Source: Kaistella flava (ex Peng et al. 2021) (GTDB taxonomy: Bacteria; Bacteroidota; Bacteroidia; Flavobacteriales; Weeksellaceae). Taken from it: a stretch of DNA of 64,000 nt. The stretch spans positions 1,736,001 through 1,800,000 of the forward strand of contig NZ_CP040442.1 in NCBI RefSeq assembly GCF_015191005.1. The letters are read 5' to 3'. Both the position numbers and the translations under genes were made by a program. Position 1 is the stretch's first letter, and each line of letters starts with the position of its first letter. The notes beneath the pieces were generated by a model. The model did not search any database and was not told the origin of the DNA. It saw only the letters and a list, made by a program, of their open reading frames with translations. Shown here one piece after another: positions 1 through 64,000 of this stretch.

Positions 1-1
1 T

Positions 2-424
2 AGAATTGAAACTCTTACAGAGAAACCAAGTTTTAAAAATTCGGTATCGAATAGGTGTTTAGTTTTAGTCAATGGTTTTTATGAATGGAAATGGTTGGAC
101 TCAAAAGGTAAAAATAAAGAGAAATACTTCATCACATTAGATAATGGAAATAAACCGTTTGCACTTGGTGGGATATATAATATTTGGACTGATAAGAATA
201 CTAATGAAACTCTTACAAGCTTTTCTATTGTAACTTCTAATGCTAATGAATTGATGGCAGAAATCCACAATTCAAAGGATCGCATGCCACTGGTTTTATC
301 AAAAGAAGCGGAAAAAAATTGGCTATCTGATAGACCTATAGATGACTTCGCTTTTCCACATTACGACCCTGCATTAATTGCATTAAATTTAGATTCTTCT
401 TCATCTCCCAAAACCCTTTTTTAA
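2..424 (+). CDS. SRAP/HMCES-family DNA-protein crosslink protein (YedK-like), 5' partial
   Basis: The reading frame is open from the window edge, so the N-terminus, including the catalytic Cys2 expected in this family, lies outside. About 140 residues are visible. SRAP proteins shield abasic sites in single-stranded DNA by forming a covalent crosslink through Cys2. Visible family marks are the NGFYEWK motif around bases 71-91, whose Glu matches the active-site Glu, and IHNSKDRMP around bases 270-290, whose His matches the active-site His. A TTG at 95 is an internal codon and not the start, because conserved sequence precedes it. The gene ends with a short Ser-rich tail. The family assignment is firm; the actual start cannot be seen. 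Confidence 0.88.
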   Translation, partial: RIETLTEKPSFKNSVSNRCLVLVNGFYEWKWLDSKGKNKEKYFITLDNGNKPFALGGIYNIWTDKNTNETLTSFSIVTSNANELMAEIHNSKDRMPLVLSKEAEKNWLSDRPIDDFAFPHYDPALIALNLDSSSSPKTLF

Positions 425-509
425 TAAAAATTTGTTAAAGTTCTTTATCGATATTTGAAATGAAAAAAATCACTTAGTATAGTTATAAGCATCTGATTAT
501 TAGTTTACT

Positions 510-1097
510 CTAAAATTTAATCCCCTTAACTTTTGTTAAGTATTTAATTTTTTCTTCAACAAATTCTCTTGTTATTTGCTTATGTTCCAGTATTTTGAAT
601 ACGTATTTCAAAAAACCAAATATTTCATCGTCAACCATTGCAGATAAGAAAACATGTAAATCTCTTTTGTCTGCATCTTCAAAATATTCTTCATCAAAGT
701 TTATGATTGTATCTGCTGATTGCTCCCACCTTTCACGAAAATAACCATCAAATTGAATGTTCTTTTCATCTGCACAAATCCTAATTAATTTCATCGATTC
801 AGAATAAAGATCATCTAATGGTTCTTCCAAAATATGTCCGAAACTTATATTAAATAGTTCGCAAATAGTGTAATGATATAGGTACGCAGGATTTGAAGCA
901 ACCATGTCATTAATTTGTTCCCTGAATATATTTCTTAAATCTGTCTGATATTTGGCACTTTGTGCTTTCATAAATAACTCTTCATCACGAAATTGATGAT
1001 GAAATACTTTACCATTATCTAAGGTAACAACTAGTTGATAATCTTTTTGACCAATTTCTTTAATTTTGATTTCGGATATTATAAATGGGATATACAT
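510..1097 (-). CDS. hypothetical protein, 195 aa
   Basis: I do not recognise this protein. The ATG at 1097 is preferred over an upstream in-frame TTG at 1106. The N-terminal 45 residues look like a small beta sheet (DYQLVVTLDNGKVF), loosely like DUF2442-type N-termini, but this is weak. The rest is acidic and probably alpha-helical, with clusters of Phe and Tyr and a Lys-rich end. There is no signal peptide or membrane segment, so it is probably cytoplasmic. It is followed on the same strand by no close partner; the 97-aa gene lies 52 bases upstream and could share a transcript. Confidence 0.6.
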   Translation of the reverse strand: MYIPFIISEIKIKEIGQKDYQLVVTLDNGKVFHHQFRDEELFMKAQSAKYQTDLRNIFREQINDMVASNPAYLYHYTICELFNISFGHILEEPLDDLYSESMKLIRICADEKNIQFDGYFRERWEQSADTIINFDEEYFEDADKRDLHVFLSAMVDDEIFGFLKYVFKILEHKQITREFVEEKIKYLTKVKGIKF

Positions 1098-1149
1098 TAA
1101 ATGCAATATTTAGTATTATTAATTATTTCTGAAAAGTAAATTTATAATT

Positions 1150-1443
1150 TTATTTGCTTTTCATCCTACGTTCTCCCCAATTAGAATTATCTTCTTTCTC
1201 TATTGCTGTAGATTTTTTAATTGGACTAATTACAAAACCCAACCAACACCTTGCTAACTTTTCTCCATTAATATCTACAGATTGTAGTTTTATATAGAGT
1301 TTTACCATCTCATGCAAAAGGAATTCTTTCACTTCACCAGCATTGGCCTTAGTGTAAAAAACATCTATTTGCTGCTTTTTATCGGTCGTTTCCAGTCGAA
1401 TAAAGGTCTCTGTAATTTTTAAAATTATTCCTGCTATTTCCAT
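1150..1443 (-). CDS. small hypothetical protein, possible OB-fold
   Basis: This is a 97-aa protein of unknown function. It begins MEIAGIILKITETFIRLET, an alternating hydrophobic pattern like the first strands of an OB-fold and loosely like Bacteroidota DUF3127 proteins, which also begin with ME(I/L)xGxVI. The last 20 residues are charged and probably disordered. There is no signal peptide. It sits just upstream of the 195-aa gene on the same strand. The OB-fold suggestion is inference from the residue pattern only. Confidence 0.5.
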   Translation of the reverse strand: MEIAGIILKITETFIRLETTDKKQQIDVFYTKANAGEVKEFLLHEMVKLYIKLQSVDINGEKLARCWLGFVISPIKKSTAIEKEDNSNWGERRMKSK

Positions 1444-1628
1444 TTAGCAAAATTGATACATTTCGTAACAAAAACAAAAAAAACATTGCTACAATTTGTA
1501 ACAATGTTTAATTGTGTGATTTATATGCTGTTACTAATAGTTAAAAAAAGATTAATAAGTTCAATCGCTTATTATATAAGTTAATTTAAATCTAAATCTT
1601 TATTGTTCTAATAGAATATGGTTCTACC

Positions 1629-3281
1629 TTATTGTTTAATAATTTTAATGTGACTTACTCCTAATTCGTTAGTAATAACTACAAAGTAGATTCCAGTTGG
1701 TTGATTGGTTAAATCAAAACTTTTAGTATTAAAGTTAGATATCGTTTGATGATCAATTCTTTTTCCCGAAGCATCATAAATTCTAATGTCCGTATTTCCT
1801 ACTACTACGTTTTCATTTTTAATATTAAATATTCCCTTACTCGGGTTAGGATAAATTAAATAATTATTCAATATTTTCTGGTTATTTTCTACTGCGAGCG
1901 GATTTGAAATAACGCCACCCGATAACTTATATAAGTAAGCGAATGCTTGATAATATTGATTAGCAATATTTAAGTCATGTACGATTAAAGTATTTTCATC
2001 GTTTTTATTTTCTGCTGCAGAACTCCAATTATGAGAACCTACTAAAACTAAAGGGTCTGATGAACTGTTGTAATTATCTACGACCATAAACTTGTGATGC
2101 ATAACCCCTTTTGAAGTATCAGTTCTAACTCGCGCCGCACCAATTTCAGTTTGTAATAATGCTTTCTGGTTCCCTTGCGGGTTCTGCGTATCCATTATAA
2201 GTTGTATGGAATACAACCCATTTGTATATTTATCAATTAACGCTGCACTAATATCTGTTCTCGTAATTAGCATAGTTGCGACATTGATGTCAGTATCTGC
2301 ACTGTTAATGGTCTCAATTATTTTTCCATTAGTACCATCACTAGGACTAAAATAACTATTTACTATTTTTCCACCGATGTTATAGGTATGAGGAGTATTA
2401 TCCATTTTATAAGGTCCGAATCTAGAATTAAATGGAATAGGAGTAGCGGTTGATGAGCCCCACATTTCTTCAAACTCAATTTGATATCCCAATGCTAACG
2501 ATTGATCCTGAATTACAATTGCACTGTTTTTGTCCGGACCATCAATTTGTGCCACCGTCCAATTTGTAGAACCCGTCCATACAATTGGCTTATTGGCATC
2601 AGAAACGTTTGCATCAAATATTACAAATTTATTGTGCATAATTCCGTAATTTGAATTATTTGGACTCGCTATTCTTGGGATAGAACTGTTTAGCAAAGGA
2701 ATCATTGCGCTTCCCGTACTTCCATCATAAACGATTCGCACCTGAACGCCTCTTGCAAAAGCATTATTAATTGCTCCGGCTATTCCAGTTGTCGAACTTG
2801 GCGAATAAGAGTTGTAAATGGCGATATCTAACGAAGTTGTACATGCATTAATATATGAGATCAACTTGTCATCTAACATATTTCCCAGATTCACTGCATT
2901 TTGGCCTTGACTATAAGTAATATCAACAGGATGATTAAAAAATACATCTATTGTTCCAGATGACTTTGAAGGTGCAGCTATAAAACTTGTCTGAAATCCT
3001 GTATTTTCTCCTTCAAGTATTTCATACTCCAATTTAATGATGGTGCTTGGCGGCGTATTTTGTAATGTGTAAATGTATTTATCGGTTGTATTTCTTTCTA
3101 TGGTTACTTCATTGTTGTAATATTTACCACTATACGCTTTAACATTAACAGGATAAGCAAATTTAATATCAATGTTTTGCGAATTATATGTGATAACAAA
3201 ATCTCTTTCTTTTGATGAAATCTGACTATACAATAAGATACTTTGAAAGAATAGTATTGCAAATAATAGATATTTTTTCAT
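1629..3281 (-). CDS. secreted phospholipase D-like protein with T9SS sorting domain
   Basis: The start is taken at 3281 because a clean signal peptide (MKKYLLFAILFFQSILLYSQ) begins there; an upstream ATG at 3347 would put 22 untypical residues in front. The 550-aa precursor has two PLD half-sites: HNK at residues 216-218, followed by GSTNW, and HHK at about 395-397, followed by GSHNW. Together they would form the two-His HKD active site of the PLD superfamily, which cleaves phosphodiesters in phospholipids or nucleic acid. Residues about 473-550 are a type A T9SS C-terminal domain (YPNPSKGIF, then GIYFVVI). It is therefore probably exported by T9SS and attached to the surface or released. Substrate cannot be decided: nuclease and lipase are both possible. 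Confidence 0.88.
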   Translation of the reverse strand: MKKYLLFAILFFQSILLYSQISSKERDFVITYNSQNIDIKFAYPVNVKAYSGKYYNNEVTIERNTTDKYIYTLQNTPPSTIIKLEYEILEGENTGFQTSFIAAPSKSSGTIDVFFNHPVDITYSQGQNAVNLGNMLDDKLISYINACTTSLDIAIYNSYSPSSTTGIAGAINNAFARGVQVRIVYDGSTGSAMIPLLNSSIPRIASPNNSNYGIMHNKFVIFDANVSDANKPIVWTGSTNWTVAQIDGPDKNSAIVIQDQSLALGYQIEFEEMWGSSTATPIPFNSRFGPYKMDNTPHTYNIGGKIVNSYFSPSDGTNGKIIETINSADTDINVATMLITRTDISAALIDKYTNGLYSIQLIMDTQNPQGNQKALLQTEIGAARVRTDTSKGVMHHKFMVVDNYNSSSDPLVLVGSHNWSSAAENKNDENTLIVHDLNIANQYYQAFAYLYKLSGGVISNPLAVENNQKILNNYLIYPNPSKGIFNIKNENVVVGNTDIRIYDASGKRIDHQTISNFNTKSFDLTNQPTGIYFVVITNELGVSHIKIIKQ

Positions 3282-3486
3282 AATTAATTTTTTTGTTAAA
3301 TTTAAAGTAAAACTACGCAATTTTATGAAGTGTAGAATTGGGAACAATTTGTCGTTTTTCTCATCATAGTAATTTAAACAAATTTGATTATCTCAATAAC
3401 ATGACGGCTATTCTTAGAAGGGCTATTAAAGGTTGGATATAACTTAACAGAGCCTAGCTCGAAATCCCCGCCCTGCCACAGCAAAT

Positions 3487-3598
3487 AACATAATCGCAAT
3501 TATACGCTAATTGCCAGCGCAAACCGTTGTATTCCGCTCCACTTCGTTGCGTTCCATACAATCCAGCACCATCTTCGCCTATAATTGAAGATTATGTT
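3487..3598. repeat. imperfect inverted repeat, arms 3487-3507 and 3577-3598
   Basis: The left arm AACATAATC-GCAATTATACGC and the right arm, read as its complement, AACATAATC-TTCAATTATAGGC match apart from an inserted base and two changes. The 69-base loop is rich in short CG-containing words and holds its own TTGTAT/ATACAA inverted pair. It could form a long hairpin in single-stranded DNA or RNA. Function unknown. Confidence 0.65.
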
Positions 3599-3733
3599 AA
3601 ATGCTTTCCTTTTGTTTGGGCAAAGCCCGCACAAGCCACCGCCATCCAGCCGCCAGGTCAGTTATAATTTATTAGGGCAGGACACCACTTGAAGACCTTC
3701 TAATCCCCTCCACCCAGCTAAGGATGCACAAAA

Positions 3734-4215
3734 ATGGTGCAGAGAGTTTCGGGATTGGCCATGTGGTTCCAGTCAATAAACTGCTTTTTTTCAGCGGAAA
3801 CTTGTAGTGGCAGTTTATTCACTTTCACCACCGCGCACAGCAGTATTCCTTGCTGCGAAAAATTGCTCTTGCCACCTCCTTTTTCCAGCACACAGTATTC
3901 ATACTTTAGTTTCATAGGCTAAGATTTTCAGTGTATGAATACCGCGTTCTGGAAAAGCCACCGCGCAGCAATTTTCCCCATCAATCCATACCGCTGCCTT
4001 TCCAACCGCTTGTCAAGTTCAGGCATTTGTTGACTATTTTTGCTTATAGTAAAATTGGTAAAGCACCATTTTTGTGCGAGTTGTTTCCCCCATTTTGCCA
4101 TCCCTTGTCCATGTTCCTCCAGTAACTATCCGGCGGAGCCGTACAGTCACTTCCGTCACCGCGCGCAGCAGAATGCCGGTACATCGGGTTTTCGATATTG
4201 TATTTTAGTTCCGGT
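3734..4215. repeat. three degenerate copies of a short coding-like module
   Basis: On the minus strand, 3915 back to 3734 encodes a peptide containing YEYCVLEK, SNFSQQGILL and AVVKVN. On the plus strand from 3934, YEYRVLEK and SNFPHQSI occur. On the minus strand, roughly 4180 back to 4100, GILLRAVTEVTVRL occurs. A 10-bp perfect inverted pair (GTATTCATAC at 3895-3904, GTATGAATAC at 3933-3942) joins copies one and two. The word GCTGCCTTTCC recurs near 3990 and 4228. The conservation at peptide level suggests these are decayed fragments of one small gene family. I cannot name the family. Confidence 0.5.
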
Positions 4216-4342
4216 GTACCGTCATACAGCTGCCTTTCCCAACGCTCGCCACCGCTCTGAATAATCGTCTTCGAAATAAAGCAGTTTATAGAAACACGAT
4301 CCCGCCGGTTCTCAATCGGAAGACCCGGCTACAGAAAAAAAT

Positions 4343-4511
4343 AAAAAAAAGAAAGTAAAGGTATACCGTCAGGAAAATGTGCTGTCAATATCAAGCCCTA
4401 GCGGGTTTTTTGCAAAAAATATAGCCGTCTAAAATACTACGTCTATATTTTTTGCAAAAAAATATTGCATCGCATTTTCCTTCCAGAAGGGTATTGCACT
4501 TTCTTTTTTTT
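4343..4511. repeat. 169-bp long inverted repeat with 19-bp perfect core
   Basis: The core arms are TTTTTTGCAAAAAATATAG at 4406-4424 and its exact complement at 4443-4461, around an 18-base loop. Further out the arms pair again: CAATAT 4386-4391 with 4462-4467, AGGAAAATG 4371-4379 with 4473-4481, and a 14-base purine tract 4343-4356 with 4498-4511. The spacing on the two sides differs by a few bases. It is far larger than a terminator. It may be an extrusion-prone site, a mobile-element end or a structured RNA. Confidence 0.8.
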
Positions 4512-4733
4512 CCTTTTTTCTTTTGAAAAATTTTCATCGAAACATCGTCAATAAATCCAAAGTTTAGTTTTCAGAAAGTACAGTCTGGAATTCCAGTAGT
4601 TTTGGAAAATCCATTTTCCAAATGTAAATTTTTAATTTATGTCTCCTAGTTAAAGGCTGTTCAACCCACCCTTAAAGGCTATGTATTCCACCTTATTAAA
4701 CAGACCGAAGCAACATAAAGCAAAACACAGAAA

Positions 4734-4754
4734 AACCTGCCTAAAAGACAGGTT
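4734..4754 (-). terminator. hairpin terminator after the small membrane protein cassette
   Basis: Minus-strand hairpin with arms AACCTGTCT and AGGCAGGTT and a short T run, 55 bases beyond the 87-aa gene. Confidence 0.6.
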
Positions 4755-4808
4755 CTCACAAATAACCAAATTACACAAACGATTTATAACCAGTTGATTA
4801 GGCTTGTT

Positions 4809-5072
4809 TTATTTAAAGTTTTCACCAGGTTTGGAAACGTTTTTTCCGTATTCTTCTGAACTTACAGCGGTCTGACTGACTGCACCGATGATGGTTCCAC
4901 CCAAAAGTAAATAGCCGCCTATAGAAATAATTCCTGCAGGTAAAGAAACTGGAGAAGCAATCAGAGCACCACCAACCGCAGAAAGGGTAAGACCTAGATT
5001 TCTCATAACCCTAAACCATTTTGGCGTAGGTGCTTGCATTCTGCTGACTAGATTTAGATTTCTATTTTTCAT
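4809..5072 (-). CDS. small hydrophobic membrane protein, 87 aa
   Basis: Function unknown. The basic N-terminus (residues 1-25) is followed by a Gly- and Ala-rich hydrophobic region at about 27-68 that can form two membrane helices (LGLTLSAVGGALIASPV, then IISIGGYLLLGGTIIGAV). The C-terminus is polar. The small size, two helices and position after a DUF5675 gene would fit a holin-like protein, but that is inference. Its start overlaps the end of the 88-aa gene by 11 bases, so the two are translated from one message. Confidence 0.7.
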   Translation of the reverse strand: MKNRNLNLVSRMQAPTPKWFRVMRNLGLTLSAVGGALIASPVSLPAGIISIGGYLLLGGTIIGAVSQTAVSSEEYGKNVSKPGENFK

Positions 5073-5328
5073 GGTCTTGATTTTTAATTTGTGTAAATTC
5101 CATTTTGCTGATCCTTTGTTCCAAATATTCGACCTTTTGATTTAGAAGTTCGTGGCCGTTCTTAAACTCTGATTTTATGAGCAATGCAGTAGTCTTGACT
5201 TCTGTCAGATTTTCTCCCATCTTCCGGAAATCATTATGAAGCTGCCGTATAAAAAAAGCAACAACTGCCAAAAGAACACTACTTGTAAAGCCAAAAAAAA
5301 TGCTTACTGTGATTTCATTTTCCATCAT
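5062..5328 (-). CDS. small protein with one membrane helix and a coiled coil, 88 aa
   Basis: Function unknown. Residues about 7-27 form a membrane helix (VSIFFGFTSSVLLAVVAFFI). The remaining 60 residues are charged and have heptad-like spacing (LLNQKVEYLEQRISKMEF), typical of a coiled coil. Two ATG codons are adjacent at 5328 and 5325. The layout resembles small phage proteins of lysis modules or tethering subunits. It lies 9 bases after the DUF5675 gene and overlaps the 87-aa gene, so the three form one operon. Confidence 0.7.
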   Translation of the reverse strand: MMENEITVSIFFGFTSSVLLAVVAFFIRQLHNDFRKMGENLTEVKTTALLIKSEFKNGHELLNQKVEYLEQRISKMEFTQIKNQDHEK

Positions 5329-5337
5329 TTCATATTT

Positions 5338-5790
5338 TTAAAATTGGAAAATATTTTCAATCACAATACCAGGATCCTTGCTTTTTGCAACGGATAACAA
5401 TTTTGGATAAATCATTTTGTAAGCATCAGTACTTTGCAATACTTGAAATTCACCATCTTTTTTAATCCAGGATAGACCACAAAGTGGACAACCTGCGGTT
5501 TCGCTGATTACATTTCCGATATGAATATAAACTGCGCTGAAAGTCGGAAGTCCGGCAATCTCAATCATGCCTTTATGATTGCTACCAAATTTTTGAGAAT
5601 ATTTGGTGTTCATTGCGCCAACCGTATTAACCTTTAAAGCAAATGATCCAACCGGAATAGCAGTTTGTTTCATGATTTTAACTTGTCGGATTTTATCCTC
5701 CAATAAAAAACATTGGAAAATGCCATCGATATACAAGTGGGAAAGTGTGCTGTTTTTGCCTTCGGCAACTCTAATTATTTTTGTTTTCAT
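5338..5790 (-). CDS. DUF5675-family protein
   Basis: The start at 5790 (MKTKIIRVAEG) is preferred to the longer frame from 5835 because the extra 15 residues are unlike the family. The 150-aa product has no signal peptide. The most conserved stretch is VYIHIGNVISETAGC, with His90, Thr98 and Cys101; the spacing of His, Gly and Cys is reminiscent of the L,D-transpeptidase active site, but DUF5675 has no function I can name with confidence. It heads a three-gene operon with two small membrane proteins. The 267-aa gene upstream is separated by a terminator. Confidence 0.8.
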   Translation of the reverse strand: MKTKIIRVAEGKNSTLSHLYIDGIFQCFLLEDKIRQVKIMKQTAIPVGSFALKVNTVGAMNTKYSQKFGSNHKGMIEIAGLPTFSAVYIHIGNVISETAGCPLCGLSWIKKDGEFQVLQSTDAYKMIYPKLLSVAKSKDPGIVIENIFQF

Positions 5791-5836
5791 TGTGTTTTGT
5801 TTAAAATGTTGAGTACACTGTTTAAAGGGATTCAAT

Positions 5837-5868
5837 CAAAAAAGCCTTCTATTTTGAAGAAGGCTTTG
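5837..5868 (-). terminator. hairpin terminator after the 267-aa gene
   Basis: Minus-strand hairpin with arms AAAGCCTTCT and AGAAGGCTTT and a T run, between the 267-aa gene and the DUF5675 gene. It suggests the 267-aa gene is a separate transcript, or that readthrough sets the ratio. Confidence 0.8.
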
Positions 5869-5880
5869 AAAGATTTATTA

Positions 5881-6684
5881 TTAAAATACTTCTACGATCC
5901 GCAAACAGTTTCCACTCGCAAACGGATAATATTGTCCGTTCACTTGCTGATAAAACTCAATGCCAATACACTGAACAACTGAAACGTCAGGCCCTAGTAC
6001 AGGAGCACCCGGTAGAGCTGCATTAATTGTTGCCCCAGTATAAGTGGCATTCATCGGAATATAAGCTGAATAAGCGATGTCACTCAGTTCATTATTCACG
6101 TTGTCATCTGGATCATAACTTCCGGTAGTTGGATTGTATGAAAAATCAGACAGTACCGCTAACGCATGAAGAATACGGAAGTGGGTTGCGCCTCCTGGAG
6201 CAGAAATCATTTCAACTGGATTAAATGCAGGAAGAATCAAATCGCCCTCATTTCTATCTACGGTATGATTCACGTCGTACGGCGCATTAAAAACACCATT
6301 GATGGAAATGTTTTTATCAAACTCGAATCCTTCAAGGTATTTTCTTTGTGTAGAAATTTCAATCTTACGGTAACCTCTGGCTTCAGTTCCATCTTCCAGA
6401 TTGATTTTCTTCATTACTGAAGTTAATCTTCCGGTAACTTGCGGATCCGTAAACGTTCCCATTAGTGAGGAAAGAGCTGTTCTAAGAGATTTCCCTGCTT
6501 TTGCACTGCCTCCGAACTCGTTCATGTTTTCACGGGTTCTTTCGAACTCCGGTGCTGTTTTCACTTGTTGAGCAGTTGGTCCACCGACCATGCCGGCAAA
6601 AAATCCTTTTTGCCCTTTAATTTTGAAATGTCTTACGTCGCCAATAGTTCCGACATACTTCATAAGACCTTTTTGTCTTGCCAT
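5881..6684 (-). CDS. conserved Bacteroidota hypothetical protein beginning MARQKG, 267 aa
   Basis: I recognise the N-terminal pattern (MARQKG, then GTIGD, a short spacer and RTRENMNEFG at residues 49-58) as one common in unannotated Bacteroidota proteins, often near DUF5675 genes, but no function is known to me. The N-terminal third is basic and Gly-rich; the C-terminal two thirds is rich in beta-prone, aromatic and Asn residues and ends in a strand-like VVQCIGIEFYQQV. There is no signal peptide. It has its own terminator. A structural or virion-like role is possible; this is inference from size and company. Confidence 0.75.
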   Translation of the reverse strand: MARQKGLMKYVGTIGDVRHFKIKGQKGFFAGMVGGPTAQQVKTAPEFERTRENMNEFGGSAKAGKSLRTALSSLMGTFTDPQVTGRLTSVMKKINLEDGTEARGYRKIEISTQRKYLEGFEFDKNISINGVFNAPYDVNHTVDRNEGDLILPAFNPVEMISAPGGATHFRILHALAVLSDFSYNPTTGSYDPDDNVNNELSDIAYSAYIPMNATYTGATINAALPGAPVLGPDVSVVQCIGIEFYQQVNGQYYPFASGNCLRIVEVF

Positions 6685-6792
6685 GATATTAAATTTTTAA
6701 AATTAGAAATGAATAAAAAACACTGTTGTCTAGACAGTTATAAATTTCTTCATTTATCTTTACATGAACAATACATAAAATACTGTAAACCA

Positions 6793-7350
6793 ATGAAATA
6801 CAAAGCATCAACACCAAATGAGAGGGCAAGTAAAGGCAATGCTTCAGAGAATCCTTCTTTTAAATATTTTCAAATTCCTGGGATTTGCACAGAAACATTT
6901 TGGATCATCGAAAGAGTTTTGGATGGTGACAGTTTAATCGTCAAAGAAGAGTTTGGGAAAGACACCAAAGAAATTCGCCTTTATGGGCTCGATGCACCGG
7001 AAGTGCATCTTAGCCGGAAAATGCGGGAGGATGAAGCTAAAAGTCGTATTCCTGCAGGCCTTCTGCTTCAGTACGGTCTTATGAGTTTGGATTATGTTTT
7101 ACAGATCGCACCACCTGGAACCCGGATTACCATTTTAACGGAAAGAAAAAACCAATTAGACTTCTGGCTGCGCCAACTAGCCTATGTGATATTACCGTCT
7201 GGAGAATGTCTGAATGAACTATTAATAGCAAATGGCTGGGCAAAAGCCAGCCATTCCTATTATTGTTCTATGAATGCAGAATACCAATCATTAAATTTTC
7301 ACGCGAAACTAAACAAGAACGGTATCTATCTGCATACCAATATTTTCTAA
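6793..7350 (+). CDS. thermonuclease (SNase-like) domain protein
   Basis: The start is set at ATG 6793 because a promoter-like TATCTTTA lies about 35 bases upstream and the domain begins soon after; an in-frame ATG at 6709 is the alternative. The 185-aa protein has an SNase fold: DGDS (Asp45), IRLYGLDAPE (Arg62, Asp67, Glu70) and an Arg127 in DFWLRQLAYV, matching the Ca-binding Asp residues, general-base Glu and phosphate-binding Arg residues of staphylococcal nuclease. Position 68 is Ala where the staphylococcal enzyme has Thr. No signal peptide is visible, so it may be intracellular. It is divergent from the 267-aa gene and the last gene of the accessory-looking left region. Confidence 0.85.
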   Translation: MKYKASTPNERASKGNASENPSFKYFQIPGICTETFWIIERVLDGDSLIVKEEFGKDTKEIRLYGLDAPEVHLSRKMREDEAKSRIPAGLLLQYGLMSLDYVLQIAPPGTRITILTERKNQLDFWLRQLAYVILPSGECLNELLIANGWAKASHSYYCSMNAEYQSLNFHAKLNKNGIYLHTNIF

Positions 7351-7404
7351 TTTGTTGTACCTATGTTGTACCTATACTTTTAAAACTATGTATAAAGCCC
7401 TTGT

Positions 7405-8424
7405 CTAAACACGCCCCTGCAAATACTTCTGCCATTCCCAAGTTGTGCGCAGCGCCTCTTCTAAAGTAGTATCTGCTTTCCAACCCAGTTCTCTTTCTGC
7501 TTTATCAGCGTTGGCATAAGCGATGGTAATATCACCAGCTCTCCGCTCACAGATTTGATAAGGAACTTTCACATCATTTGCCGTTTCAAAAGCTTCAACC
7601 ACTTCTAAAACCGACGAACCTTTTCCAGTTCCCAGATTGTAAATATCAATTAAGGTTTCTGAAGTTTCATTCATTAATTTCTGCAACGCTTTTACGTGAG
7701 CTTTCGCTAGATCAACCACATAAATATAATCGCGAACTGCAGTTCCATCTGGCGTCTCATAATCATTTCCCCAAATCGATAATTTCTCGCGAATTCCAGA
7801 CGCCGCTTGTGTTACATAAGGAACAAGATTATTAGGAACACCAATTGGCAATTCACCTAATAAAGCAGTTGGATGCGATCCAATCGGATTAAAATATCGA
7901 AGTAAAGAAACTTTCTTTTTGTAAGCCGTGGCAAAATCTTTCAGAATTTCCTCGCCCATTTGCTTGGTTTTTCCGTAAGATGATTCCGGCATTTTCAGCG
8001 GTGTATTTTCATCGATTGGTTGTTGGTCTGCCTGACCGTAAACCGTACATGAAGAACTGAAAATGAAATTAGAAATATTTCTATCTTTAAATTCCTGAAG
8101 AATATTAATTAGAGAAAACAAATTATTCTCATAGTAATCCAAAGGCTTTTCCTGGCTCTCTCCTACTGCTTTGAACGCTGCAAAATTAATACAGCCATCA
8201 ATTTCGTAAGCCTCAAAAACTTGATAAAGTAATTCCTTACGTCTCAAATCAAATGGAAAAAAAACGGGTCTTTTACCTGCTACTTTTTCAATATTATCGA
8301 GAATAAATTTCTCCGAATTAGACATATCATCAACAATGATGACATGAAAATTATTTTTTAAGAGTTCTACCACCGTGTGGGAACCAATGTAACCGAGACC
8401 GCCGGTAACGAGTATTGTCTTCAT
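7405..8424 (-). CDS. galE: UDP-glucose 4-epimerase
   Basis: This 339-aa protein interconverts UDP-glucose and UDP-galactose using bound NAD. The Rossmann motif GGLGYIGSH is at residues 8-16, the catalytic Ser is in SSSCTVYG at about 123-130, and the YxxxK pair is Tyr150 and Lys154. Length is normal for GalE. Its ATG overlaps the stop of the preceding membrane gene by one base (TAATG), so translation is probably coupled. As the last gene of an operon with a WbpE-like aminotransferase, it probably supplies sugar for surface polysaccharide as well as galactose metabolism. Confidence 0.95.
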   Translation of the reverse strand: MKTILVTGGLGYIGSHTVVELLKNNFHVIIVDDMSNSEKFILDNIEKVAGKRPVFFPFDLRRKELLYQVFEAYEIDGCINFAAFKAVGESQEKPLDYYENNLFSLINILQEFKDRNISNFIFSSSCTVYGQADQQPIDENTPLKMPESSYGKTKQMGEEILKDFATAYKKKVSLLRYFNPIGSHPTALLGELPIGVPNNLVPYVTQAASGIREKLSIWGNDYETPDGTAVRDYIYVVDLAKAHVKALQKLMNETSETLIDIYNLGTGKGSSVLEVVEAFETANDVKVPYQICERRAGDITIAYANADKAERELGWKADTTLEEALRTTWEWQKYLQGRV

Positions 8425-8867
8425 TAAATGTCTTTTTGTCCTATTGTTTCTATCTCGTTATTGATAGGTTTATGTTTAAAAATTAGAGAAATAATAAAAG
8501 GAATTATCGGTATTAAAGACAATATGAGAAATCCTAAAAAAAAATCATCTTGTCTACTTTTGTAATCATTTCTCTTATCAAAATAAGAAAATGTCAAAAA
8601 TAAAAGGCTGAAAAAAGTTGTTAGACTGAAATATAAAAAGAATTTAGAAGATTCTTTAAAAATTTTGATCATTGAAATTAGTAGAAGTGCAAAAATTAAA
8701 TAGACCGTTGGAAGATAGAAAAACTTCTCCTTACCTCCTTCTGCAATCACATCACTACCGAATACACTCTTTATAAGAATACTTCCAATAAATAATAAAA
8801 GTCCAAAACAATATATTATTAAAATAAAGTAAATGATTTTGTACTTAAAAATCCTCTCCTCGTGCAT
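8424..8867 (-). CDS. membrane protein of unknown function, four helices
   Basis: ATG 8867 is chosen over the adjacent TTG at 8870. The 147-aa product has four hydrophobic segments at about residues 10-32, 50-66, 76-94 and 113-130, and a polar C-terminal tail. I do not recognise a family. It is sandwiched between the aminotransferase gene (4-base gap) and galE (one-base overlap). The context suggests a role in envelope sugar metabolism, but nothing in the sequence proves that. Confidence 0.75.
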   Translation of the reverse strand: MHEERIFKYKIIYFILIIYCFGLLLFIGSILIKSVFGSDVIAEGGKEKFFYLPTVYLIFALLLISMIKIFKESSKFFLYFSLTTFFSLLFLTFSYFDKRNDYKSRQDDFFLGFLILSLIPIIPFIISLIFKHKPINNEIETIGQKDI

Positions 8868-8871
8868 CAAT

Positions 8872-9999
8872 CTATTTATTCATAAATTCCAACACCGCAT
8901 CCGAAATATATTTCAACTGCTCATCATCTAATTCAGTATGCATTGGCAAAGAAATAACTTCTTCTAAAAGTTTGTCCGTATTTACAAAATCAGCATCGTT
9001 ACTATCTTGAAAATAAGCTTTTTGTTTTCTCAAGGCAACTGGATAATAAATCATCGCAGGAACTTCTTTCTCTGTTAAGAATTGTTGCAATTCATTTCTT
9101 TTTCCGTTAAGAATTCTCAATGTATATTGGTGGAAAACGTGCGTAGAATGTTCTGCTCTTGTCGGTGTTAAAATGTCTTTACACTCAGCAAATGCTTCAT
9201 CATAATAATCTGCAGCTTTTCTACGAGCTTCATTATAAGTATCTAATAAAGTCAATTTTTTTCTTAGAACCGTCGCTTGAATACTGTCTAAACGGGAATT
9301 TACACCAACCTCATCGTGGTAATATCTTTCGTACATACCGTGATTTACAATTCCTCTGATCTTATATGCAAGTTCATCATCATTGGTGAAAATAGCTCCA
9401 CCATCACCGTAACATCCTAAATTTTTAGAAGGGAAAAATGAAGTCGTTCCTAAAATCCCCATTGTTCCGGATTTCTTAACGGTTCCATCAGAAAAGGTAA
9501 ACTCAGAACCAATTGCTTGAGCGTTATCTTCAATAACAACAAGATTGTGTTCTTTGGCAATCTTTAGAATTTCTTCCATATTGGAACATTGACCGAACAA
9601 ATGAACTGGAATAATCGCTTTTGTTTTCGGCGTAATTGCAGCTTTCAGTTTTTCAGTATCCATCGTAAAAGTATCGTAATCAACATCAACTAAAACAGAT
9701 TTCAACTTCAGTAAATGAATAACTTCTACCGTTGCTGCAAAAGTAAAATCTGCGGTAATTACCTCATCGCCTTCCTGTAAATTCAAGGCCATTAACGCAA
9801 TTTGCAGAGCATCGGTCCCATTTGCGCAAGGAATAACATGTTTTACATCCAGATAAGTTTCTAATTCGGATTGGAAAGATTTAACTTCAGGTCCATTAAT
9901 AAATGCTGCAGTATTTAACACATTGAGAATCGCATTATCTACATCTGATTTTATTTTATAATATTGACTTTGAAGGTCAACCATCTGAATCTTTTTCAT
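8872..9999 (-). CDS. DegT/DnrJ/EryC1/StrS sugar aminotransferase, WbpE-like
   Basis: This 375-aa PLP enzyme transfers an amino group to a keto sugar nucleotide. Marks are CANGTDALQIAL near residue 58, PVHLFGQCSNM near 131, VIEDNAQAIGS near 155, and the PLP lysine Lys192 in SFFPSKNLGCYGDGG. The pattern is closest to WbpE, which makes UDP-2-acetamido-3-amino-glucuronate for O-antigen, but the exact sugar cannot be told from sequence. It heads the operon with the membrane gene and galE. No dehydrogenase or glycosyltransferase partner is in the window. Confidence 0.9.
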   Translation of the reverse strand: MKKIQMVDLQSQYYKIKSDVDNAILNVLNTAAFINGPEVKSFQSELETYLDVKHVIPCANGTDALQIALMALNLQEGDEVITADFTFAATVEVIHLLKLKSVLVDVDYDTFTMDTEKLKAAITPKTKAIIPVHLFGQCSNMEEILKIAKEHNLVVIEDNAQAIGSEFTFSDGTVKKSGTMGILGTTSFFPSKNLGCYGDGGAIFTNDDELAYKIRGIVNHGMYERYYHDEVGVNSRLDSIQATVLRKKLTLLDTYNEARRKAADYYDEAFAECKDILTPTRAEHSTHVFHQYTLRILNGKRNELQQFLTEKEVPAMIYYPVALRKQKAYFQDSNDADFVNTDKLLEEVISLPMHTELDDEQLKYISDAVLEFMNK

Positions 10000-10102
10000 A
10001 TGAAATTTTTATTAAATTTTATTGGTCATATGCAATCGCCTATCTTCATTAGTGTTTCTTTACACAAAATGTTAATCGCGATTTCATAAAAAAATATTTC
10101 CT

Positions 10103-10110
10103 CAAATTTA
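10103..10110 (-). promoter_or_regulatory. -7 promoter box for the aminotransferase-galE operon
   Basis: TAAATTTG on the minus strand, matching the Bacteroidota consensus TAnnTTTG. It would give an untranslated leader of about 95 bases before the ATG at 9999. Confidence 0.65.
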
Positions 10111-10248
10111 CTAAAATTAAGTTTTTTAAAAAATTAATTCGCTTTAATGTTTTTTTAATATATCACAAAATTTGTTATTTTTTGACTATCAACGACTTAT
10201 GGAATAATTTTAGATAAATTCCTAACAATTAACTTAAAATAAACTATT

Positions 10249-11049
10249 ATGAAAACGACTAAATTTTTCTTAATGTTGTTCTTAATAATTGCTTTCGGAA
10301 CAACCGAATATTTTGCACAAACTGTTGATGCAACCACACCAACAACCAAAGCGAAAAGAAAATACACCAAAAAAACCGACGCCTCTTCGGCGCAAGTTGT
10401 TTCATCAAATAGTTCAGATAATTCAGCACCTACTTCACCGAAACCAAAAAGAACTTACACTAAAAAATCAGATGCTTCTATAACTCCAGCAGCTTCTACA
10501 ATGCAAACTACAACTGATAACAGTTCACCAAAACCAAAAAGAACTTACACCAAAAAAACAGATACTTCTGTACCTCCAGCTGTTTCTACAATGCAAACTT
10601 CAACTGATAACAGTTCACCAAAACCGAAAAGAACTTACACCAAAAAATCAGATGCTTCTGTAACTCCAGTAGTTTCTACAATGCAAACTACAACTGATAA
10701 CAGTTCACCAAAACCGAAAAGAACTTATACCAAAAAAGCTGATGCTTCTGTAACTCCAGCGGTTTCTACAATGCAAAATACAACTGATAACAGTTCACCA
10801 AAACCTAAAAGAACTTATACCAAAAAAGCTGCTGAAAACTCAGTTGCTCCAACAACAAATACGGTTCAACCTACAACACAATATTCACCAGCCGTAGCAC
10901 AAAGAAATACAACTCCTGCACAAGCAACTGTTAAACAACCTTATAATCCTTCAAATGATGGAACCTATAATGGACATCAAGTTCTTGTAGGACCAAGAGG
11001 CGGAAAATACTATATTAACAAAAACGGAAACAAAACATACATTAAATAA
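10249..11049 (+). CDS. secreted Lys/Thr-rich repeat protein with PBCV-type basic adaptor end
   Basis: Residues 1-24 are a signal peptide ending FAQ. The middle, residues about 63-195, holds five copies of a 30-residue repeat centred on PKPKRTYTKK, separated by Ser/Thr/Asn linkers. The last 31 residues contain VGPRGGKYYINKNGNKTYI, the pattern of the PBCV-specific basic adaptor domain, known from chloroviruses and scattered bacterial proteins. The molecule is strongly basic and likely disordered. It could bind acidic polymer, nucleic acid or peptidoglycan outside the cell; this is inference. It is monocistronic, with its own terminator at 11072. Confidence 0.8.
   Translation: MKTTKFFLMLFLIIAFGTTEYFAQTVDATTPTTKAKRKYTKKTDASSAQVVSSNSSDNSAPTSPKPKRTYTKKSDASITPAASTMQTTTDNSSPKPKRTYTKKTDTSVPPAVSTMQTSTDNSSPKPKRTYTKKSDASVTPVVSTMQTTTDNSSPKPKRTYTKKADASVTPAVSTMQNTTDNSSPKPKRTYTKKAAENSVAPTTNTVQPTTQYSPAVAQRNTTPAQATVKQPYNPSNDGTYNGHQVLVGPRGGKYYINKNGNKTYIK
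10435..10836 (+). repeat. five 90-bp in-frame tandem repeats
   Basis: Units begin at 10435, 10525, 10615, 10705 and 10795 with a strictly 90-bp period; the last is cut short. They are nearly identical in DNA, including synonymous positions, which points to recent expansion or gene conversion. Confidence 0.9.
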
Positions 11050-11071
11050 CACTATTAAAATATATTATTAA

Positions 11072-11101
11072 AAAATGCTGAAAAATCTTCAGCATTTTTC
11101 T
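11072..11101 (+). terminator. terminator after the repeat protein
   Basis: Hairpin of AAAATGCTGAA and its complement followed by T residues, 25 bases after the stop. Confidence 0.75.
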
Positions 11102-11108
11102 ATTTTTG
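11101..11108 (+). promoter_or_regulatory. -7 promoter box for the subtilisin gene
   Basis: TATTTTTG fits TAnnTTTG and lies 23 bases before the ATG at 11132. It abuts the preceding terminator. Confidence 0.6.
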
Positions 11109-11131
11109 TTACACTTTAATAATTTATTAAA

Positions 11132-12736
11132 ATGAAAAAATCTATATCTTTTTTTATTCTTTTAGTATTTGTTTTTACCAGTGCACAGACAGAACTTGTT
11201 TTTGTTTTCTTTAAAGACAAACCAAATAAAGAAGCGTTTTATACAAATCCACTTTCTGAATTGACTCAGAAATCTCTGGATAGAAGAACTAAATTCGGAA
11301 TTGCACTGAATGATCAGGATGCCCCAATTGAACCAACCTACATTCAAAATGTCAAAAATCTTGGATTTACGGTAAAGGATTATTCAAAATGGATGAATGG
11401 TGTGGCTGTAAATGCAACGACAGCACAAATTTTAAACCTTCAATCACAACCTTATGTTCAATCTGTGGAAAGTTTCATTAAACATCCACCCGGCGGAAAA
11501 TCAGAAATCAAAAAAGTAAATAAATTCGAAGAGTTTAATAATACTTTAGGTAAAACTAATTTTAATTACGGATCAGGTTTAGCACAAATTAATCAGGTTA
11601 ATCTTCGACCGTTGCATATCGCAGGATTTACAGGAACTGGAGTAACAATCGCGGTGATTGACACCGGATTCCCAACTGTAAATACCGGTTCTGTGTATGC
11701 AAGAATAAGAAATAATGGACAAATAAAAGGCGGTTATAATTTCGTTAATAAAAGTTCTGACATTTATAATTCATCGTTAAATAATCATGGATCCTACTGT
11801 TTAGGAGTTATTGCCGGATATGTAGACAATAGTTTTGTAGGTACTGCACCTGATGCTGATTTCTATTTATACGCATCTGAAGATGCTGACAATGAAATCC
11901 CAGAAGAGCAATTGTACTGGGCTGAAGCTGCGGAAGAAGCAGACCGAAAGGGAGTTGATTTAATCACTACTTCTTTGGGATATTACGATTTCGATGATAC
12001 TCGCTATAATTTATTATACTCGGATATGAATGGGACAACATCATTTATTGCTAGAGTAGCACAAATCGCCACCGAGAAAGGAATATTTGTACTAGCTGCC
12101 GCTGGTAACGAAGCACAAAAACCGTGGCATTACATCATCACGCCTGCAGATAACGCAAAAGTATTTACGGTAGGTGCCGTAACTTCCACTGGCGCAAGCT
12201 CTACCTTTTCTTCATTTGGACCCAATTCAGTAGGCGTCATAAAACCTGATGGAAGTGCAAGAGGAACTTCAACTTATATGGGTTATAATAATTCTGTGAC
12301 CTCAAGCAATGGAACTTCTTTTGCAACACCACTTGCAGCAGGTGGAGTCGCTTGTTTAATTCAAGCAATGCCGACAAAACCAATAGCGGATGTGAGCAAT
12401 TTACTCCGACAAAACGCTTCCCTTTATCCAAATACCGACCCACAAAAAGGATATGGAATTTTGAATTTTGGTAAAGCCTGGAACACTACATTATCAACAA
12501 TAAACGTCGGCAATAAATCGATGTTACAAATTTATCCAAATCCTGTAGCTAAAACATTTACCATTAAAACAGATGAAAAAATAATTTCTGTGGAATTGTA
12601 CGATACTTTAGGACGCAAAGTTCAAACATTGAAAAATGAAAAAACTAATAATATCGAACGATTAGCAAATGGTGTTTATTTTGTAAAAGTACAAACCGAC
12701 AAAAATCAATATATCGAGAAACTTATTAAGGAATAA
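11132..12736 (+). CDS. secreted subtilisin-like serine protease (S8) with T9SS sorting domain
   Basis: The 534-aa precursor has a signal peptide (residues 1-19, ending TSAQ), an N-terminal prodomain-like region to about 140, and an S8 domain. The triad is Asp177 (AVIDTG), His219 (NNHGSYC) and Ser396 (NGTSFATP); Asn326 in AAAGNE is the oxyanion-hole residue. Residues about 465-534 form a type A T9SS sorting domain (IYPNPVAKTF, GVYFVKV). It should be exported by the Sec system and then T9SS, with the C-terminal domain removed by PorU, whose gene is in this window. The substrate is unknown. Confidence 0.93.
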   Translation: MKKSISFFILLVFVFTSAQTELVFVFFKDKPNKEAFYTNPLSELTQKSLDRRTKFGIALNDQDAPIEPTYIQNVKNLGFTVKDYSKWMNGVAVNATTAQILNLQSQPYVQSVESFIKHPPGGKSEIKKVNKFEEFNNTLGKTNFNYGSGLAQINQVNLRPLHIAGFTGTGVTIAVIDTGFPTVNTGSVYARIRNNGQIKGGYNFVNKSSDIYNSSLNNHGSYCLGVIAGYVDNSFVGTAPDADFYLYASEDADNEIPEEQLYWAEAAEEADRKGVDLITTSLGYYDFDDTRYNLLYSDMNGTTSFIARVAQIATEKGIFVLAAAGNEAQKPWHYIITPADNAKVFTVGAVTSTGASSTFSSFGPNSVGVIKPDGSARGTSTYMGYNNSVTSSNGTSFATPLAAGGVACLIQAMPTKPIADVSNLLRQNASLYPNTDPQKGYGILNFGKAWNTTLSTINVGNKSMLQIYPNPVAKTFTIKTDEKIISVELYDTLGRKVQTLKNEKTNNIERLANGVYFVKVQTDKNQYIEKLIKE

Positions 12737-12890
12737 CGATTTTATTTAACTACAATAGTATTATTTTAATTCTTAATTTAGAAGAGTAAAAAAGGATTTG
12801 CACACTTCAATTTCCGAGGGAAATCTTAATTCTCCTAACTCCTTAACAAAAATCTTAATGGTGAAATCTTAACAATTTTATCCCATAAAA

Positions 12891-12916
12891 AAAGACCTTC
12901 ATTTCAGAAGGTCTTT
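12891..12916 (-). terminator. terminator of the PEP carboxylase gene
   Basis: Perfect 10-bp hairpin AAAGACCTTC/GAAGGTCTTT with a six-base loop and a T run on the minus strand. Confidence 0.85.
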
Positions 12917-12920
12917 ATCT

Positions 12921-15464
12921 TTAAGCCGAGTTTCGACTGGCATTAATATTTCCGAAAAGTGAACGCATCACCAGTTTTTCGTAAGCTGAACGATTGCCTT
13001 CTTCTTTTTGAATTTTAATTAAAGCATATTGTTGAATACTTAAAAGCGGCAACACAATCTTTTCACGAATTTTCACTGACATGCGAGAAAGCGGTTCTTC
13101 TTCCATTAATTCATGGAAGCCGGTTAACTCGAGCATCATTTCTTTTGACAGATTATATTCCTCAAAAAGTATGGTCCAGAATTTACCAAACTTTTCGTTT
13201 TTCTTCATGTAAAAAGTGAGCGGAAAATAAGATTTATTCATGCTCATCATTGAGTTTAAGACCAAAGTTTTAAAGAAATCATAACCTTTATACAAACTCT
13301 TAACTTCATCAAATCGGCCTTGATTTTCTAATTCTTTTAAGGCAAATCCGAATCCGAAAAACCCGGGAACATTCTGCTTGAGTTGACTCCAGGAACCCAC
13401 AAAAGGAATCGCACGCAAATCTTCAAATTTCAATTCGCCATCTCCACCTCTTTTCGTCGGGCGACTTCCAATATTGGTTTTTCCGTAATATTCGAGCGTA
13501 CTCATTTCCTGTAAATATGGAACAAATCTCGGATGCGCTTTTAAATCAGAATATTTTTTATAACTGATTTCCGCTAATTCTTCGATGAGTTTTCGTTCGC
13601 TTTCACTCAAATCTTTTTTAGCATTTTTAAAGACATCGTTTTCAATTCCCGCAGTCAACAGCTGTTCAAAATTATATTTTGCCTGATCTTTATTTCCGAA
13701 AACGCTCGTAATTGTTTGTCCCTGAACCGTTAATTCGATTTGATGATTGGCAATCGTTTTACCTTGTGAAGCATAGAAATCATGCGTCTTGCCGCCACCT
13801 CTTGCGGGCGGTCCACCTCGACCATCGAAGAAAATAACTTTAATTCCATATTGGTCAGAAATCTTGGTCAGCTGTTCTTTGGTTTCATAAATTTCCCAAT
13901 TAGCCTTCAGATAGCCGCCGTCTTTCGTTCCATCAGAAAAACCTAGCATAATGGTTTGCGCATTTCCGCGTCGTTCCAAATGCTTTTTATAAACCGGAAG
14001 TTCATACAATTGTTTCATCACATTTTCACCTGCATCCAAACCTTCCATGGTTTCGAAAAGCGGCACAATATCCATATTGATGTCTTCTTCTTTATAACCA
14101 CAAAGTCGGAAAAGTGCGTAAACGTTCAACACTTCTTTGATATGATCAGAATTTGAAATAATGTAACGATTCATTCCTCTTTGACCATTTTTCTGTTGAA
14201 TACCTTTGATATTATAAACGTTCTGTAAAGTGTCTTTTGTAATTCCTTCGAATTCATTTGGATCTAAAACCAGATCAGTATTCAAAAGCCAATTCAACTT
14301 TTCTTCAACAGAACTTGTTTCACTATTTAAACCTGATTTTTTAGCGATAATCGTATCGATCACTTCCTGATGAACGCGACTGTCTTGTCGAATATCCAAC
14401 GTTGCGAAATGAGTTCCGAAAATTTTCACGCGGTCTTTGAAATCTTCCAAAAGATTTTTAAAAAGGCCGTTATGCTGTTCGACCAGAATATTTTCAGCTT
14501 CTTCAATTTTTATTAAAATTTGGTCGGCAGAAATATCGACTTCTTCTTTAAAAATAGCATCGTATAAATCATCACTTAACTTATCTAAAACTTCAGAAAC
14601 TCCACGGAAACTCAATCGTCTTCTTAATTTTTTCAAATGTGCATAATACGATTTCAAAATAGAAAGATGAAGTTCTTGGGCGACTTGCTGCGTGATTTCT
14701 GCTGTAACAAAAGGGTTTCCATCACGATCTCCTCCAGGCCAAAAACCCATTTGAATCACATTCTGAGCTGGCGTAAAATTTTGTGTACTGAATGAGTTTT
14801 TTAATTTTTTATACAACTCGCCAATCGTGTCATAGTAAACGTAACGCAGATAAAAAATAATACTCAACGCTTCATCAAGCGGCGAAGGTTTTTCTTTATT
14901 AAGGAAAGGAGTTTTTCCTAATTGTTGCAAAAGCATATCAATTTCGGTAATCGAATCACTATTAATCGCAGAACGTAAATCATGTAAAATCCGCTGAACA
15001 GAATTGGGATAAAACTGCGTTGGATGCGCGGTGAAAACGACTTTAATAGCGAAGTCTTTTAACTTTTTTCTGGTCGCATCTAATTGATGTTCCTGCAATG
15101 CTCTTTCGTGAAGTTGAAGAATCGTGCCTGCATCGCTGTCAGAATGTAATTTCGGAAATGCAGCATCTTCAGTACTGTCGTATAAAACAACTTGCCTTTC
15201 GATATATTGAATGATTTTAAAAAGCAATTCTGTTTTCTGTTCTTCAGTTTTGAGTTCGGTGTGTTTGCTGAAAAACTCTTCTACAATTTCTTCCGGGCTT
15301 TTCCCGGCTTCGTAACCCGCTTTACTTTCCTCATAAAGAAAAGGCAACAGCATGCCAATATTCGACATTTTATCATACGGCAAACTCATAAAGAGCGAGT
15401 TGTAGATCTGGAACTTATTCTCGACCAATTGGCGGAATTTTTCTTTTTTTTCTTCGTGTAGCAT
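12921..15464 (-). CDS. ppc: phosphoenolpyruvate carboxylase
   Basis: This enzyme adds bicarbonate to PEP to give oxaloacetate, refilling the TCA cycle. The 847-aa length is usual for bacterial PEPC. The catalytic His147 lies in VVFTAHPTQ; GFWPGGDRDGNP and the Gly-rich loop GRGGPPARGGGKTH are intact, as is GFSDGTKDGGYL. The C-terminus ends SRNSA, where most PEPCs end in RNTG, so the last two residues depart from the usual form. The gene stands alone, with a terminator and no close upstream partner. Confidence 0.95.
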   Translation of the reverse strand: MLHEEKKEKFRQLVENKFQIYNSLFMSLPYDKMSNIGMLLPFLYEESKAGYEAGKSPEEIVEEFFSKHTELKTEEQKTELLFKIIQYIERQVVLYDSTEDAAFPKLHSDSDAGTILQLHERALQEHQLDATRKKLKDFAIKVVFTAHPTQFYPNSVQRILHDLRSAINSDSITEIDMLLQQLGKTPFLNKEKPSPLDEALSIIFYLRYVYYDTIGELYKKLKNSFSTQNFTPAQNVIQMGFWPGGDRDGNPFVTAEITQQVAQELHLSILKSYYAHLKKLRRRLSFRGVSEVLDKLSDDLYDAIFKEEVDISADQILIKIEEAENILVEQHNGLFKNLLEDFKDRVKIFGTHFATLDIRQDSRVHQEVIDTIIAKKSGLNSETSSVEEKLNWLLNTDLVLDPNEFEGITKDTLQNVYNIKGIQQKNGQRGMNRYIISNSDHIKEVLNVYALFRLCGYKEEDINMDIVPLFETMEGLDAGENVMKQLYELPVYKKHLERRGNAQTIMLGFSDGTKDGGYLKANWEIYETKEQLTKISDQYGIKVIFFDGRGGPPARGGGKTHDFYASQGKTIANHQIELTVQGQTITSVFGNKDQAKYNFEQLLTAGIENDVFKNAKKDLSESERKLIEELAEISYKKYSDLKAHPRFVPYLQEMSTLEYYGKTNIGSRPTKRGGDGELKFEDLRAIPFVGSWSQLKQNVPGFFGFGFALKELENQGRFDEVKSLYKGYDFFKTLVLNSMMSMNKSYFPLTFYMKKNEKFGKFWTILFEEYNLSKEMMLELTGFHELMEEEPLSRMSVKIREKIVLPLLSIQQYALIKIQKEEGNRSAYEKLVMRSLFGNINASRNSA

Positions 15465-15553
15465 CTAACAAATTTAGGACATTTTAATTCTTAATGAAAT
15501 AGTTTTTCAAATAAATAATTATCATTTTCATAATAAAATCGTATCTTCATTAG

Positions 15554-16882
15554 ATGAAATTTCTAAAAATAATCTTTATTTTATTTTATACACTTTCTTT
15601 TTCACAAAAGGGATTTGAAACTTCAAACCAAAATAAAACCGTTATTCCTTTTAAACTGATTAATAATTTAATATTCGTTCCTGTTAATATTAATGGAGTG
15701 GATTTAACTTTTTTATTAGATTCCGGAGTCAATGAAACAATCCTCTTTAGTTTAGATCGTAAAGAAATTAACTTTAATGATATTGAGAAAATAAAGTTTT
15801 CAGGCTTAGGTGAAAGCATAGATATTGAAGGTTTAAAATCAGAAAATAACATTGTCACTATTGGAAAAAACTACAAAGATTCTAAACACACGGTTTTCAT
15901 TATTCTAGATGAAAGCATTAATTTCTCTTCGCATGTTGGCATTCCGGTAAATGGAATTATTGGTTATCATTTTTTTAAAAATCATCAAATTGAAATTAAT
16001 TATACTTCAAAAAAAATCACCGTTTTTAATGATGAGAAAACCTTTAATAATCAGCAGAAGAGATTTACAGCATTCCCCATAACTATAGAAGGCAATAAAC
16101 CTTATATATTGGCTGACGTGGAAATGACTGATCAAAAAGTAAGCTCTAAAATGTTGATTGATTTGGGAAATAGTGACGCAATCTGGCTTTTCCCAAAACT
16201 GATTGAAAATTTTGAGTATAATCGCCCCAATATTGATGATTATTTAGGCCGTGGTTTTAATGGGGATATCTTCGGAAAGAGAAGCAGAATCCATCGTTTA
16301 TATTTAGGAAAATTTACTTTCGAAAAACCTCTTACGGCGATGCCGGATGAATTTTCAATACAACATCTAAATTTAGTACCCAACCGAAAAGGTTCTATTG
16401 GAAACGAAATCCTAAGACGATTCACGGTAATTTTTGATTATCCTTCTCAAAGAATTCTATTGAAAAAAAACAAAAACTATTATCTTCCTTTTCTATTTAA
16501 CAGCAGTGGTTTAGATATTCAACAAGACGGCATGACTTGGGAAAAGGATCTGGTAACTGTTGCAACAAGAAGAAGTACAAGAACTCCAGACGGCCAACAA
16601 ATCATAGAGCAACCAGAAAAATTTCATTATAATTTCGTGTTAAAACCAAAATTTTCAGTTGCGGGATGTCGAAAAGATTCGCCATGTTTCGTGGCAGGAA
16701 TTCGTAAAAACGACCAACTCATCAGCATTAACAAAAAAACTGTTGGTGATATGACTATGCAGAAAATCAATGACTATTTCAAAGAAGATGATGGAACAAA
16801 AATTCATTTAGAAATAGAACGAAATGATCAGGTACTGAATTTTATAATTACTTTAGAAGACCCAATTCCCTACGAAAAATGA
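15554..16882 (+). CDS. secreted or periplasmic retropepsin-like aspartyl protease with PDZ domain
   Basis: The 442-aa protein has a signal peptide (residues 1-18, ending SFSQ). Two tandem retropepsin-like lobes follow: the first has LLDSGV (Asp56-Ser-Gly), the second has LIDLGN (Asp203-Leu-Gly), where the usual Ser or Thr is lost. Residues about 360-435 form a PDZ domain (GIRKNDQLISINKK). Such proteins are widespread in Bacteroidota as uncharacterised aspartyl proteases. One active lobe paired with a degenerate one would fit a single-chain pseudodimer, but activity is unproven. Its stop overlaps the next start by four bases (ATGA). Confidence 0.8.
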   Translation: MKFLKIIFILFYTLSFSQKGFETSNQNKTVIPFKLINNLIFVPVNINGVDLTFLLDSGVNETILFSLDRKEINFNDIEKIKFSGLGESIDIEGLKSENNIVTIGKNYKDSKHTVFIILDESINFSSHVGIPVNGIIGYHFFKNHQIEINYTSKKITVFNDEKTFNNQQKRFTAFPITIEGNKPYILADVEMTDQKVSSKMLIDLGNSDAIWLFPKLIENFEYNRPNIDDYLGRGFNGDIFGKRSRIHRLYLGKFTFEKPLTAMPDEFSIQHLNLVPNRKGSIGNEILRRFTVIFDYPSQRILLKKNKNYYLPFLFNSSGLDIQQDGMTWEKDLVTVATRRSTRTPDGQQIIEQPEKFHYNFVLKPKFSVAGCRKDSPCFVAGIRKNDQLISINKKTVGDMTMQKINDYFKEDDGTKIHLEIERNDQVLNFIITLEDPIPYEK

Positions 16883-17406
16883 AAATTGAAGAAACTGCTA
16901 TTGACCATATTCGGTCACGACCACGATTTAAAATATTCACTGAAATATCCAGAGATGAATATGCCATTTATTTAAAACGTTTTCTACAGAAAAACTCTGC
17001 CGAATTTGAAGGAAATGTGAATAAGGAAATCTCGATCATCACGGTTCGCACTGAGGGAAATCACTATTGGAACCCTTGTCTTGCCCTAAGAACAGAAATT
17101 GATCCAGAGGAAAACAAAACCGTCATCCGTGGAATTTTCGGACCGACTTCTGCAGTCTGGACTTTTTTTATGTTTCTCAATTTTATTTTCGGAATTATGT
17201 GGATGGTCGCCATCACGATCTGGTACGTCGAAAAACAGATTAAAAGTCATGATTTTCCTTGGGCCTTTTCCTTCTCCATCATCATGCTGGTTTGCTTAGC
17301 CTTAACTTTTATGGCAGCAAGAATCGGTAGATTGAAAGGAAAGAAACAAATGCAAAAATTAAGAGCATTCGCTGAAGAATCGATTCGTAATTTCGAAAAA
17401 AATTAA
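16879..17406 (+). CDS. membrane protein of unknown function, 175 aa
   Basis: A soluble N-terminal part of about 90 residues is followed by two membrane helices (about 95-118 and 131-152) and a basic C-terminal helix (GRLKGKKQMQKLRAF). No family recognised. It starts within the stop codon of the retropepsin/PDZ gene (ATGA), so the two are translationally coupled and may act together in the envelope. It ends convergently with the L,D-transpeptidase gene with a four-base overlap. Confidence 0.7.
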   Translation: MKIEETAIDHIRSRPRFKIFTEISRDEYAIYLKRFLQKNSAEFEGNVNKEISIITVRTEGNHYWNPCLALRTEIDPEENKTVIRGIFGPTSAVWTFFMFLNFIFGIMWMVAITIWYVEKQIKSHDFPWAFSFSIIMLVCLALTFMAARIGRLKGKKQMQKLRAFAEESIRNFEKN

Positions 17407-18377
17407 GCAGCTACTTTTTCACCAGCTTTTGCAGCATTTAACTCAGAGCGAACATCATCGGTTCTCTTTTGCTCTTCAAGAATTTTTGAAAGATTGGGTT
17501 TGATGATTTCATTCAATTCTTCTACAGAAATATTATCAGATTTCGGGTCTTGAATTAAATTTTTCCAAGGTTTTTTTGCGCCCCATTTATAATCTCCAAA
17601 AACGATAACGGGAGTTCCGTTTGCTCTTAAGGTTGCGCCACCTTTATTTAGAACCCACTGATCTGCCCAGCCGTATAAAAATTTGGCATCATTCATCAAC
17701 AATCTTAAGCAAGAGTGCGACGCCGGATAACCCGGTAAATCATATTGATGCCAACCGATTCCTAAAGTATTATGAATATTAAAATTATAAGGAAGTTTCC
17801 ACTCGCTGGATACGCTGGAAATTGACAATTCTTTTTTCCAGTTAGCAAACGTTAAACCTCGTTTTGTTTGCGCTGCTTTTGAACCCATACTCGTAGGGCC
17901 CCATTTAATTAATTTTCCATTTTCGTAGGAAGCAAAAGCTTGAATTGGATAAGAAAAAAGGACCATTTTATGTACCTCTTTTAATATTTCTAAATGATAA
18001 GGAAAAGGAGCATAAGCCATTAAAGTAGAATCTATTTTATTAGGAATTGCAAGCGTATCTGCACGCCATTTATTCTTTAAATCAAGACGGTTTATCGCCA
18101 GAATAACATACTGATCTTCTTTTGAAAATTCTTTATTAAAAGCAGACATCGCTGAATCTTTTTTCTTTTTTGGAAAAATAAAAGACCTATAAACAATCGT
18201 ATTCTTTTTAATAGAATCCTGGATTAAAGAATCTTTTTTAACCGCTGCTAGAGAATCATTTTTTTTGATCTGAATATCTTGCGAAGGTGATTGTCCTTTT
18301 TCACATTGTAAAGCAAAGGAAATAACTACGACTAACGCAGCAAAGTTGACGAGTTTTTTTTGAGAAAGTGTAAACAT
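17403..18377 (-). CDS. L,D-transpeptidase (YkuD) lipoprotein
   Basis: The 324-aa protein has a lipoprotein-type signal with FALQC at residues 21-25, so it is probably anchored in a membrane facing the periplasm. The YkuD active site is visible as WHQYDLPG followed by ASHSCLRL at 219-226, with His221, catalytic Cys223 and Arg225; the common family form SHGC has Ser in place of Gly here. YkuD enzymes form 3-3 crosslinks in peptidoglycan or attach proteins to it. A Lys/Asp-rich region at 35-60 is a probable linker. Monocistronic. Confidence 0.85.
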   Translation of the reverse strand: MFTLSQKKLVNFAALVVVISFALQCEKGQSPSQDIQIKKNDSLAAVKKDSLIQDSIKKNTIVYRSFIFPKKKKDSAMSAFNKEFSKEDQYVILAINRLDLKNKWRADTLAIPNKIDSTLMAYAPFPYHLEILKEVHKMVLFSYPIQAFASYENGKLIKWGPTSMGSKAAQTKRGLTFANWKKELSISSVSSEWKLPYNFNIHNTLGIGWHQYDLPGYPASHSCLRLLMNDAKFLYGWADQWVLNKGGATLRANGTPVIVFGDYKWGAKKPWKNLIQDPKSDNISVEELNEIIKPNLSKILEEQKRTDDVRSELNAAKAGEKVAA

Positions 18378-18488
18378 GGTTTATTTTAAATAAGCAGTTA
18401 CTTTGCAATAACAGTACCACTAACAATGGTAATGAATACATTTTAAAGTTACTATTTAAAATTTAAACCTTAACCTTATTTCAACAAA

Positions 18489-18515
18489 TTGAGCCCTTTA
18501 ATATAAAGGGCTCAA
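18489..18515 (-). terminator. perfect 12-bp hairpin after the DMT transporter gene
   Basis: TTGAGCCCTTTA and its exact complement with a three-base loop. The T run is weak. The position after the stop at 18563 suggests a terminator of the transporter message. Confidence 0.65.
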
Positions 18516-18562
18516 AATCAGAGATATTCGTGAAAAATTAATTTCTTAAATTCGATATTAAA

Positions 18563-19555
18563 TTACTTATCTATTTTAATATAGTCAGGATCTAACTCCT
18601 TCTTTTTTGAAGGTAAATTCATGAGTACAATCGCAAAAAGGATTAAAGCGATTCCCATCCATTGAATTAAAATAACCTTTTCTCCCAATAAAACAAAGGC
18701 CATGGTTACAGAAACCGGAAGTTCAAGCGAAGAAACAATACTTCCCAAACCTAAGCCCGTTTTTGGAAATCCAAGATTAAATAAAGTCGGTGGAATAATC
18801 GTTCCGAACAAAGCCAGTATAAAACCGTACGTATAAAAAATCGAAAAATCAAAAGGTTTGATATGATCCGTATTATCAGTAAAATTTAAATAAAATGATT
18901 TTAAAACATCAAAATGTAAAGGTCCAATCTGTGCGAAAAATAGAAATAAAAACACAACTACAGCTCCTCCAGAAAGCATAATCATACTTTTCTTAAGCAC
19001 GGGAATATGAGTTGCTATTTTATTTGAGGTAAACATCGTCATGCTAAAAGAAGCTGCTGCCATCAATCCCCAAAAGATTCCATGCAAATCTAATTTAACG
19101 TCCAGATTAATCATGTTCGTTGCGAAGAATGTTCCAATCAAAACAATGACAGTCGCTACCACTTTTTTGGCGTTAGGGAATTTTTTCGATATCACACTTT
19201 CAATCACAACACTAAACCAAACCGATTGCATTAATAATACAATTGCGATTGACACATTAATATATTGAACGCAGATATAGTAGAATAAACTGGTACAGCC
19301 TAAAGACGTTCCTGCCAGCATCAACATTTTAATCTCTTTCGAAGATGGTTGAGAAAGTGGTTTTTTAGAAGTCTTCTTCTGTATCAAATTTAAAATAAAC
19401 AAACCTGTTAATCCTAAAACAAACTGAGCCGTAGTAACCTCAGAAGTAGTATATCCGTCTTGATATGACAATTTAACAAAAGTGGCCAGCATGCCGAAAA
19501 TACTTGCTCCAAGCGCAACATACAAAACCCCCTTTAACATATTTTTCTTTTCCAT
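18563..19555 (-). CDS. EamA/DMT-superfamily transporter
   Basis: The 330-aa integral membrane protein has about ten hydrophobic segments in two related halves, as in EamA (RhaT-like) permeases. The N-half has GASIFGMLATFVKLSY and a short basic loop; the second half has the conserved PPTLFNLGFPKTGLGLG followed by SSLELPVSV. These carriers export or import metabolites such as amino acids or sugars; the substrate cannot be inferred. A promoter box at 19572 and a hairpin at 18489 mark a single-gene transcript. Confidence 0.85.
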   Translation of the reverse strand: MEKKNMLKGVLYVALGASIFGMLATFVKLSYQDGYTTSEVTTAQFVLGLTGLFILNLIQKKTSKKPLSQPSSKEIKMLMLAGTSLGCTSLFYYICVQYINVSIAIVLLMQSVWFSVVIESVISKKFPNAKKVVATVIVLIGTFFATNMINLDVKLDLHGIFWGLMAAASFSMTMFTSNKIATHIPVLKKSMIMLSGGAVVVFLFLFFAQIGPLHFDVLKSFYLNFTDNTDHIKPFDFSIFYTYGFILALFGTIIPPTLFNLGFPKTGLGLGSIVSSLELPVSVTMAFVLLGEKVILIQWMGIALILFAIVLMNLPSKKKELDPDYIKIDK

Positions 19556-19571
19556 AATTTTTTTCAGCCTG

Positions 19572-19579
19572 CAAACTTA
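19572..19579 (-). promoter_or_regulatory. -7 promoter box for the DMT transporter
   Basis: TAAGTTTG on the minus strand, 16 bases before the ATG at 19555. The start site would lie very close to the start codon. Confidence 0.5.
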
Positions 19580-19743
19580 CGATTTTATAAATTTGTGGCC
19601 GTAACTAAGTGGAAAATAAAAAGTCATTGGTGGATAAGTTTCCTGAATTTGCGAAATATGCAAAATAGATTTACTTCGACGCTGGGAATGTTTTTTTTGA
19701 TATTGAAAAAAAGTATCTAATGGAAAAAAAGTTTTTAAAACCG

Positions 19744-21150
19744 CTATTTTTGATACAGTTTCAAATATTTTTCTGCAGATTTTTCCCAGGAGAAATCAAA
19801 ATTCATATTCGACTGAACCAACTGTTTCATTAAACCTTCTTTGTGATAAATATGCAAAGCGCGATGCATTGCATGAACTGCAGCATTTGCACTTGCTTCA
19901 CCGAAATTGAGTCCGCTTCCACCAGTTGAGAGATCTTCTACCGTATCACGTAAACCACCAGTATAACTAACAATTGGAACTGTTCCGTATCGCATGGCGT
20001 ACATTTGATTTAAGCCACAAGGTTCAACTCTGGATGGCATTAATAAGAAATCGGAAGAAGCATAAATTTTATGAGATAAATATTCTTTGTATCCCAAATC
20101 TAAAGCAAAGTTTGAATACTTATAAGAAAGTTCAGTTAAGTGATTTTCAATATTTTTATCTCCGGAACCAAGAATGATTATATTCAAACCACCGTACGTT
20201 TCTTCAATACTTTTCGCCACAATTTCGGGTAGAAAATCTGCTCCTTTTTCACCAGCAAATCTTCCGATGAAACTGAAAAGTGGCAAGTCAGGATTTAATC
20301 CATATTCTTCACAAATTTCCTTTTTATTTTTCCATTTTCCGGAATCAGCATCTTTTTTTCCATAATTGAAAGCCAGGAAAGGATCGACTTTCGGATCCCA
20401 GATTTCAGTATCGATACCGTTGATAATGCCGTATGCTTTGGCATTTTCTTGTCTAACCAAAGTTTCTAAACCACGGAAACTTTCAAAAAGCTCATCCATA
20501 TATCCGCCAGAAACCGCATTGAAAGCGTGGCAACATTTAATCATCGTCGCTAATGGATTAATGTAACCGTCCCAATCGAGCAAGCCCCATTTTCCACCAT
20601 CAAACCAAGGAAAATAACTCGCCATTTCCCAGCTCATCTGACCTTGATATTCTCCGTTGTGAATTGTTCCGATGGTTTTTACTCCTTTTAGAAAATCAAA
20701 CTCCGGACAATTTTCTACCATAAAAGGAACCAGGCCTGTATGATAATCGTGGCAATGCAAAACATCTGGCCGAATCTTCATCGCCGTTAACCAATGTAAA
20801 ACGCCATGTTGAAAAGCGAGAAACTGTTGACTTTCATCCCAATATCCATATGGATTATCACGATCCAAAAGTCCGGGAATCTTCACCAAATACAAATCAA
20901 AACCTAAAACCTTGGATGTTTCCTTCATCACCATCACCTGAAAAGTTTGATTATGCTGATGAATCCAACCATCAAAAACAATCTCGAAACCATGTTCATG
21001 CACAAAAGGTTTATTGTACCACGGCATAATCACACTCGCTTCTACCCCTTTAATTTTATTGAGATATTTAGGCAATGCTCCCACCACATCGGCAAGTCCA
21101 CCAACTTTGGCGACAGGATAACATTCGATAGAAAGGTTGAAGATTTTCAT
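19744..21150 (-). CDS. glgA: glycogen synthase (ADP-glucose type, GT5)
   Basis: This enzyme extends alpha-1,4-glucan from ADP-glucose. The 468-aa length is normal. KVGGLADVVGALP at residues 15-27 is the KxGGL nucleotide-sugar site of starch synthases; GTIHNGEYQG and the C-terminal ESGxG-equivalent region with PSRVEPCGLNQMYAMRYG are present. It lies 29 bases after glgB on the same strand, so they form an operon. No glgC (ADP-glucose pyrophosphorylase) gene is in the window. Confidence 0.93.
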   Translation of the reverse strand: MKIFNLSIECYPVAKVGGLADVVGALPKYLNKIKGVEASVIMPWYNKPFVHEHGFEIVFDGWIHQHNQTFQVMVMKETSKVLGFDLYLVKIPGLLDRDNPYGYWDESQQFLAFQHGVLHWLTAMKIRPDVLHCHDYHTGLVPFMVENCPEFDFLKGVKTIGTIHNGEYQGQMSWEMASYFPWFDGGKWGLLDWDGYINPLATMIKCCHAFNAVSGGYMDELFESFRGLETLVRQENAKAYGIINGIDTEIWDPKVDPFLAFNYGKKDADSGKWKNKKEICEEYGLNPDLPLFSFIGRFAGEKGADFLPEIVAKSIEETYGGLNIIILGSGDKNIENHLTELSYKYSNFALDLGYKEYLSHKIYASSDFLLMPSRVEPCGLNQMYAMRYGTVPIVSYTGGLRDTVEDLSTGGSGLNFGEASANAAVHAMHRALHIYHKEGLMKQLVQSNMNFDFSWEKSAEKYLKLYQK

Positions 21151-21179
21151 TTTATAAATTCAGATTAGATTGGACTTTA

Positions 21180-23159
21180 TTATTTCTTAGTCTTTTTAAT
21201 TGCTGCAGATTCTTTTTTAACCGCTGGTTTTTTGGTCGCAACTTTTTCTTTTTCTATTTTTTTCTGTCTTAAAATAACTCCGGCAAGAGGTGGTAATTTT
21301 AGTACAATTGCATTGGGTTTGTACATCCATTCATCATCTTCTTCATCTACGATTTCTGCTTTTACGCCACTTCCCGCAAATTGCTCGTCATCTGAATTAA
21401 GGATTACTTCCCAATTCGTTCCTTCATTAACCCCAATTTTATAATCAAAAACTCTTGGCGTCAAATTTAAAACAACCATTAAAACATCATCTTCCTTTTT
21501 CCCTTTTCTTAAATAAACATAAATGGAATTATCATCATCGTTTGCTTCGACCCATTCCATACCATCTGGCGAGAAATTATTTTCGTAGAGTGCGGTTTCT
21601 TTTCGGTATAAATGATTTAGTTTTTTAACAAAATCATGCATTCCTTTATGAACATGATATTCCAGCAAATGCCAATCGAGACTTTTTGTAAAATCCCACT
21701 CATGAGTTTGTGCAAATTCGTCACCCATGAACAAAAGTTTTGCTCCGGGATGCGTAAACATATAAAGATACAAGGCTCGAAGGTTCGCAAATTTCTGCCA
21801 TTCGTCACCGGGCATTTTATAAATTAAACTCGCTTTTCCGTGAACGACTTCATCATGAGAAAGCGGCATCATGTAATTTTCATTATAAACATACATGGAA
21901 CCGAAAGTCAATTTATTGTGCTGGAATTTTCTTTCGACCGGATCTTCTTTAAAATAATTTAAAGTATCGTGCATCCAACCCATCATCCATTTCATACCGA
22001 AACCAATTCCACCTTCGTGAACGGGTTTTGTAAGCATTGGGAAATCTGAACTTTCTTCTGCAATTGTAATAATATCTGGAAATTCTTTATAAACTGCTTT
22101 ATTAAAATCCTGTAAAAATTTCTTGGCTTCTAAATTGACATTTCCACCATAAATATTCGGTTCCCATTCGCCTTCATTTCTGGAATAATCCAAATGCAAC
22201 ATCGAAGTTACGGCATCTACACGAAGTCCGTCAGCATGATAACGATCGAACCAAAACATTGCGTTGCTTATTAAAAACGATTTCACTTCCGGTCTTCCGT
22301 AATTAAAAATATAAGATTTCCAGTCAGGATGAAAACCTTTTCGCGGATCTTCATGTTCGTATAAAAAAGTACCATCAAAGAAATGTAATCCATTGGCATC
22401 ACCAGGAAAATGAGACGGAACCCAATCTAAAATAACACCAATTTCATTCCGGTGCAGTTCATTAATTAAAAACATTAAGTCCTGTGGAGAACCAAATCGG
22501 GAAGTAGCCGCAAAAAATCCGGTTATTTGATAACCCCAACTTGGATCATACGGATATTCCATAACGGGCATGAATTCTACATGAGTAAATTCCATTTCTT
22601 TAATGTACGGAACAAGTCGCTCAGCAATTTCTCTATAATTAAAGAATCTATCGGGATTATCGGTGCCGCGCATCCAGGAACCGAGATGCATTTCGTAAAC
22701 AGACATAGGTGCTTTGAGAGAATTTTTCTTTGAACGTTCTTTCATCCAATTTTTATCATTCCACTCAAACCAAGTAGTAGAAACCAAAGAACCTGCCTGT
22801 AAATTCTGTTCCCAACTCAAAGCAAAAGGATCGCCTTTTTCTAGTAAAACTCCATTGTTGGTGCGGATACCATATTTGTAAACATCACCCCATTTTAAGT
22901 CGGCGATAAATCCTTCCCAAATTCCAGATTCATCCCATCTTGGTAATAATTTATGGGTTTCTGAATGCCATTTATTAAAATCTCCGATAACAGAAACTTC
23001 TTTGGCGAATGGTGCCCAAACAGAAAAATAGACTCCTTCTACTCCATCGATTGCAGTGGAATGAGCTCCAAATTTTTCATACAATTTATAATGATTTCCT
23101 TCTTTAAAAAGATAAATATCATGATCGGTAAACAAAGAATGCGGAATTACATTTTGCAT
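21180..23159 (-). CDS. glgB: 1,4-alpha-glucan branching enzyme
   Basis: This 659-aa enzyme makes alpha-1,6 branches in glycogen. An N-terminal CBM48 module (about 30-120; GVYFSVWAPFAKEVSVIGDFN) precedes a GH13 barrel. Catalytic marks are DGLRVDAV (nucleophile Asp), TIAEESSDFP (acid Glu) and MPLSHDEVVHG (His-Asp stabiliser). The C-terminus carries an unusual 25-residue Lys/Ala tail (KKPAVKKESAAIKKTKK) beyond the normal end of the enzyme, probably disordered. First gene of the glgB-glgA operon. Confidence 0.95.
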   Translation of the reverse strand: MQNVIPHSLFTDHDIYLFKEGNHYKLYEKFGAHSTAIDGVEGVYFSVWAPFAKEVSVIGDFNKWHSETHKLLPRWDESGIWEGFIADLKWGDVYKYGIRTNNGVLLEKGDPFALSWEQNLQAGSLVSTTWFEWNDKNWMKERSKKNSLKAPMSVYEMHLGSWMRGTDNPDRFFNYREIAERLVPYIKEMEFTHVEFMPVMEYPYDPSWGYQITGFFAATSRFGSPQDLMFLINELHRNEIGVILDWVPSHFPGDANGLHFFDGTFLYEHEDPRKGFHPDWKSYIFNYGRPEVKSFLISNAMFWFDRYHADGLRVDAVTSMLHLDYSRNEGEWEPNIYGGNVNLEAKKFLQDFNKAVYKEFPDIITIAEESSDFPMLTKPVHEGGIGFGMKWMMGWMHDTLNYFKEDPVERKFQHNKLTFGSMYVYNENYMMPLSHDEVVHGKASLIYKMPGDEWQKFANLRALYLYMFTHPGAKLLFMGDEFAQTHEWDFTKSLDWHLLEYHVHKGMHDFVKKLNHLYRKETALYENNFSPDGMEWVEANDDDNSIYVYLRKGKKEDDVLMVVLNLTPRVFDYKIGVNEGTNWEVILNSDDEQFAGSGVKAEIVDEEDDEWMYKPNAIVLKLPPLAGVILRQKKIEKEKVATKKPAVKKESAAIKKTKK

Positions 23160-23219
23160 GATTTCGGAATTTTCAGGTTTGTTTTTTAGGAAAAAAATAC
23201 GGATTCGTATTTTCTACAT

Positions 23220-23227
23220 CAAATATA
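23220..23227 (-). promoter_or_regulatory. -7 promoter box for glgB-glgA
   Basis: TATATTTG on the minus strand, about 60 bases upstream of the glgB ATG at 23159. The rest of the 297-base gap to the divergent peptidase gene shows nothing else clear. Confidence 0.6.
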
Positions 23228-23456
23228 TTTAAAATAAAGATAAAATACGACCAAATCGTATAAAAACAACATTAAACAAGGTACGAATTCTGTAGAAAGA
23301 CTTTATTTAGAAAAGGACCTAACAGGAAAAGAATCAATTAAAAAGGTTAAAAGATTGAAAAATGAAATATCACAAATTGAATACAGATTAAACTTCAATC
23401 TCATTAACACCGCCTTATCAATTAAAATTTTCTTATTTTTAGGGCAAATTTTAAAA

Positions 23457-25598
23457 ATGAACAGAAAGAATATATTGCTAGCTGCAATACTTTTGCCCGC
23501 TGTGATGGCTTTTGCCCAACAATACGGTGGTATGTGGATTCCCACAGAACTCAATGAAAAGGAAATGAAAAGTTTGGGAATGAAAATTTCCGCAAAACAG
23601 ATTTATGACACCTCAAAACCAAGTATTAAAGACGCCGTAGTACAATTTAATGGAGGTTGTACAGCAGAAATTATTTCGCCGCAAGGTTTACTATTGACTA
23701 ATCACCACTGTGGTTATGGTCAAATTCAGAAACATTCATCAGTTGAACACGATTATTTAAGTGATGGTTTCTGGGCAAAAGATATGAACGGAGAATTACC
23801 AAACCCTGGTGTTACCGTAGATTTCATCGCAGATATCAAAGAAGTTACAGGACAAGTTTTAGCTGGAACTCAAAACTTAGATGAAAAAGCAAGTGAGGCA
23901 TTAATCGCCAAAAATTTAGAAGCGGTGAAAGCCAGTTTTAAATTAGAGCCTTGGCAAAAAGTAATCATTAAACCAGTTTATTACGGTAATAAATATTACG
24001 CGTATATCATCGAAACTTATAAAGATATTCGATTGGTTGGAGCACCACCAAGTTCAATTGGTAAATTTGGGTCTGATACTGATAACTGGGTTTGGCCAAG
24101 ACATACTGGAGATTTTTCGATGTTCCGTATTTACGCAGACAAAGACAATAAACCTGCTGAATATTCAAAAGATAACGTTCCTTACAAACCGAAATATTTC
24201 TTACCTGTCTCTATTAAAGACAAACAGGAAAATGACTTTACTTTCATTTTTGGGTTTCCAGGAAAAACAACCGAATATCTACCTGCTATCGCGGTAGAAA
24301 AGGTAATGACAGAAACTGATCCTGCCATGATTGAGGTAAGAGAAGTTGCGTTGAAAACCTTGAATGATAAAATGCGTACCGATGCTGAAACCAGAATTAA
24401 ATACGCTTCAAAATACGCTGGCGTAGCTAATTACTGGAAAAAATGGATTGGTGAAGTTGAAGGTTTGAAAAAATCTGATGCCGTTGGTAAAAAGAAAAAA
24501 TACGAACAAACTTTAATTGCGAAAAATCCAGCGATTAAACCGACGATTGATCAACTTAACAATCTGTATAATGAGCAATCTCCTTATTCATTAAACCGTT
24601 CTTATTATTCAGAAGTTACTAGAAATGCCGAAACTTTATCACTGGCAAATCAGTATTTGAATTTTATGAACAGTTATGAAGCTGGGAAAATTAATGATCA
24701 AACATTAACTGCTTTTAAAAACAGAATGTCTTCATTCTACAAGGATTATGATGGTGCATTAGATGCAAAAGTAACAGCTCAATTGTTGGCTTTATACGCA
24801 GACAAAACACCAGCTAAATTTCTTCCTGCAAATTATGATCAATTTAAAGACGTTAATAAAAATTTAGTAACTATTGAAAACTGGTCTAAAAATTCAGTGA
24901 TTACAGGAAGAGGAACTTTCAACGGAACTACTGCTTCTACGAATATCGATAAGGTTTTCGCTAATCCAAATGAGTTGATTAAGAATCTTAAAAATGATCC
25001 GATTATTCAGTTGGCGTCTTCAATGAAAGATACTTACATGAAAACGACAGAAGGGAAATACACTCAACTTCAGGATCAAATTGATGTGCTTCAAAAGAAA
25101 TATATGGCGCAACAAATGGAAACTGATAAAGACCGCAAATTTTTCCCAGATGCGAACTCTACGCTTCGTGTAGCTTATGGACAAGTTAAAGGTTCTAATC
25201 CAAGAGATGCGGTTTACTACGGTTACCAAACGCATTTAGAAGGAGTGATGGAAAAATATGTTCCAGGTGATTATGAATTTGATGTTCCGAAAAAATTAAT
25301 CAATCTTTATGATACCAAAAACTATGGGGTTTACAAAGATAAAACTGGTGATGTTCCTGTAAACTTTACAGCAACCAATCATACGACAGGTGGAAATTCT
25401 GGAAGTCCAGCTTTGGATGCACACGGTAATTTAATCGGATTAAACTTCGACAGACAATGGGAAGGAACGATGAGTGATATTAATTTCGACCCACGTTTCA
25501 GTAGAAATATTATGGTGGATACCAAATATATTCTTTTCATTGTTGATAAATATGCTGATGCAAAATGGTTGTTGAACGAAATGAAAATCGTGAAATAA
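23457..25598 (+). CDS. S46-family dipeptidyl-peptidase, DPP11 type (Asp/Glu-specific)
   Basis: The start at 23457 gives a clean signal peptide (residues 1-20, ending AFAQ); 34 extra residues from an upstream ATG are not protein-like. The 713-aa product releases dipeptides from the N-terminus of oligopeptides in the periplasm. The triad is in TNHHC (His83/84), WPRHTGDF (Asp219) and GGNSGSP (Ser648). Residue 666, 18 after the catalytic Ser, is Arg (FDRQWEG). In Porphyromonas DPP11 the equivalent Arg673 selects acidic P1 residues, while DPP7 has Gly there. A strong terminator follows. Confidence 0.93.
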   Translation: MNRKNILLAAILLPAVMAFAQQYGGMWIPTELNEKEMKSLGMKISAKQIYDTSKPSIKDAVVQFNGGCTAEIISPQGLLLTNHHCGYGQIQKHSSVEHDYLSDGFWAKDMNGELPNPGVTVDFIADIKEVTGQVLAGTQNLDEKASEALIAKNLEAVKASFKLEPWQKVIIKPVYYGNKYYAYIIETYKDIRLVGAPPSSIGKFGSDTDNWVWPRHTGDFSMFRIYADKDNKPAEYSKDNVPYKPKYFLPVSIKDKQENDFTFIFGFPGKTTEYLPAIAVEKVMTETDPAMIEVREVALKTLNDKMRTDAETRIKYASKYAGVANYWKKWIGEVEGLKKSDAVGKKKKYEQTLIAKNPAIKPTIDQLNNLYNEQSPYSLNRSYYSEVTRNAETLSLANQYLNFMNSYEAGKINDQTLTAFKNRMSSFYKDYDGALDAKVTAQLLALYADKTPAKFLPANYDQFKDVNKNLVTIENWSKNSVITGRGTFNGTTASTNIDKVFANPNELIKNLKNDPIIQLASSMKDTYMKTTEGKYTQLQDQIDVLQKKYMAQQMETDKDRKFFPDANSTLRVAYGQVKGSNPRDAVYYGYQTHLEGVMEKYVPGDYEFDVPKKLINLYDTKNYGVYKDKTGDVPVNFTATNHTTGGNSGSPALDAHGNLIGLNFDRQWEGTMSDINFDPRFSRNIMVDTKYILFIVDKYADAKWLLNEMKIVK

Positions 25599-25623
25599 GT
25601 TTCCGCAAAAATTAACAGATATA

Positions 25624-25654
25624 AATCCCATGATACTATTCATGGGATTTTTTT
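25624..25654 (+). terminator. terminator of the S46 peptidase gene
   Basis: AAATCCCATG and its complement with an eight-base loop, followed by T8. Confidence 0.88.
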
Positions 25655-25665
25655 TAAATTTGAAT

Positions 25666-26670
25666 ATGGCAATTAAAGAACACCTCATCAATTTCTCTGC
25701 AAAATTACAATCAGCTAATTTTCAAAAAACTTATCCTTTAGATTATTGCATCCCTGTTTATCATGCGGTTTCCAACTTTCACTTACCTCATCTTAAGCAT
25801 ATTATCAAATATAAAAGTGAGAAAGAATTTGAGAAAGATTTAGATATTTTATCGAAAAATTTTCAGTTTGTAAATTGGGATGAGTTTAAAGATTTCAGAA
25901 ACGGCAACTTTAAGCCAAAAAAGAAAATTGCCTTACTTACTTTTGATGATGGTTTGTCGGAATTCCATGATGTTGTAGTTCCAATTTTAGAACGAAAAGG
26001 AATTTACGCCATCAACTTTATTAATCCGAAATTCATCGGTAATACTGACTTAATGTACCGCTGCAAAGCAAGTTTACTCATCGAAAGAATTGTGCAAAGT
26101 GAAAAAAAGCCGCTGAATGTATTTGATGATATTATCTACAATGATCAATTTAAAAAACTACTCATTCGAAAAATAAATGCAATAAAATATTCTGAGCCGG
26201 AAAAATTAGATGATTTGGCAAAAAATTTCAGAGAAAGCTTCAGCGATTACCTTATCAAATATAAACCTTACATGACTTTCGAGCAACTGAAAAAAGTAAC
26301 TCAAAAAGGATTCGGGATTTCCAATCACGGTTTTGATCATCCACTTTATCATGAACTAAATTTGGAAGAACAAATTCGGAATACCAGTCAATCTTACGAT
26401 TATTTAAATGAAAATGATTTTATCACAGAAAGTTTCGCTTTTCCATTCACTGATTTTGGCGTAAAACGGGAATTCTTTGAGAAAATCTTTTCTACCAAAG
26501 ATCTATTTTGTAGTTTTGGTTCTGCCGGATTAAAACGAGATAGTTTCGAAAAAAATTTGCAGAGAATTCCCATGGAAAACGGAAAAGATACGAACCAAAT
26601 TTTAAAAGAAGAAATAGCCTATTTTAATCTCAAAAAATTACTCAATAAAAATACGATTCACCGGAAATGA
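25666..26670 (+). CDS. polysaccharide deacetylase (NodB-fold, CE4) family protein
   Basis: The start is ATG 25666; an upstream TTG-type frame would overlap the terminator. The 334-aa protein has LTFDDGLSEF (metal-binding and catalytic Asp pair) at about 94-103 and NHGFDHPLYH at about 222-231, giving the two His ligands of CE4 enzymes. No signal peptide is seen, so it is cytoplasmic or membrane-associated. It overlaps the next gene by four bases (ATGA). Pairing with a GNAT suggests an acylation and deacylation role on a surface glycan; that is inference. Confidence 0.83.
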   Translation: MAIKEHLINFSAKLQSANFQKTYPLDYCIPVYHAVSNFHLPHLKHIIKYKSEKEFEKDLDILSKNFQFVNWDEFKDFRNGNFKPKKKIALLTFDDGLSEFHDVVVPILERKGIYAINFINPKFIGNTDLMYRCKASLLIERIVQSEKKPLNVFDDIIYNDQFKKLLIRKINAIKYSEPEKLDDLAKNFRESFSDYLIKYKPYMTFEQLKKVTQKGFGISNHGFDHPLYHELNLEEQIRNTSQSYDYLNENDFITESFAFPFTDFGVKREFFEKIFSTKDLFCSFGSAGLKRDSFEKNLQRIPMENGKDTNQILKEEIAYFNLKKLLNKNTIHRK

Positions 26671-27743
26671 TTACGCTGAAATGTCTCAACAAAAAAGATT
26701 TAGAAGAATTTGTACTTTCTGAAACCTATCAATCTTTTGATTTTTTACCGATTACGAAACATCGCGCCTTGTCTCAAATTAAAAATCCTAATGCAACTGA
26801 AGATGATATTTTATTAACAATCGCTTTGCAGGAAGGAAAACTAGCTGGTTATCTGGGCACATTTCCCGATCAGTTGACTGTGGAAAGCAACAAAATTAAA
26901 TTCGCCTGGTTAAGCACGTTATACGTCAGCGAAAATTTTCGAGGAAAAAAAATAGCCCAGCAACTCTTATCAAAAGTTTTTGAAAAATATAATGATAAAA
27001 TCGCTATTACAGAATTTACCAAAGAAGCAGAAAGTCTGTACAACAAGACTCAAAAATTTGATTATATCATTCCAAAAACGGGTAAGCGCTATTACTTTAG
27101 AACTAATTTTGAAGAATTACTTCCCCTCAAAAAGCCAAGTTTATCGGCATTAAAACCAGTTTTTAAAAGCATCGATTTTTCGACTGATTTATTTTTGAAA
27201 GCAGTTAATACCATTAATAAACCTAAAAAAATAAATTTTGAAATCGCTGAATTAGTAGACGAGGAAAGTGCGAAATTTATCGAACAATTTCATCATTACA
27301 GAGATGGCGGAGAAATTAATATGATTGTTAAAAACCCTTGGGTTTTACAAGAGCATCAGGCAAATCCTGATTATATTTTTTCAAGTTATGCTAAAGAGTT
27401 CAACTACTTTTGGATTAAAATTTACGATCATGAAAAGAACTTAAAAACGTGTGCATTACTTCAATTACGAGATCAACATTTAAAAATCCCCTATTTGTTT
27501 AGTGAAAATAAGTTAGAAAATTTTAAAGAATTTCTTCATTATTTCATCAAAGAAAAAAACATAAAAACCTTAACTTCTTTCGATGAAAATTTAAATGAAG
27601 CATTAATCAGTAAAAATTCATTTGGGATTTATTCTAAAAATTTCGAACGTAGATATCTCTTTCATAAAGAATTATTGGCAGACTTACCCAAAAACTTTAA
27701 TCCAAAATTTCAAGATGGTGATGGCGATCCCATTTTTACGTAA
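26667..27743 (+). CDS. GNAT-family acetyltransferase, 358 aa
   Basis: The N-terminal half has a GNAT acetyl-CoA site: LSTLYVSENFRGKKIAQQLL at about residues 78-97, matching the V/I-x-x-x-x-R/Q-x-x-G/A core. The C-terminal half (about 190-358) has no recognised domain but is rich in aromatic residues and could be a second, degenerate GNAT-like fold. It overlaps the deacetylase gene by four bases and ends the operon. Substrate unknown. Confidence 0.78.
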   Translation: MITLKCLNKKDLEEFVLSETYQSFDFLPITKHRALSQIKNPNATEDDILLTIALQEGKLAGYLGTFPDQLTVESNKIKFAWLSTLYVSENFRGKKIAQQLLSKVFEKYNDKIAITEFTKEAESLYNKTQKFDYIIPKTGKRYYFRTNFEELLPLKKPSLSALKPVFKSIDFSTDLFLKAVNTINKPKKINFEIAELVDEESAKFIEQFHHYRDGGEINMIVKNPWVLQEHQANPDYIFSSYAKEFNYFWIKIYDHEKNLKTCALLQLRDQHLKIPYLFSENKLENFKEFLHYFIKEKNIKTLTSFDENLNEALISKNSFGIYSKNFERRYLFHKELLADLPKNFNPKFQDGDGDPIFT

Positions 27744-27798
27744 ACCTTTAAATTGAATAATCTTGAGATTGTCTTTAAAGTAGATATTTTATAAAAAA

Positions 27799-27886
27799 AA
27801 TTCCGGGAATTTCCCGGAATTACTGTTTTCACAGTTATTAGTTTAGTTTTTTACAATTAGATATTAGCAAGTTTGCTATCATTTAT
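27799..27886 (-). ncRNA. candidate small RNA ending at a strong orphan terminator
   Basis: The perfect palindrome AATTCCGGGAA/TTCCCGGAATT (27799-27821) is followed on the minus strand by T8, but the M16 gene has no need of it, being upstream only of a separate terminator at 27961... which lies before this hairpin. A promoter-like CATATTTG sits at 27901-27894 and TTTTG at 27924-27920, about 19 bases apart, as in Bacteroidota promoters. This would give an RNA of about 90 bases. No ORF of size is inside. The ends are predicted only. Confidence 0.35.
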
Positions 27887-27960
27887 TGCATTACAAATAT
27901 GAAGGTATTTACTCATTTACAAAAGAGTAAAAACACCCATTAAATTTTAGTGTTAAACAT

Positions 27961-27992
27961 AAAAAAAAGTGAAACCAAAGTTTCACTTTTTT
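27961..27992. terminator. terminator of the M16 peptidase gene
   Basis: AAAAGTGAAAC and its complement with A and T runs on both sides, 25 bases beyond the M16 stop. It could work in both directions. Confidence 0.8.
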
Positions 27993-28016
27993 CTTATACT
28001 TGAATTAGAAATCAAA

Positions 28017-30932
28017 TTAATACCCGAAGATTTCTTCTAAAGAAACTTCGTGGAATGTACCTATTTTATTAAGTGCATCCATATCTAAGTTTTCTTTTTT
28101 ACCAATAATCGCTGTATTATATTTCATTGGTTTCATCTGAGAATCATAGAAGTTCGTTAAATCTGCCAAAGTTAATTTTTCAACTTCTTTGTAAATATCT
28201 TTTCTCAAATCGTAATCAACTCCTAATTTTTTAAGATTTAATTGATTGAAATAAATATTCGTTCTGTTAATTCTACCAGAAGCAATTTGTTTCAACGCTG
28301 CATTTTTAGCATTATTAAACTGAGCTGGAATTTGTGGAAGATTTGCCATCAACTCATCCATTGCAGTTACTGCTTGTGGAAGTTTATTCGCCTGAGTTCC
28401 GATGTAAGTCGTCACATAATCTGGACGATTCAATTCGCTACTTGAAGCATAAGAAACATATGCAGAATACGCTAAACTCTTACTCTCACGAATTTCCTGG
28501 AACACGATTGAAGATAAACCTCTTCCAAAATATTCATTGAAAACACTAATTTTCCCAAGGTTGCCTAAATTCACATTCGGACCTTTTGCCACTTTACTCA
28601 TTTCGGTTTGCACCATATCGTAATTGGTAAAATAAACGTTTCCGTTTGTTGCTGGTTCAGGATATTCGTTTTTTGCAGGAACTTTCAATGTTTCCTTTTC
28701 TACGAATGATTTTGCATACTTTTTAAAATTATTAAAATCTTGTCCGTAGAAGAAAATCTCATAAGGCATTTTCAATAAATTCTGAACTTTATTGGTCATA
28801 TCTACGGAGTTAATCGCTTCTAACTGCTCTTTAGAAAGAACATCTGTGAAACGGGAAACTTTACCATATTTTGCGTAGTTAGACAAGGCAGCCATAATTC
28901 TTCCTTTGTCTTTTTTAGCAACTTCACGACCTTCCAAAATTGTTTTCACATTTTCTGCGTAAACTTTCTGATCAGGTTTTGCGTTCTGCATCCAGTTTTT
29001 CAATAACTCGATTGCTTTCGGCATATTCTCTTCTAAACCGCTTAACGAGATTCTCAACTGATCTTGCGACGTTCTGAAATCATTAGAAATCCCTAATTTA
29101 AAGAATTCCTTTTTCAGATCTTCAGCAGATAATTTATTCGTTCCTAAATATTGTAATACTTGAGTTGCCAAACCTAATTGTTTGTCATTGTCGCTTCCGA
29201 AAGGGAAAATAAAATGAGTTTGAGCAATATCGTTGTATTTGTTATGAACGAAACTTACTTTTTTACCACCGATTTTATCAGTTTTAATCACTTTCGCATA
29301 ATCCACATATTCTGGTTTAATTTCAGAAGATTTCTCAGCTAAAATTCCTTTTAAAAATGGAGATTGTTCTTCTCTATTTAATTTAATTGGAGTAATACCA
29401 GGATTTTCTACACGAACCAATTTATCGTTAACGCCTTTTTCTTTTTTAATGATAACGTAATTATCTTTAAAGAATTCGTTGGCAAATTTAACCACGTCAG
29501 CTTTGGTAATTTTCTCGTATTCATTAATCTCATTCAGTTCCTGTTCCCAAGTTCTGTCGTTGATATAAGTTCCGTATAAGCTGCTTGCCAACCCGTCAGC
29601 AGTCTCGTACGTTTTCATACGCTGGATTTTCATATCATTAACGATGGCAGGAATTAACCAATCCTGGAATTCTCCTTTCTTCACCAATTCAATTTGGTCC
29701 AACATTAATTTCTTCGCTTCATCAAAAGTCTGGTCATTTTTCGGAACAATAATTAATGAAAAACTTCCATATTTTTTAAACGCCGATTCGTAAGCCATCG
29801 CTTGTAAAGCTTTCTGCTTTTGATTAATGTTTAAATCAATCAACCCAGAATCTCCAGAGTTGGTCAAAATATTTCCTACAATATCAGCAAGTCTTGCATT
29901 TTGAGTTCCGTAAGAATCAGATCTCCAGGAAAGTTGCAACCTCGGTGTAGAAGGACTTTTTACCGTTCTTTCTACAATTTTAGTCATCGGTTGTTCCGTG
30001 ATGATTTGTTTTTTCGGCAATTCTTTGTATTCAAAACTTCCGAAATATTGATCAACCAATTTAATGGTCTTGTCATAATCCAAATCTCCAACTAAAACTA
30101 CAGCGTAATTATTCGGCACATAATATTCATCAAAATATTTGTGAATCGCCATCATTGATGGGTTTTTCAAATGCTCTGATTTTCCGATTGTCGTTTGCTG
30201 ACCGTTTGGATGTGTAGGGAAAAGCGCATCCATTAATTCGTAATTCACCAAACGTCCGTCATTATCCTGAGCTCGGTTGTATTCTTCATAAACCGCTTCC
30301 AGTTCAGTATGGAACAATCTCAAAGTTAATTCAGAAAATCTTTCTTTCTCAACTTTCAACCATTTTTCCAGTTCGTTGTTTGGAATATTATTTTTGTAAA
30401 CGGTTTCATCCAACCAAGTATGAGCGTTTGTTCCCGAAGCTCCAAGCGAAGAAATCGCTTTGTCATATTCGTTTGCGATCGCAAATTTGCTTGCCTCTTG
30501 AGAAACTTCATCTATTTTTTTATAGAGTGCTTTCTTTTTTTCTGGATCCTGTTCAGCTTTATGCTGTTCGTATAAACTGGAAATTTGATTTAAAAGTGGT
30601 TTCTCTTTTGCCCAGTTTGCACTCGCCAAATTGGATGTTCCTTTAAACATCATGTGTTCCAAATAATGCGCTAAACCTGTATTGTCAGCTGGATCATTAT
30701 TACTTCCCGTTCTTACCGGAATATAAGTTTGGATTTTTGGTGCATCATCGTTTTTAGCGAGGAAAACTTTTAATCCATTTTTTAAAGTATAAACTCTTAC
30801 TCCTGCTTTATCATTAATAACGGTTTCGTATTGATAACCGCCATTGTCAGTTATTTTCGTAGTTTCAAATTTCTGTGCGTTGCTCATAGTGAGTACTCCA
30901 ACAATTGCAATTGTTGTTAATATTTTCTTCAT
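28017..30932 (-). CDS. M16-family zinc metallopeptidase, two-lobed, secreted
   Basis: The 971-aa protein has a signal peptide (residues 1-19, ending SNAQ). The inverted zinc motif HYLEH is at residues 89-93 with the third ligand Glu in the LEAVYEEYNR region about 75-80 residues later. The C-terminal half (about 500-971) is a second M16 module without the motif, as in pitrilysin-type full-length members. It is probably periplasmic or outer-membrane-exposed and cleaves peptides inside its clamshell. aspA lies 62 bases upstream on the same strand; co-transcription is possible. Confidence 0.9.
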   Translation of the reverse strand: MKKILTTIAIVGVLTMSNAQKFETTKITDNGGYQYETVINDKAGVRVYTLKNGLKVFLAKNDDAPKIQTYIPVRTGSNNDPADNTGLAHYLEHMMFKGTSNLASANWAKEKPLLNQISSLYEQHKAEQDPEKKKALYKKIDEVSQEASKFAIANEYDKAISSLGASGTNAHTWLDETVYKNNIPNNELEKWLKVEKERFSELTLRLFHTELEAVYEEYNRAQDNDGRLVNYELMDALFPTHPNGQQTTIGKSEHLKNPSMMAIHKYFDEYYVPNNYAVVLVGDLDYDKTIKLVDQYFGSFEYKELPKKQIITEQPMTKIVERTVKSPSTPRLQLSWRSDSYGTQNARLADIVGNILTNSGDSGLIDLNINQKQKALQAMAYESAFKKYGSFSLIIVPKNDQTFDEAKKLMLDQIELVKKGEFQDWLIPAIVNDMKIQRMKTYETADGLASSLYGTYINDRTWEQELNEINEYEKITKADVVKFANEFFKDNYVIIKKEKGVNDKLVRVENPGITPIKLNREEQSPFLKGILAEKSSEIKPEYVDYAKVIKTDKIGGKKVSFVHNKYNDIAQTHFIFPFGSDNDKQLGLATQVLQYLGTNKLSAEDLKKEFFKLGISNDFRTSQDQLRISLSGLEENMPKAIELLKNWMQNAKPDQKVYAENVKTILEGREVAKKDKGRIMAALSNYAKYGKVSRFTDVLSKEQLEAINSVDMTNKVQNLLKMPYEIFFYGQDFNNFKKYAKSFVEKETLKVPAKNEYPEPATNGNVYFTNYDMVQTEMSKVAKGPNVNLGNLGKISVFNEYFGRGLSSIVFQEIRESKSLAYSAYVSYASSSELNRPDYVTTYIGTQANKLPQAVTAMDELMANLPQIPAQFNNAKNAALKQIASGRINRTNIYFNQLNLKKLGVDYDLRKDIYKEVEKLTLADLTNFYDSQMKPMKYNTAIIGKKENLDMDALNKIGTFHEVSLEEIFGY

Positions 30933-30994
30933 TAATTATTAAATTTTCCGATAATTAGTTATAAGTCAGTTTTATCTGCTAAACGTTACATCGG

Positions 30995-32389
30995 TTAATG
31001 TGGTTTCAGCATGTTCGCAGGATCCAGGATTTCATTTAATCTTTCTTCAGATAAAATCCCTCTTTCCAGTACTAAATCGTACACGCTTCTTCCTGTTTCC
31101 AAAGCTACTTTGGCAATTTCTGTTGAATTTTTATAACCGATATAAGGATTTAAGGCGGTTACAATTCCGATACTGTTTCTCACCATATTCAGACAAGCGT
31201 CTTTGTTTGCAGTAATTCCTACGACACATTTTTCTCTTAAAGTATCCATCGCATTTCCTAAGAAAATCATGCTTTCCATAATCGAATGTGAAAGAACGGG
31301 CTCCATTACATTTAATTGTAATTGTCCTGCTTCTGCGGCAAAAGTTACCGTTAAATCATTTCCGATCACTTTAAAACAAACTTGATTCACCACTTCGGGA
31401 ATTACAGGGTTTACTTTTCCTGGCATGATTGAAGAACCTGGCTGCATCGCTGGAAGATTGATTTCAAAAAATCCTGCTCTTGGTCCTGAAGAAAGCAAAC
31501 GCAAATCATTACAAATTTTAGAAAGTTTCACCGCCAGTCTTTTCAAAGCCGAAGAATAAATTACATAAGCGCCAGTATCAGGAGTTGCTTCAACTAAATT
31601 AGGTGCAGAAACCACGGCAAAACCTGTCAGCTGAGAAAGATTTTTTGCACATAAATTCGCATAACCAACAGGAGCATTTAGTCCAGTTCCGATTGCTGTT
31701 GCGCCCATATTTACCTCCACAAAAAGATTAGCATTGGCGTTTAATTTTGAAATATCTTCTTCCAGAGTTGCTGCATAAGCTTCGAACTCCTGTCCCATAC
31801 TCATCGGTACAGCATCCTGCAATTGGGTTCTTCCCATTTTGATAACGGGAGCAAGCTCTTTTCCTTTTTCACGGAAGGCTTCAACAATTTTCTTTAATTT
31901 TTCTACCAACTCAACATTCATTGCCAGCAAAGCCATTTTTAAAGAAGTTGGATAAGCGTCGTTCGTTGATTGTGAAAGATTAATATGATCGTTTGGAGAA
32001 CAAAATTGATAATCTCCTTTCTCTTTTCCTAATTTTTCTAAAACTCTGTTAGCAATAACTTCATTCGCATTCATATTTACCGAAGTTCCTGCTCCACCTT
32101 GAATCATATCGATTGGAAATTGATTATGTAGATTTCCAGCAACAAGTTCATCGCAAGTTTCTGCAATTATTTTGTAAAGATTTTCGTCAAGTAATCCCAA
32201 TTCATAATTGGTTTTTGCGGCAGCCTTTTTTACGATAGCTAAAGCCTTAATAAAATGAGGATAAGAAGAGAGTGTCTGTCCTGAAATTTTAAAGTTATCA
32301 ATGGCTCGTTGAGTTTGGACTCCGTAATACGCATCGATAGGCACTTGTAAAGTCCCTAATAAATCGCTTTCATTTCTGAAATTTTCCAT
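30995..32389 (-). CDS. aspA: aspartate ammonia-lyase
   Basis: This enzyme converts aspartate to fumarate and ammonia. The 464-aa length and the signature GSSIMPGKVNP (residues about 318-328) are those of the aspartase/fumarase superfamily; GGAGTSVNMNANEV and NDHINLSQSTNDAYPT are aspartase-like rather than fumarase-like. Along with the acidic-specific DPP11 gene it would fit use of Asp-rich peptides as a carbon source, an inference. Terminator of the upstream amidase gene is in the gap. Confidence 0.92.
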   Translation of the reverse strand: MENFRNESDLLGTLQVPIDAYYGVQTQRAIDNFKISGQTLSSYPHFIKALAIVKKAAAKTNYELGLLDENLYKIIAETCDELVAGNLHNQFPIDMIQGGAGTSVNMNANEVIANRVLEKLGKEKGDYQFCSPNDHINLSQSTNDAYPTSLKMALLAMNVELVEKLKKIVEAFREKGKELAPVIKMGRTQLQDAVPMSMGQEFEAYAATLEEDISKLNANANLFVEVNMGATAIGTGLNAPVGYANLCAKNLSQLTGFAVVSAPNLVEATPDTGAYVIYSSALKRLAVKLSKICNDLRLLSSGPRAGFFEINLPAMQPGSSIMPGKVNPVIPEVVNQVCFKVIGNDLTVTFAAEAGQLQLNVMEPVLSHSIMESMIFLGNAMDTLREKCVVGITANKDACLNMVRNSIGIVTALNPYIGYKNSTEIAKVALETGRSVYDLVLERGILSEERLNEILDPANMLKPH

Positions 32390-32454
32390 AAAAATAATTT
32401 GTTGAGAAGTTAAGATTATATACTTATTTTATTAAATTGATTTAAAGATAAATC

Positions 32455-32481
32455 TAAAAAAAGAGGCGATAATTAATCGCC
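32455..32481 (-). terminator. terminator of the amidase gene
   Basis: GGCGATTAATTATCGCC palindrome followed by a T run on the minus strand. Confidence 0.8.
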
Positions 32482-32503
32482 CATTTAAGAATTGTAAAGA
32501 TAT

Positions 32504-33520
32504 TTATTTATTTGGATACTTAAGGTTTAATGCCTGTAAAATTGCCCAAGTTTCAGCATCAATCATCCCAGAATAATTTTGTGGCCGAAAATGATATTGA
32601 AAAGCTTCAACCGTTTTCTTGGTAGCATCATCATAAACACCATTTGGATTGATACCATAACCGAAATCCCGTAAAGCAGTTTGAATTTTAAAAACAAAAG
32701 ATGGAACGGTCATTTGTAAAGCGTAATCATCTAAAACCGCGGTGTCATAGAAATTTTGCTTTGCAGCCTCATCATACCACATCCCTACCTGATAATCATC
32801 GTATAATTTTTTCCAAGGAAATTTTGGTCCTGGATCTTGCTTTCTGGTTGGCGCAATATCAGAATGTCCCAAAACATTAGTTGGAGCGACCATATATCTG
32901 TTGGCGAGATCTTTTACCAATGCAGCAACTTTCTTTATTTGTGCTTCAGAATATTCAGGGAAAATTTTCATTCCACTAGAATCTGTTTTATAACCAGCGT
33001 TTACAATTTCAATTCCAATGGAAGTATCATTAAGCATTATGTCTTTTCGCCACGCACTAATTCCGGCATGATAAGCTCTTTTATTTTCATCAACCAATTG
33101 GTAAATTTCATTATCGCCTAAATCATTAACCAAATAATGAGCACTTACCGATTGCTGAGTTAGAACATTTACTGATTTATCATCATCTAATGCAGTATAA
33201 TGTAAAATAATATACTTCTGACGGAAATTTTGGCCAACCGCTGGAAAGAAAGTTTTCACGACTTTATAACCTACAGGATTTGCAGAAACGATCGAACCAT
33301 AACTCGCAGTATTATCATTTTTGGTAACATCAGCTATGTTTTCTTTGAAAAAATCGACTCCACCTTCATGTTCAATTTTCGGTTTATGAACAGGAAGTTC
33401 AGGTTTTGTAGTTGAAACTTGAGGCATTGTAGGTTTTGCAATTACAGTTTGTGAATTTTTTTGTGTTCCACAAGAGATTACTAGAAACCCTAATATTATG
33501 ATAGATAATGAATTACGCAT
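32504..33520 (-). CDS. N-acetylmuramoyl-L-alanine amidase lipoprotein (Amidase_2) with peptidoglycan-binding domain
   Basis: The 338-aa protein has a lipobox (LVISC at residues 13-17). The amidase_2 domain runs from about 95 to 240: IILHYTA holds the first zinc His, VLGHSDIAPTRKQDPG the second His and the Asp/Lys region. It resembles AmiD, which cleaves the bond between muramic acid and peptide on anhydro- or intact muropeptides. Residues about 270-332 form a PG_binding_1-like domain (DFGYGINPNGVYDDATKK). It acts in cell-wall recycling or remodelling in the periplasm. Confidence 0.9.
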   Translation of the reverse strand: MRNSLSIIILGFLVISCGTQKNSQTVIAKPTMPQVSTTKPELPVHKPKIEHEGGVDFFKENIADVTKNDNTASYGSIVSANPVGYKVVKTFFPAVGQNFRQKYIILHYTALDDDKSVNVLTQQSVSAHYLVNDLGDNEIYQLVDENKRAYHAGISAWRKDIMLNDTSIGIEIVNAGYKTDSSGMKIFPEYSEAQIKKVAALVKDLANRYMVAPTNVLGHSDIAPTRKQDPGPKFPWKKLYDDYQVGMWYDEAAKQNFYDTAVLDDYALQMTVPSFVFKIQTALRDFGYGINPNGVYDDATKKTVEAFQYHFRPQNYSGMIDAETWAILQALNLKYPNK

Positions 33521-33602
33521 GTGTTTTTTAAAAAATTTAAATTAGAGTCAAAAATACAAATATTTTTTAGGAATTTATTTTGGTTTATAACGAAAACTCC
33601 TT

Positions 33603-33610
33603 TATATTTG
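33603..33610 (+). promoter_or_regulatory. -7 promoter box of the tRNA cluster
   Basis: TATATTTG, with TTTTG at 33578-33582 as the -33 element. It would start transcription about 35 bases before tRNA-Ser. Confidence 0.7.
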
Positions 33611-33652
33611 CACTCGCAATTACAGAACAGAAGCTCTTATAAATATTGCACT

Positions 33653-33739
33653 GGAGAGTTGCCTGAGTGGCCGAAAGGACTTGTTTGCTAAACAAGCGTA
33701 TGGGAAACTGTACCAAGGGTTCGAATCCCTTACTCTCCG
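33653..33739 (+). tRNA. tRNA-Ser (GCT)
   Basis: Acceptor arms GGAGAGT and ACTCTCC with discriminator G; anticodon loop in CTTGTTTGCTAAACAAG reads GCT; long variable arm typical of class II tRNA. No CCA is encoded. Confidence 0.95.
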
Positions 33740-33759
33740 CAACTTAGGAAAAAATTATT

Positions 33760-33834
33760 CGGGGCGTAGCGTAGTCCGGTCATCGCGCCTGGTTTGGGAC
33801 CAGGAGGTCGCAGGTTCGAATCCTGCCGCCCCGA
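33760..33834 (+). tRNA. tRNA-Pro (TGG), copy 1
   Basis: Acceptor arms CGGGGCG and CGCCCCG, discriminator A; anticodon stem-loop CCTGGTTTGGGACCAGG reads TGG. CCA is not encoded. Confidence 0.95.
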
Positions 33835-33954
33835 CTTATAGAAAATTCTTTCGAGAGTTTTATTTAAAAAACTTCATCTTCCCAAAGATAAGTTTAAAAA
33901 TCCCTAAAATTGGGTACTTAGATCAGCTTACAGTTTGAACGAAGTAAAATTTAA

Positions 33955-34028
33955 GGGTGCGTAGCTCAGCTGGATAGAGCATCTGCCTTCTAAGCAGACG
34001 GTCACAGGTTCGAATCCTGTCGCGCTCA
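33955..34028 (+). tRNA. tRNA-Arg (TCT), copy 1
   Basis: Acceptor arms GGGTGCG and CGCGCTC pair with two G-U wobbles; anticodon stem-loop TCTGCCTTCTAAGCAGA reads TCT. Confidence 0.95.
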
Positions 34029-34032
34029 CTAG

Positions 34033-34063
34033 AAAAGATCGAGAATTTTCTCAATCTTTTTTT
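34033..34063 (+). terminator. terminator after tRNA-Arg copy 1
   Basis: Hairpin GATCGAGAA/TTCTCAATC with a T run. Confidence 0.7.
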
Positions 34064-34110
34064 ATTTAATTGCAGAATACATCTATGTAAGAAGGCAATA
34101 TTAGATTTTT

Positions 34111-34185
34111 CGGGGCGTAGCGTAGTCCGGTCATCGCGCCTGGTTTGGGACCAGGAGGTCGCAGGTTCGAATCCTGCCGCCCCGA
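34111..34185 (+). tRNA. tRNA-Pro (TGG), copy 2
   Basis: Identical in all 75 bases to copy 1, 351 bp upstream. A perfect 9-bp hairpin and T run at 34192-34223 follow it directly. Confidence 0.95.
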
Positions 34186-34191
34186 CTTTAT

Positions 34192-34223
34192 AGAAAACTC
34201 CTCAGAGAGTTTTCTTTTTTTTT
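34192..34223 (+). terminator. terminator after tRNA-Pro copy 2
   Basis: AGAAAACTC and its exact complement, then a T9 run. The copy-1 counterpart is weaker. Confidence 0.7.
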
Positions 34224-34268
34224 CAAACATCATCTTCCCAACGATGAGTTTAAAAATCCCAATATTTT

Positions 34269-34342
34269 GGGTGCGTAGCTCAGCTGGATAGAGCATCTGC
34301 CTTCTAAGCAGACGGTCACAGGTTCGAATCCTGTCGCGCTCA
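34269..34342 (+). tRNA. tRNA-Arg (TCT), copy 2
   Basis: Identical in all 74 bases to copy 1, 314 bp upstream. Confidence 0.95.
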
Positions 34343-34346
34343 CTGA

Positions 34347-34377
34347 AAAGATCGAGAATAATTCTCGGTCTTTTTTT
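34347..34377 (+). terminator. terminator after tRNA-Arg copy 2
   Basis: Hairpin GATCGAGAAT/ATTCTCGGTC with a T7 run; related to the terminator after copy 1. Confidence 0.8.
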
Positions 34378-34414
34378 GTTGAATACTTTATGTAATAATT
34401 CCTTTTCGATTTCC

Positions 34415-34422
34415 TAAATTTG
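34415..34422 (+). promoter_or_regulatory. -7 promoter box for the ABC ATPase gene
   Basis: TAAATTTG, 20 bases before the ATG at 34443. Confidence 0.65.
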
Positions 34423-34442
34423 CGTTTCATTAAATAAAATTC

Positions 34443-35138
34443 ATGTCACTACAAATTATCAATCTTACTAAGAAATTCGGCGAACAAATCGCTTTGAATA
34501 CGATCAATATTCAAATCAACAATAACGAGATTATCGGATTGCTCGGTCCAAATGGTGCCGGAAAATCGACGTTAATGAAATCAATTGTCGGAGCGCTGAA
34601 AATTGATGAAGGACAAATTATCTTTAATGGAAAGGATATTCGTGAAGATGAAATTGAAGCCAAAAAGAATATGGGCTTTCTGCCAGAGAACAATCCATTG
34701 TACAGTGAAATGTATGTAAAAGAATATTTGAATTTCGTCGCAGATATTCACCAAGTTTCAAAACAAAGAATTGATGAAGTAATTGAATTGGTCGGAATCA
34801 CACCGGAAAAATCGAAAAAGATTTCTCAACTATCAAAAGGTTACAAACAAAGAGTTGGTCTTGCTCAAGCGATTTTACATTCTCCTGATTTATTGATTCT
34901 AGATGAACCAACAAACGGACTCGATCCGAATCAAATCATTGAAATCAGAAATGTGATTAAAGAAATAGGAAAAGAGAAAACGGTGATTCTATCGACACAC
35001 ATCATGCAGGAAGTAGAAGCGCTTTGTTCTCGTGTGATTTTGATTCATCAGGGGAACATCATACAAGATTCCAATATCGAGGAATTCAAAGGTAAATACA
35101 GTAGTTTAGAAGAGGCGTTTGCCAGCTACACTCATTAA
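34443..35138 (+). CDS. ABC transporter ATP-binding protein, GldA-like
   Basis: The 231-aa protein is a complete ABC ATPase: Walker A GPNGAGKST (36-44), signature LSKGYKQR (about 134-141), Walker B LLILDEPT (about 154-161) and switch His in STHIMQEVE. The PEGNPLY-like stretch PENNPLYSEMYVKEYL and NQIIEIRNVIKEIG resemble GldA of gliding flavobacteria, but GldA proteins I recall are about 300 aa and sit with gldF and gldG, which are absent here. It may serve another export system. No membrane subunit is adjacent. Confidence 0.85.
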   Translation: MSLQIINLTKKFGEQIALNTINIQINNNEIIGLLGPNGAGKSTLMKSIVGALKIDEGQIIFNGKDIREDEIEAKKNMGFLPENNPLYSEMYVKEYLNFVADIHQVSKQRIDEVIELVGITPEKSKKISQLSKGYKQRVGLAQAILHSPDLLILDEPTNGLDPNQIIEIRNVIKEIGKEKTVILSTHIMQEVEALCSRVILIHQGNIIQDSNIEEFKGKYSSLEEAFASYTH

Positions 35139-35142
35139 ACAA

Positions 35143-35176
35143 AAAAGCCGTGAATTAAAACATTCAGGGCTTTTCA
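35143..35176. terminator. shared hairpin between convergent ABC and SRPBCC genes
   Basis: AAAAGCC...GGCTTTT outer stem with an inner GAAT/ATTC stem and a small bulge; T and A runs on both sides. Confidence 0.65.
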
Positions 35177-35190
35177 ATATATTTGATTTT

Positions 35191-35577
35191 TTAGATCTTT
35201 TCGATATTATCGGTCAAAGCGTCGATAAAGTTTTTCAAAGGTTTTTCTACCATCATTTTAATAAACGGATTAAATTTTCCTTCAAATAATAATTGAACTT
35301 CAGTTTGATTTTCACTAATCGGATTCATCATACCTTTTAGAGCAAAATCTAAACTTGAACTTGCCGATTTCAAAGTCACTTGATTTTCAGTAACTTCATC
35401 GATAGTTAAAGCGATTTCCGGCATTCCTTTTAAACTGAATTTAAAACCTTGATCACGAACTTCAAAACTCTGTAAAGAATCCGGCATTAGTTCTCTGTAT
35501 CCTTCTGGAGTGTTTAACATTGCAACTAATTCAGTTCCCGATTTATTTACGATAATTTTACGTCCTTCTAAATTCAT
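35191..35577 (-). CDS. SRPBCC/START-like domain protein, 128 aa
   Basis: The protein has the helix-grip pattern of the SRPBCC superfamily: a starting strand (GRKIIVNKSGTELVAML), a hydrophobic strand-rich middle and a long C-terminal helix (PFIKMMVEKPLKNFIDAL). These bind hydrophobic ligands, but the ligand is unknown. No signal peptide. It is divergent from the NUDIX gene, with start codons 33 bases apart, so their promoters overlap. Confidence 0.75.
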   Translation of the reverse strand: MNLEGRKIIVNKSGTELVAMLNTPEGYRELMPDSLQSFEVRDQGFKFSLKGMPEIALTIDEVTENQVTLKSASSSLDFALKGMMNPISENQTEVQLLFEGKFNPFIKMMVEKPLKNFIDALTDNIEKI

Positions 35578-35610
35578 TTTTATATTTTTGTATTAATTAA
35601 AACGTTGCAA

Positions 35611-36216
35611 ATGTATAAAGTTTTTGTGAATGAAAAAAAATTATCGATTAGTAAATATCCGGAAGATTTTGAAAAGAAACTTCGATATGAAGGATTTGCG
35701 ACTTTAGAAATAGCAATTGACCTTTTAGAAAACACTTCTTGCCCAGAACTTAATATTTACGGTGATAATCTTGAAGATATTTGGGAAGATTTTACCAAGA
35801 TGTTTAAAGTAATTGAAGCTGCTGGCGGTGTCGTAAGCAATCAAAAAGAAGAGATTCTATTTATTCGTCGATTAGGCAAATGGGATTTAGCAAAAGGAAA
35901 AATTGAAAAAGGAGAATCTCTGGAACAGGCAGCATTACGCGAAATAGAAGAAGAAACAGGTCTGAAAGAACTTATCTTAGAGGATTATCTGAATACTACT
36001 TTTCATATTTACACCGAAAGAAACGGCGAGAAAATTTTAAAAACCACCTATTGGTTTAGAATTAGTTACGTCGGAAATTCGGCACCAATCCCACAAATTG
36101 AAGAAGGAATTTCTGAAGTTTCCTGGAAAAACGAAAAACAAATTATCGAAGAAGTTTTACCGATGACTTTTGAAAATATCAAACTAATCTTAAAGGATTT
36201 TTGGAATAAAGATTAA
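35611..36216 (+). CDS. NUDIX hydrolase
   Basis: ATG 35611 is preferred to a TTG at 35605. The 201-aa protein has an unusual N-terminal domain of about 65 residues and then a NUDIX domain with the box GKIEKGESLEQAALREIEEE, then TGL, fitting Gx5Ex7REuxEExGu exactly. It hydrolyses a nucleoside diphosphate linked to some group X; the substrate cannot be told. Its stop overlaps the stop of murF by four bases on the opposite strand. Confidence 0.85.
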   Translation: MYKVFVNEKKLSISKYPEDFEKKLRYEGFATLEIAIDLLENTSCPELNIYGDNLEDIWEDFTKMFKVIEAAGGVVSNQKEEILFIRRLGKWDLAKGKIEKGESLEQAALREIEEETGLKELILEDYLNTTFHIYTERNGEKILKTTYWFRISYVGNSAPIPQIEEGISEVSWKNEKQIIEEVLPMTFENIKLILKDFWNKD

Positions 36217-37487
36217 TCGATGAATTCTAAAATTTGTTCTAAAGCAATTCCACGAGAAGCTTTTAACAATATATTTTCGGATTCTATTTTATTATTTTTT
36301 AAATAATCCGAAAGTTCTTTTGAATTCTGAAACGATTTCGAAAGATGATTTACATTTTTAAATTCATTTCCTACCGTAATAATTTCATCAAAATGAAGAG
36401 AATTTGCAAGATCAAGGATCAATTGATGTTCTTTTTTTGATTCTTCCCCCAACTCTAACATATCGCCGATGATAATAGTTTTGCTTCCATTAAAATTGCT
36501 AAAGTTTTTTAAAGACTCGGTCATCGAACTCGGATTGGCGTTATAAGTATCCAAAACAAAAGTTTTTCCGTTCTTTTCTACAACCTGCGAACGCATATTG
36601 GTTGGTAAATAGTTTTCAATGGCGTTTCTAATTTGGTCAAAATTTAAGTCAAAATGAAAACCTAAACTTGCTGCAGCACAAAGATTAGTGAAATTATAAT
36701 TTCCGGTTAATTGAGATAGTGCGTGATTTCCTTCATAACTTAATCCTACTAAATTGTCTTTTGAAAACTGCTCAAACTGATAATCAGAAGTTGTTGCTCC
36801 AAAAGTAATTTTTGGTTGATACCCTTCTGTTTTTTCAACTTGAATAGGATCATTCTCATTCACCAAAATAGTTTGTAAATGACTTTTTAAATAGTCATAC
36901 AATTCCGATTTACCTTTAATAACTCCTTCGAACCCGCCGAAACCTTCAAGATGAGCTTTCCCGAAATTGGTAACATATCCAAAATTAGGTTGTGCAATTT
37001 CACTAAGCATTTCGATTTCTTTCTGATGATTTGCGCCCATTTCAATCACCGCAATCTCATGTTCGGCTTTTATGGAAAGTAAAGTAAGCGGAACTCCTAT
37101 ATGATTATTGAGATTTCCGTAAGTATATTGAACGTTATATTTCTGCGAAAGAACTGCGTGGATGATTTCTTTGGTCGTGGTTTTGCCATTACTTCCGGTT
37201 AAACCAATAATTGGAATATTGAGATGCTTTCTATGATGCTTTGCTAAATCCTGCAAAAACTCTAAAGTTGACGGAACATAGAAAATATTATTCTTTTCAT
37301 TTTCAAATTCCTTTTGTTCTAGGATAACTGCCAAAGCACCTTTATCGATAGCACTTTCAGCTAATTTTGCGGCATTAAAAGTTTCACCAGAAAAAGCAAA
37401 AAACAAATCATTTTGTTCAATAGTTCTGCTATCGATTGTTACTTTCGCACATTTTAAAAAGAGCGGATAAAAAGAGGCTGCATTCAT
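36213..37487 (-). CDS. murF: UDP-N-acetylmuramoyl-tripeptide--D-alanyl-D-alanine ligase
   Basis: This ligase joins D-Ala-D-Ala to the UDP-muramoyl tripeptide, the last cytoplasmic step of precursor building. The 424-aa protein has the Mur N-domain (DSRTIEQNDLFFAFSG near residue 19), the ATP loop GLTGSNGKTTTKE (95-107), the conserved IEMGANHQKEIE, and DTYNANPSSM near residue 313. Genes gldJ and murF adjacent on one strand is a common Flavobacteriia order. A terminator hairpin lies between them. Confidence 0.95.
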   Translation of the reverse strand: MNAASFYPLFLKCAKVTIDSRTIEQNDLFFAFSGETFNAAKLAESAIDKGALAVILEQKEFENEKNNIFYVPSTLEFLQDLAKHHRKHLNIPIIGLTGSNGKTTTKEIIHAVLSQKYNVQYTYGNLNNHIGVPLTLLSIKAEHEIAVIEMGANHQKEIEMLSEIAQPNFGYVTNFGKAHLEGFGGFEGVIKGKSELYDYLKSHLQTILVNENDPIQVEKTEGYQPKITFGATTSDYQFEQFSKDNLVGLSYEGNHALSQLTGNYNFTNLCAAASLGFHFDLNFDQIRNAIENYLPTNMRSQVVEKNGKTFVLDTYNANPSSMTESLKNFSNFNGSKTIIIGDMLELGEESKKEHQLILDLANSLHFDEIITVGNEFKNVNHLSKSFQNSKELSDYLKNNKIESENILLKASRGIALEQILEFID

Positions 37488-37500
37488 ACGTCAAAAATAA

Positions 37501-37530
37501 AAAAACCTTCTGCATTAACAGAAGGTTTTT
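37501..37530 (-). terminator. terminator of gldJ
   Basis: Perfect 12-bp hairpin AAAAACCTTCTG and complement, six-base loop. It separates gldJ from murF. Confidence 0.8.
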
Positions 37531-37548
37531 TAAATATTTTATTAAATT

Positions 37549-39156
37549 TTATCTTTTGGTTCTACCTTTTCCGTTGGACTTCGCATCTTGCGATACACGG
37601 AAGCCAACCCAACCATAAGCTTTTCCTTCATCACGGAATCTTCTTTGTCCCGGATCAAGCCAGTAAGGTCCATCTAACCAAGAACCTCCTTTGATTACTC
37701 TCACTTCATTGGATAATTCTGTCGTTCTAGAAGTTCTGTCTTTTTGAAGAACTACTCTACCTCTGCCGTCAACAATAAATTTTTTCTGTTTAGAATTGTA
37801 CATGTTGTAACCAACAGTTGAACTGTCCTCTGCTTTCCCGTAACCAGCATCTAATGAAGATTGGAAATCACCATCTCTATAATTACTGTTATCAGCAACA
37901 ACTTCTCTTTCATATTGACCAGGAAGACCTCTATAAATCAATCTACCGTCTGCTAAAGTATCATATTTAACTACATCGATCTTTTTGAAAGTTCCGTCTG
38001 CATTTTTCAAAACTTCTCTAGCAACGTTTCCTCTGTAATAATTAAAGTCGCTTCCTTCTTCGTCAATAATTGGTCTGTAAACATCTGCAGTCCATTCGGC
38101 AACGTTACCGTACATTCCAAAAAGTCCTAAATTGTTAGAAGGATATTGTTTCACATCTGAAGTTGTTGGTGAACCATCATTTTTCCAACCTGCAACACCA
38201 GAATAGTCACCTCTTCCTTGTTTAAAGTTTTCCAAATACATTCCGCGATTTCTACCCTTTGTCCCTTTTAACTGTTCAACTTCAGGTTTTTTACCTGTAT
38301 ATAAATTATATACTCTTTCTTTTTGCATTCCTAGCGCAGCAAATTCCCACTCTACTTCTGTAGGAAGTCTGAATTTTTGTACAACACCTGAAGTGGCATT
38401 ACGGTTTGCAGCAATAATTCTTTCATTTTTGGTTTTAATACCAGTTTTTTGTTGCAAACGTTGCTTATTCACGTACGCTTCCATTTCCGGATCGTTCGCT
38501 CTATATTTATCTAAACTAAAGGCACTTGCTCCTTGATTATTTGAATCATTAGAATAATAATCTTTAGAAATAACTCCTTGAGCCATCAACGCTTTTTCGT
38601 TAGCACGATCAGTTAACCAATCACAATATCTTGAAGCTTGTAGCCAAGAAACACCCACTACTGGGTAATAGTCATACTCCGGAGAACGGAAATAAGTTTC
38701 GGCAAAATCGTTTCTTGAAAGTTTATTGTTCCAAACCAAAGTATCAGGAAGTGCTCCAGTATAAATTTCTTTAAAACTTGGGTCAGAAGGAGGGAAAACA
38801 TATTTTAACCATGTCACATATTCTCTATATTCGTAGTTGGTAATTTCTGTTTCACCAATAAAAAAGGAACTCACCTGCATTCTTTTTGGCGTATTATTCC
38901 AGTCATGCATCACGTCGTCTTTCACCAATCCCATGGTAAACGTTCCACCTTCCACATAAACCATTCCTGGCCATCCTTTTTGTTTCTGCTGTTTCCCGGA
39001 AAAAAACCAACCTTTTGGATCGTTTGCTTTCCAACCTGTTTTACTCGTAAAACTTTTTGTACCACCGCCTTTCTTGTTATTGCCACCACTGCCGCAACTC
39101 ATCAACATAAATGTTGAACTTAACGCCATTATCGTAAACAACTTTAGTCTATTCAT
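37549..39156 (-). CDS. gldJ: gliding/T9SS lipoprotein GldJ
   Basis: The start at 39156 (MNRLKLFTIM) leaves out seven upstream residues and gives a normal lipoprotein signal with lipobox LMSC at about residues 18-21. A formylglycine-generating-enzyme-like (FGE-sulfatase) domain fills most of the 535 residues: GGTFTMG, ETEITNYEYREYV, PVVGVSWLQASRYCDWL, RLPTEVEWEFAA and VIKGGSWLDGP. GldJ is needed for T9SS function and gliding, where it stabilises other Gld proteins. It is divergent from porU-porV, the usual Flavobacteriia arrangement. Confidence 0.93.
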   Translation of the reverse strand: MNRLKLFTIMALSSTFMLMSCGSGGNNKKGGGTKSFTSKTGWKANDPKGWFFSGKQQKQKGWPGMVYVEGGTFTMGLVKDDVMHDWNNTPKRMQVSSFFIGETEITNYEYREYVTWLKYVFPPSDPSFKEIYTGALPDTLVWNNKLSRNDFAETYFRSPEYDYYPVVGVSWLQASRYCDWLTDRANEKALMAQGVISKDYYSNDSNNQGASAFSLDKYRANDPEMEAYVNKQRLQQKTGIKTKNERIIAANRNATSGVVQKFRLPTEVEWEFAALGMQKERVYNLYTGKKPEVEQLKGTKGRNRGMYLENFKQGRGDYSGVAGWKNDGSPTTSDVKQYPSNNLGLFGMYGNVAEWTADVYRPIIDEEGSDFNYYRGNVAREVLKNADGTFKKIDVVKYDTLADGRLIYRGLPGQYEREVVADNSNYRDGDFQSSLDAGYGKAEDSSTVGYNMYNSKQKKFIVDGRGRVVLQKDRTSRTTELSNEVRVIKGGSWLDGPYWLDPGQRRFRDEGKAYGWVGFRVSQDAKSNGKGRTKR

Positions 39157-39318
39157 AGTAAATTTCAAATTTATCAAGGTACAAAGAAAAATTAAATTAT
39201 TTAATAAATCAAATTAAAGATTGATTTTTTTGAAAAAACGTTAACAATTTAATTTTATTGTATCATATTAATATTTAATAATTTTCGTTTAATTTGTAAT
39301 TGGCAAATTAACCAACAA

Positions 39319-42300
39319 ATGAAACGCAAATTAACATTCTTTTTAGTATTATTATTTAGTTCTTTTTATTTCTCACAAACTACCAAAATAGATTGGGAAG
39401 GAAGCACCGTTATTGATTACGGAAGCAGCAAAGTTACTGTTCCTTTCTTTAAGAACGAAAGTTTCGTCTACGAAGACGGCGGAGTTTATCTGAGAATGGC
39501 AGAAAAACACTCTGGTGCAGACAGAAAAGTCACCAATTTGATTTGGGAAAAGATATCCGCAAAAGAGCTTTTTGACATCAATGATTATAATCTTCCGACC
39601 GAAGATCAATCAGAAGTAAGTTATTATACGAATCCTTACACTCAGGAACAAATCAATAATATTCGGGTTGCTACCTTGAAATTTGAAAAAGGAGCGATTT
39701 ACCGCTTAAAATCTTTCACTATTGTTAATGCTGAAAAAAATGTTCAAAATGAAAATTGGGCAAGTAAATACGGAAGTTCTGAAAATCCATTAAAACAGGG
39801 AAGCTTTTATAAAATTAAAGTTGACAAATCAGGCGTTTTTAAAATCACCGCAAAATTCTTACGAGACAATGGAATGAATCCCGCCAATATTAATCCGAAA
39901 AATTTCAGAATTTATGGAAATGGTGGATTGATGTTACCTGAACATAATAAAGATCAACGTTATGATGCTTTGCAAGAAAATGCAATACAGGTTTTCGGTG
40001 AAGAGGATGGTGTATGGAATGAAGATGATTACGCTCTTTTCTACGCACAAGGTCCTAATGGTTACAATGTTTACAAAGGCAGTAATGGAAACGGTAATAG
40101 AAGAATAGAAACCCGAACCGACAGATCAAATAACTTCATTAATATTTATGAAGACTTCGCTTACTATTTCATCAATTTCGATAATGGACCAGGTAAGAGA
40201 ATTCAAGCGAGCGATGTACCGACTAATTCCACAGTAATCTCTCGATATGACGAGTACCAGTATATTAATGAAGAGAAATTCAATCTAATGAGAATCGGTA
40301 GAATCTGGACTGGTGATTCTTTTAACGGAAATAAAACAGTCACTTTTACTACGAAATCTCCGATTCAACCCACTGATACTGTTTTATACCGATCCCGATT
40401 TATTGCGTATCAATCGCAGGGAAATAAAATGACGGTGAACATCAATAATGCAAATCCTGGTAATTTCTCTGTTTCGTCAGATGACAAAAGAGAATATCTA
40501 CCGATAGTATATAATGGTTCAGTGAGCAACTTGCAAGGCAACCAACTCTCATTTAATTATGCACCAAACTCTGCAAGCAACCCAAATGGTAAATTTTATT
40601 TTGATTATGCTGAAGTTCAGTATAAAGAAGATTTAAAATTTAATAACAACCAAATGAACTTTAGGAGTTACGATATTGTAGAGCAAAGTAGCAATACCTA
40701 CACTTTTAATTTAGCTAATGCCTCTTCTATCGATCAGGTTTGGCAAGTATCTGATGTTACCAATGTGGTTAAAAAAGTAAATAAATCTGGAAATAATTCT
40801 AATTTTAATTTTGGTTACGTTGCAGATAGTAATCTTTTCGTGAACGAGTTCGTTGCGTTTAAAAATAATGAAGCATTTTCTCCTTCTTTTGTCGGAAAAA
40901 TTGAAAATCAGGATTTAGCGGGTTTACAAAACATCGATTATCTAATGATTACAGTTCCTGAAATGATGGGACAAGCTCAGCGTCTTGCTAATTTTTACCA
41001 AGGAAAATATAATGTAGCAGTCGTTGACATTAATAAAATCTACAATGAATTCAGCAGCGGAAGTAAAGATATTACTGCAATCAGAGATTTCGCAACCCGA
41101 CTTAATACTCCAGCAGGCAAATTAAAATATCTTTTTATTTTAGGAGATACTTCTTACGATTTCAAAGGAAAAACGTATCCTGGTTCTTCAGTTGTGCCAA
41201 GTTATCAAAGTGAAGAAAGTGGCAACTACGCCGACTCATTTGTAACCGATGATTATTTTGTAATGACCGGTCCACAAAGTATAGGCTCAATAAATGTCTC
41301 TGCAACCTTACCGAACTTACCAGTGGGCAGATTACCTGCAGCCAATATTTCTGAAGCCAAACTCTTAATCGACAAAGCATTATCTTATAACAATGCGAAT
41401 CCAGGACAATCTACTCCGTTTGGTGAATGGAGAATGAAAATGGATTTCGTAGTTGATGACGATGCCGATAACCAATACCCTTTCCACAATACAATGAACG
41501 CCTCTTTGGTCAATGTATTTGAAACCGGAACATTAAGAAAAGAATATAATATCCGAAAACTTTATCTGGATGCTTTTCCAGCACAAACTTCAGCTGGCGG
41601 TCAGAGATATCCACAAGTAAACCAAGCGATTTCAAATGATGTTGGTAACAGTCTCTACCTGTTTTATTTCGGTCATGGTGGGATTAATGGTTGGGCGCAG
41701 GAGAGAGTTTTAACTATTGAGCAAATTCAGAATTTTAATAATTACAATAATATCTATTCGCGTTTTCCTTTGGTTTCTACGATTACTTGTGAATTTACAT
41801 TATGGGATGATCCGGGAACTTTTTCTGCTGGTGAGCAAGTGATTAAATCAAAAACTGGAGGAGCTTCAACGATGATTACTTCCAGCCGAGCGATTGGAGT
41901 TGGCTATGGAGAAGATTTCACCACTATTTTCACCAAACATATTTTCGAGCTGGAAAATGACGATTTTTTAAATCTTGGTGATGCATTCTTACAAGCAAAA
42001 ATTGAAAAAAGACCATCGAACGATCACTTAAAAGTTAATTTCTTAGGAGATCCTGCTACCAAATTAAGTCGTCCAAAACGATTAATTACCATCGATAAAA
42101 TTGATTCTCCAGTTCCGGGACAACTTCGCGCTTTAGATTTTGTAAAAGTAAAAGGACACGTTACAAAACCCGATGGAAGCGTAGATGAAACCTTTAACGG
42201 AAGAGTTGCTGTGAATATATTTGATAAACGACTGACAAAAAAAACACTCAATAATGACGGAATGCCGAAAATGAGTCCAGTGTTAACTTACACTGAAGAA

Positions 42301-43212
42301 GGCAGCCCAATTGTTAAATCTTCTGGTGTTGCAACCAATGGCGTATTCACGGTAGAATTTTATGTACCGAAAGACATAAATTATGAAGTGGGAACAGGAA
42401 GAATTTTAGTTTACGCTGACAACAAAGTTTTCGATGTTTTTAACAATCAAGATCAAAAGATTGGAGGAATTAATCCCGATGGAATTAATGACAATGAAGC
42501 TCCGAAAGTGAAATTATACATGAACAACACCAATTTTGCTGATGGCGGAATTACGAATCAAAATCCCCTACTCTTAGCTTGTGTAACCGATGATAAAGGA
42601 ATTAACTCCACAGGTTCTGGAATTGGCCACGATATTACCGTAATTCTGGATGGTAAAATTATCGACACCGTTGTTCTGAATGATTTCTTCTTTTCTGGGG
42701 AAGGAAATGGTTGTACCAATCCTTCGCTAGCGGATTATCAAAAAGGAAACGTCACTTACCCATTCCGAAATTTAACACCTGGTGAACATCAATTAACATT
42801 TAAAGTTTGGGACATTAACAATAATTCGACCACAGAGACGTTAAACTTTATAGTTAAGGATGAAAGCAACCAAAATTTAATAGTTAAAAAATTGTTAAAT
42901 TGGCCAAATCCTTTCACCAACAAAACTTATGTTCAGTTCGAGCATAATTGTAATGATGTTTTAGACGTGAATGTTCAGGTGTATACCATCACGGGGAAAT
43001 TAGTTAGAACGCTTAGCACAACGGTAACTGCAGAACCTTTCTTACAAGGTTTCAGAACACCAAGAACAGCAATTGAATGGGACGGAAATGATGATTTTGG
43101 AGATGCAGTGGGTAAAGGAACTTACATATTTAAAATTTTTGCGAGAAGCCAAAATCAAGATAAGTGTAAAGGAAGTGCTACTGCAGTTGAAAAAATGGTA
43201 TTATTAAAATAA
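39319..43212 (+). CDS. porU: type IX secretion sortase PorU
   Basis: The 1297-aa protein has a signal peptide (residues 1-19) and a large N-terminal domain, then a gingipain-like C25 peptidase domain at about 540-930. His786 (FYFGHGG) and Cys824 (STITCEF) are the catalytic pair. PorU removes the C-terminal sorting domain from T9SS cargo and attaches it to lipopolysaccharide, so it processes the PLD-like, subtilisin and similar proteins. The C-terminus has a FlgD-like segment (LNWPNPFTNKTYVQFEH) that itself resembles a T9SS domain. porV follows after 34 bases. Confidence 0.95.
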   Translation: MKRKLTFFLVLLFSSFYFSQTTKIDWEGSTVIDYGSSKVTVPFFKNESFVYEDGGVYLRMAEKHSGADRKVTNLIWEKISAKELFDINDYNLPTEDQSEVSYYTNPYTQEQINNIRVATLKFEKGAIYRLKSFTIVNAEKNVQNENWASKYGSSENPLKQGSFYKIKVDKSGVFKITAKFLRDNGMNPANINPKNFRIYGNGGLMLPEHNKDQRYDALQENAIQVFGEEDGVWNEDDYALFYAQGPNGYNVYKGSNGNGNRRIETRTDRSNNFINIYEDFAYYFINFDNGPGKRIQASDVPTNSTVISRYDEYQYINEEKFNLMRIGRIWTGDSFNGNKTVTFTTKSPIQPTDTVLYRSRFIAYQSQGNKMTVNINNANPGNFSVSSDDKREYLPIVYNGSVSNLQGNQLSFNYAPNSASNPNGKFYFDYAEVQYKEDLKFNNNQMNFRSYDIVEQSSNTYTFNLANASSIDQVWQVSDVTNVVKKVNKSGNNSNFNFGYVADSNLFVNEFVAFKNNEAFSPSFVGKIENQDLAGLQNIDYLMITVPEMMGQAQRLANFYQGKYNVAVVDINKIYNEFSSGSKDITAIRDFATRLNTPAGKLKYLFILGDTSYDFKGKTYPGSSVVPSYQSEESGNYADSFVTDDYFVMTGPQSIGSINVSATLPNLPVGRLPAANISEAKLLIDKALSYNNANPGQSTPFGEWRMKMDFVVDDDADNQYPFHNTMNASLVNVFETGTLRKEYNIRKLYLDAFPAQTSAGGQRYPQVNQAISNDVGNSLYLFYFGHGGINGWAQERVLTIEQIQNFNNYNNIYSRFPLVSTITCEFTLWDDPGTFSAGEQVIKSKTGGASTMITSSRAIGVGYGEDFTTIFTKHIFELENDDFLNLGDAFLQAKIEKRPSNDHLKVNFLGDPATKLSRPKRLITIDKIDSPVPGQLRALDFVKVKGHVTKPDGSVDETFNGRVAVNIFDKRLTKKTLNNDGMPKMSPVLTYTEEGSPIVKSSGVATNGVFTVEFYVPKDINYEVGTGRILVYADNKVFDVFNNQDQKIGGINPDGINDNEAPKVKLYMNNTNFADGGITNQNPLLLACVTDDKGINSTGSGIGHDITVILDGKIIDTVVLNDFFFSGEGNGCTNPSLADYQKGNVTYPFRNLTPGEHQLTFKVWDINNNSTTETLNFIVKDESNQNLIVKKLLNWPNPFTNKTYVQFEHNCNDVLDVNVQVYTITGKLVRTLSTTVTAEPFLQGFRTPRTAIEWDGNDDFGDAVGKGTYIFKIFARSQNQDKCKGSATAVEKMVLLK

Positions 43213-43246
43213 TTAAAAAAAGATTTATAACGTTAAAATTTACTTT

Positions 43247-44371
43247 ATGACATTGACTAGAAAACTATTTTTAGGATTAGGACTTGGAATGAGTGTTGCG
43301 GCTTATTCGCAGATTCAGCCAGTATTAACCGGTGCGCCATTCCTAAGAATATCGCCTGATGCAAGAGCGGGAGGAATGGGTGATCAAGGGGTCGCAACAA
43401 CTACCGACGCTTTTTCACAGTTTTGGAATGCAGCGAAATATCCTTTCAGTAAAACGACTTCAGCTATTGGGATTAATTACACCCCTTACATGAGTAAATT
43501 AACCAATGATGTTTTCTTGCTTTATGGCTCTTATCACCAGTTTTTAGGAGATGAAGAAAGAGCTACAATTTCTGCAAGTATTTACTATTTTAATATGGGA
43601 TCTGTAGATCTTACAAAATTAGTAGGAACTGAGGTGGTACAGGAAGGTACCGCAAAACCAAACGAATTCTCAATCGATGTCGCTTATGGTTTAAAACTTT
43701 CTGATTATTATTCCATGGCAGTTACCGGTAGATTTATCCGTTCTGATTTGTCAGGAGGATTTAACTCAGACAACACATTGAAACCAGCAAACTCTTTTGC
43801 GGTTGATGTTTCAGGATATTTCCAGTCAGAAAAGCACGCTTCTTTTGGCGATTATGAAGGTCGTGCAAAAGCAGGTTTTGCGATTCAAAATTTAGGTCCA
43901 AGATTAGATTATACAGGTGATGAAGAATCTAGATCTTATCTTCCGACCATGGCTCGACTTGGTGCTGGATATGATTTATTCCTTGATGATTTAAACAGAG
44001 TTGGGGTGAACTTCGAAGCTTCAAAACTTTTGGTTCCCGGTCCAGATAATTTTGGAATGGTTCCTAATGTTGGTGTAATCGACGGAATCGGAAAATCATT
44101 CAGCAATCAAAAAAGCATGATGTTCAGTGGTGCTGTTGAATATGAATATGACAACGCATTTGCGGTAAGAGGAGGTTATTTCCACGAAAGTGTTGAACAA
44201 GGTGGAAGACAATATGCAACGGTTGGAGTTGGTTTAAAATACCAGTCTTTCGGTTTGGATATGTCTTATTTAATTAATACTTCGAAAATTAATTCAGCTT
44301 TAGATAATACTTTAAGATTTGGATTAACCTGGAATATTGGTGAAGAATCATCGAACGCTCAGGATTATTAA
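43247..44371 (+). CDS. porV: type IX secretion outer-membrane protein PorV (LptO)
   Basis: The 374-aa outer-membrane protein of the FadL-like fold acts with PorU: it receives cargo from the T9SS translocon and hands it to the sortase. A signal peptide (residues about 1-21) precedes the PorV N-terminal signature PFLRISPDARAGGMGDQGVA. Repeating amphipathic strands and aromatic belts follow to the end. It is co-transcribed with porU and followed by a strong terminator. Confidence 0.95.
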   Translation: MTLTRKLFLGLGLGMSVAAYSQIQPVLTGAPFLRISPDARAGGMGDQGVATTTDAFSQFWNAAKYPFSKTTSAIGINYTPYMSKLTNDVFLLYGSYHQFLGDEERATISASIYYFNMGSVDLTKLVGTEVVQEGTAKPNEFSIDVAYGLKLSDYYSMAVTGRFIRSDLSGGFNSDNTLKPANSFAVDVSGYFQSEKHASFGDYEGRAKAGFAIQNLGPRLDYTGDEESRSYLPTMARLGAGYDLFLDDLNRVGVNFEASKLLVPGPDNFGMVPNVGVIDGIGKSFSNQKSMMFSGAVEYEYDNAFAVRGGYFHESVEQGGRQYATVGVGLKYQSFGLDMSYLINTSKINSALDNTLRFGLTWNIGEESSNAQDY

Positions 44372-44391
44372 TAAAACTTAATTTACGATAG

Positions 44392-44422
44392 AAAAGCCTC
44401 AAATATTTTGAGGCTTTTTTTT
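44392..44422 (+). terminator. terminator of porU-porV
   Basis: AAAAGCCTCAAA and complement with T8. Confidence 0.9.
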
Positions 44423-44687
44423 ATAAGTAGAAGTTTCGTAGATCATATTATTAAAAATTGAACGTCATCAATTTAAAACCAATTAACCATTAAGATGTAA
44501 ATCAACTAATTAAGAGAATTACTATTTCTTCCCAAAAACGATCTGCAAAAAAATTTCCTTTACCTCTTTTTAAGAAGATCTAAAACTAGAGAACATTACC
44601 TAAAATTTTTGTAACTTTTCTTTTCATAAAGGTCACTACAGACTTAATGAGTTATTCACTTTTATCATTTACTAAGACTTAAATGTT
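44423..44687. other. gap between porV and the FUSC gene
   Basis: AT-rich, no gene, no repeat I can see. The promoter box at its right end is listed separately. Confidence 0.6.
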
Positions 44688-44695
44688 TAAATTTG
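44688..44695 (+). promoter_or_regulatory. -7 promoter box four bases before the FUSC start codon
   Basis: TAAATTTG with the ATG at 44700. Transcription would begin at or beyond the start codon, so the message would be leaderless or the true start lies downstream. Confidence 0.55.
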
Positions 44696-44699
44696 CACT

Positions 44700-46961
44700 A
44701 TGAATTACGCCATCGAACTGAAAAAATTTGCCAGCAGCCAAGCCATTTATTCGGCGGTTCGTATTTCGTTAGCAATTGTTTTACCAAGTGTAATTCTTGC
44801 CCATTTTGGATTATTAAAAGAGTTTTTTCTCTTTCCATTGGCCACGAGTTTTGTTGGTTTAACTGATCAGGCTGGTCCATTTATCAGACGTAGAAATGCA
44901 TTAGTATTTGCCATCTTTTCTTTTTTCGTGGTCGCCGTTGTGGCTAGCATTATCAAAAGTTTCCCGGTTTTAATCTATCCGGAAATTATTATATTTTCCA
45001 TTTTCTTCACTATGATTGGGGTTTACGGTCAAAGATTAGCTGCTGTAGGAGCGCTGTCTTTAGTCGTATTGGCGATTTTTATTGATGGTCATTTGACAGG
45101 CGATGACATCATTAAAAGTTCACTTATTTTTTTAGCAGGATCTATTTTCTACCTGCTCATTTTTTTGGTGGTTTCGAAAATCCAGCCGTACAAATTGGCT
45201 GGTCAAATGATTGGTGAAAATTATTTAGAATTAGGAAATTACCTTTCATTAAAGTCAAAATTTTATTTTAAAAATCCAGATTTCGATACGCTTTATTCGC
45301 AAATAATTAGCCAGCAGATTTCCATTAAAAACTTACAGGAAGAAACGCGTGAAACTGTTTTTAAAACCAGAAAAATAGTTAATGAATCGACCACCACAAG
45401 TCGTTTGTTGATGTTGATGTTTTTGAATTCCATCGACCTTCACGAAAAGTTAATGACCTCTGAAAGTGATTACAGAAAAGTTCAGGAAAACTTTGGAAAC
45501 AGCGATTTCTTAAACTCGATTGGCGAATATTTACAAAAGCTTTCCGAAGAAATGAGCAATATCGGAATTGCATTACAAAGCGGTTCAAAAGCTCGACCAC
45601 TCAGAAATATCGATGAAATGCTCGAGAAGATCTACAATGAATATTTCGAACTGCGCAACCGAAAAATGAATCCTGACAACCTGGGAGATTTTATGACGCT
45701 TCGTTTTATTTTAAATAGAATTACCGCGATTTCCGATGAAATTATAACCATTTATAAAGTTTTCAGCCAGGACGAAAAATTAGCAAAAAGTTTATCAACA
45801 GGTTTAGATTATCAAAAGTTCGTAACTGCTGAAGAAAAACTAAACAGCAAAGTTTTTTTGAGCAACTTCTCTTTAAAATCAGGTTTATTTCGACATGCCA
45901 TCAGAATCACGGTCGCTTTGGTTGTCGGTTATTGGATTTCAAGTTTTGAATTTCTGGGAATTGGTCATTCTTACTGGATTTTAATTACCATCGTTGCCAT
46001 TCTGAAACCTGCTTATGCAACGACCAAACACCGAAACCTTCTAAGGTTATACGGAACAATTTCGGGCGCGATTGTTGCCTACGGAATTCTTTATTTTATT
46101 GGTAACGAAAAAATCATTTTTGTTCTGTTTTTAATGGCGATGATTCTTTGCTTCACCTTTTTAAAAACAAAATATTCCTGGGCGGTATTTTTCATGACGA
46201 TTTATGTATTTCTGGCCTTTAATATCTTAAAACCAGGAAATGTCAATATGATATTTAAAGACCGTGTTTTAGATACGGCAATTGCCGGAGCTGTAGCTTT
46301 CATGGTTTCCTATTTTGTTTTACCCGTTTGGGAACATACCAAAAACTTGGATTTTATGCGAAGAACGTCATTGAGTAACATCAACTATTTTTCGGCCGCA
46401 ATGGCATTTTTTAAAAATGAAAAAATTGAAGAACAAGAATATAAACTGACCAGAAAAGCAGCAATTATCGACTTAGCCAATCTTTCTGATAATTTCCAAA
46501 GGATGATTTCTGACCCGAAAAATCAACAGAAAAAACTGGAACATTTACATCAGTTCGTTATTACTTCCCATTTAATTACGGCTTATATCGCTTCATTTTC
46601 GCAATATTCAGAAACGTCAAAAGATTATCCAGAAATCGATTTCAACAGTTGGGATTTAAAAATTTCCGCAGAATTAGGACGAACTGATTCAATTTTAAAT
46701 CAAAAAAATATTGACGAAAACATTTTAGAGGAAAGTAAAATTAAACCATTAGATACGGTCGAAAACTTACTCGAAAACCGCAGAAAAGAATTGGTAGAAA
46801 ATGAATTTTTTGACCGTCGTGATCCCAGCAGAATCTCGCATTTAACAGAATTGAAAAATTTAAAAGAAATCTTAGAATTGATTTATGATGTAGCAAGAGA
46901 GCAAAGAAAAGTCGTCGAAAGTTTAGAACCAGAGATTCAATCAACAATGGTGAAACAGTAG
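44700..46961 (+). CDS. FUSC-family membrane protein
   Basis: The 753-aa protein has two clusters of membrane helices (about residues 20-160 and 405-545), each followed by a long soluble region, the layout of FUSC/YccS/YhfK-type proteins. GSIFYLLIFLVVSKIQPYK and GHSYWILITIVAILKPAYATTKHR are typical. Members are thought to be aromatic acid exporters or envelope proteins; this one has no known substrate. Its last 25 bases overlap the convergent PPTase gene. The start codon is 4 bases from a promoter box. Confidence 0.85.
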   Translation: MNYAIELKKFASSQAIYSAVRISLAIVLPSVILAHFGLLKEFFLFPLATSFVGLTDQAGPFIRRRNALVFAIFSFFVVAVVASIIKSFPVLIYPEIIIFSIFFTMIGVYGQRLAAVGALSLVVLAIFIDGHLTGDDIIKSSLIFLAGSIFYLLIFLVVSKIQPYKLAGQMIGENYLELGNYLSLKSKFYFKNPDFDTLYSQIISQQISIKNLQEETRETVFKTRKIVNESTTTSRLLMLMFLNSIDLHEKLMTSESDYRKVQENFGNSDFLNSIGEYLQKLSEEMSNIGIALQSGSKARPLRNIDEMLEKIYNEYFELRNRKMNPDNLGDFMTLRFILNRITAISDEIITIYKVFSQDEKLAKSLSTGLDYQKFVTAEEKLNSKVFLSNFSLKSGLFRHAIRITVALVVGYWISSFEFLGIGHSYWILITIVAILKPAYATTKHRNLLRLYGTISGAIVAYGILYFIGNEKIIFVLFLMAMILCFTFLKTKYSWAVFFMTIYVFLAFNILKPGNVNMIFKDRVLDTAIAGAVAFMVSYFVLPVWEHTKNLDFMRRTSLSNINYFSAAMAFFKNEKIEEQEYKLTRKAAIIDLANLSDNFQRMISDPKNQQKKLEHLHQFVITSHLITAYIASFSQYSETSKDYPEIDFNSWDLKISAELGRTDSILNQKNIDENILEESKIKPLDTVENLLENRRKELVENEFFDRRDPSRISHLTELKNLKEILELIYDVAREQRKVVESLEPEIQSTMVKQ

Positions 46962-47548
46962 TTTTCGAAAAACTCTACGCGGGCTTTATATAAATCTGAA
47001 ACGTTGTCGTCATGAACTCTGCATTGAATATCGAAAGGAAAATCTAAGCTGAAAGGTTTTACTTCGTAATGTTTCTTCAACGACCAGTAATTGGAATGAT
47101 GGATTTTATATAAGCTTTCTTTCAATGACCAAATCACGGTCAGATAAGCAACTTCCTTTTCTTTTTCAATAAAACTACTCTCCTCTTCATGCAAAAATTT
47201 ATGCTGAATTCTGAGAATCTTCTGATTAAAAGGTTCAATATCAATTCCAACTTTATTTTTAGAAATCGCCAAGGCCGCAAAAGGAAAAGAATGCGTCACT
47301 GAAATCTCATAATCGTTTGGAAATAAATACGGAATTCTTCCATCGTACAAAATTTTATAATCCGGCAAAACAGATTTCAGAATTTTTCTAACCAAAAGTG
47401 TTTCCTTTAATTTAGTCGGATGATAATCTTTAACCTTATCAAAGTTCTCTTTTTCTAAAAGAAATTCAAGATTAAAATCCTCGTCCTCACTATATTTCCA
47501 AAGAAGAATAGTTGCTTGATCATCTGAAAAATCTCGGTAAAGTGGCAT
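46937..47548 (-). CDS. 4'-phosphopantetheinyl transferase superfamily protein
   Basis: The start is ATG 47548 rather than the TTG three bases upstream. The 203-aa enzyme transfers phosphopantetheine from CoA to a carrier-protein Ser. The two signature regions are VGIDIEPF (Mg-binding Asp and Glu) and WSLKESLYK (Glu and Lys). It is of the Sfp/HetI size class rather than the small AcpS type. The carrier it serves, ACP or a natural-product synthase, is not visible here. No partner gene is near. Confidence 0.85.
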   Translation of the reverse strand: MPLYRDFSDDQATILLWKYSEDEDFNLEFLLEKENFDKVKDYHPTKLKETLLVRKILKSVLPDYKILYDGRIPYLFPNDYEISVTHSFPFAALAISKNKVGIDIEPFNQKILRIQHKFLHEEESSFIEKEKEVAYLTVIWSLKESLYKIHHSNYWSLKKHYEVKPFSLDFPFDIQCRVHDDNVSDLYKARVEFFENYCFTIVD

Positions 47549-47919
47549 CAATAAGTATTAGATAGTAAAATTACGCAATTCTTTAAATAATCAAATTCAA
47601 ATTTTACTTTAAGAGCGAGTTTAAAAATAATAACAACACATTCCTTATATAAAATTTAGTTTTTATTTTGAAAATATTTAGAACACAAAATTGAAAAACC
47701 CTCAATTTTTTGAACTTATTTGAACTTTTAGAAGTATTTTGTCCTAAAACTTATGTGACTTTTGTGGTTAAATTATTTTTGCGTTAAATTTAAACAGGCA
47801 CTAAATCTATGTTAACATATTTGGTTGCGTAATAGATTAAAGATATAACTGCTATTTCTTAAATGGACTAAATTTAAAGAAAGACATTTAGTATCTTTGC
47901 ACCAAATTTATTTAATTAG
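47549..47919. other. gap upstream of ahcY
   Basis: A GTGACTTTTGTGGTTA word at 47755-47770 matches the inverted-repeat family at 60.28-60.43 kb. TATCTTTG at 47892-47899 is the ahcY promoter. The rest shows nothing. The leader of ahcY would be about 15 bases, too short for a SAH riboswitch. Confidence 0.65.
47892..47899 (+). promoter_or_regulatory. -7 promoter box for ahcY
   Basis: TATCTTTG, exact match to TAnnTTTG, 20 bases before the ATG. Confidence 0.75.
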
Positions 47920-49233
47920 ATGGAAACTACAACACAATACGTTCCTTACAAAGTTAAGGACATTTCATTAGCCGAATACGGTAGAAAAGAAATTAATTTA
48001 GCTGAAGCAGAAATGCCAGGATTAATGGCGATCCGTGAAGAATACGGTCCTTCTCAACCATTGAAAGGTGCGAGAATCGCTGGTTGTCTTCACATGACGA
48101 TTCAGACTGCAGTTTTAATTGAAACTTTAGTTGCTTTGGGTGCAGATGTTACTTGGTCTTCTTGTAATATTTTCTCTACTCAAGATCATGCTGCTGCTGC
48201 AATTGCTGCTGCTGGAATCCCGGTTTACGCTTGGAAAGGAATGACTGAAGAAGAATTTGAATGGTGTATCGAGCAAACTGTATTTTTCGGTGAAGATAGA
48301 AAACCATTAAACCTAATCTTAGATGATGGTGGTGATTTAACGAATTTAGTTTTCGATAAATATCCAGAATTAACAGCTGAAATTAAAGGACTTTCTGAAG
48401 AAACAACGACAGGAGTTCACAGATTGTACGAAAGAATGCAGAACGGAACTTTGGTAATGCCTGCAATCAACGTGAATGATTCAGTAACAAAATCGAAATT
48501 CGATAACAAATACGGTTGTAGAGAATCTGCTGTAGATGCGATTAGAAGAGCGACTGACATTATGTTGGCTGGTAAAAGAGTTGTAGTTTGTGGTTACGGT
48601 GATGTTGGTAAAGGAACTGCAGCGTCTTTCAAAGGTGCTGGTTCAATTGTAACGGTAACTGAAGTTGACCCAATCTGTGCTTTACAAGCAGCAATGGAAG
48701 GTTTCGAAGTTAAAAAATTGAGTACTGTAGTTGAAAATGCAGATATCATTATTACAACTACTGGAAACTTTAACATTGTTAAAGGAGAAGATTTCAAAAG
48801 AATGAAAGATAAAGCGATTGTTTGTAATATCGGTCACTTCGATAATGAGTTGGATATGGCTTGGTTAAACGCTAACTATGGTGATACTAAATATGAAGTT
48901 AAACCACAAGTTGATGTTTATAATATCGACGGAAAAGAAATTATCATTTTAGCTGAAGGTCGTTTGGTAAACCTTGGTTGTGCAACTGGACACCCAAGTT
49001 TTGTAATGAGTAATTCATTCGCTAACCAAACTTTAGCTCAAATTGAACTGTGGACCAACTCTGCAGCTTACGGAAATGAAGTTTATACTTTGCCAAAACA
49101 TTTAGATGAAAAAGTTGCTGCTTTACACCTTGCAAAATTAGGCGTAGAATTAGAAACTTTATCACCAGAACAAGCGAAATATATTGGTGTACCGGTTGAA
49201 GGACCATTCAAGCCAGAATATTACAGATACTAA
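47920..49233 (+). CDS. ahcY: adenosylhomocysteinase
   Basis: This NAD-dependent enzyme splits S-adenosylhomocysteine to adenosine and homocysteine, relieving inhibition of methyltransferases. The 437-aa length is normal. Marks include [15 protein letters not shown] (active site), [10 protein letters not shown] (catalytic Lys and Asp), the NAD-binding [10 protein letters not shown], and the conserved C-terminal PEYYRY. Codons are strongly of the AT-ending, frequently used type, fitting a highly expressed gene. Monocistronic. Confidence 0.97.
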
Positions 49234-49255
49234 GAATATCTTAGACTTAAAATAA

Positions 49256-49288
49256 AGAACGCTCCGAAAATTTCAGAGCGTTCTTTTT
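49256..49288. terminator. bidirectional terminator between ahcY and the TPR regulator
   Basis: AAGAACGCTC and its complement with T5 on the plus side; the convergent TPR gene ends three bases further on. Confidence 0.85.
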
Positions 49289-49290
49289 AT

Positions 49291-51021
49291 TTAATTTTCC
49301 GAGACAATCATATTAAAGAGTAGATCATATTTATCTCCCAGTTTATGCTTGAGTCGCTGTTTCGATTTCTTCACTGCATCAACAGTAATTCCCAAAAGTC
49401 CTGCTATTTCAGAATTGGCAAAACCTAATTTCCTCAACAAGATAATCCGCAAGCTAGAATCGGTTATTTCTGGGAAACTATCCTGTAAAGTTTGATAAAA
49501 CGTAGCATGCCCTTTTTTAAACTCGCGCTTAAAGCTCAACCAATTTTCTTCGGTCATTAAATGCGATTTTAGGATTTCATCAAGTTTCCCATGCTCTTTT
49601 TCAATGCTCGAAGATTTAGATTCTTTGATATTTTGAATTTCGAGATGAAGTTTTTGAATCTGTATATTTTTCTCCTTTAAAAAATCGATTTGTGAATCGA
49701 GAGTTTTATGAGCTTCTAATAGTTTTTGTTCGTTTCTTAATTTGGCATTTTCATATTCGACAATCCTTTTTTCAGTCTGAATTTTTCTATTCTTTTCTCG
49801 AATTTTCGCATTCATCAATATTAAAACTGCTAACAGAATTAAAAAAACAGCCACAACAAAAATCACATTTTTCCAAAAAGACACTGATGAAAGTCTCTTT
49901 TGAGTATCATCGATATTGTGTTGATATTTTCTTTTTTGCAACATCCAGTTGGCCTGATTCAGTGGAAGCACGCCATCGGTTTTATTGAGAGAATCCTCCA
50001 AAGCGTCTATTCTTCTTCTCACCAATAATTCTTCACCATTCCTACCTTCTTTATAGATAATATGAAGCTTAAGCTTTAAAATTTCAAGTTCATTAATTTT
50101 AAAATACGATTTTGTTTCTGCAATTTCATCCGCTTTCTTGGCTGATATTTTCGCGTCTTCAAGTCGATTTATAGCAATATATAATCTGGTTAAGATTGTA
50201 TAGGCATACATCGAATTTTTATTTCTTCCATTTCGCTCTGAGATTTCAATATCTTCTAAAATTAATTTAATCGCAGTGCGATAATCACGATTTCCTTCGT
50301 AAATTTGCGCTAGATTCCCAAGCGTCTTTGCATATCGAACTTCATCTCCAATCGATTTCGCCAATGAAGAGGCTTCTTCAATATTTTTTTTAGCTTTTTT
50401 TAAATCTCCAGTTCTATAATAATACAATCCCATATTATCTAGAATACTAGCGTAATTGGCAGATTTGGGATTGGTAAATTGCTTTGCTTTTTTTAAATAG
50501 TTCAGAGCCTCCGTATTGTCTCCAATAGTGCCCATATAAAAACCAATTTTCATAAAAGATTCACCTGGAAATAAAATATCTTTAGAATCTAATTGATTAA
50601 TTTTTTCGATTGCCGACATATAAACCGGCAATACCTTAGTCATTTGTCTAAAGTTATAAAGATATTCTGCGTAGCTCAAAATAGCCCAAATCTCCAAAGC
50701 TTCCTGTTTTGATTGCCTTGCACTCTGAATGGACTTTGAATAATAATTATTACTTTTTTCATTAATTCGGTCAAAAGCATTTGCATAACCATTTGCTAGA
50801 AGCGTGTTATATAAAATTTTGTAAGTTTCAGAATTACTATCGTTCAATGGTTGAAGAAAATTCTTAATTGCAACCGTATCGTTACCCATATTTTCTTGCT
50901 GACTGATAATGCCTTCCCAGCCAGAAATATTATTATCAGACACATCTAACCGAATTTTTTGCGCTGGCAAAAAAATAATGCAACCTAACGTAATTAAACT
51001 AAGAAAATATTTTATTTTCAT
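49291..51021 (-). CDS. TPR-repeat transcriptional regulator with membrane helix and LuxR-type HTH
   Basis: The 576-aa protein has a signal peptide-like start (residues 1-21), tetratricopeptide repeats over about 100-330 (for example LDNMGLYYYRTGDLKKAKKN), a membrane helix at 382-403, a coiled coil to about 470 and a C-terminal HTH with GFANSEIAGLLGITVDAVKK at about 533-552. The topology puts the TPR domain outside the inner membrane and the HTH inside, so it could signal across the membrane. Such proteins are widespread in Flavobacteriia, mostly uncharacterised. Two small-RNA-like units with paired TTTGTCC boxes lie upstream, divergent from it. Confidence 0.85.
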   Translation of the reverse strand: MKIKYFLSLITLGCIIFLPAQKIRLDVSDNNISGWEGIISQQENMGNDTVAIKNFLQPLNDSNSETYKILYNTLLANGYANAFDRINEKSNNYYSKSIQSARQSKQEALEIWAILSYAEYLYNFRQMTKVLPVYMSAIEKINQLDSKDILFPGESFMKIGFYMGTIGDNTEALNYLKKAKQFTNPKSANYASILDNMGLYYYRTGDLKKAKKNIEEASSLAKSIGDEVRYAKTLGNLAQIYEGNRDYRTAIKLILEDIEISERNGRNKNSMYAYTILTRLYIAINRLEDAKISAKKADEIAETKSYFKINELEILKLKLHIIYKEGRNGEELLVRRRIDALEDSLNKTDGVLPLNQANWMLQKRKYQHNIDDTQKRLSSVSFWKNVIFVVAVFLILLAVLILMNAKIREKNRKIQTEKRIVEYENAKLRNEQKLLEAHKTLDSQIDFLKEKNIQIQKLHLEIQNIKESKSSSIEKEHGKLDEILKSHLMTEENWLSFKREFKKGHATFYQTLQDSFPEITDSSLRIILLRKLGFANSEIAGLLGITVDAVKKSKQRLKHKLGDKYDLLFNMIVSEN

Positions 51022-51271
51022 TGCTTCACGAAAAAAAAATTATTAGTGAAGATATGCTATTTTACTATTCAAATAATTAGTTTTATTAATAATTATTAAT
51101 TATAAAAATTATATTTAAATCAAGTAATTAGCTTTTAAATTTCATTTCTATTTTGAAATACATCTTTTTAAATATTAAAAATGGATCTGATATTAAGATA
51201 AAAAACTAGAGAATCTAAGTTATAACAAGTTGTTTTACAAAACGTTAACAAAATATTTAATAATTAAAAAA
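51022..51271. other. AT-rich gap upstream of the TPR regulator
   Basis: No gene or clear promoter. Presumably holds the regulator's own promoter on the minus strand. A short palindrome of TTAATAATTATTAA type lies at about 51086. Confidence 0.55.
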
Positions 51272-51292
51272 TTTGTCCACCTTTTGTCCACC
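51272..51292 (+). promoter_or_regulatory. paired TTTGTCCACC boxes, unit 1
   Basis: TTTGTCCACC at 51272 and again at 51283, 11 bp apart, one turn of DNA. They lie 33 bases upstream of the TAAATTTG promoter of small-RNA unit 1, a position suited to an activator. Confidence 0.65.
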
Positions 51293-51339
51293 CAAAAAAT
51301 TTCATTTTATGAATGTCTTATCCCTAAATTTGTAATAGA

Positions 51340-51456
51340 AAAAGAACTAATAACCATTAAAACTTTCTACTAGTTTAAAACGGTTAACTCAATTCAATCA
51401 GACTTATAAAGCACAAATGATGATAAACTCCTCTAACTTCTGTTAAAGGAGTTTTT
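51340..51456 (+). ncRNA. candidate small RNA unit 1
   Basis: A TAAATTTG -7 box (51325-51332) leads about 120 bases to a terminator: AACTCCT (51426-51432) pairs with AGGAGTT (51447-51453), followed by T5. Just before the hairpin the word CACAAATGAT occurs (51412-51421), and an ATG there opens a 9-codon frame (MMINSSNFC) that ends inside the hairpin loop. The same plan recurs 368 bp downstream in unit 2. Either it is a non-coding RNA or it makes a micropeptide. Exact ends are predicted. Confidence 0.6.
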
Positions 51457-51640
51457 AATTCCAGTAATAAAAATTTAATAAAGTTAGATTTAAAATTGCC
51501 TAATTAGTATTCTATTAACGACTGCTTATTTCCTCTAATTAATTAAAATGAGCAACAAATAAAATATTCATCAGTTAAAAACATTAATTTCCAATTGTCT
51601 GATTATCAATAACCTAAAACTTAAATTAAAAACTAAATCT

Positions 51641-51661
51641 TTTGTCCTCTATTTGTCCACC
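51641..51661 (+). promoter_or_regulatory. paired TTTGTCC boxes, unit 2
   Basis: TTTGTCCTCT at 51641 and TTTGTCCACC at 51652, again 11 bp apart and 41 bases before the -7 box, as in unit 1. Confidence 0.65.
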
Positions 51662-51706
51662 CCTATAATTTTAAATTTTCACAGGTATCTTCTAAATTTG
51701 AATTAG

Positions 51707-51803
51707 AAAAAATAAAGCAATAGGTATTTGGAATTGAAAAATTTAAAAACTTAAAAACACAAATGATTTTTTCCTCCTTTAACTTACGTTGAAGGAGTTT
51801 TTT
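51707..51803 (+). ncRNA. candidate small RNA unit 2
   Basis: A TAAATTTG box (51693-51700) leads about 97 bases to a terminator made of CTCCTTT/GAAGGAG with inner AAC/GTT pairs and T6. CACAAATGAT recurs (51758-51767), and the ATG opens a 9-codon frame (MIFSSFNLR) ending in the hairpin. The terminator and the boxes match unit 1, while the middle is freely diverged, as expected for a duplicated regulatory unit. Ends are predicted. Confidence 0.6.
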
Positions 51804-51861
51804 ATTTCTTTCTAGTAGTCAATTTTTATTAGTTCTTTTGACACCTTTAAGTACAATTTCG

Positions 51862-51869
51862 TAAATTTG
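51862..51869 (+). promoter_or_regulatory. -7 promoter box for the hemerythrin gene
   Basis: TAAATTTG with TTTTGACA at about 51836 as -33 element; leader of about 40 bases. Confidence 0.65.
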
Positions 51870-51915
51870 AATATTAAGTAAATTCAATAAAAATTACTAA
51901 AAATCTAATTGAAAT

Positions 51916-52362
51916 ATGAAAAGACATGAAGCCTTAGTACAACTCAGCCGCGACCATCATTTTGGATTACTGCTTTGCTGGAAATTAAAAGAAGGATTAA
52001 AAAGAGAAATTTCGGTAGAAAGAATGTCAAAATATATAGGCCTTTTTTATCAACAAAACCTTAAACCACATTTCGCAGAAGAAGAGGAAACCATTTTTAA
52101 AGTTTTAGGAGAAGAAGATCCATTAATTAAAGAAGCAATTTCACAACACAGAATCTTTCAGAAAATGATCGAAGATGGTTTTAAAACACCAGAACAAATA
52201 GAAGATTTCCGTGCTTTACTCGAACTTCACATCCGAACAGAAGAACGACAAATTTTCCCTGAAATCGAAAAGCAAGCCACGGACAAACAATTAGAGGATA
52301 TTTTAAAATTGGATCATCCAGAATTAAAAGAACCAGAATACGACGATATTTTTTGGAAATAG
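51916..52362 (+). CDS. hemerythrin-domain protein
   Basis: The 148-aa all-helical protein carries a hemerythrin cation-binding pattern: DHHFG near residue 13, PHFAEEEE near 51 (His and Glu), HRIF near 77, and LHIRTEERQIFP near 107. These His and Glu residues hold a di-iron centre that binds O2 or nitric oxide or stores iron. It is cytoplasmic and monocistronic. Its role, oxygen sensing, NO defence or iron handling, is open. It lies beside the small-RNA units but on an independent promoter. Confidence 0.88.
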   Translation: MKRHEALVQLSRDHHFGLLLCWKLKEGLKREISVERMSKYIGLFYQQNLKPHFAEEEETIFKVLGEEDPLIKEAISQHRIFQKMIEDGFKTPEQIEDFRALLELHIRTEERQIFPEIEKQATDKQLEDILKLDHPELKEPEYDDIFWK

Positions 52363-52409
52363 AAAATTGCTGAACCATTGATTTTAAATCAAGCATTTCA
52401 GTTTAAATA

Positions 52410-52450
52410 AAAGACAGCCATTTCAAATAGAAAATGGCTGTCTTTATTTT
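52410..52450 (+). terminator. terminator of the hemerythrin gene
   Basis: AAAGACAGCCATTT and complement, seven-base loop, then TTT-A-TTTTTT. Confidence 0.88.
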
Positions 52451-52547
52451 TTATAATAGCATGATTAAAGTTCTTAATCTAAAACAAATATTAATTCGGG
52501 AATTCGTGGCAATTAATATAACACTACTATTCCGAACTATACTAAAA

Positions 52548-53855
52548 TTAAATCCTTTCAATATCGGCACCAATTGCCTTCAATCTTCCGTCAATATTTT
52601 CGTAACCACGGTCAATTTGTTCAATATTATGAATAACCGAAGTTCCTTCTGCCGAAAGCGCTGCAATCAACAAGGCATTTCCTGCTCTAATATCTGGCGA
52701 AACCATGGTGGTTCCTCTTAATGGATATTCATGATTTAAACCAACAACCGTTGCTCTGTGCGGATCACACAAAATAATCTGCGCACCCATATCAATCAGT
52801 TTATCCACGAAGAACAAGCGGGATTCAAACATTTTTTGGTGAATCAGAACTGTTCCTTTTGCCTGTGTCGCAACAACTAAAATAATGGACAATAAATCCG
52901 GTGTAAATCCGGGCCACGGCGCATCTGAAACCGTAAGAATCGATCCATCAATAAATTTTTGGATCTTATAATTTTCCTGAGCAGGGACGAAAATATCATC
53001 ACCTCTTTTTTCTAATTGAATTCCTAATTTTTTAAACGTATTTGGAATCACTCCGAGTTCTTTCCAGTTCACATTTTTAATGGTGATCTCCGATTTCGTC
53101 ATGGCTGCAAGACCAATCCAAGAACCGATTTCAACCATATCTGGCAACATCGTATGTTCTGTTCCGCGTAAATGCTCAACACCTTCGATGGTCAATAAAT
53201 TAGAACCAATACCTGAAATATTGGCGCCCATCCTATTAAGCATTTTACATAATTGCTGCAAGTAAGGTTCACAAGCTGCATTATAAACTCTCGTTTTACC
53301 TTTCGCTAAAACTGCAGCCATCAATATATTTGCAGTTCCTGTTACAGAAGCTTCTTCCAGTAAAATAAATTTACCGTGAAGTTCTTTCGCCTTTAACGTA
53401 TAAAAACATTCTTTTTCATCATAATGAAACTCAGCACCTAATTCTACCAAACCCTGGAAATGAGTATCCAATCGGCGTCTACCGATTTTGTCACCACCCG
53501 GAGTTGGCATATAAGCTTCACCATATCGGGCGAGCATCGGACCGAGTAACATGACAGAACCACGAAGTCTTGCACCATCTTGTTTAAAATCATCTGACTT
53601 TATATAATCAAAGTTGACCGCATCTGCTTGGAAAGAATAATCTCCGTGACCATTTTTAGTAACTTTTACACCAAAATCACCCAGAATTTCAATCAATCGG
53701 TTAACATCATGAATATCCGGAATATTCTTTACGCGCACGACTTCATCCGTCAACAATACTGCACATAAAATCTGGAGCGCTTCGTTTTTAGCACCTTGTG
53801 GCGTAATTTCGCCATGCAGTTTTTTCCCTCCTCTAATTTGAAAACTTCCGCTCAT
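52548..53855 (-). CDS. murA: UDP-N-acetylglucosamine 1-carboxyvinyltransferase with Asp in place of the fosfomycin-target Cys
   Basis: MurA transfers enolpyruvate from PEP to UDP-GlcNAc, the first committed step of peptidoglycan synthesis. The 435-aa protein has the MurA start (SFQIRGGKKLHGEITPQGAKN) and two domains. The active-site loop reads PGGDKIGRRRLDTH; residue 122 is Asp, where most MurA enzymes have the Cys alkylated by fosfomycin (Cys115 in Escherichia coli). Natural Cys-to-Asp MurA enzymes, as in Mycobacterium tuberculosis, remain active and resist fosfomycin. It begins two bases after the DUF4290 gene and is co-transcribed. Confidence 0.95.
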   Translation of the reverse strand: MSGSFQIRGGKKLHGEITPQGAKNEALQILCAVLLTDEVVRVKNIPDIHDVNRLIEILGDFGVKVTKNGHGDYSFQADAVNFDYIKSDDFKQDGARLRGSVMLLGPMLARYGEAYMPTPGGDKIGRRRLDTHFQGLVELGAEFHYDEKECFYTLKAKELHGKFILLEEASVTGTANILMAAVLAKGKTRVYNAACEPYLQQLCKMLNRMGANISGIGSNLLTIEGVEHLRGTEHTMLPDMVEIGSWIGLAAMTKSEITIKNVNWKELGVIPNTFKKLGIQLEKRGDDIFVPAQENYKIQKFIDGSILTVSDAPWPGFTPDLLSIILVVATQAKGTVLIHQKMFESRLFFVDKLIDMGAQIILCDPHRATVVGLNHEYPLRGTTMVSPDIRAGNALLIAALSAEGTSVIHNIEQIDRGYENIDGRLKAIGADIERI

Positions 53856-53857
53856 TC

Positions 53858-54517
53858 TTATTTCCGATTTTTATTATTTTGAAAATTCTTTCTGGTATTT
53901 TGATTCTTTGGATTATTCGAATTACCTGTATTATTTCTGGTGTACGATTTATTAGTACGGTTCGTCGCGTAATAAATTTTACTTTTTTCTAATGAATCCA
54001 AAACGGTTAAATCCAAACGGTTTTCCGAAAGATCCTTTAAATGACGGAAAATAACCTCATCCTGTACATGTTCCTTATTATAAACATTATAGGATTTCTT
54101 CATATTATTGGCAATCACCTGAATCAAAGCATCTTTTTCGTCGCCTGCTTCCAGTTCAATAGCTTTATCGATCAATTGTAAAATACTCTTTCCGTAAAAT
54201 TTAAAATCACCCTGAAGTTTTGGATACTCCATTCTCTTAGGTTTCACCTGCATTTCTTCGGGAGTCGGGATATGATAGGGCGAATCAACGTCTAAATCAT
54301 ATTTCGCTAATATAAAAAGATGGTCCCAAAGTTTATGTTTATAATTTTCTTCGTCACGAAGTTGTGGATTTCTTTGACCCATAAAATCAACAATCGCCAC
54401 GGCCATTTCATTACGTTCGTCTCTATTTTCAAGCTCCTGGCAACGTTCTACAAGTTGCTGTATAATTCGACCGTATTCCGGCATTTGGAGTTGCGTTTTG
54501 CTTGTATTATATTCCAT
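53858..54517 (-). CDS. DUF4290-family protein
   Basis: A 219-aa Bacteroidota-specific protein of unknown function. The DUF4290 pattern is visible: MPEYGRIIQQLVERC, MAVAIVDFMGQRNPQLRD and PKRMEYPKLQGDF. The last 45 residues are Asn/Lys/Arg-rich and probably disordered. There is no signal peptide. It always seems to sit directly before murA in flavobacteria, and here the gap is two bases, so a role in envelope building is possible by association. Confidence 0.88.
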   Translation of the reverse strand: MEYNTSKTQLQMPEYGRIIQQLVERCQELENRDERNEMAVAIVDFMGQRNPQLRDEENYKHKLWDHLFILAKYDLDVDSPYHIPTPEEMQVKPKRMEYPKLQGDFKFYGKSILQLIDKAIELEAGDEKDALIQVIANNMKKSYNVYNKEHVQDEVIFRHLKDLSENRLDLTVLDSLEKSKIYYATNRTNKSYTRNNTGNSNNPKNQNTRKNFQNNKNRK

Positions 54518-54992
54518 AACTGCAAATATAAGAATTTGTTAAGGTTAATAGTTTTAGTTGTCTGAATATTTTTTTGGGCGTGCCCCTTCGTTGCCATCAC
54601 CTTCCCTCCGCTACTTCGGGTCGGTCTTCGGCTCCCAATCTTTTTTTAGAAAGAATTTTGCACAAAAGAAGAGTTCACAAAAAAAAGGATTTCCGCCTAC
54701 GCCCTCACGCAGACCGGTTTTCGAGTTCAATTCCCGAACTAAAATCGAGATTCAGAATTTTTTAACAATGATGAAAGCAATTTTATGAAATCGTAAAATA
54801 AGTTTCGGCTAAAGCCAATGTGAAATTTCATTCATAAACAGGCTAAAGCTCGTTCCTTTTGATGTTGAAACTAATATCTCAAAAATATAATTGTCTATAT
54901 TCAGTCAACAATTTGTAGCCTAAAGCAGAAAAATCTATTGTCTATTATCCTTTATCTAAAATCAAAGTGGTCTATTATCTTTCACCTACCAT
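54518..54992. other. gap with GC-rich REP-like patch
   Basis: No gene. At 54576-54640 a GC-rich patch starts with the palindrome GGGCGTGCCC and has CTTCGG words; such patches are a familiar intergenic repeat in Chryseobacterium-type genomes. GGCTAAAGC words at about 54811 and 54842, and two TCTATTATC words near 54945 and 54973, suggest old repeats. A 76-codon frame here is not protein-like. Confidence 0.6.
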
Positions 54993-55454
54993 CTAAGAAA
55001 TAAACTTCTTCCGCTCCTCCACTGTCGGAACTTCACACGCGCCAGCAGCCAGTTTCTTTCTGTTCGCCGCAACTCTGTCGTAGAAAAAGTCAGTGAAACC
55101 AGTTGGGAGAAATCGGAAATACGACATCAATTTATAGGTTCCACCGATTACTTCGGAAATTTTGAAAACAGCTTGTGATTTTTGCAAATAATATTGTTCA
55201 GGTTTCCAAAGGTACAGCGTATCCAAATCCTTTAATTCTAAATTTCGGTCACCCAAAAATTGTTGACCAAACTCAGATTGTAAGGAAGCAAATAGAAAAT
55301 TATTTTTTACATCTTTCTTTAAAATCCAGTGAACCCAGAAATCACAGAAGCCACATTCTCCATCATAGAAAACGTAATATTTAGTTTTATCGACGTTCGT
55401 CACGTCATTATTGAGTTTTAAAATCAGATTTTTCGACTGCGGTTGGCAAATCAT
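54993..55454 (-). CDS. DCC-family thiol-disulfide protein (DUF393)
   Basis: The 153-aa protein has the family mark YDGECGFCDFW, a thioredoxin-like CxxC in the DxxCxxC form. The start is uncertain: the ATG at 55454 overlaps the preceding haem-binding gene by 47 bases, whereas a GTG at 55403 would start 5 bases after that gene ends and just before the conserved region. The context with a haem-binding CxxCH protein suggests redox work in the envelope. No signal peptide is seen. Confidence 0.8.
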   Translation of the reverse strand: MICQPQSKNLILKLNNDVTNVDKTKYYVFYDGECGFCDFWVHWILKKDVKNNFLFASLQSEFGQQFLGDRNLELKDLDTLYLWKPEQYYLQKSQAVFKISEVIGGTYKLMSYFRFLPTGFTDFFYDRVAANRKKLAAGACEVPTVEERKKFIS

Positions 55455-55905
55455 TTAAAATTCGGGTATCATTCTCCATAAATTTGAAATAATCAATCAA
55501 TTCTTTTTTATCAGCAGCACTTAACTTCGCTTCTGGGTGCAAGATCACGTAAGAATCCAAAGGCATTTCATTTTTCTCCAGCTGTTCAGCTGCTTCCTTT
55601 AATTTCTTGGCTTGTCTCTTTTTGTCATACGTCGCAAAAGTAGAAAAATTTAATTCTTTTCTTCCTTCTTTAATATGATCAGCCAAAAACCAACCGACCG
55701 GCTGTATATTCGCATACCAAGGATATTTTGATTCATTGCTGTGACAATCATAACAGGCATTTTTAATTAAAGCAGCCGTTCTTTCAGGTGTATTTTTAAT
55801 TTTTAAGAAATCCATTTGCGGTGTCGCAACAGGATTACTCTTTTCAATTGGGAAAAACTGAATCAGTACGAAGGCTACGATGATAATTATCAGTATTTTT
55901 TTCAT
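55408..55905 (-). CDS. haem-binding domain protein, membrane-anchored
   Basis: The 165-aa protein has a membrane anchor or signal (residues 1-18) and a haem_bd-type c-haem motif: CYDCHSNESKYPWY starting at Cys51, with Cys54 and His55. The WF and PWY motifs after it are those of the Haem_bd family common in Bacteroidota. It is probably a periplasmic monohaem electron carrier. Its 3' end overlaps the DCC gene if the latter starts at its ATG. Confidence 0.85.
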   Translation of the reverse strand: MKKILIIIIVAFVLIQFFPIEKSNPVATPQMDFLKIKNTPERTAALIKNACYDCHSNESKYPWYANIQPVGWFLADHIKEGRKELNFSTFATYDKKRQAKKLKEAAEQLEKNEMPLDSYVILHPEAKLSAADKKELIDYFKFMENDTRILNDLPTAVEKSDFKTQ

Positions 55906-56014
55906 GGTAAAATTTTGTTATGTGAATTTATAACTTTAATTTTAAATGTGAATAATCTTTCACTGTTATAGATTATATAAATCGAAAATGTTTTTATGAT
56001 TGATAAAAACATTG

Positions 56015-56022
56015 TACTTTTG
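56015..56022 (+). promoter_or_regulatory. -7 promoter box for the peroxiredoxin operon
   Basis: TACTTTTG fits TAnnTTTG; about 28 bases of leader to the ATG at 56051. Confidence 0.65.
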
Positions 56023-56050
56023 CATTAGAAAATTTTAAAACAACAATATT

Positions 56051-56689
<639 letters not shown>

Positions 56690-56699
56690 AAAAAGAATT

Positions 56700-57008
56700 A
56701 TGTACACAGAATTAGCAGAAGATACGCTACAGCAAATTGTAGCAGACAATGAAAAAGTAGTTGTACAGTATGGTGCAACATGGTGTGGAAACTGCCGAAT
56801 CATGAAACCAAAATTCAAAAAATTAGCAGCGGAAAATGAAGATATTCCTTTCCTATATGTTGATGCAGAAAAATTACCTGAAAGCCGAAAATTAGCAACC
56901 GTAGATAATTTACCTACGTTCGCAATTTTCAAAGACGGGAAATTGGTAAATCAGGTTCAATCTAATCAGGCAGAAAGTCTTATTAATCTTTTTAAAGAAC
57001 TGAACTAA
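56700..57008 (+). CDS. thioredoxin-family protein
   Basis: The 102-aa protein has a thioredoxin fold with WCGNC (Cys29 and Cys32), a variant of the usual WCGPC, and the cis-Pro in DNLPTFAIF. It most likely recycles the peroxiredoxin encoded upstream. Cytoplasmic; no signal peptide. Co-transcribed. Confidence 0.9.
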   Translation: MYTELAEDTLQQIVADNEKVVVQYGATWCGNCRIMKPKFKKLAAENEDIPFLYVDAEKLPESRKLATVDNLPTFAIFKDGKLVNQVQSNQAESLINLFKELN

Positions 57009-57091
57009 TGAAATCGCCTTTTTTGGTTTTCTTACGAACTCCGACGAAAACTGGGCGATAACATTTCACCATTGAAAAAATAAAATTAGAA

Positions 57092-57340
57092 ATGAAATTA
57101 CCTATAATCAGACAGTTTTATCAAACCCAGTCTGTAGAAAATTTAGAAAAAACTTTAGAAGTTATCGAAGCATTTTCTGAATTCCGAGGAACAACGGAAG
57201 AAGATTTGAATGTTGTCGGAGAATTGATTACCAATATCTGTGGCGCACTCGAAGTTCATGCAAATGTTGCCAACGGAATGGCTGAAAGAGACGCCCTAAA
57301 TTCTTTTGCACAAAAAGTTTTAGGCTCAATCGATAAGTAG
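57092..57340 (+). CDS. small conserved protein of the peroxiredoxin operon (DUF6952-like)
   Basis: An 82-aa mostly helical protein; one Cys at position 50. I recall proteins of this kind, labelled DUF6952, following thioredoxin genes in Flavobacteriia; function is unknown. It starts 83 bases after the thioredoxin gene and ends before a strong terminator, so it is the last gene of the redox operon. Confidence 0.7.
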   Translation: MKLPIIRQFYQTQSVENLEKTLEVIEAFSEFRGTTEEDLNVVGELITNICGALEVHANVANGMAERDALNSFAQKVLGSIDK

Positions 57341-57361
57341 TATTTAGTAAAAATGAAGAAG

Positions 57362-57393
57362 AAAGGCGGGAAAATTATTTCCCGCCTTTTTTA
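57362..57393. terminator. bidirectional terminator
   Basis: AAAGGCGGGAAA and its complement with T6, between convergent genes. Confidence 0.85.
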
Positions 57394-57395
57394 TT

Positions 57396-57794
57396 TTAAT
57401 CGTTGTGACCTCTATATTTATCGTTTTTGTCTTTGTTATGGTTTCTATTCATTCGGTCATGATGGTCATCATTTTTCCACCGGTCATTTCTATTGTTATT
57501 TTTAAATTGATCCGCTCGATACTGATTCGGATAATAAGCGGTTGAATTTCTATTTCCAGGTATAATGCCTGGTCTGCCATAAATATCACCACTTCTTATG
57601 ATTCGTCCGTTTTGATATACATTTCCATTACGGTCTCTATAAATCTCACCTCTACGGTAAACTACGCCATCATTTGATCGGTAAATCACCACATTTCCTG
57701 GACGATTATTTCCATAAGGATCTTGTACAGTTCCACAAGAATTTAGCGCAATTGCCAATCCTGTACCTAATAGTATTTTAAAAATATTTTTCAT
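57396..57794 (-). CDS. small lipoprotein, Asn/Arg/Asp-rich
   Basis: The 132-aa protein has a lipoprotein signal (lipobox LNSC at residues 17-20). After it come YRRGEIYRDRNGNVYQNGR-type strands, a repeated motif of Bacteroidota surface lipoproteins, then an Asn/His/Lys/Asp-rich end (KNDDHHDRMNRNHNKD) that may bind metal. Function unknown. Probably outer-membrane-anchored. Confidence 0.75.
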   Translation of the reverse strand: MKNIFKILLGTGLAIALNSCGTVQDPYGNNRPGNVVIYRSNDGVVYRRGEIYRDRNGNVYQNGRIIRSGDIYGRPGIIPGNRNSTAYYPNQYRADQFKNNNRNDRWKNDDHHDRMNRNHNKDKNDKYRGHND

Positions 57795-58073
57795 TTTATT
57801 AAATTTAAAGGTTAACAGCTACTTTTCCATTATAGTGCCAAACTCTAAATTCTAATATGATGAATACTATTTTATTTTATAATTGAGTTTAATGTATTTC
57901 CGTTTTTATGCATAATGCAAATTTTCCCGCAAATTTTCGCAAAGTTTTCTTTACAAACATGCTGTTTTACACCCGTTTTTAAGTTCGCAATGGCGTTTGA
58001 CTTCGTCGAATTATCTTCGATTTTACTTAATAAAGTTCGCAAGAGAATTGCTTTTATGTCAAATAACGGACAA

Positions 58074-59639
58074 TCATATTAAATTTAAACTTTCTGCAAC
58101 CTTCAAAGCACACTTTTCTCCATCGATTGCCGCGGAAATAATTCCACCTGCGTAACCGGCTCCTTCGCCACATGGATACAAACCTTTAATTTGAAGATGT
58201 TCCAAAGAATAATGATCTCTTGGAATACGAACTGGTGAAGAAGTTCGGCTTTCTGGCGCGTGCAAAATAGCTTCATTCGTCATATAACCTTTCATCGATT
58301 TTCCAAATTCTGAAAAGCCTTGTCGCATAATTTGACTTAAAAACCCCGGGAAAACTTCTCCCATTTCAACAGAAGTAGTTCCGGGAACATAAGAGGTTTT
58401 TGGAATATCATGTGAAATTTTATTTTGAGTAAAATCAACCATTCGTTGCGCCGGAACTTTTTGAGTTTCACCAGCCAAATGCCAGGCTTTTTGTTCTATT
58501 GCTTTCTGAAATTCCATCCCGGCTAAAGGCCCAAATTGTTGAAAAGGTTTGAAATCTTCTAATTTTAATTCCACTACAATTCCTGAATTCGCGGTAGACT
58601 GATCTCTTTTAGAAGGCGACCAACCATTCGTAACTACTTCTCCCGGACTCGTTGCACAGGGCGCAATTACACCACCGGGACACATACAAAATGAGTACAT
58701 CCCACGACCGTTCACTTGCTTCACCACAGAATATGGTGCAGGCGGTAAAAATTCACCACGGTAGTCGCAGGAATATTGAATTTTATCTATTAATTCTTGT
58801 GGATGTTCTGCTCGCACCCCTAATGCAAAAGGTTTGGCTTCAATGAGAATATTCCTCTTATGCAGTAATTCAAAAATATCACGTGCGGAATGTCCCGTTG
58901 CTAAAATAACTTTATTCGCCGAAATGACATTTCCATTTTGAAGAACAACACCTTGCATTTCGTTACTTTTCACCACAAAATCAGTGACACGAGTTTCAAA
59001 TAAAACTTCTCCACCGGAAGCGATAATCTGTTCCCGAATATCTTGAATAATCTTGGGTAATTTATTGGTTCCAATATGTGGATGAGCATCTACCATGATA
59101 TCAGGCGTAGCTCCAAAACCCACAAAAAGCTCTAAAATTCGATCGATATCGCCACGCTTTTTTGAACGCGTATATAATTTTCCATCCGAATAAGTTCCGG
59201 CACCACCTTCGCCAAAGCAATAATTAGAATCTTCATTGACAATTCCATCTACATTGATTGCTTTCAAATCACGACGACGACCACGAACATCTTTTCCGCG
59301 TTCTAAAACGATTGGTTTTAATCCCAATTCAATCAATTGTAATGCAGCAAAAAGTCCAGCCGGACCAGCTCCTACCACAATTACTTCTTGCTTGTTGGCA
59401 ACATTCGGATAATCTGGTAATTCAACTTTAGCAGGAATATAATCTTCATCAACTAAAAAAACATTTCCCTTAACATTGACTTTTACCGCCTTTTGTCGGG
59501 CATCAAAAGAACGTTTCAAAACAACTACTTTTTGAATTTCCTTCGGACTTATCTTACAAAATTTGGCTACTTGTTGTGCTAACAAATCTTCGTTGGCAGC
59601 GGCTTCGGGCGATACTTGAAATTGAAATTCTTTTGGCAT
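58074..59639 (-). CDS. NAD(P)/FAD-dependent oxidoreductase (COG2509 type)
   Basis: The 521-aa protein has a short N-terminal domain of about 80 residues and then the FAD-binding GAGPAG at residues 90-95, with a later ATGHSARD and a CxxCPGG-like FCMCPGGVIAPC motif. This is the uncharacterised FAD-dependent dehydrogenase family once listed as COG2509. The reaction is unknown. Monocistronic. Confidence 0.88.
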   Translation of the reverse strand: MPKEFQFQVSPEAAANEDLLAQQVAKFCKISPKEIQKVVVLKRSFDARQKAVKVNVKGNVFLVDEDYIPAKVELPDYPNVANKQEVIVVGAGPAGLFAALQLIELGLKPIVLERGKDVRGRRRDLKAINVDGIVNEDSNYCFGEGGAGTYSDGKLYTRSKKRGDIDRILELFVGFGATPDIMVDAHPHIGTNKLPKIIQDIREQIIASGGEVLFETRVTDFVVKSNEMQGVVLQNGNVISANKVILATGHSARDIFELLHKRNILIEAKPFALGVRAEHPQELIDKIQYSCDYRGEFLPPAPYSVVKQVNGRGMYSFCMCPGGVIAPCATSPGEVVTNGWSPSKRDQSTANSGIVVELKLEDFKPFQQFGPLAGMEFQKAIEQKAWHLAGETQKVPAQRMVDFTQNKISHDIPKTSYVPGTTSVEMGEVFPGFLSQIMRQGFSEFGKSMKGYMTNEAILHAPESRTSSPVRIPRDHYSLEHLQIKGLYPCGEGAGYAGGIISAAIDGEKCALKVAESLNLI

Positions 59640-59751
59640 TGGATATAATTAAGAAAAAAATTTAAAAGATTTTCATGAGCTCAAATCTTTCAACCTGCAA
59701 ATTTCTGCTTTTTTTAGGCAATACAGATAATTTAAAACTAAAAATTACAAC

Positions 59752-60249
59752 CTAAACTCCGATCACTTTACTTCTTCGTTCCAGTAAAATAATATCCCGC
59801 CACTTTCCGTTCATCTCTCCTATTTTTTCTCTTCTTCCGACAATCGTGAATCCGTGCTTTTCATGAATTTTTACACTCACTAAATTCTCGGGAAAAATTC
59901 CGGCCTGTAGAGTCCAGAAGTTATTTTCTTCGCTATCTAAAATGAGTTTTTTCATCATTACGGTTCCCAGTCCTTGTCCCTGAACAGAACCATCCAGATA
60001 AATACTAACTTCAGCAACTCCTTTAAAACAATCTCGATTGCTTACAGGCTGCAAGGCACACCAACCAACAACTTCATCCTTTTCATTTTCTAAAACGAAA
60101 CGACAGAGATTAAAATGCTTGGTATCCCACGCTTCCCAAGTCGGCGCCACTTTATCGAAAGTAGCATTTCCGCCATTAATTCCCTGTTGAAAAATTTCTA
60201 AAACTTTATCGCCATCTTCCGGACGCATTGGACGTATTTCGTAATTCAT
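59752..60249 (-). CDS. GNAT acetyltransferase, phosphinothricin-acetyltransferase-like
   Basis: ATG 60249 is preferred; 12 upstream residues from 60285 are not conserved-looking. The 165-aa protein has PMRPEDGDKVLEIFQQGI at the N-terminus and the acetyl-CoA motif VQGQGLGTVMMKKLI. It is of the Pat/Bar type, which can acetylate amine groups of phosphinothricin or methionine-like molecules. The real substrate cannot be told. Confidence 0.85.
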   Translation of the reverse strand: MNYEIRPMRPEDGDKVLEIFQQGINGGNATFDKVAPTWEAWDTKHFNLCRFVLENEKDEVVGWCALQPVSNRDCFKGVAEVSIYLDGSVQGQGLGTVMMKKLILDSEENNFWTLQAGIFPENLVSVKIHEKHGFTIVGRREKIGEMNGKWRDIILLERRSKVIGV

Positions 60250-60640
60250 TGTTATATTATTAAAACTTGTATTTTTTTTAACCACAAAGTCACAAAAGTA
60301 TTCTACAAAAAGTTATAATTCAAGTTCACTAATAAGAAAATCTATAAGTTTTCAGAAACTTCATGTCCTTTTTAGCTGTAGAATTTTAAACTTTTCATCA
60401 ATAAAATCTTTGTGACTTTGTGGTTTAAAGATTTATATTTTCAAACAGGTTTAATTAGAACAGGTTTAATTTTTTTTACCGCAAAAGAGGCAAAAGTTTT
60501 ATTTTATTAAGCAATTCAAAAGTATGCAAAAGATACACAGATTGTAGGAATCACTTTTTGCAATCTTTTAAAAATCTTATTCTCCACTTTTGTCTTTTAT
60601 AACTTTTGCGGTTAAAAGAATTATATTTTTCAACAGTTTC
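60250..60640. repeat. gap with two inverted-repeat elements
   Basis: A perfect 17-bp inverted repeat, AACCACAAAGTCACAAA at 60280-60296 and its complement at 60409-60425, encloses 112 bases. A related but looser pair, ACCGCAAAAG at 60478 and its complement ending at 60612, follows. A third, single copy of the word is at 47755-47770. No gene. Confidence 0.7.
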
Positions 60641-61159
60641 TTAATATTTATGGCTTTTTCTCGGGAACTTTCTGCGACGTCGTGAAAACTTGGTAGATCC
60701 ACTTTCCTTATCCATAGAAATAACACTGATATTTCCATCTACTTCCAAGACCGCCAATTTTACGTCTTCAATTTTCTCGACGCCATGTTCACGTACGGCT
60801 TCTTCCAATTCATCAAAACTCACTTCCTGTTCTTTCATTTTTACATTATCTACAATTCCATCTTTAATTAAAATCTCAGGATCAGATTCTACCAAACTTT
60901 TAATTTTAGCATTTTTAAAAATGATTTTTTTGACGACAAAATTGGCTATAAATAAAACCAGCGCTGCCACTAAACCACCTTCTAAACTCACATTAGAACC
61001 AACCATCGCATTCTGCACCGCATTTGAAATCAATAGAAGCAACACAATATCACCAGCATTAAGCTGCGATAATTGATTCTTCCCAAAAATCCGAATTGCG
61101 GCAAACATAAAAAGATAGACCGCAAGACTGCGTAAAGCAACATCGAGAAATGGATTCAT
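60641..61159 (-). CDS. DUF421 (YetF-like) membrane protein
   Basis: The 172-aa protein has three membrane helices over about residues 5-80 and then a cytoplasmic DUF421/YetF C-terminal domain (ILIKDGIVDNVKMKE). The last 20 residues are Arg/Lys-rich. YetF-type proteins are envelope proteins of unclear function; the C-terminal domain forms tetramers. Monocistronic. Confidence 0.88.
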   Translation of the reverse strand: MNPFLDVALRSLAVYLFMFAAIRIFGKNQLSQLNAGDIVLLLLISNAVQNAMVGSNVSLEGGLVAALVLFIANFVVKKIIFKNAKIKSLVESDPEILIKDGIVDNVKMKEQEVSFDELEEAVREHGVEKIEDVKLAVLEVDGNISVISMDKESGSTKFSRRRRKFPRKSHKY

Positions 61160-61198
61160 TATTTTCTGTTTTTATAATACAAAGTAAAAGTAAATAAA

Positions 61199-61222
61199 AA
61201 AACCACAACTAAAATTGTGGTT
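61199..61222 (-). terminator. terminator of uvrA
   Basis: AAAACCACAA and complement with a T run on the minus strand, 23 bases after the stop. Confidence 0.8.
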
Positions 61223-61245
61223 TTCCTTAATATTTAAAATTTATA

Positions 61246-64000
61246 TTACTCTAATTCTCTTTTCAAAAACTTCGCGGTCAATGATTTTTTCGATCGCGCT
61301 ACTTCTTCCGGAGTTCCTTTCGCGATAATTTCTCCGCCGCGGAAGCCTCCTTCCGGACCAACGTCGATAATATGATCTGCAAGTTTGATCACATCCATAT
61401 TATGTTCGATGATGATGAAAGAGTTACCTAATTCAACCAGTTTATTAATCGCATCCATCAACACTTTTACGTCTTCAAAATGCAGTCCTGTCGTAGGTTC
61501 ATCTAGAATATATAAAGTATTTCCGGTTTGCCTTTTTGATAATTCTGTGGCGAGTTTAATTCTTTGTGCTTCTCCTCCACTTAAAGTTGTAGATTGTTGT
61601 CCGAGCGTGATATATCCCAAACCAACATCCTGCATCGTTTTCACTTTCATGAAGATTTTCGGAATTGGCTGGAAGAATTCTGTCGCTTCATCAATCGTCA
61701 TTTCCAATACGTCAGAAATAGATTTTCCTTTGTACCGAACTTCTAAGGTTTCACGGTTAAATCGTTTTCCATTGCACGTTTCACAATGAACATATACATC
61801 GGGCAAGAAATTCATTTCAATGACTTTCAAACCTCCACCTTGACAGGTTTCACAGCGTCCGCCTTTTACATTAAAGGAGAATCGTCCTGCTTTATAACCT
61901 CGGATTTTAGACTCCGGAAGTTCTGCAAAAAGATTTCTGATATCGGTAAACATTCCCGTATAAGTCGCGGGATTTGAACGTGGCGTTCTACCAATAGGCG
62001 TTTGATCAACATCTACAATTTTGTCGATATTATCAATTCCTTCCAATTTTTTGTACGGCAAAGGATCTTTTACCGCTCTGTAAAAATGCTGATTTAGAAT
62101 TGGATACAAAGTTCCATTAATCAAAGAAGATTTTCCACTTCCCGAAATCCCCGTTACTACAACCAGTTTTCCCAAAGGAATTTCTAAATTCACATTCTTC
62201 AGATTATTTCCCGTCGCACCTTTTAGAATTAGTGATTTACCATTTCCTTCTCTACGAACTTCCGGAACTTCGATTTTACGTTTTCCGGTCAGATAATCTG
62301 CAGTGATCGTATCGGCATTTAATAAATCTTTCGGCTTTCCTTGCCAAAGAACTTCACCACCGAATTTTCCGGCGCGCGGACCAATATCCAAAACCTCATC
62401 AGCCTCCATAATCATGTCTTTGTCGTGTTCAACAACGATTACAGAATTTCCGATATCGCGTAAATTTTTCAAAGAATCGATCAGTCTTTCGTTATCTCTT
62501 TGATGCAAACCAATCGATGGCTCATCTAAAATATAAAGAACATTCACCAATTGCGAACCGATTTGTGTTGCCAACCGAATCCGTTGAGATTCCCCACCAG
62601 AAAGGGTTCGTGAACTTCTGCTCAAACTCAGATAATCTAAACCGACATCGAGCAAAAACTGCAATCTGGTTTTGATTTCCTTCAGAATTTCGTGAGCGAT
62701 TATTTTATTGTTTTTATTGAATTTATCTTCAACCTGAATCAACCATTCCTTTAAATCAAGAAGCGATAAAGCATTAATTTCTGCAATATTTTTTCCATCG
62801 ATTTTAAAACTTAAACTCGCCGCTTGCAAACGCGCTCCATTACATTCCGGACAAACCTCTTCCGTGGTGAAATGACGTTCTAACAAAGTAGCATCGTAAC
62901 TTTCTTTGTCATCGATCATATCATTAATTAAAGAAATCAGCCCATCAAAATTGACTTTAATTTTCTTATTAATGCCGGCGTGTTTTAAATCTTTATTGAT
63001 TTCTTTATGACAACCGTTGTAAATATAGTCGATTGCTTCTTCAGGAATATCTTTCATCGGTGTTGCCAACGAAAGTCCATAAATTTCTAAAATATTTTTA
63101 ATTTGACCCAGAATCCATTTGTTCGATTTAATATCTTCTAATGGAAGTAAACCACCTTGATTTATAGAAAGTTTTGGGTTTTCAACAAAATAATCGGTGT
63201 TTACTTTTTTCACTGTTCCCAATCCTTTGCAATACGGACAACTTCCTTTCGGAGAATTGAACGAAAACGTGTTCGGCTCCGGTAAAGCCAATGAATGTCC
63301 GGTATCGGCATCCATTAAATTTTTGGAGAAATATTCTATTTTATCACTTGCTAATTTCTGGATCCCAATTACTCCTTCGCCCATGTGCAAAGCAGTTTTC
63401 AGGGATTGTTCCATTCTGGCTTCAGAGGCACTTTCGCCGATAATCCAACGGTCGATAACAATATCGATATCGTGGGTTTTGTAGCGGTCGAGTTTTAAAT
63501 CATATTCGATATCCAGAATTTCGCCATCAATTCTCGCCTGGCCGTATCCTTTCTTGGCCATCTGAATAAAAAGTTCATGGTAATGTCCTTTACGAGAACT
63601 AACTACGGGCGCCAACAACATTACCTTTTCTCCTTTGTAATTGTTTTTCACGGCCTCTAAAATTTGCTCTTCGGTATAACTGACCAATCTTTGGCCGGTC
63701 GTTAACGAGTACGCATCTGAAACTCTGGCAAAAAGCAAACGTAAAAAGTCATATAATTCAGTCACCGTTCCAACTGTAGAACGCGGGTTTTTATTGGTCG
63801 TTTTCTGTTCGATGGCGATAACCGGCGAAAGTCCGTCGATTTTATCAACATCGGGTCTTTCTAAACCACCCAGAAATTGTCTGGCATACGCCGAAAAAGT
63901 TTCGATATATCTTCGCTGACCTTCCGCGAAAATCGTATCAAAAGCCAACGACGATTTACCACTCCCTGAAAGTCCGGTGATTACAACCAGTTCATTGCGG
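61246..64000 (-). CDS. uvrA: excinuclease ABC subunit A, 5' partial
   Basis: The frame is open to the window edge; about 25-30 N-terminal residues are outside. UvrA finds bulky DNA lesions and loads UvrB for nucleotide excision repair. Visible marks are the N-terminal GLSGSGKSSLAFDT (first Walker A), SGGESQRIRLATQIGS and SGGEAQRIKLATEL (ABC signatures), the second GISGSGKSSL, and the zinc Cys pairs (CPYCKG, CPECNG, CETCQGG, CETCNG). The C-terminus ends KRELE. Confidence 0.96.
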   Translation of the reverse strand, partial: RNELVVITGLSGSGKSSLAFDTIFAEGQRRYIETFSAYARQFLGGLERPDVDKIDGLSPVIAIEQKTTNKNPRSTVGTVTELYDFLRLLFARVSDAYSLTTGQRLVSYTEEQILEAVKNNYKGEKVMLLAPVVSSRKGHYHELFIQMAKKGYGQARIDGEILDIEYDLKLDRYKTHDIDIVIDRWIIGESASEARMEQSLKTALHMGEGVIGIQKLASDKIEYFSKNLMDADTGHSLALPEPNTFSFNSPKGSCPYCKGLGTVKKVNTDYFVENPKLSINQGGLLPLEDIKSNKWILGQIKNILEIYGLSLATPMKDIPEEAIDYIYNGCHKEINKDLKHAGINKKIKVNFDGLISLINDMIDDKESYDATLLERHFTTEEVCPECNGARLQAASLSFKIDGKNIAEINALSLLDLKEWLIQVEDKFNKNNKIIAHEILKEIKTRLQFLLDVGLDYLSLSRSSRTLSGGESQRIRLATQIGSQLVNVLYILDEPSIGLHQRDNERLIDSLKNLRDIGNSVIVVEHDKDMIMEADEVLDIGPRAGKFGGEVLWQGKPKDLLNADTITADYLTGKRKIEVPEVRREGNGKSLILKGATGNNLKNVNLEIPLGKLVVVTGISGSGKSSLINGTLYPILNQHFYRAVKDPLPYKKLEGIDNIDKIVDVDQTPIGRTPRSNPATYTGMFTDIRNLFAELPESKIRGYKAGRFSFNVKGGRCETCQGGGLKVIEMNFLPDVYVHCETCNGKRFNRETLEVRYKGKSISDVLEMTIDEATEFFQPIPKIFMKVKTMQDVGLGYITLGQQSTTLSGGEAQRIKLATELSKRQTGNTLYILDEPTTGLHFEDVKVLMDAINKLVELGNSFIIIEHNMDVIKLADHIIDVGPEGGFRGGEIIAKGTPEEVARSKKSLTAKFLKRELE

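Follow-up and report, generated by a model that had tools for sequence, protein, structure and literature searches.

Small RNA sponges and decoys are a known kind of regulator, as with ChiX and the chb mRNA or with RsmY/RsmZ, and a PhoB/OmpR-type operator consists of 7-nt direct repeats with an 11-bp period placed before a promoter. The FopS sRNAs of Bacteroides thetaiotaomicron are paralogous and multicopy, with a single-stranded stretch followed by a terminator; they bind near the start codons of SusC mRNAs, blocking translation, and are antagonised by the protein RbpB, the word 'sponge' being absent from the main text (PMC11697453). Rfp18 of Flavobacterium psychrophilum is described as a strongly folded sRNA that affects secreted metalloprotease mRNAs (PMC9723704). 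BT_3442 is called a TPR protein in the excerpted text of a MACPF structure paper.

The window analysed here is a 64-kb stretch of the Kaistella flava chromosome (NZ_CP040442.1, positions 1,736,001 to 1,800,000). Two tandem small units of like architecture, U1 and U2 (Table 1), had been proposed from the sequence alone and were seen again by direct reading, repeat search and alignment; the paired TTTGTCC boxes with an 11-bp period were present in both units by direct reading and repeat search. The box-to-promoter distance, originally given as 33-41 bases, is corrected to 40 or 41 nt between the first base of the second TTGTCC and the −7 element. The ends of the units are kept and the middle has diverged, as had been noted, with ungapped identities of 76% (46 nt, box end) and 79% (53 nt, terminator end) and a poorly aligning middle; both terminator hairpins, which end near 51457 (U1) and 51804 (U2), have the CTCCT/AGGAG stem in common. 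Within the window, the exact TTTGTCC-N4-TTTGTCC motif occurs only at the U1 and U2 sites, and the whole 3.7 Mb genome holds these two exact boxes and three with one mismatch (reversed control, 0). The hemerythrin-domain gene has its own TAAATTTG, so that U1 and U2 need not read into it. The sequence AACTAATAACCATTAAAACT near the 5' end of U1 (51340-51365) recurs, slightly changed, in other Kaistella intergenic or pre-gene stretches (L005, L016, L018, L019, L023, L028 and L030).

Table 1 Features of the two units and of associated loci (coordinates in the window unless stated otherwise)
Feature	Coordinates	Strand	Remarks
U1 tandem direct-repeat box TTTGTCC-N4-TTTGTCC, TTTGTCCACCTTTTGTCC	51272..51289	+	11-bp period; putative activator site
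U1 −7 promoter element TAAATTTG	51325..51332	+	41 nt from second box start
U1 small RNA (predicted)	51339..51457	+	start inferred from −7 element, end from terminator
U1 conserved block CACAAATGAT	51412..51421	+	preceded by G, giving the 12-nt word AACACAAATGAT with one mismatch
U1 intrinsic terminator	51425..51457	+	CTCCTCTAAC..GTTAAAGGAG, then T run
U2 tandem direct-repeat box, TTTGTCCTCTATTTGTCC	51641..51658	+	putative activator site
U2 −7 promoter element TAAATTTG	51693..51700	+	40 nt from second box start
U2 small RNA (predicted)	51707..51804	+	both ends predicted
U2 conserved block AACACAAATGAT	51756..51767	+	inside TAAAAACACAAATGAT; CACAAATGAT at 51758-51767
U2 intrinsic terminator	51773..51804	+	CTCCTTTAAC..GTTGAAGGAG
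Hemerythrin-domain gene	51916..52362	+	frequent neighbour; own promoter TAAATTTG at 51862; outside the units
Probable regulator gene	49291..51021	-	divergent from U1; TPR and C-terminal helical domain
Three tandem A-type RNAs	L177:480-900 = G000 C1 ~3176380-3176800		window's own genome

In what follows, G000 is the window's own genome, other G numbers are genomes of relatives and L numbers are fetched loci. The original prediction had named the lack of a similar arrangement in related genomes as counting against it; such an arrangement is present in Kaistella at the same locus. Units of the same build adjoin ahcY and the regulator gene in G007, G033, G002, G010, G030, G024 and G006 (clade A), G002 carrying two copies like the window, and the hemerythrin gene, a neighbour in the window, also lies near the units in G007, G002, G010, G024 and G006. 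The second TTGTCC starts 40 or 41 nt before the −7 element in the nine units tabulated (for G002b only the first-box distance, 51, is available; G024 has TACATTTA instead of TAnnTTTG). An alignment of nine units has invariant columns in the first box (TTGTCC), in the second (GTCCACC) and at AAA.CACAAATGA, among others; leaving out G002a, which has no terminator, and adding G006, which has ATGG, shows the terminator's CTCCT and GGAGTTT to be invariant as well. The view that selection acts on the boxes and the hairpin is supported in that both are conserved, but it overlooked that the word CACAAATGA is the transcript's longest invariant stretch. Two-sided changes were found in four terminator pairs; since, by reading of the alignment, three of them come from G030 alone and the fourth from G002a, where there is no terminator, terminator covariation is thin.

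Five genomes (G014, G028, G012, G035 and G020; clade B) have a box, a promoter and an RNA with a GGAGC/GCTCC stem, which encloses AACACAAA, and a CTCC..GGAG terminator; the unit of G016 is a further variant, and the box of G029 stands before a 103-aa frame. Rfam at the gathering score yielded five tRNAs only in the whole window, in keeping with the earlier statement that no known RNA family fits; in Rfam searches of L001 with E up to 0.5, there was no match on the units, and a literature text search found no related description of the unit RNA motif; among the papers listed for the box words, titles were unrelated to it. An undescribed regulatory system had been suggested at this locus, and the recurrence of the arrangement at the same place in relatives, together with the lack of an Rfam family match, supports it. 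A covariance model, R1, trained on units including U1 and U2, was run against 320 Weeksellaceae genomes, as a search for further copies had been proposed: it matched its training members U1 and U2 with E values of 1.3e-9 and 3.1e-12, respectively, and found matches at E<=0.01 in at least 116 of the 320 genomes. Of the further R1 loci L257-L278, three (L257, L258 and L259) show the block on the strand displayed, and most others are plain CTCC..GGAG-like terminators; R1 was therefore used for strong matches only. Both units are real and conserved. Elsewhere in the window, positions 33653-34343 hold a tRNA cluster, Ser-Pro-Arg-Pro-Arg, in which the Pro(tgg)-Arg(tct) pair is duplicated.

In every clade-A locus, the first unit is divergent from the gene of a TPR protein, ~210-260 bp separating gene and box. 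The protein is 575-589 aa long (537 aa in G007 as called), and its TPR repeats are accompanied by one long helix with a hydrophobic stretch and by a helical C-terminal domain. The window's representative, the product of 49291-51021, has an N-terminal signal-like helix, TPR helices at residues 31-348 and a single long helix (351-465) with a hydrophobic stretch that, judged by eye, would be a membrane span; its C-terminal helical domain (479-573) is read as a helix-turn-helix, NarL/LuxR-type DNA-binding domains ranking first among folds with weak statistics. Pfam placed TPR families above the cut-off and Sigma70_r4_2 weakly (E 0.016), with no GerE match up to E 1 and neither a receiver nor a winged-helix domain matched in this protein. 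As a whole, it matches the BT3442-family TPR proteins (NCBIfam NF053779) weakly, with E 2.6e-14 and a score of 52.8, far under the cut-off of 940; among PDB sequences, only TPR proteins and the TPR-like kinesin light chain were matched. A PhoB/OmpR-type regulator, the first guess from the 11-bp repeats, was dropped, the box-adjacent genes encoding TPR-HTH proteins.

The exact box is present in 11 of 36 Kaistella genomes. A regulator match at E<1e-100, a limit chosen after the match list had been seen, exists in 16 genomes, which include all 11, and none of the 20 others has the box (one-sided p = 7.3e-6 for co-occurrence). At a limit of E<=1e-10, two weak extra matches bring the genomes with a regulator to 18 (p = 5e-5). 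In two of the 11 genomes, G020 and G035, the exact boxes lie elsewhere, at T9SS genes. With relaxed boxes, the 16 regulator loci comprise 11 with a box beside the gene, four with a box behind a neighbouring secreted operon and one (G011) with none, where the regulator match is a 38%-identical protein at another place. The ahcY locus, read in five of the 20 other genomes, contained no box with up to two mismatches. Across Weeksellaceae, 17 of 320 genomes have the exact box (reversed control, 1); two non-Kaistella exact boxes (G179 and G249) resemble coding sequence.

A scan of GTDB contigs for the box gave 46 stretches, 40 of them from Bacteroidota by title. Using a regulator HMM seeded on Kaistella regulators alone, we found a regulator ORF no more than 231 bp from the box in 17 of the 46 (L105 among these is Kaistella), against only two matches at a greater distance in these stretches; four more are cut by the locus edge and 25 show none. 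Because of the co-occurrence in Kaistella and the adjacency in this wider scan, 49291-51021 is probably the regulator of the boxes. The element TAnnTTTG lies 40-42 nt from the box in 12 of the 46 stretches and elsewhere in the next 140 nt twice, and an ORF of at least 100 aa begins 55-330 nt past the box in 31. A T9SS sorting-domain cut-off was passed by 11 of the 18 different downstream proteins tested (nine of ten in Pfam; L071, again, L096 and L109 in NCBIfam); the downstream proteins of L084 and L087 fell below the cut-off, and those of L070, L074, L078, L079 and L089 had no sorting domain. At L132 and L133 (G020 and G035), a paralogous TPR-HTH gene adjoins the gene of a T9SS reprolysin-like protein of 1274 aa, the box of which has a period of 12 bp rather than 11 bp (TTTGTCCACCCCTTTGTCC). 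At L088 and L111 (Mucilaginibacter), the box lies between the TPR-HTH gene and that of a 121-aa protein resembling a stand-alone receiver, a possible output other than T9SS cargo; at L085 (Pedobacter sp. MC2016-24), it precedes a 77-aa frame resembling a stand-alone LuxR-type HTH protein.

The conserved unit block AACACAAATGAT led to a second small-RNA class. This word occurs in 253 copies in the 36 Kaistella genomes, compared to 7 copies of the reversed word. At 30 fetched places (one per genome), a terminator follows on the opposite strand in 13, on the same strand in seven and on neither in ten; the opposite-strand class comprises units ending ...TTTTTTTTCATCATTTGTGTTTTT-terminator, here called A-type RNAs. 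That CACAAATGA is the complement of this class had been overlooked, as had the divergent membrane regulator. The 18-nt A-type core TTCATCATTTGTGTTTTT is found in 266 of 320 Weeksellaceae genomes, with at most 13 copies per genome and none of the reversed word in the tabulated control, and a 16-nt core in 67 of 76 Weeksellaceae vs. two of 319 other Flavobacteriales sampled, the reversed control giving single matches in a few. Among 34 copies read at 30 loci fetched with the 18-nt core, 32 have a terminator within 25 nt after the core, and 18 have TAnnTTTG within 110 nt upstream (background, 119 of 1585). The window's genome has three A-type RNAs in tandem, spaced by 172-176 nt (L177), and two single ones; similar arrays exist in G017 (L179), G027 (L180), G006 (L181), G024 (L182) and G014 (L187). 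No match to Rfam 15 was obtained on A-type RNAs in the loci searched, and the motif was not found in a literature motif search.

Several further arrangements were observed around these words. L183, L185 and L186 hold a candidate small RNA with two AACACAAATGAT copies 62-78 nt apart followed by a terminator, and L240 (window genome) and L162 (G023) a single AACACAAATGAT copy between the same neighbours, which at L162 and L240 are an FKBP-type isomerase-like gene and a zinc-ribbon-like gene. Very short candidate RNAs at L171 (G000 C1 ~701800), L139 and L155 consist of TATATTTG, AACACAAATGAT 19-41 nt on, and a terminator. A repeated GGGGAAAGYRAAACACAAATGAT element is present at L174 (G000 C1 ~2162300 and 2163000), where it adjoins Flavo-1 and Acido-Lenti-1 Rfam matches, at L188 (G014) and at L146.

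The longest exact complement between each unit and the A-type RNAs was compared with 1000 shuffles per unit; the A-type RNAs had been found via the block, and independent evidence accordingly lies only in the part beyond 12 nt and in the context. For the ten clade-A units, five of which were paired with A-type partners taken from the window genome, the runs are 12 (U1), 16 (U2), 19, 21, 27, 16, 18, 17, 19 and 17 nt. U1's match to its own genome's A-type sRNA is short, its 12 nt being reached by 25 of 1000 shuffles; the corresponding 16 nt of U2 are reached by one of 1000, as is the value of G030, and those of the remaining clade-A units by none. Thus, nine of the ten clade-A units, at 16-27 nt, are complementary to the sRNA core beyond chance. 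None of 972 window tiles reaches 16 nt. The variant unit of G016 likewise has 16 nt (1/1000 shuffles). The five clade-B units have runs of 9-11 nt, reached by 33 to 267 of 1000 shuffles and so not beyond chance by this measure; in G014, G028 and G012, the duplex predicted at the block is 10 + 10 pairs round one mismatch. RNAduplex energies compared with shuffles were less telling than the length of the exact complement.

Candidate targets were sought in 27 Kaistella loci plus the window, 28 stretches in all, whose 254 distinct ORFs of 100 aa or more were ranked by the complementarity of their start regions to the A-type core. The longest complement, 19 nt, belongs to a secreted gene of G011 beside that genome's own TPR-HTH gene, followed by the first genes of a secreted operon in G011, G007, G031 and G002 (17, 16, 15 and 13 nt, respectively); 13 nt are also reached by one non-secreted ORF and one TPR-HTH gene. 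This operon adjoins the units in other genomes, and G011 and G031 have it without a unit. Complements of at least 12 nt were found in eight of 110 signal-like ORFs, as assigned by a crude rule of our own, vs. one of 144 others (Mann-Whitney p = 1.5e-4). Secreted genes in G007, G011, G013, G014 and G031 also have the block, or a variant close to it, between stop codon and terminator, as do two non-Kaistella genes with T9SS-like tails, judged by eye (L258 and L259).

The units, the box, its spacing and conservation, the co-occurrence and adjacency of regulator and box, the spread of the A-type RNAs and the complementarity are read from sequence. From these we infer that the units are transcribed, that DNA is bound, that the RNAs pair in vivo, which way titration runs and which genes are targeted; the resulting circuit we consider moderately probable: U1 and U2 would be regulator-driven sponge RNAs titrating a paralogous family of start-site-blocking sRNAs, the A-type RNAs. 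U1 and U2 would be two small non-coding RNAs made from activator-dependent promoters; the activator, most likely the divergent TPR protein 49291-51021 with its putative transmembrane stretch and HTH-like domain, would bind the two TTTGTCC copies, which are spaced by one helical turn and lie 40 nt before the −7 element. The block just before the U1/U2 terminator (TTCTAAAAACACAAATGAT or near it in most clade-A members) is predicted to pair with the A-type core UUUUUUUUCAUCAUUUGUGUUUUUAGAA, and the A-type RNAs to bind start regions of the ACACAAAUGAUGAAAAAAA kind, seen in secreted-protein genes, blocking translation. An active membrane regulator would, through U1 and U2, titrate the A-type RNAs and so relieve the repression of secreted proteins in trans. 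Confidence in this reading is slightly lowered by the weaker showing of U1 against shuffles and by the choice of the regulator limit once the matches were known.

The units might instead be the leader or attenuator of the adjacent secreted operon, the window genome having lost the operon so that its leaders are leftover or act in cis only. In G007 and G014, a unit does precede the three-gene operon, the first unit of G002, without a terminator after the block, stands before the operon, and the block resembles the operon's own start regions. However, in G000, G033, G010, G030, G024 and G006, no three-gene operon follows, yet the units retain their box, spacing, block and terminator although their flanks align poorly; moreover, in G007, G014 and G002, the first gene of the operon has its own TAnnTTTG upstream, and complementarity of 16-27 nt to the A-type RNAs is unexpected of mere leftovers. 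We regard this explanation as unlikely. Pairing is symmetric, and both classes are small units with terminators, so that the direction could also be reversed, U1 and U2 being effector sRNAs and the A-type or other CAUCAUUUGUG-core RNAs their targets or sponges; this appears quite improbable, given that the A-type RNAs are far more widespread and multicopy and that their complement coincides with start codons of secreted-protein genes, as for a repressor, whereas the U1/U2 block mimics such starts. Finally, the block has an A-rich start-like region with an ATG and, in clade A, a short open frame after it, suggestive of tiny peptides of 5 to 18 codons, but the length and sequence of the frame vary among the members read, and G035 and G020 of clade B have AACACAAAAG, without ATG, which leaves a coding role very improbable.

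Beyond the sponge reading of U1 and U2, a family-wide Weeksellaceae network can be envisaged, which we consider somewhat less probable than not: paralogous anti-start-codon sRNAs, up to a dozen or so, would restrain the translation of T9SS and signal-peptide proteins, and sponges, both stand-alone RNAs such as U1/U2 and 3' UTR copies ending secreted-protein operons, would release them. Elsewhere in Bacteroidota, the TPR-HTH one-component regulator would directly drive T9SS adhesins via the same TTTGTCC boxes, and in Kaistella that membrane regulator may have been rewired to drive the sponge. Three things come out of the analysis. Membrane TPR-HTH proteins, which neighbour T9SS cargo in several Bacteroidota groups, gain a DNA motif and a probable regulator role; 266 of 320 Weeksellaceae genomes carry a multicopy small-RNA class that is unmatched by Rfam 15 in the loci searched; and a concrete, predicted sponge circuit joins the two. 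Searches of open-licence literature found no description of a DNA motif for membrane TPR-HTH proteins, nor of a sponge for a paralogous sRNA family driven by such a regulator.

Among known systems, the box has the repeats and period of a PhoB/OmpR-type operator, a likeness of spacing only, the adjacent regulator having no winged-helix match. The regulator resembles NarL/LuxR-type HTH proteins in the ranking of its C-terminal fold but has instead a TPR part and a putative membrane span. Rfp18, considered as a possible homologue of the units, is likewise a flavobacterial sRNA and affects secreted metalloprotease mRNAs; it is described as strongly folded and conserved in another genus (PMC9723704). 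The closest known concept to the A-type RNAs appears to be the Bacteroides FopS sRNAs. Both are multicopy paralogous sRNAs of Bacteroidota with a terminator next to the seed or core; FopS sRNAs bind the start regions of surface-protein mRNAs, and the A-type RNAs are predicted to act in a like way on those of secreted proteins. They belong to different classes of the phylum and differ in predicted targets, and the same family is not claimed. Rfam searches of 13 loci with E up to 0.5 gave no FopS-named match, which bears on family membership only if that Rfam copy includes FopS. Like ChiX/chb and RsmY/RsmZ, U1 and U2 are proposed to be regulated RNAs that carry the target sequence of a repressor and titrate it, with a dedicated regulator driving paralogous decoy RNAs; the differences are that the RNAs titrated here would be antisense sRNAs and that a membrane TPR protein carrying an HTH-like domain is the probable regulator.
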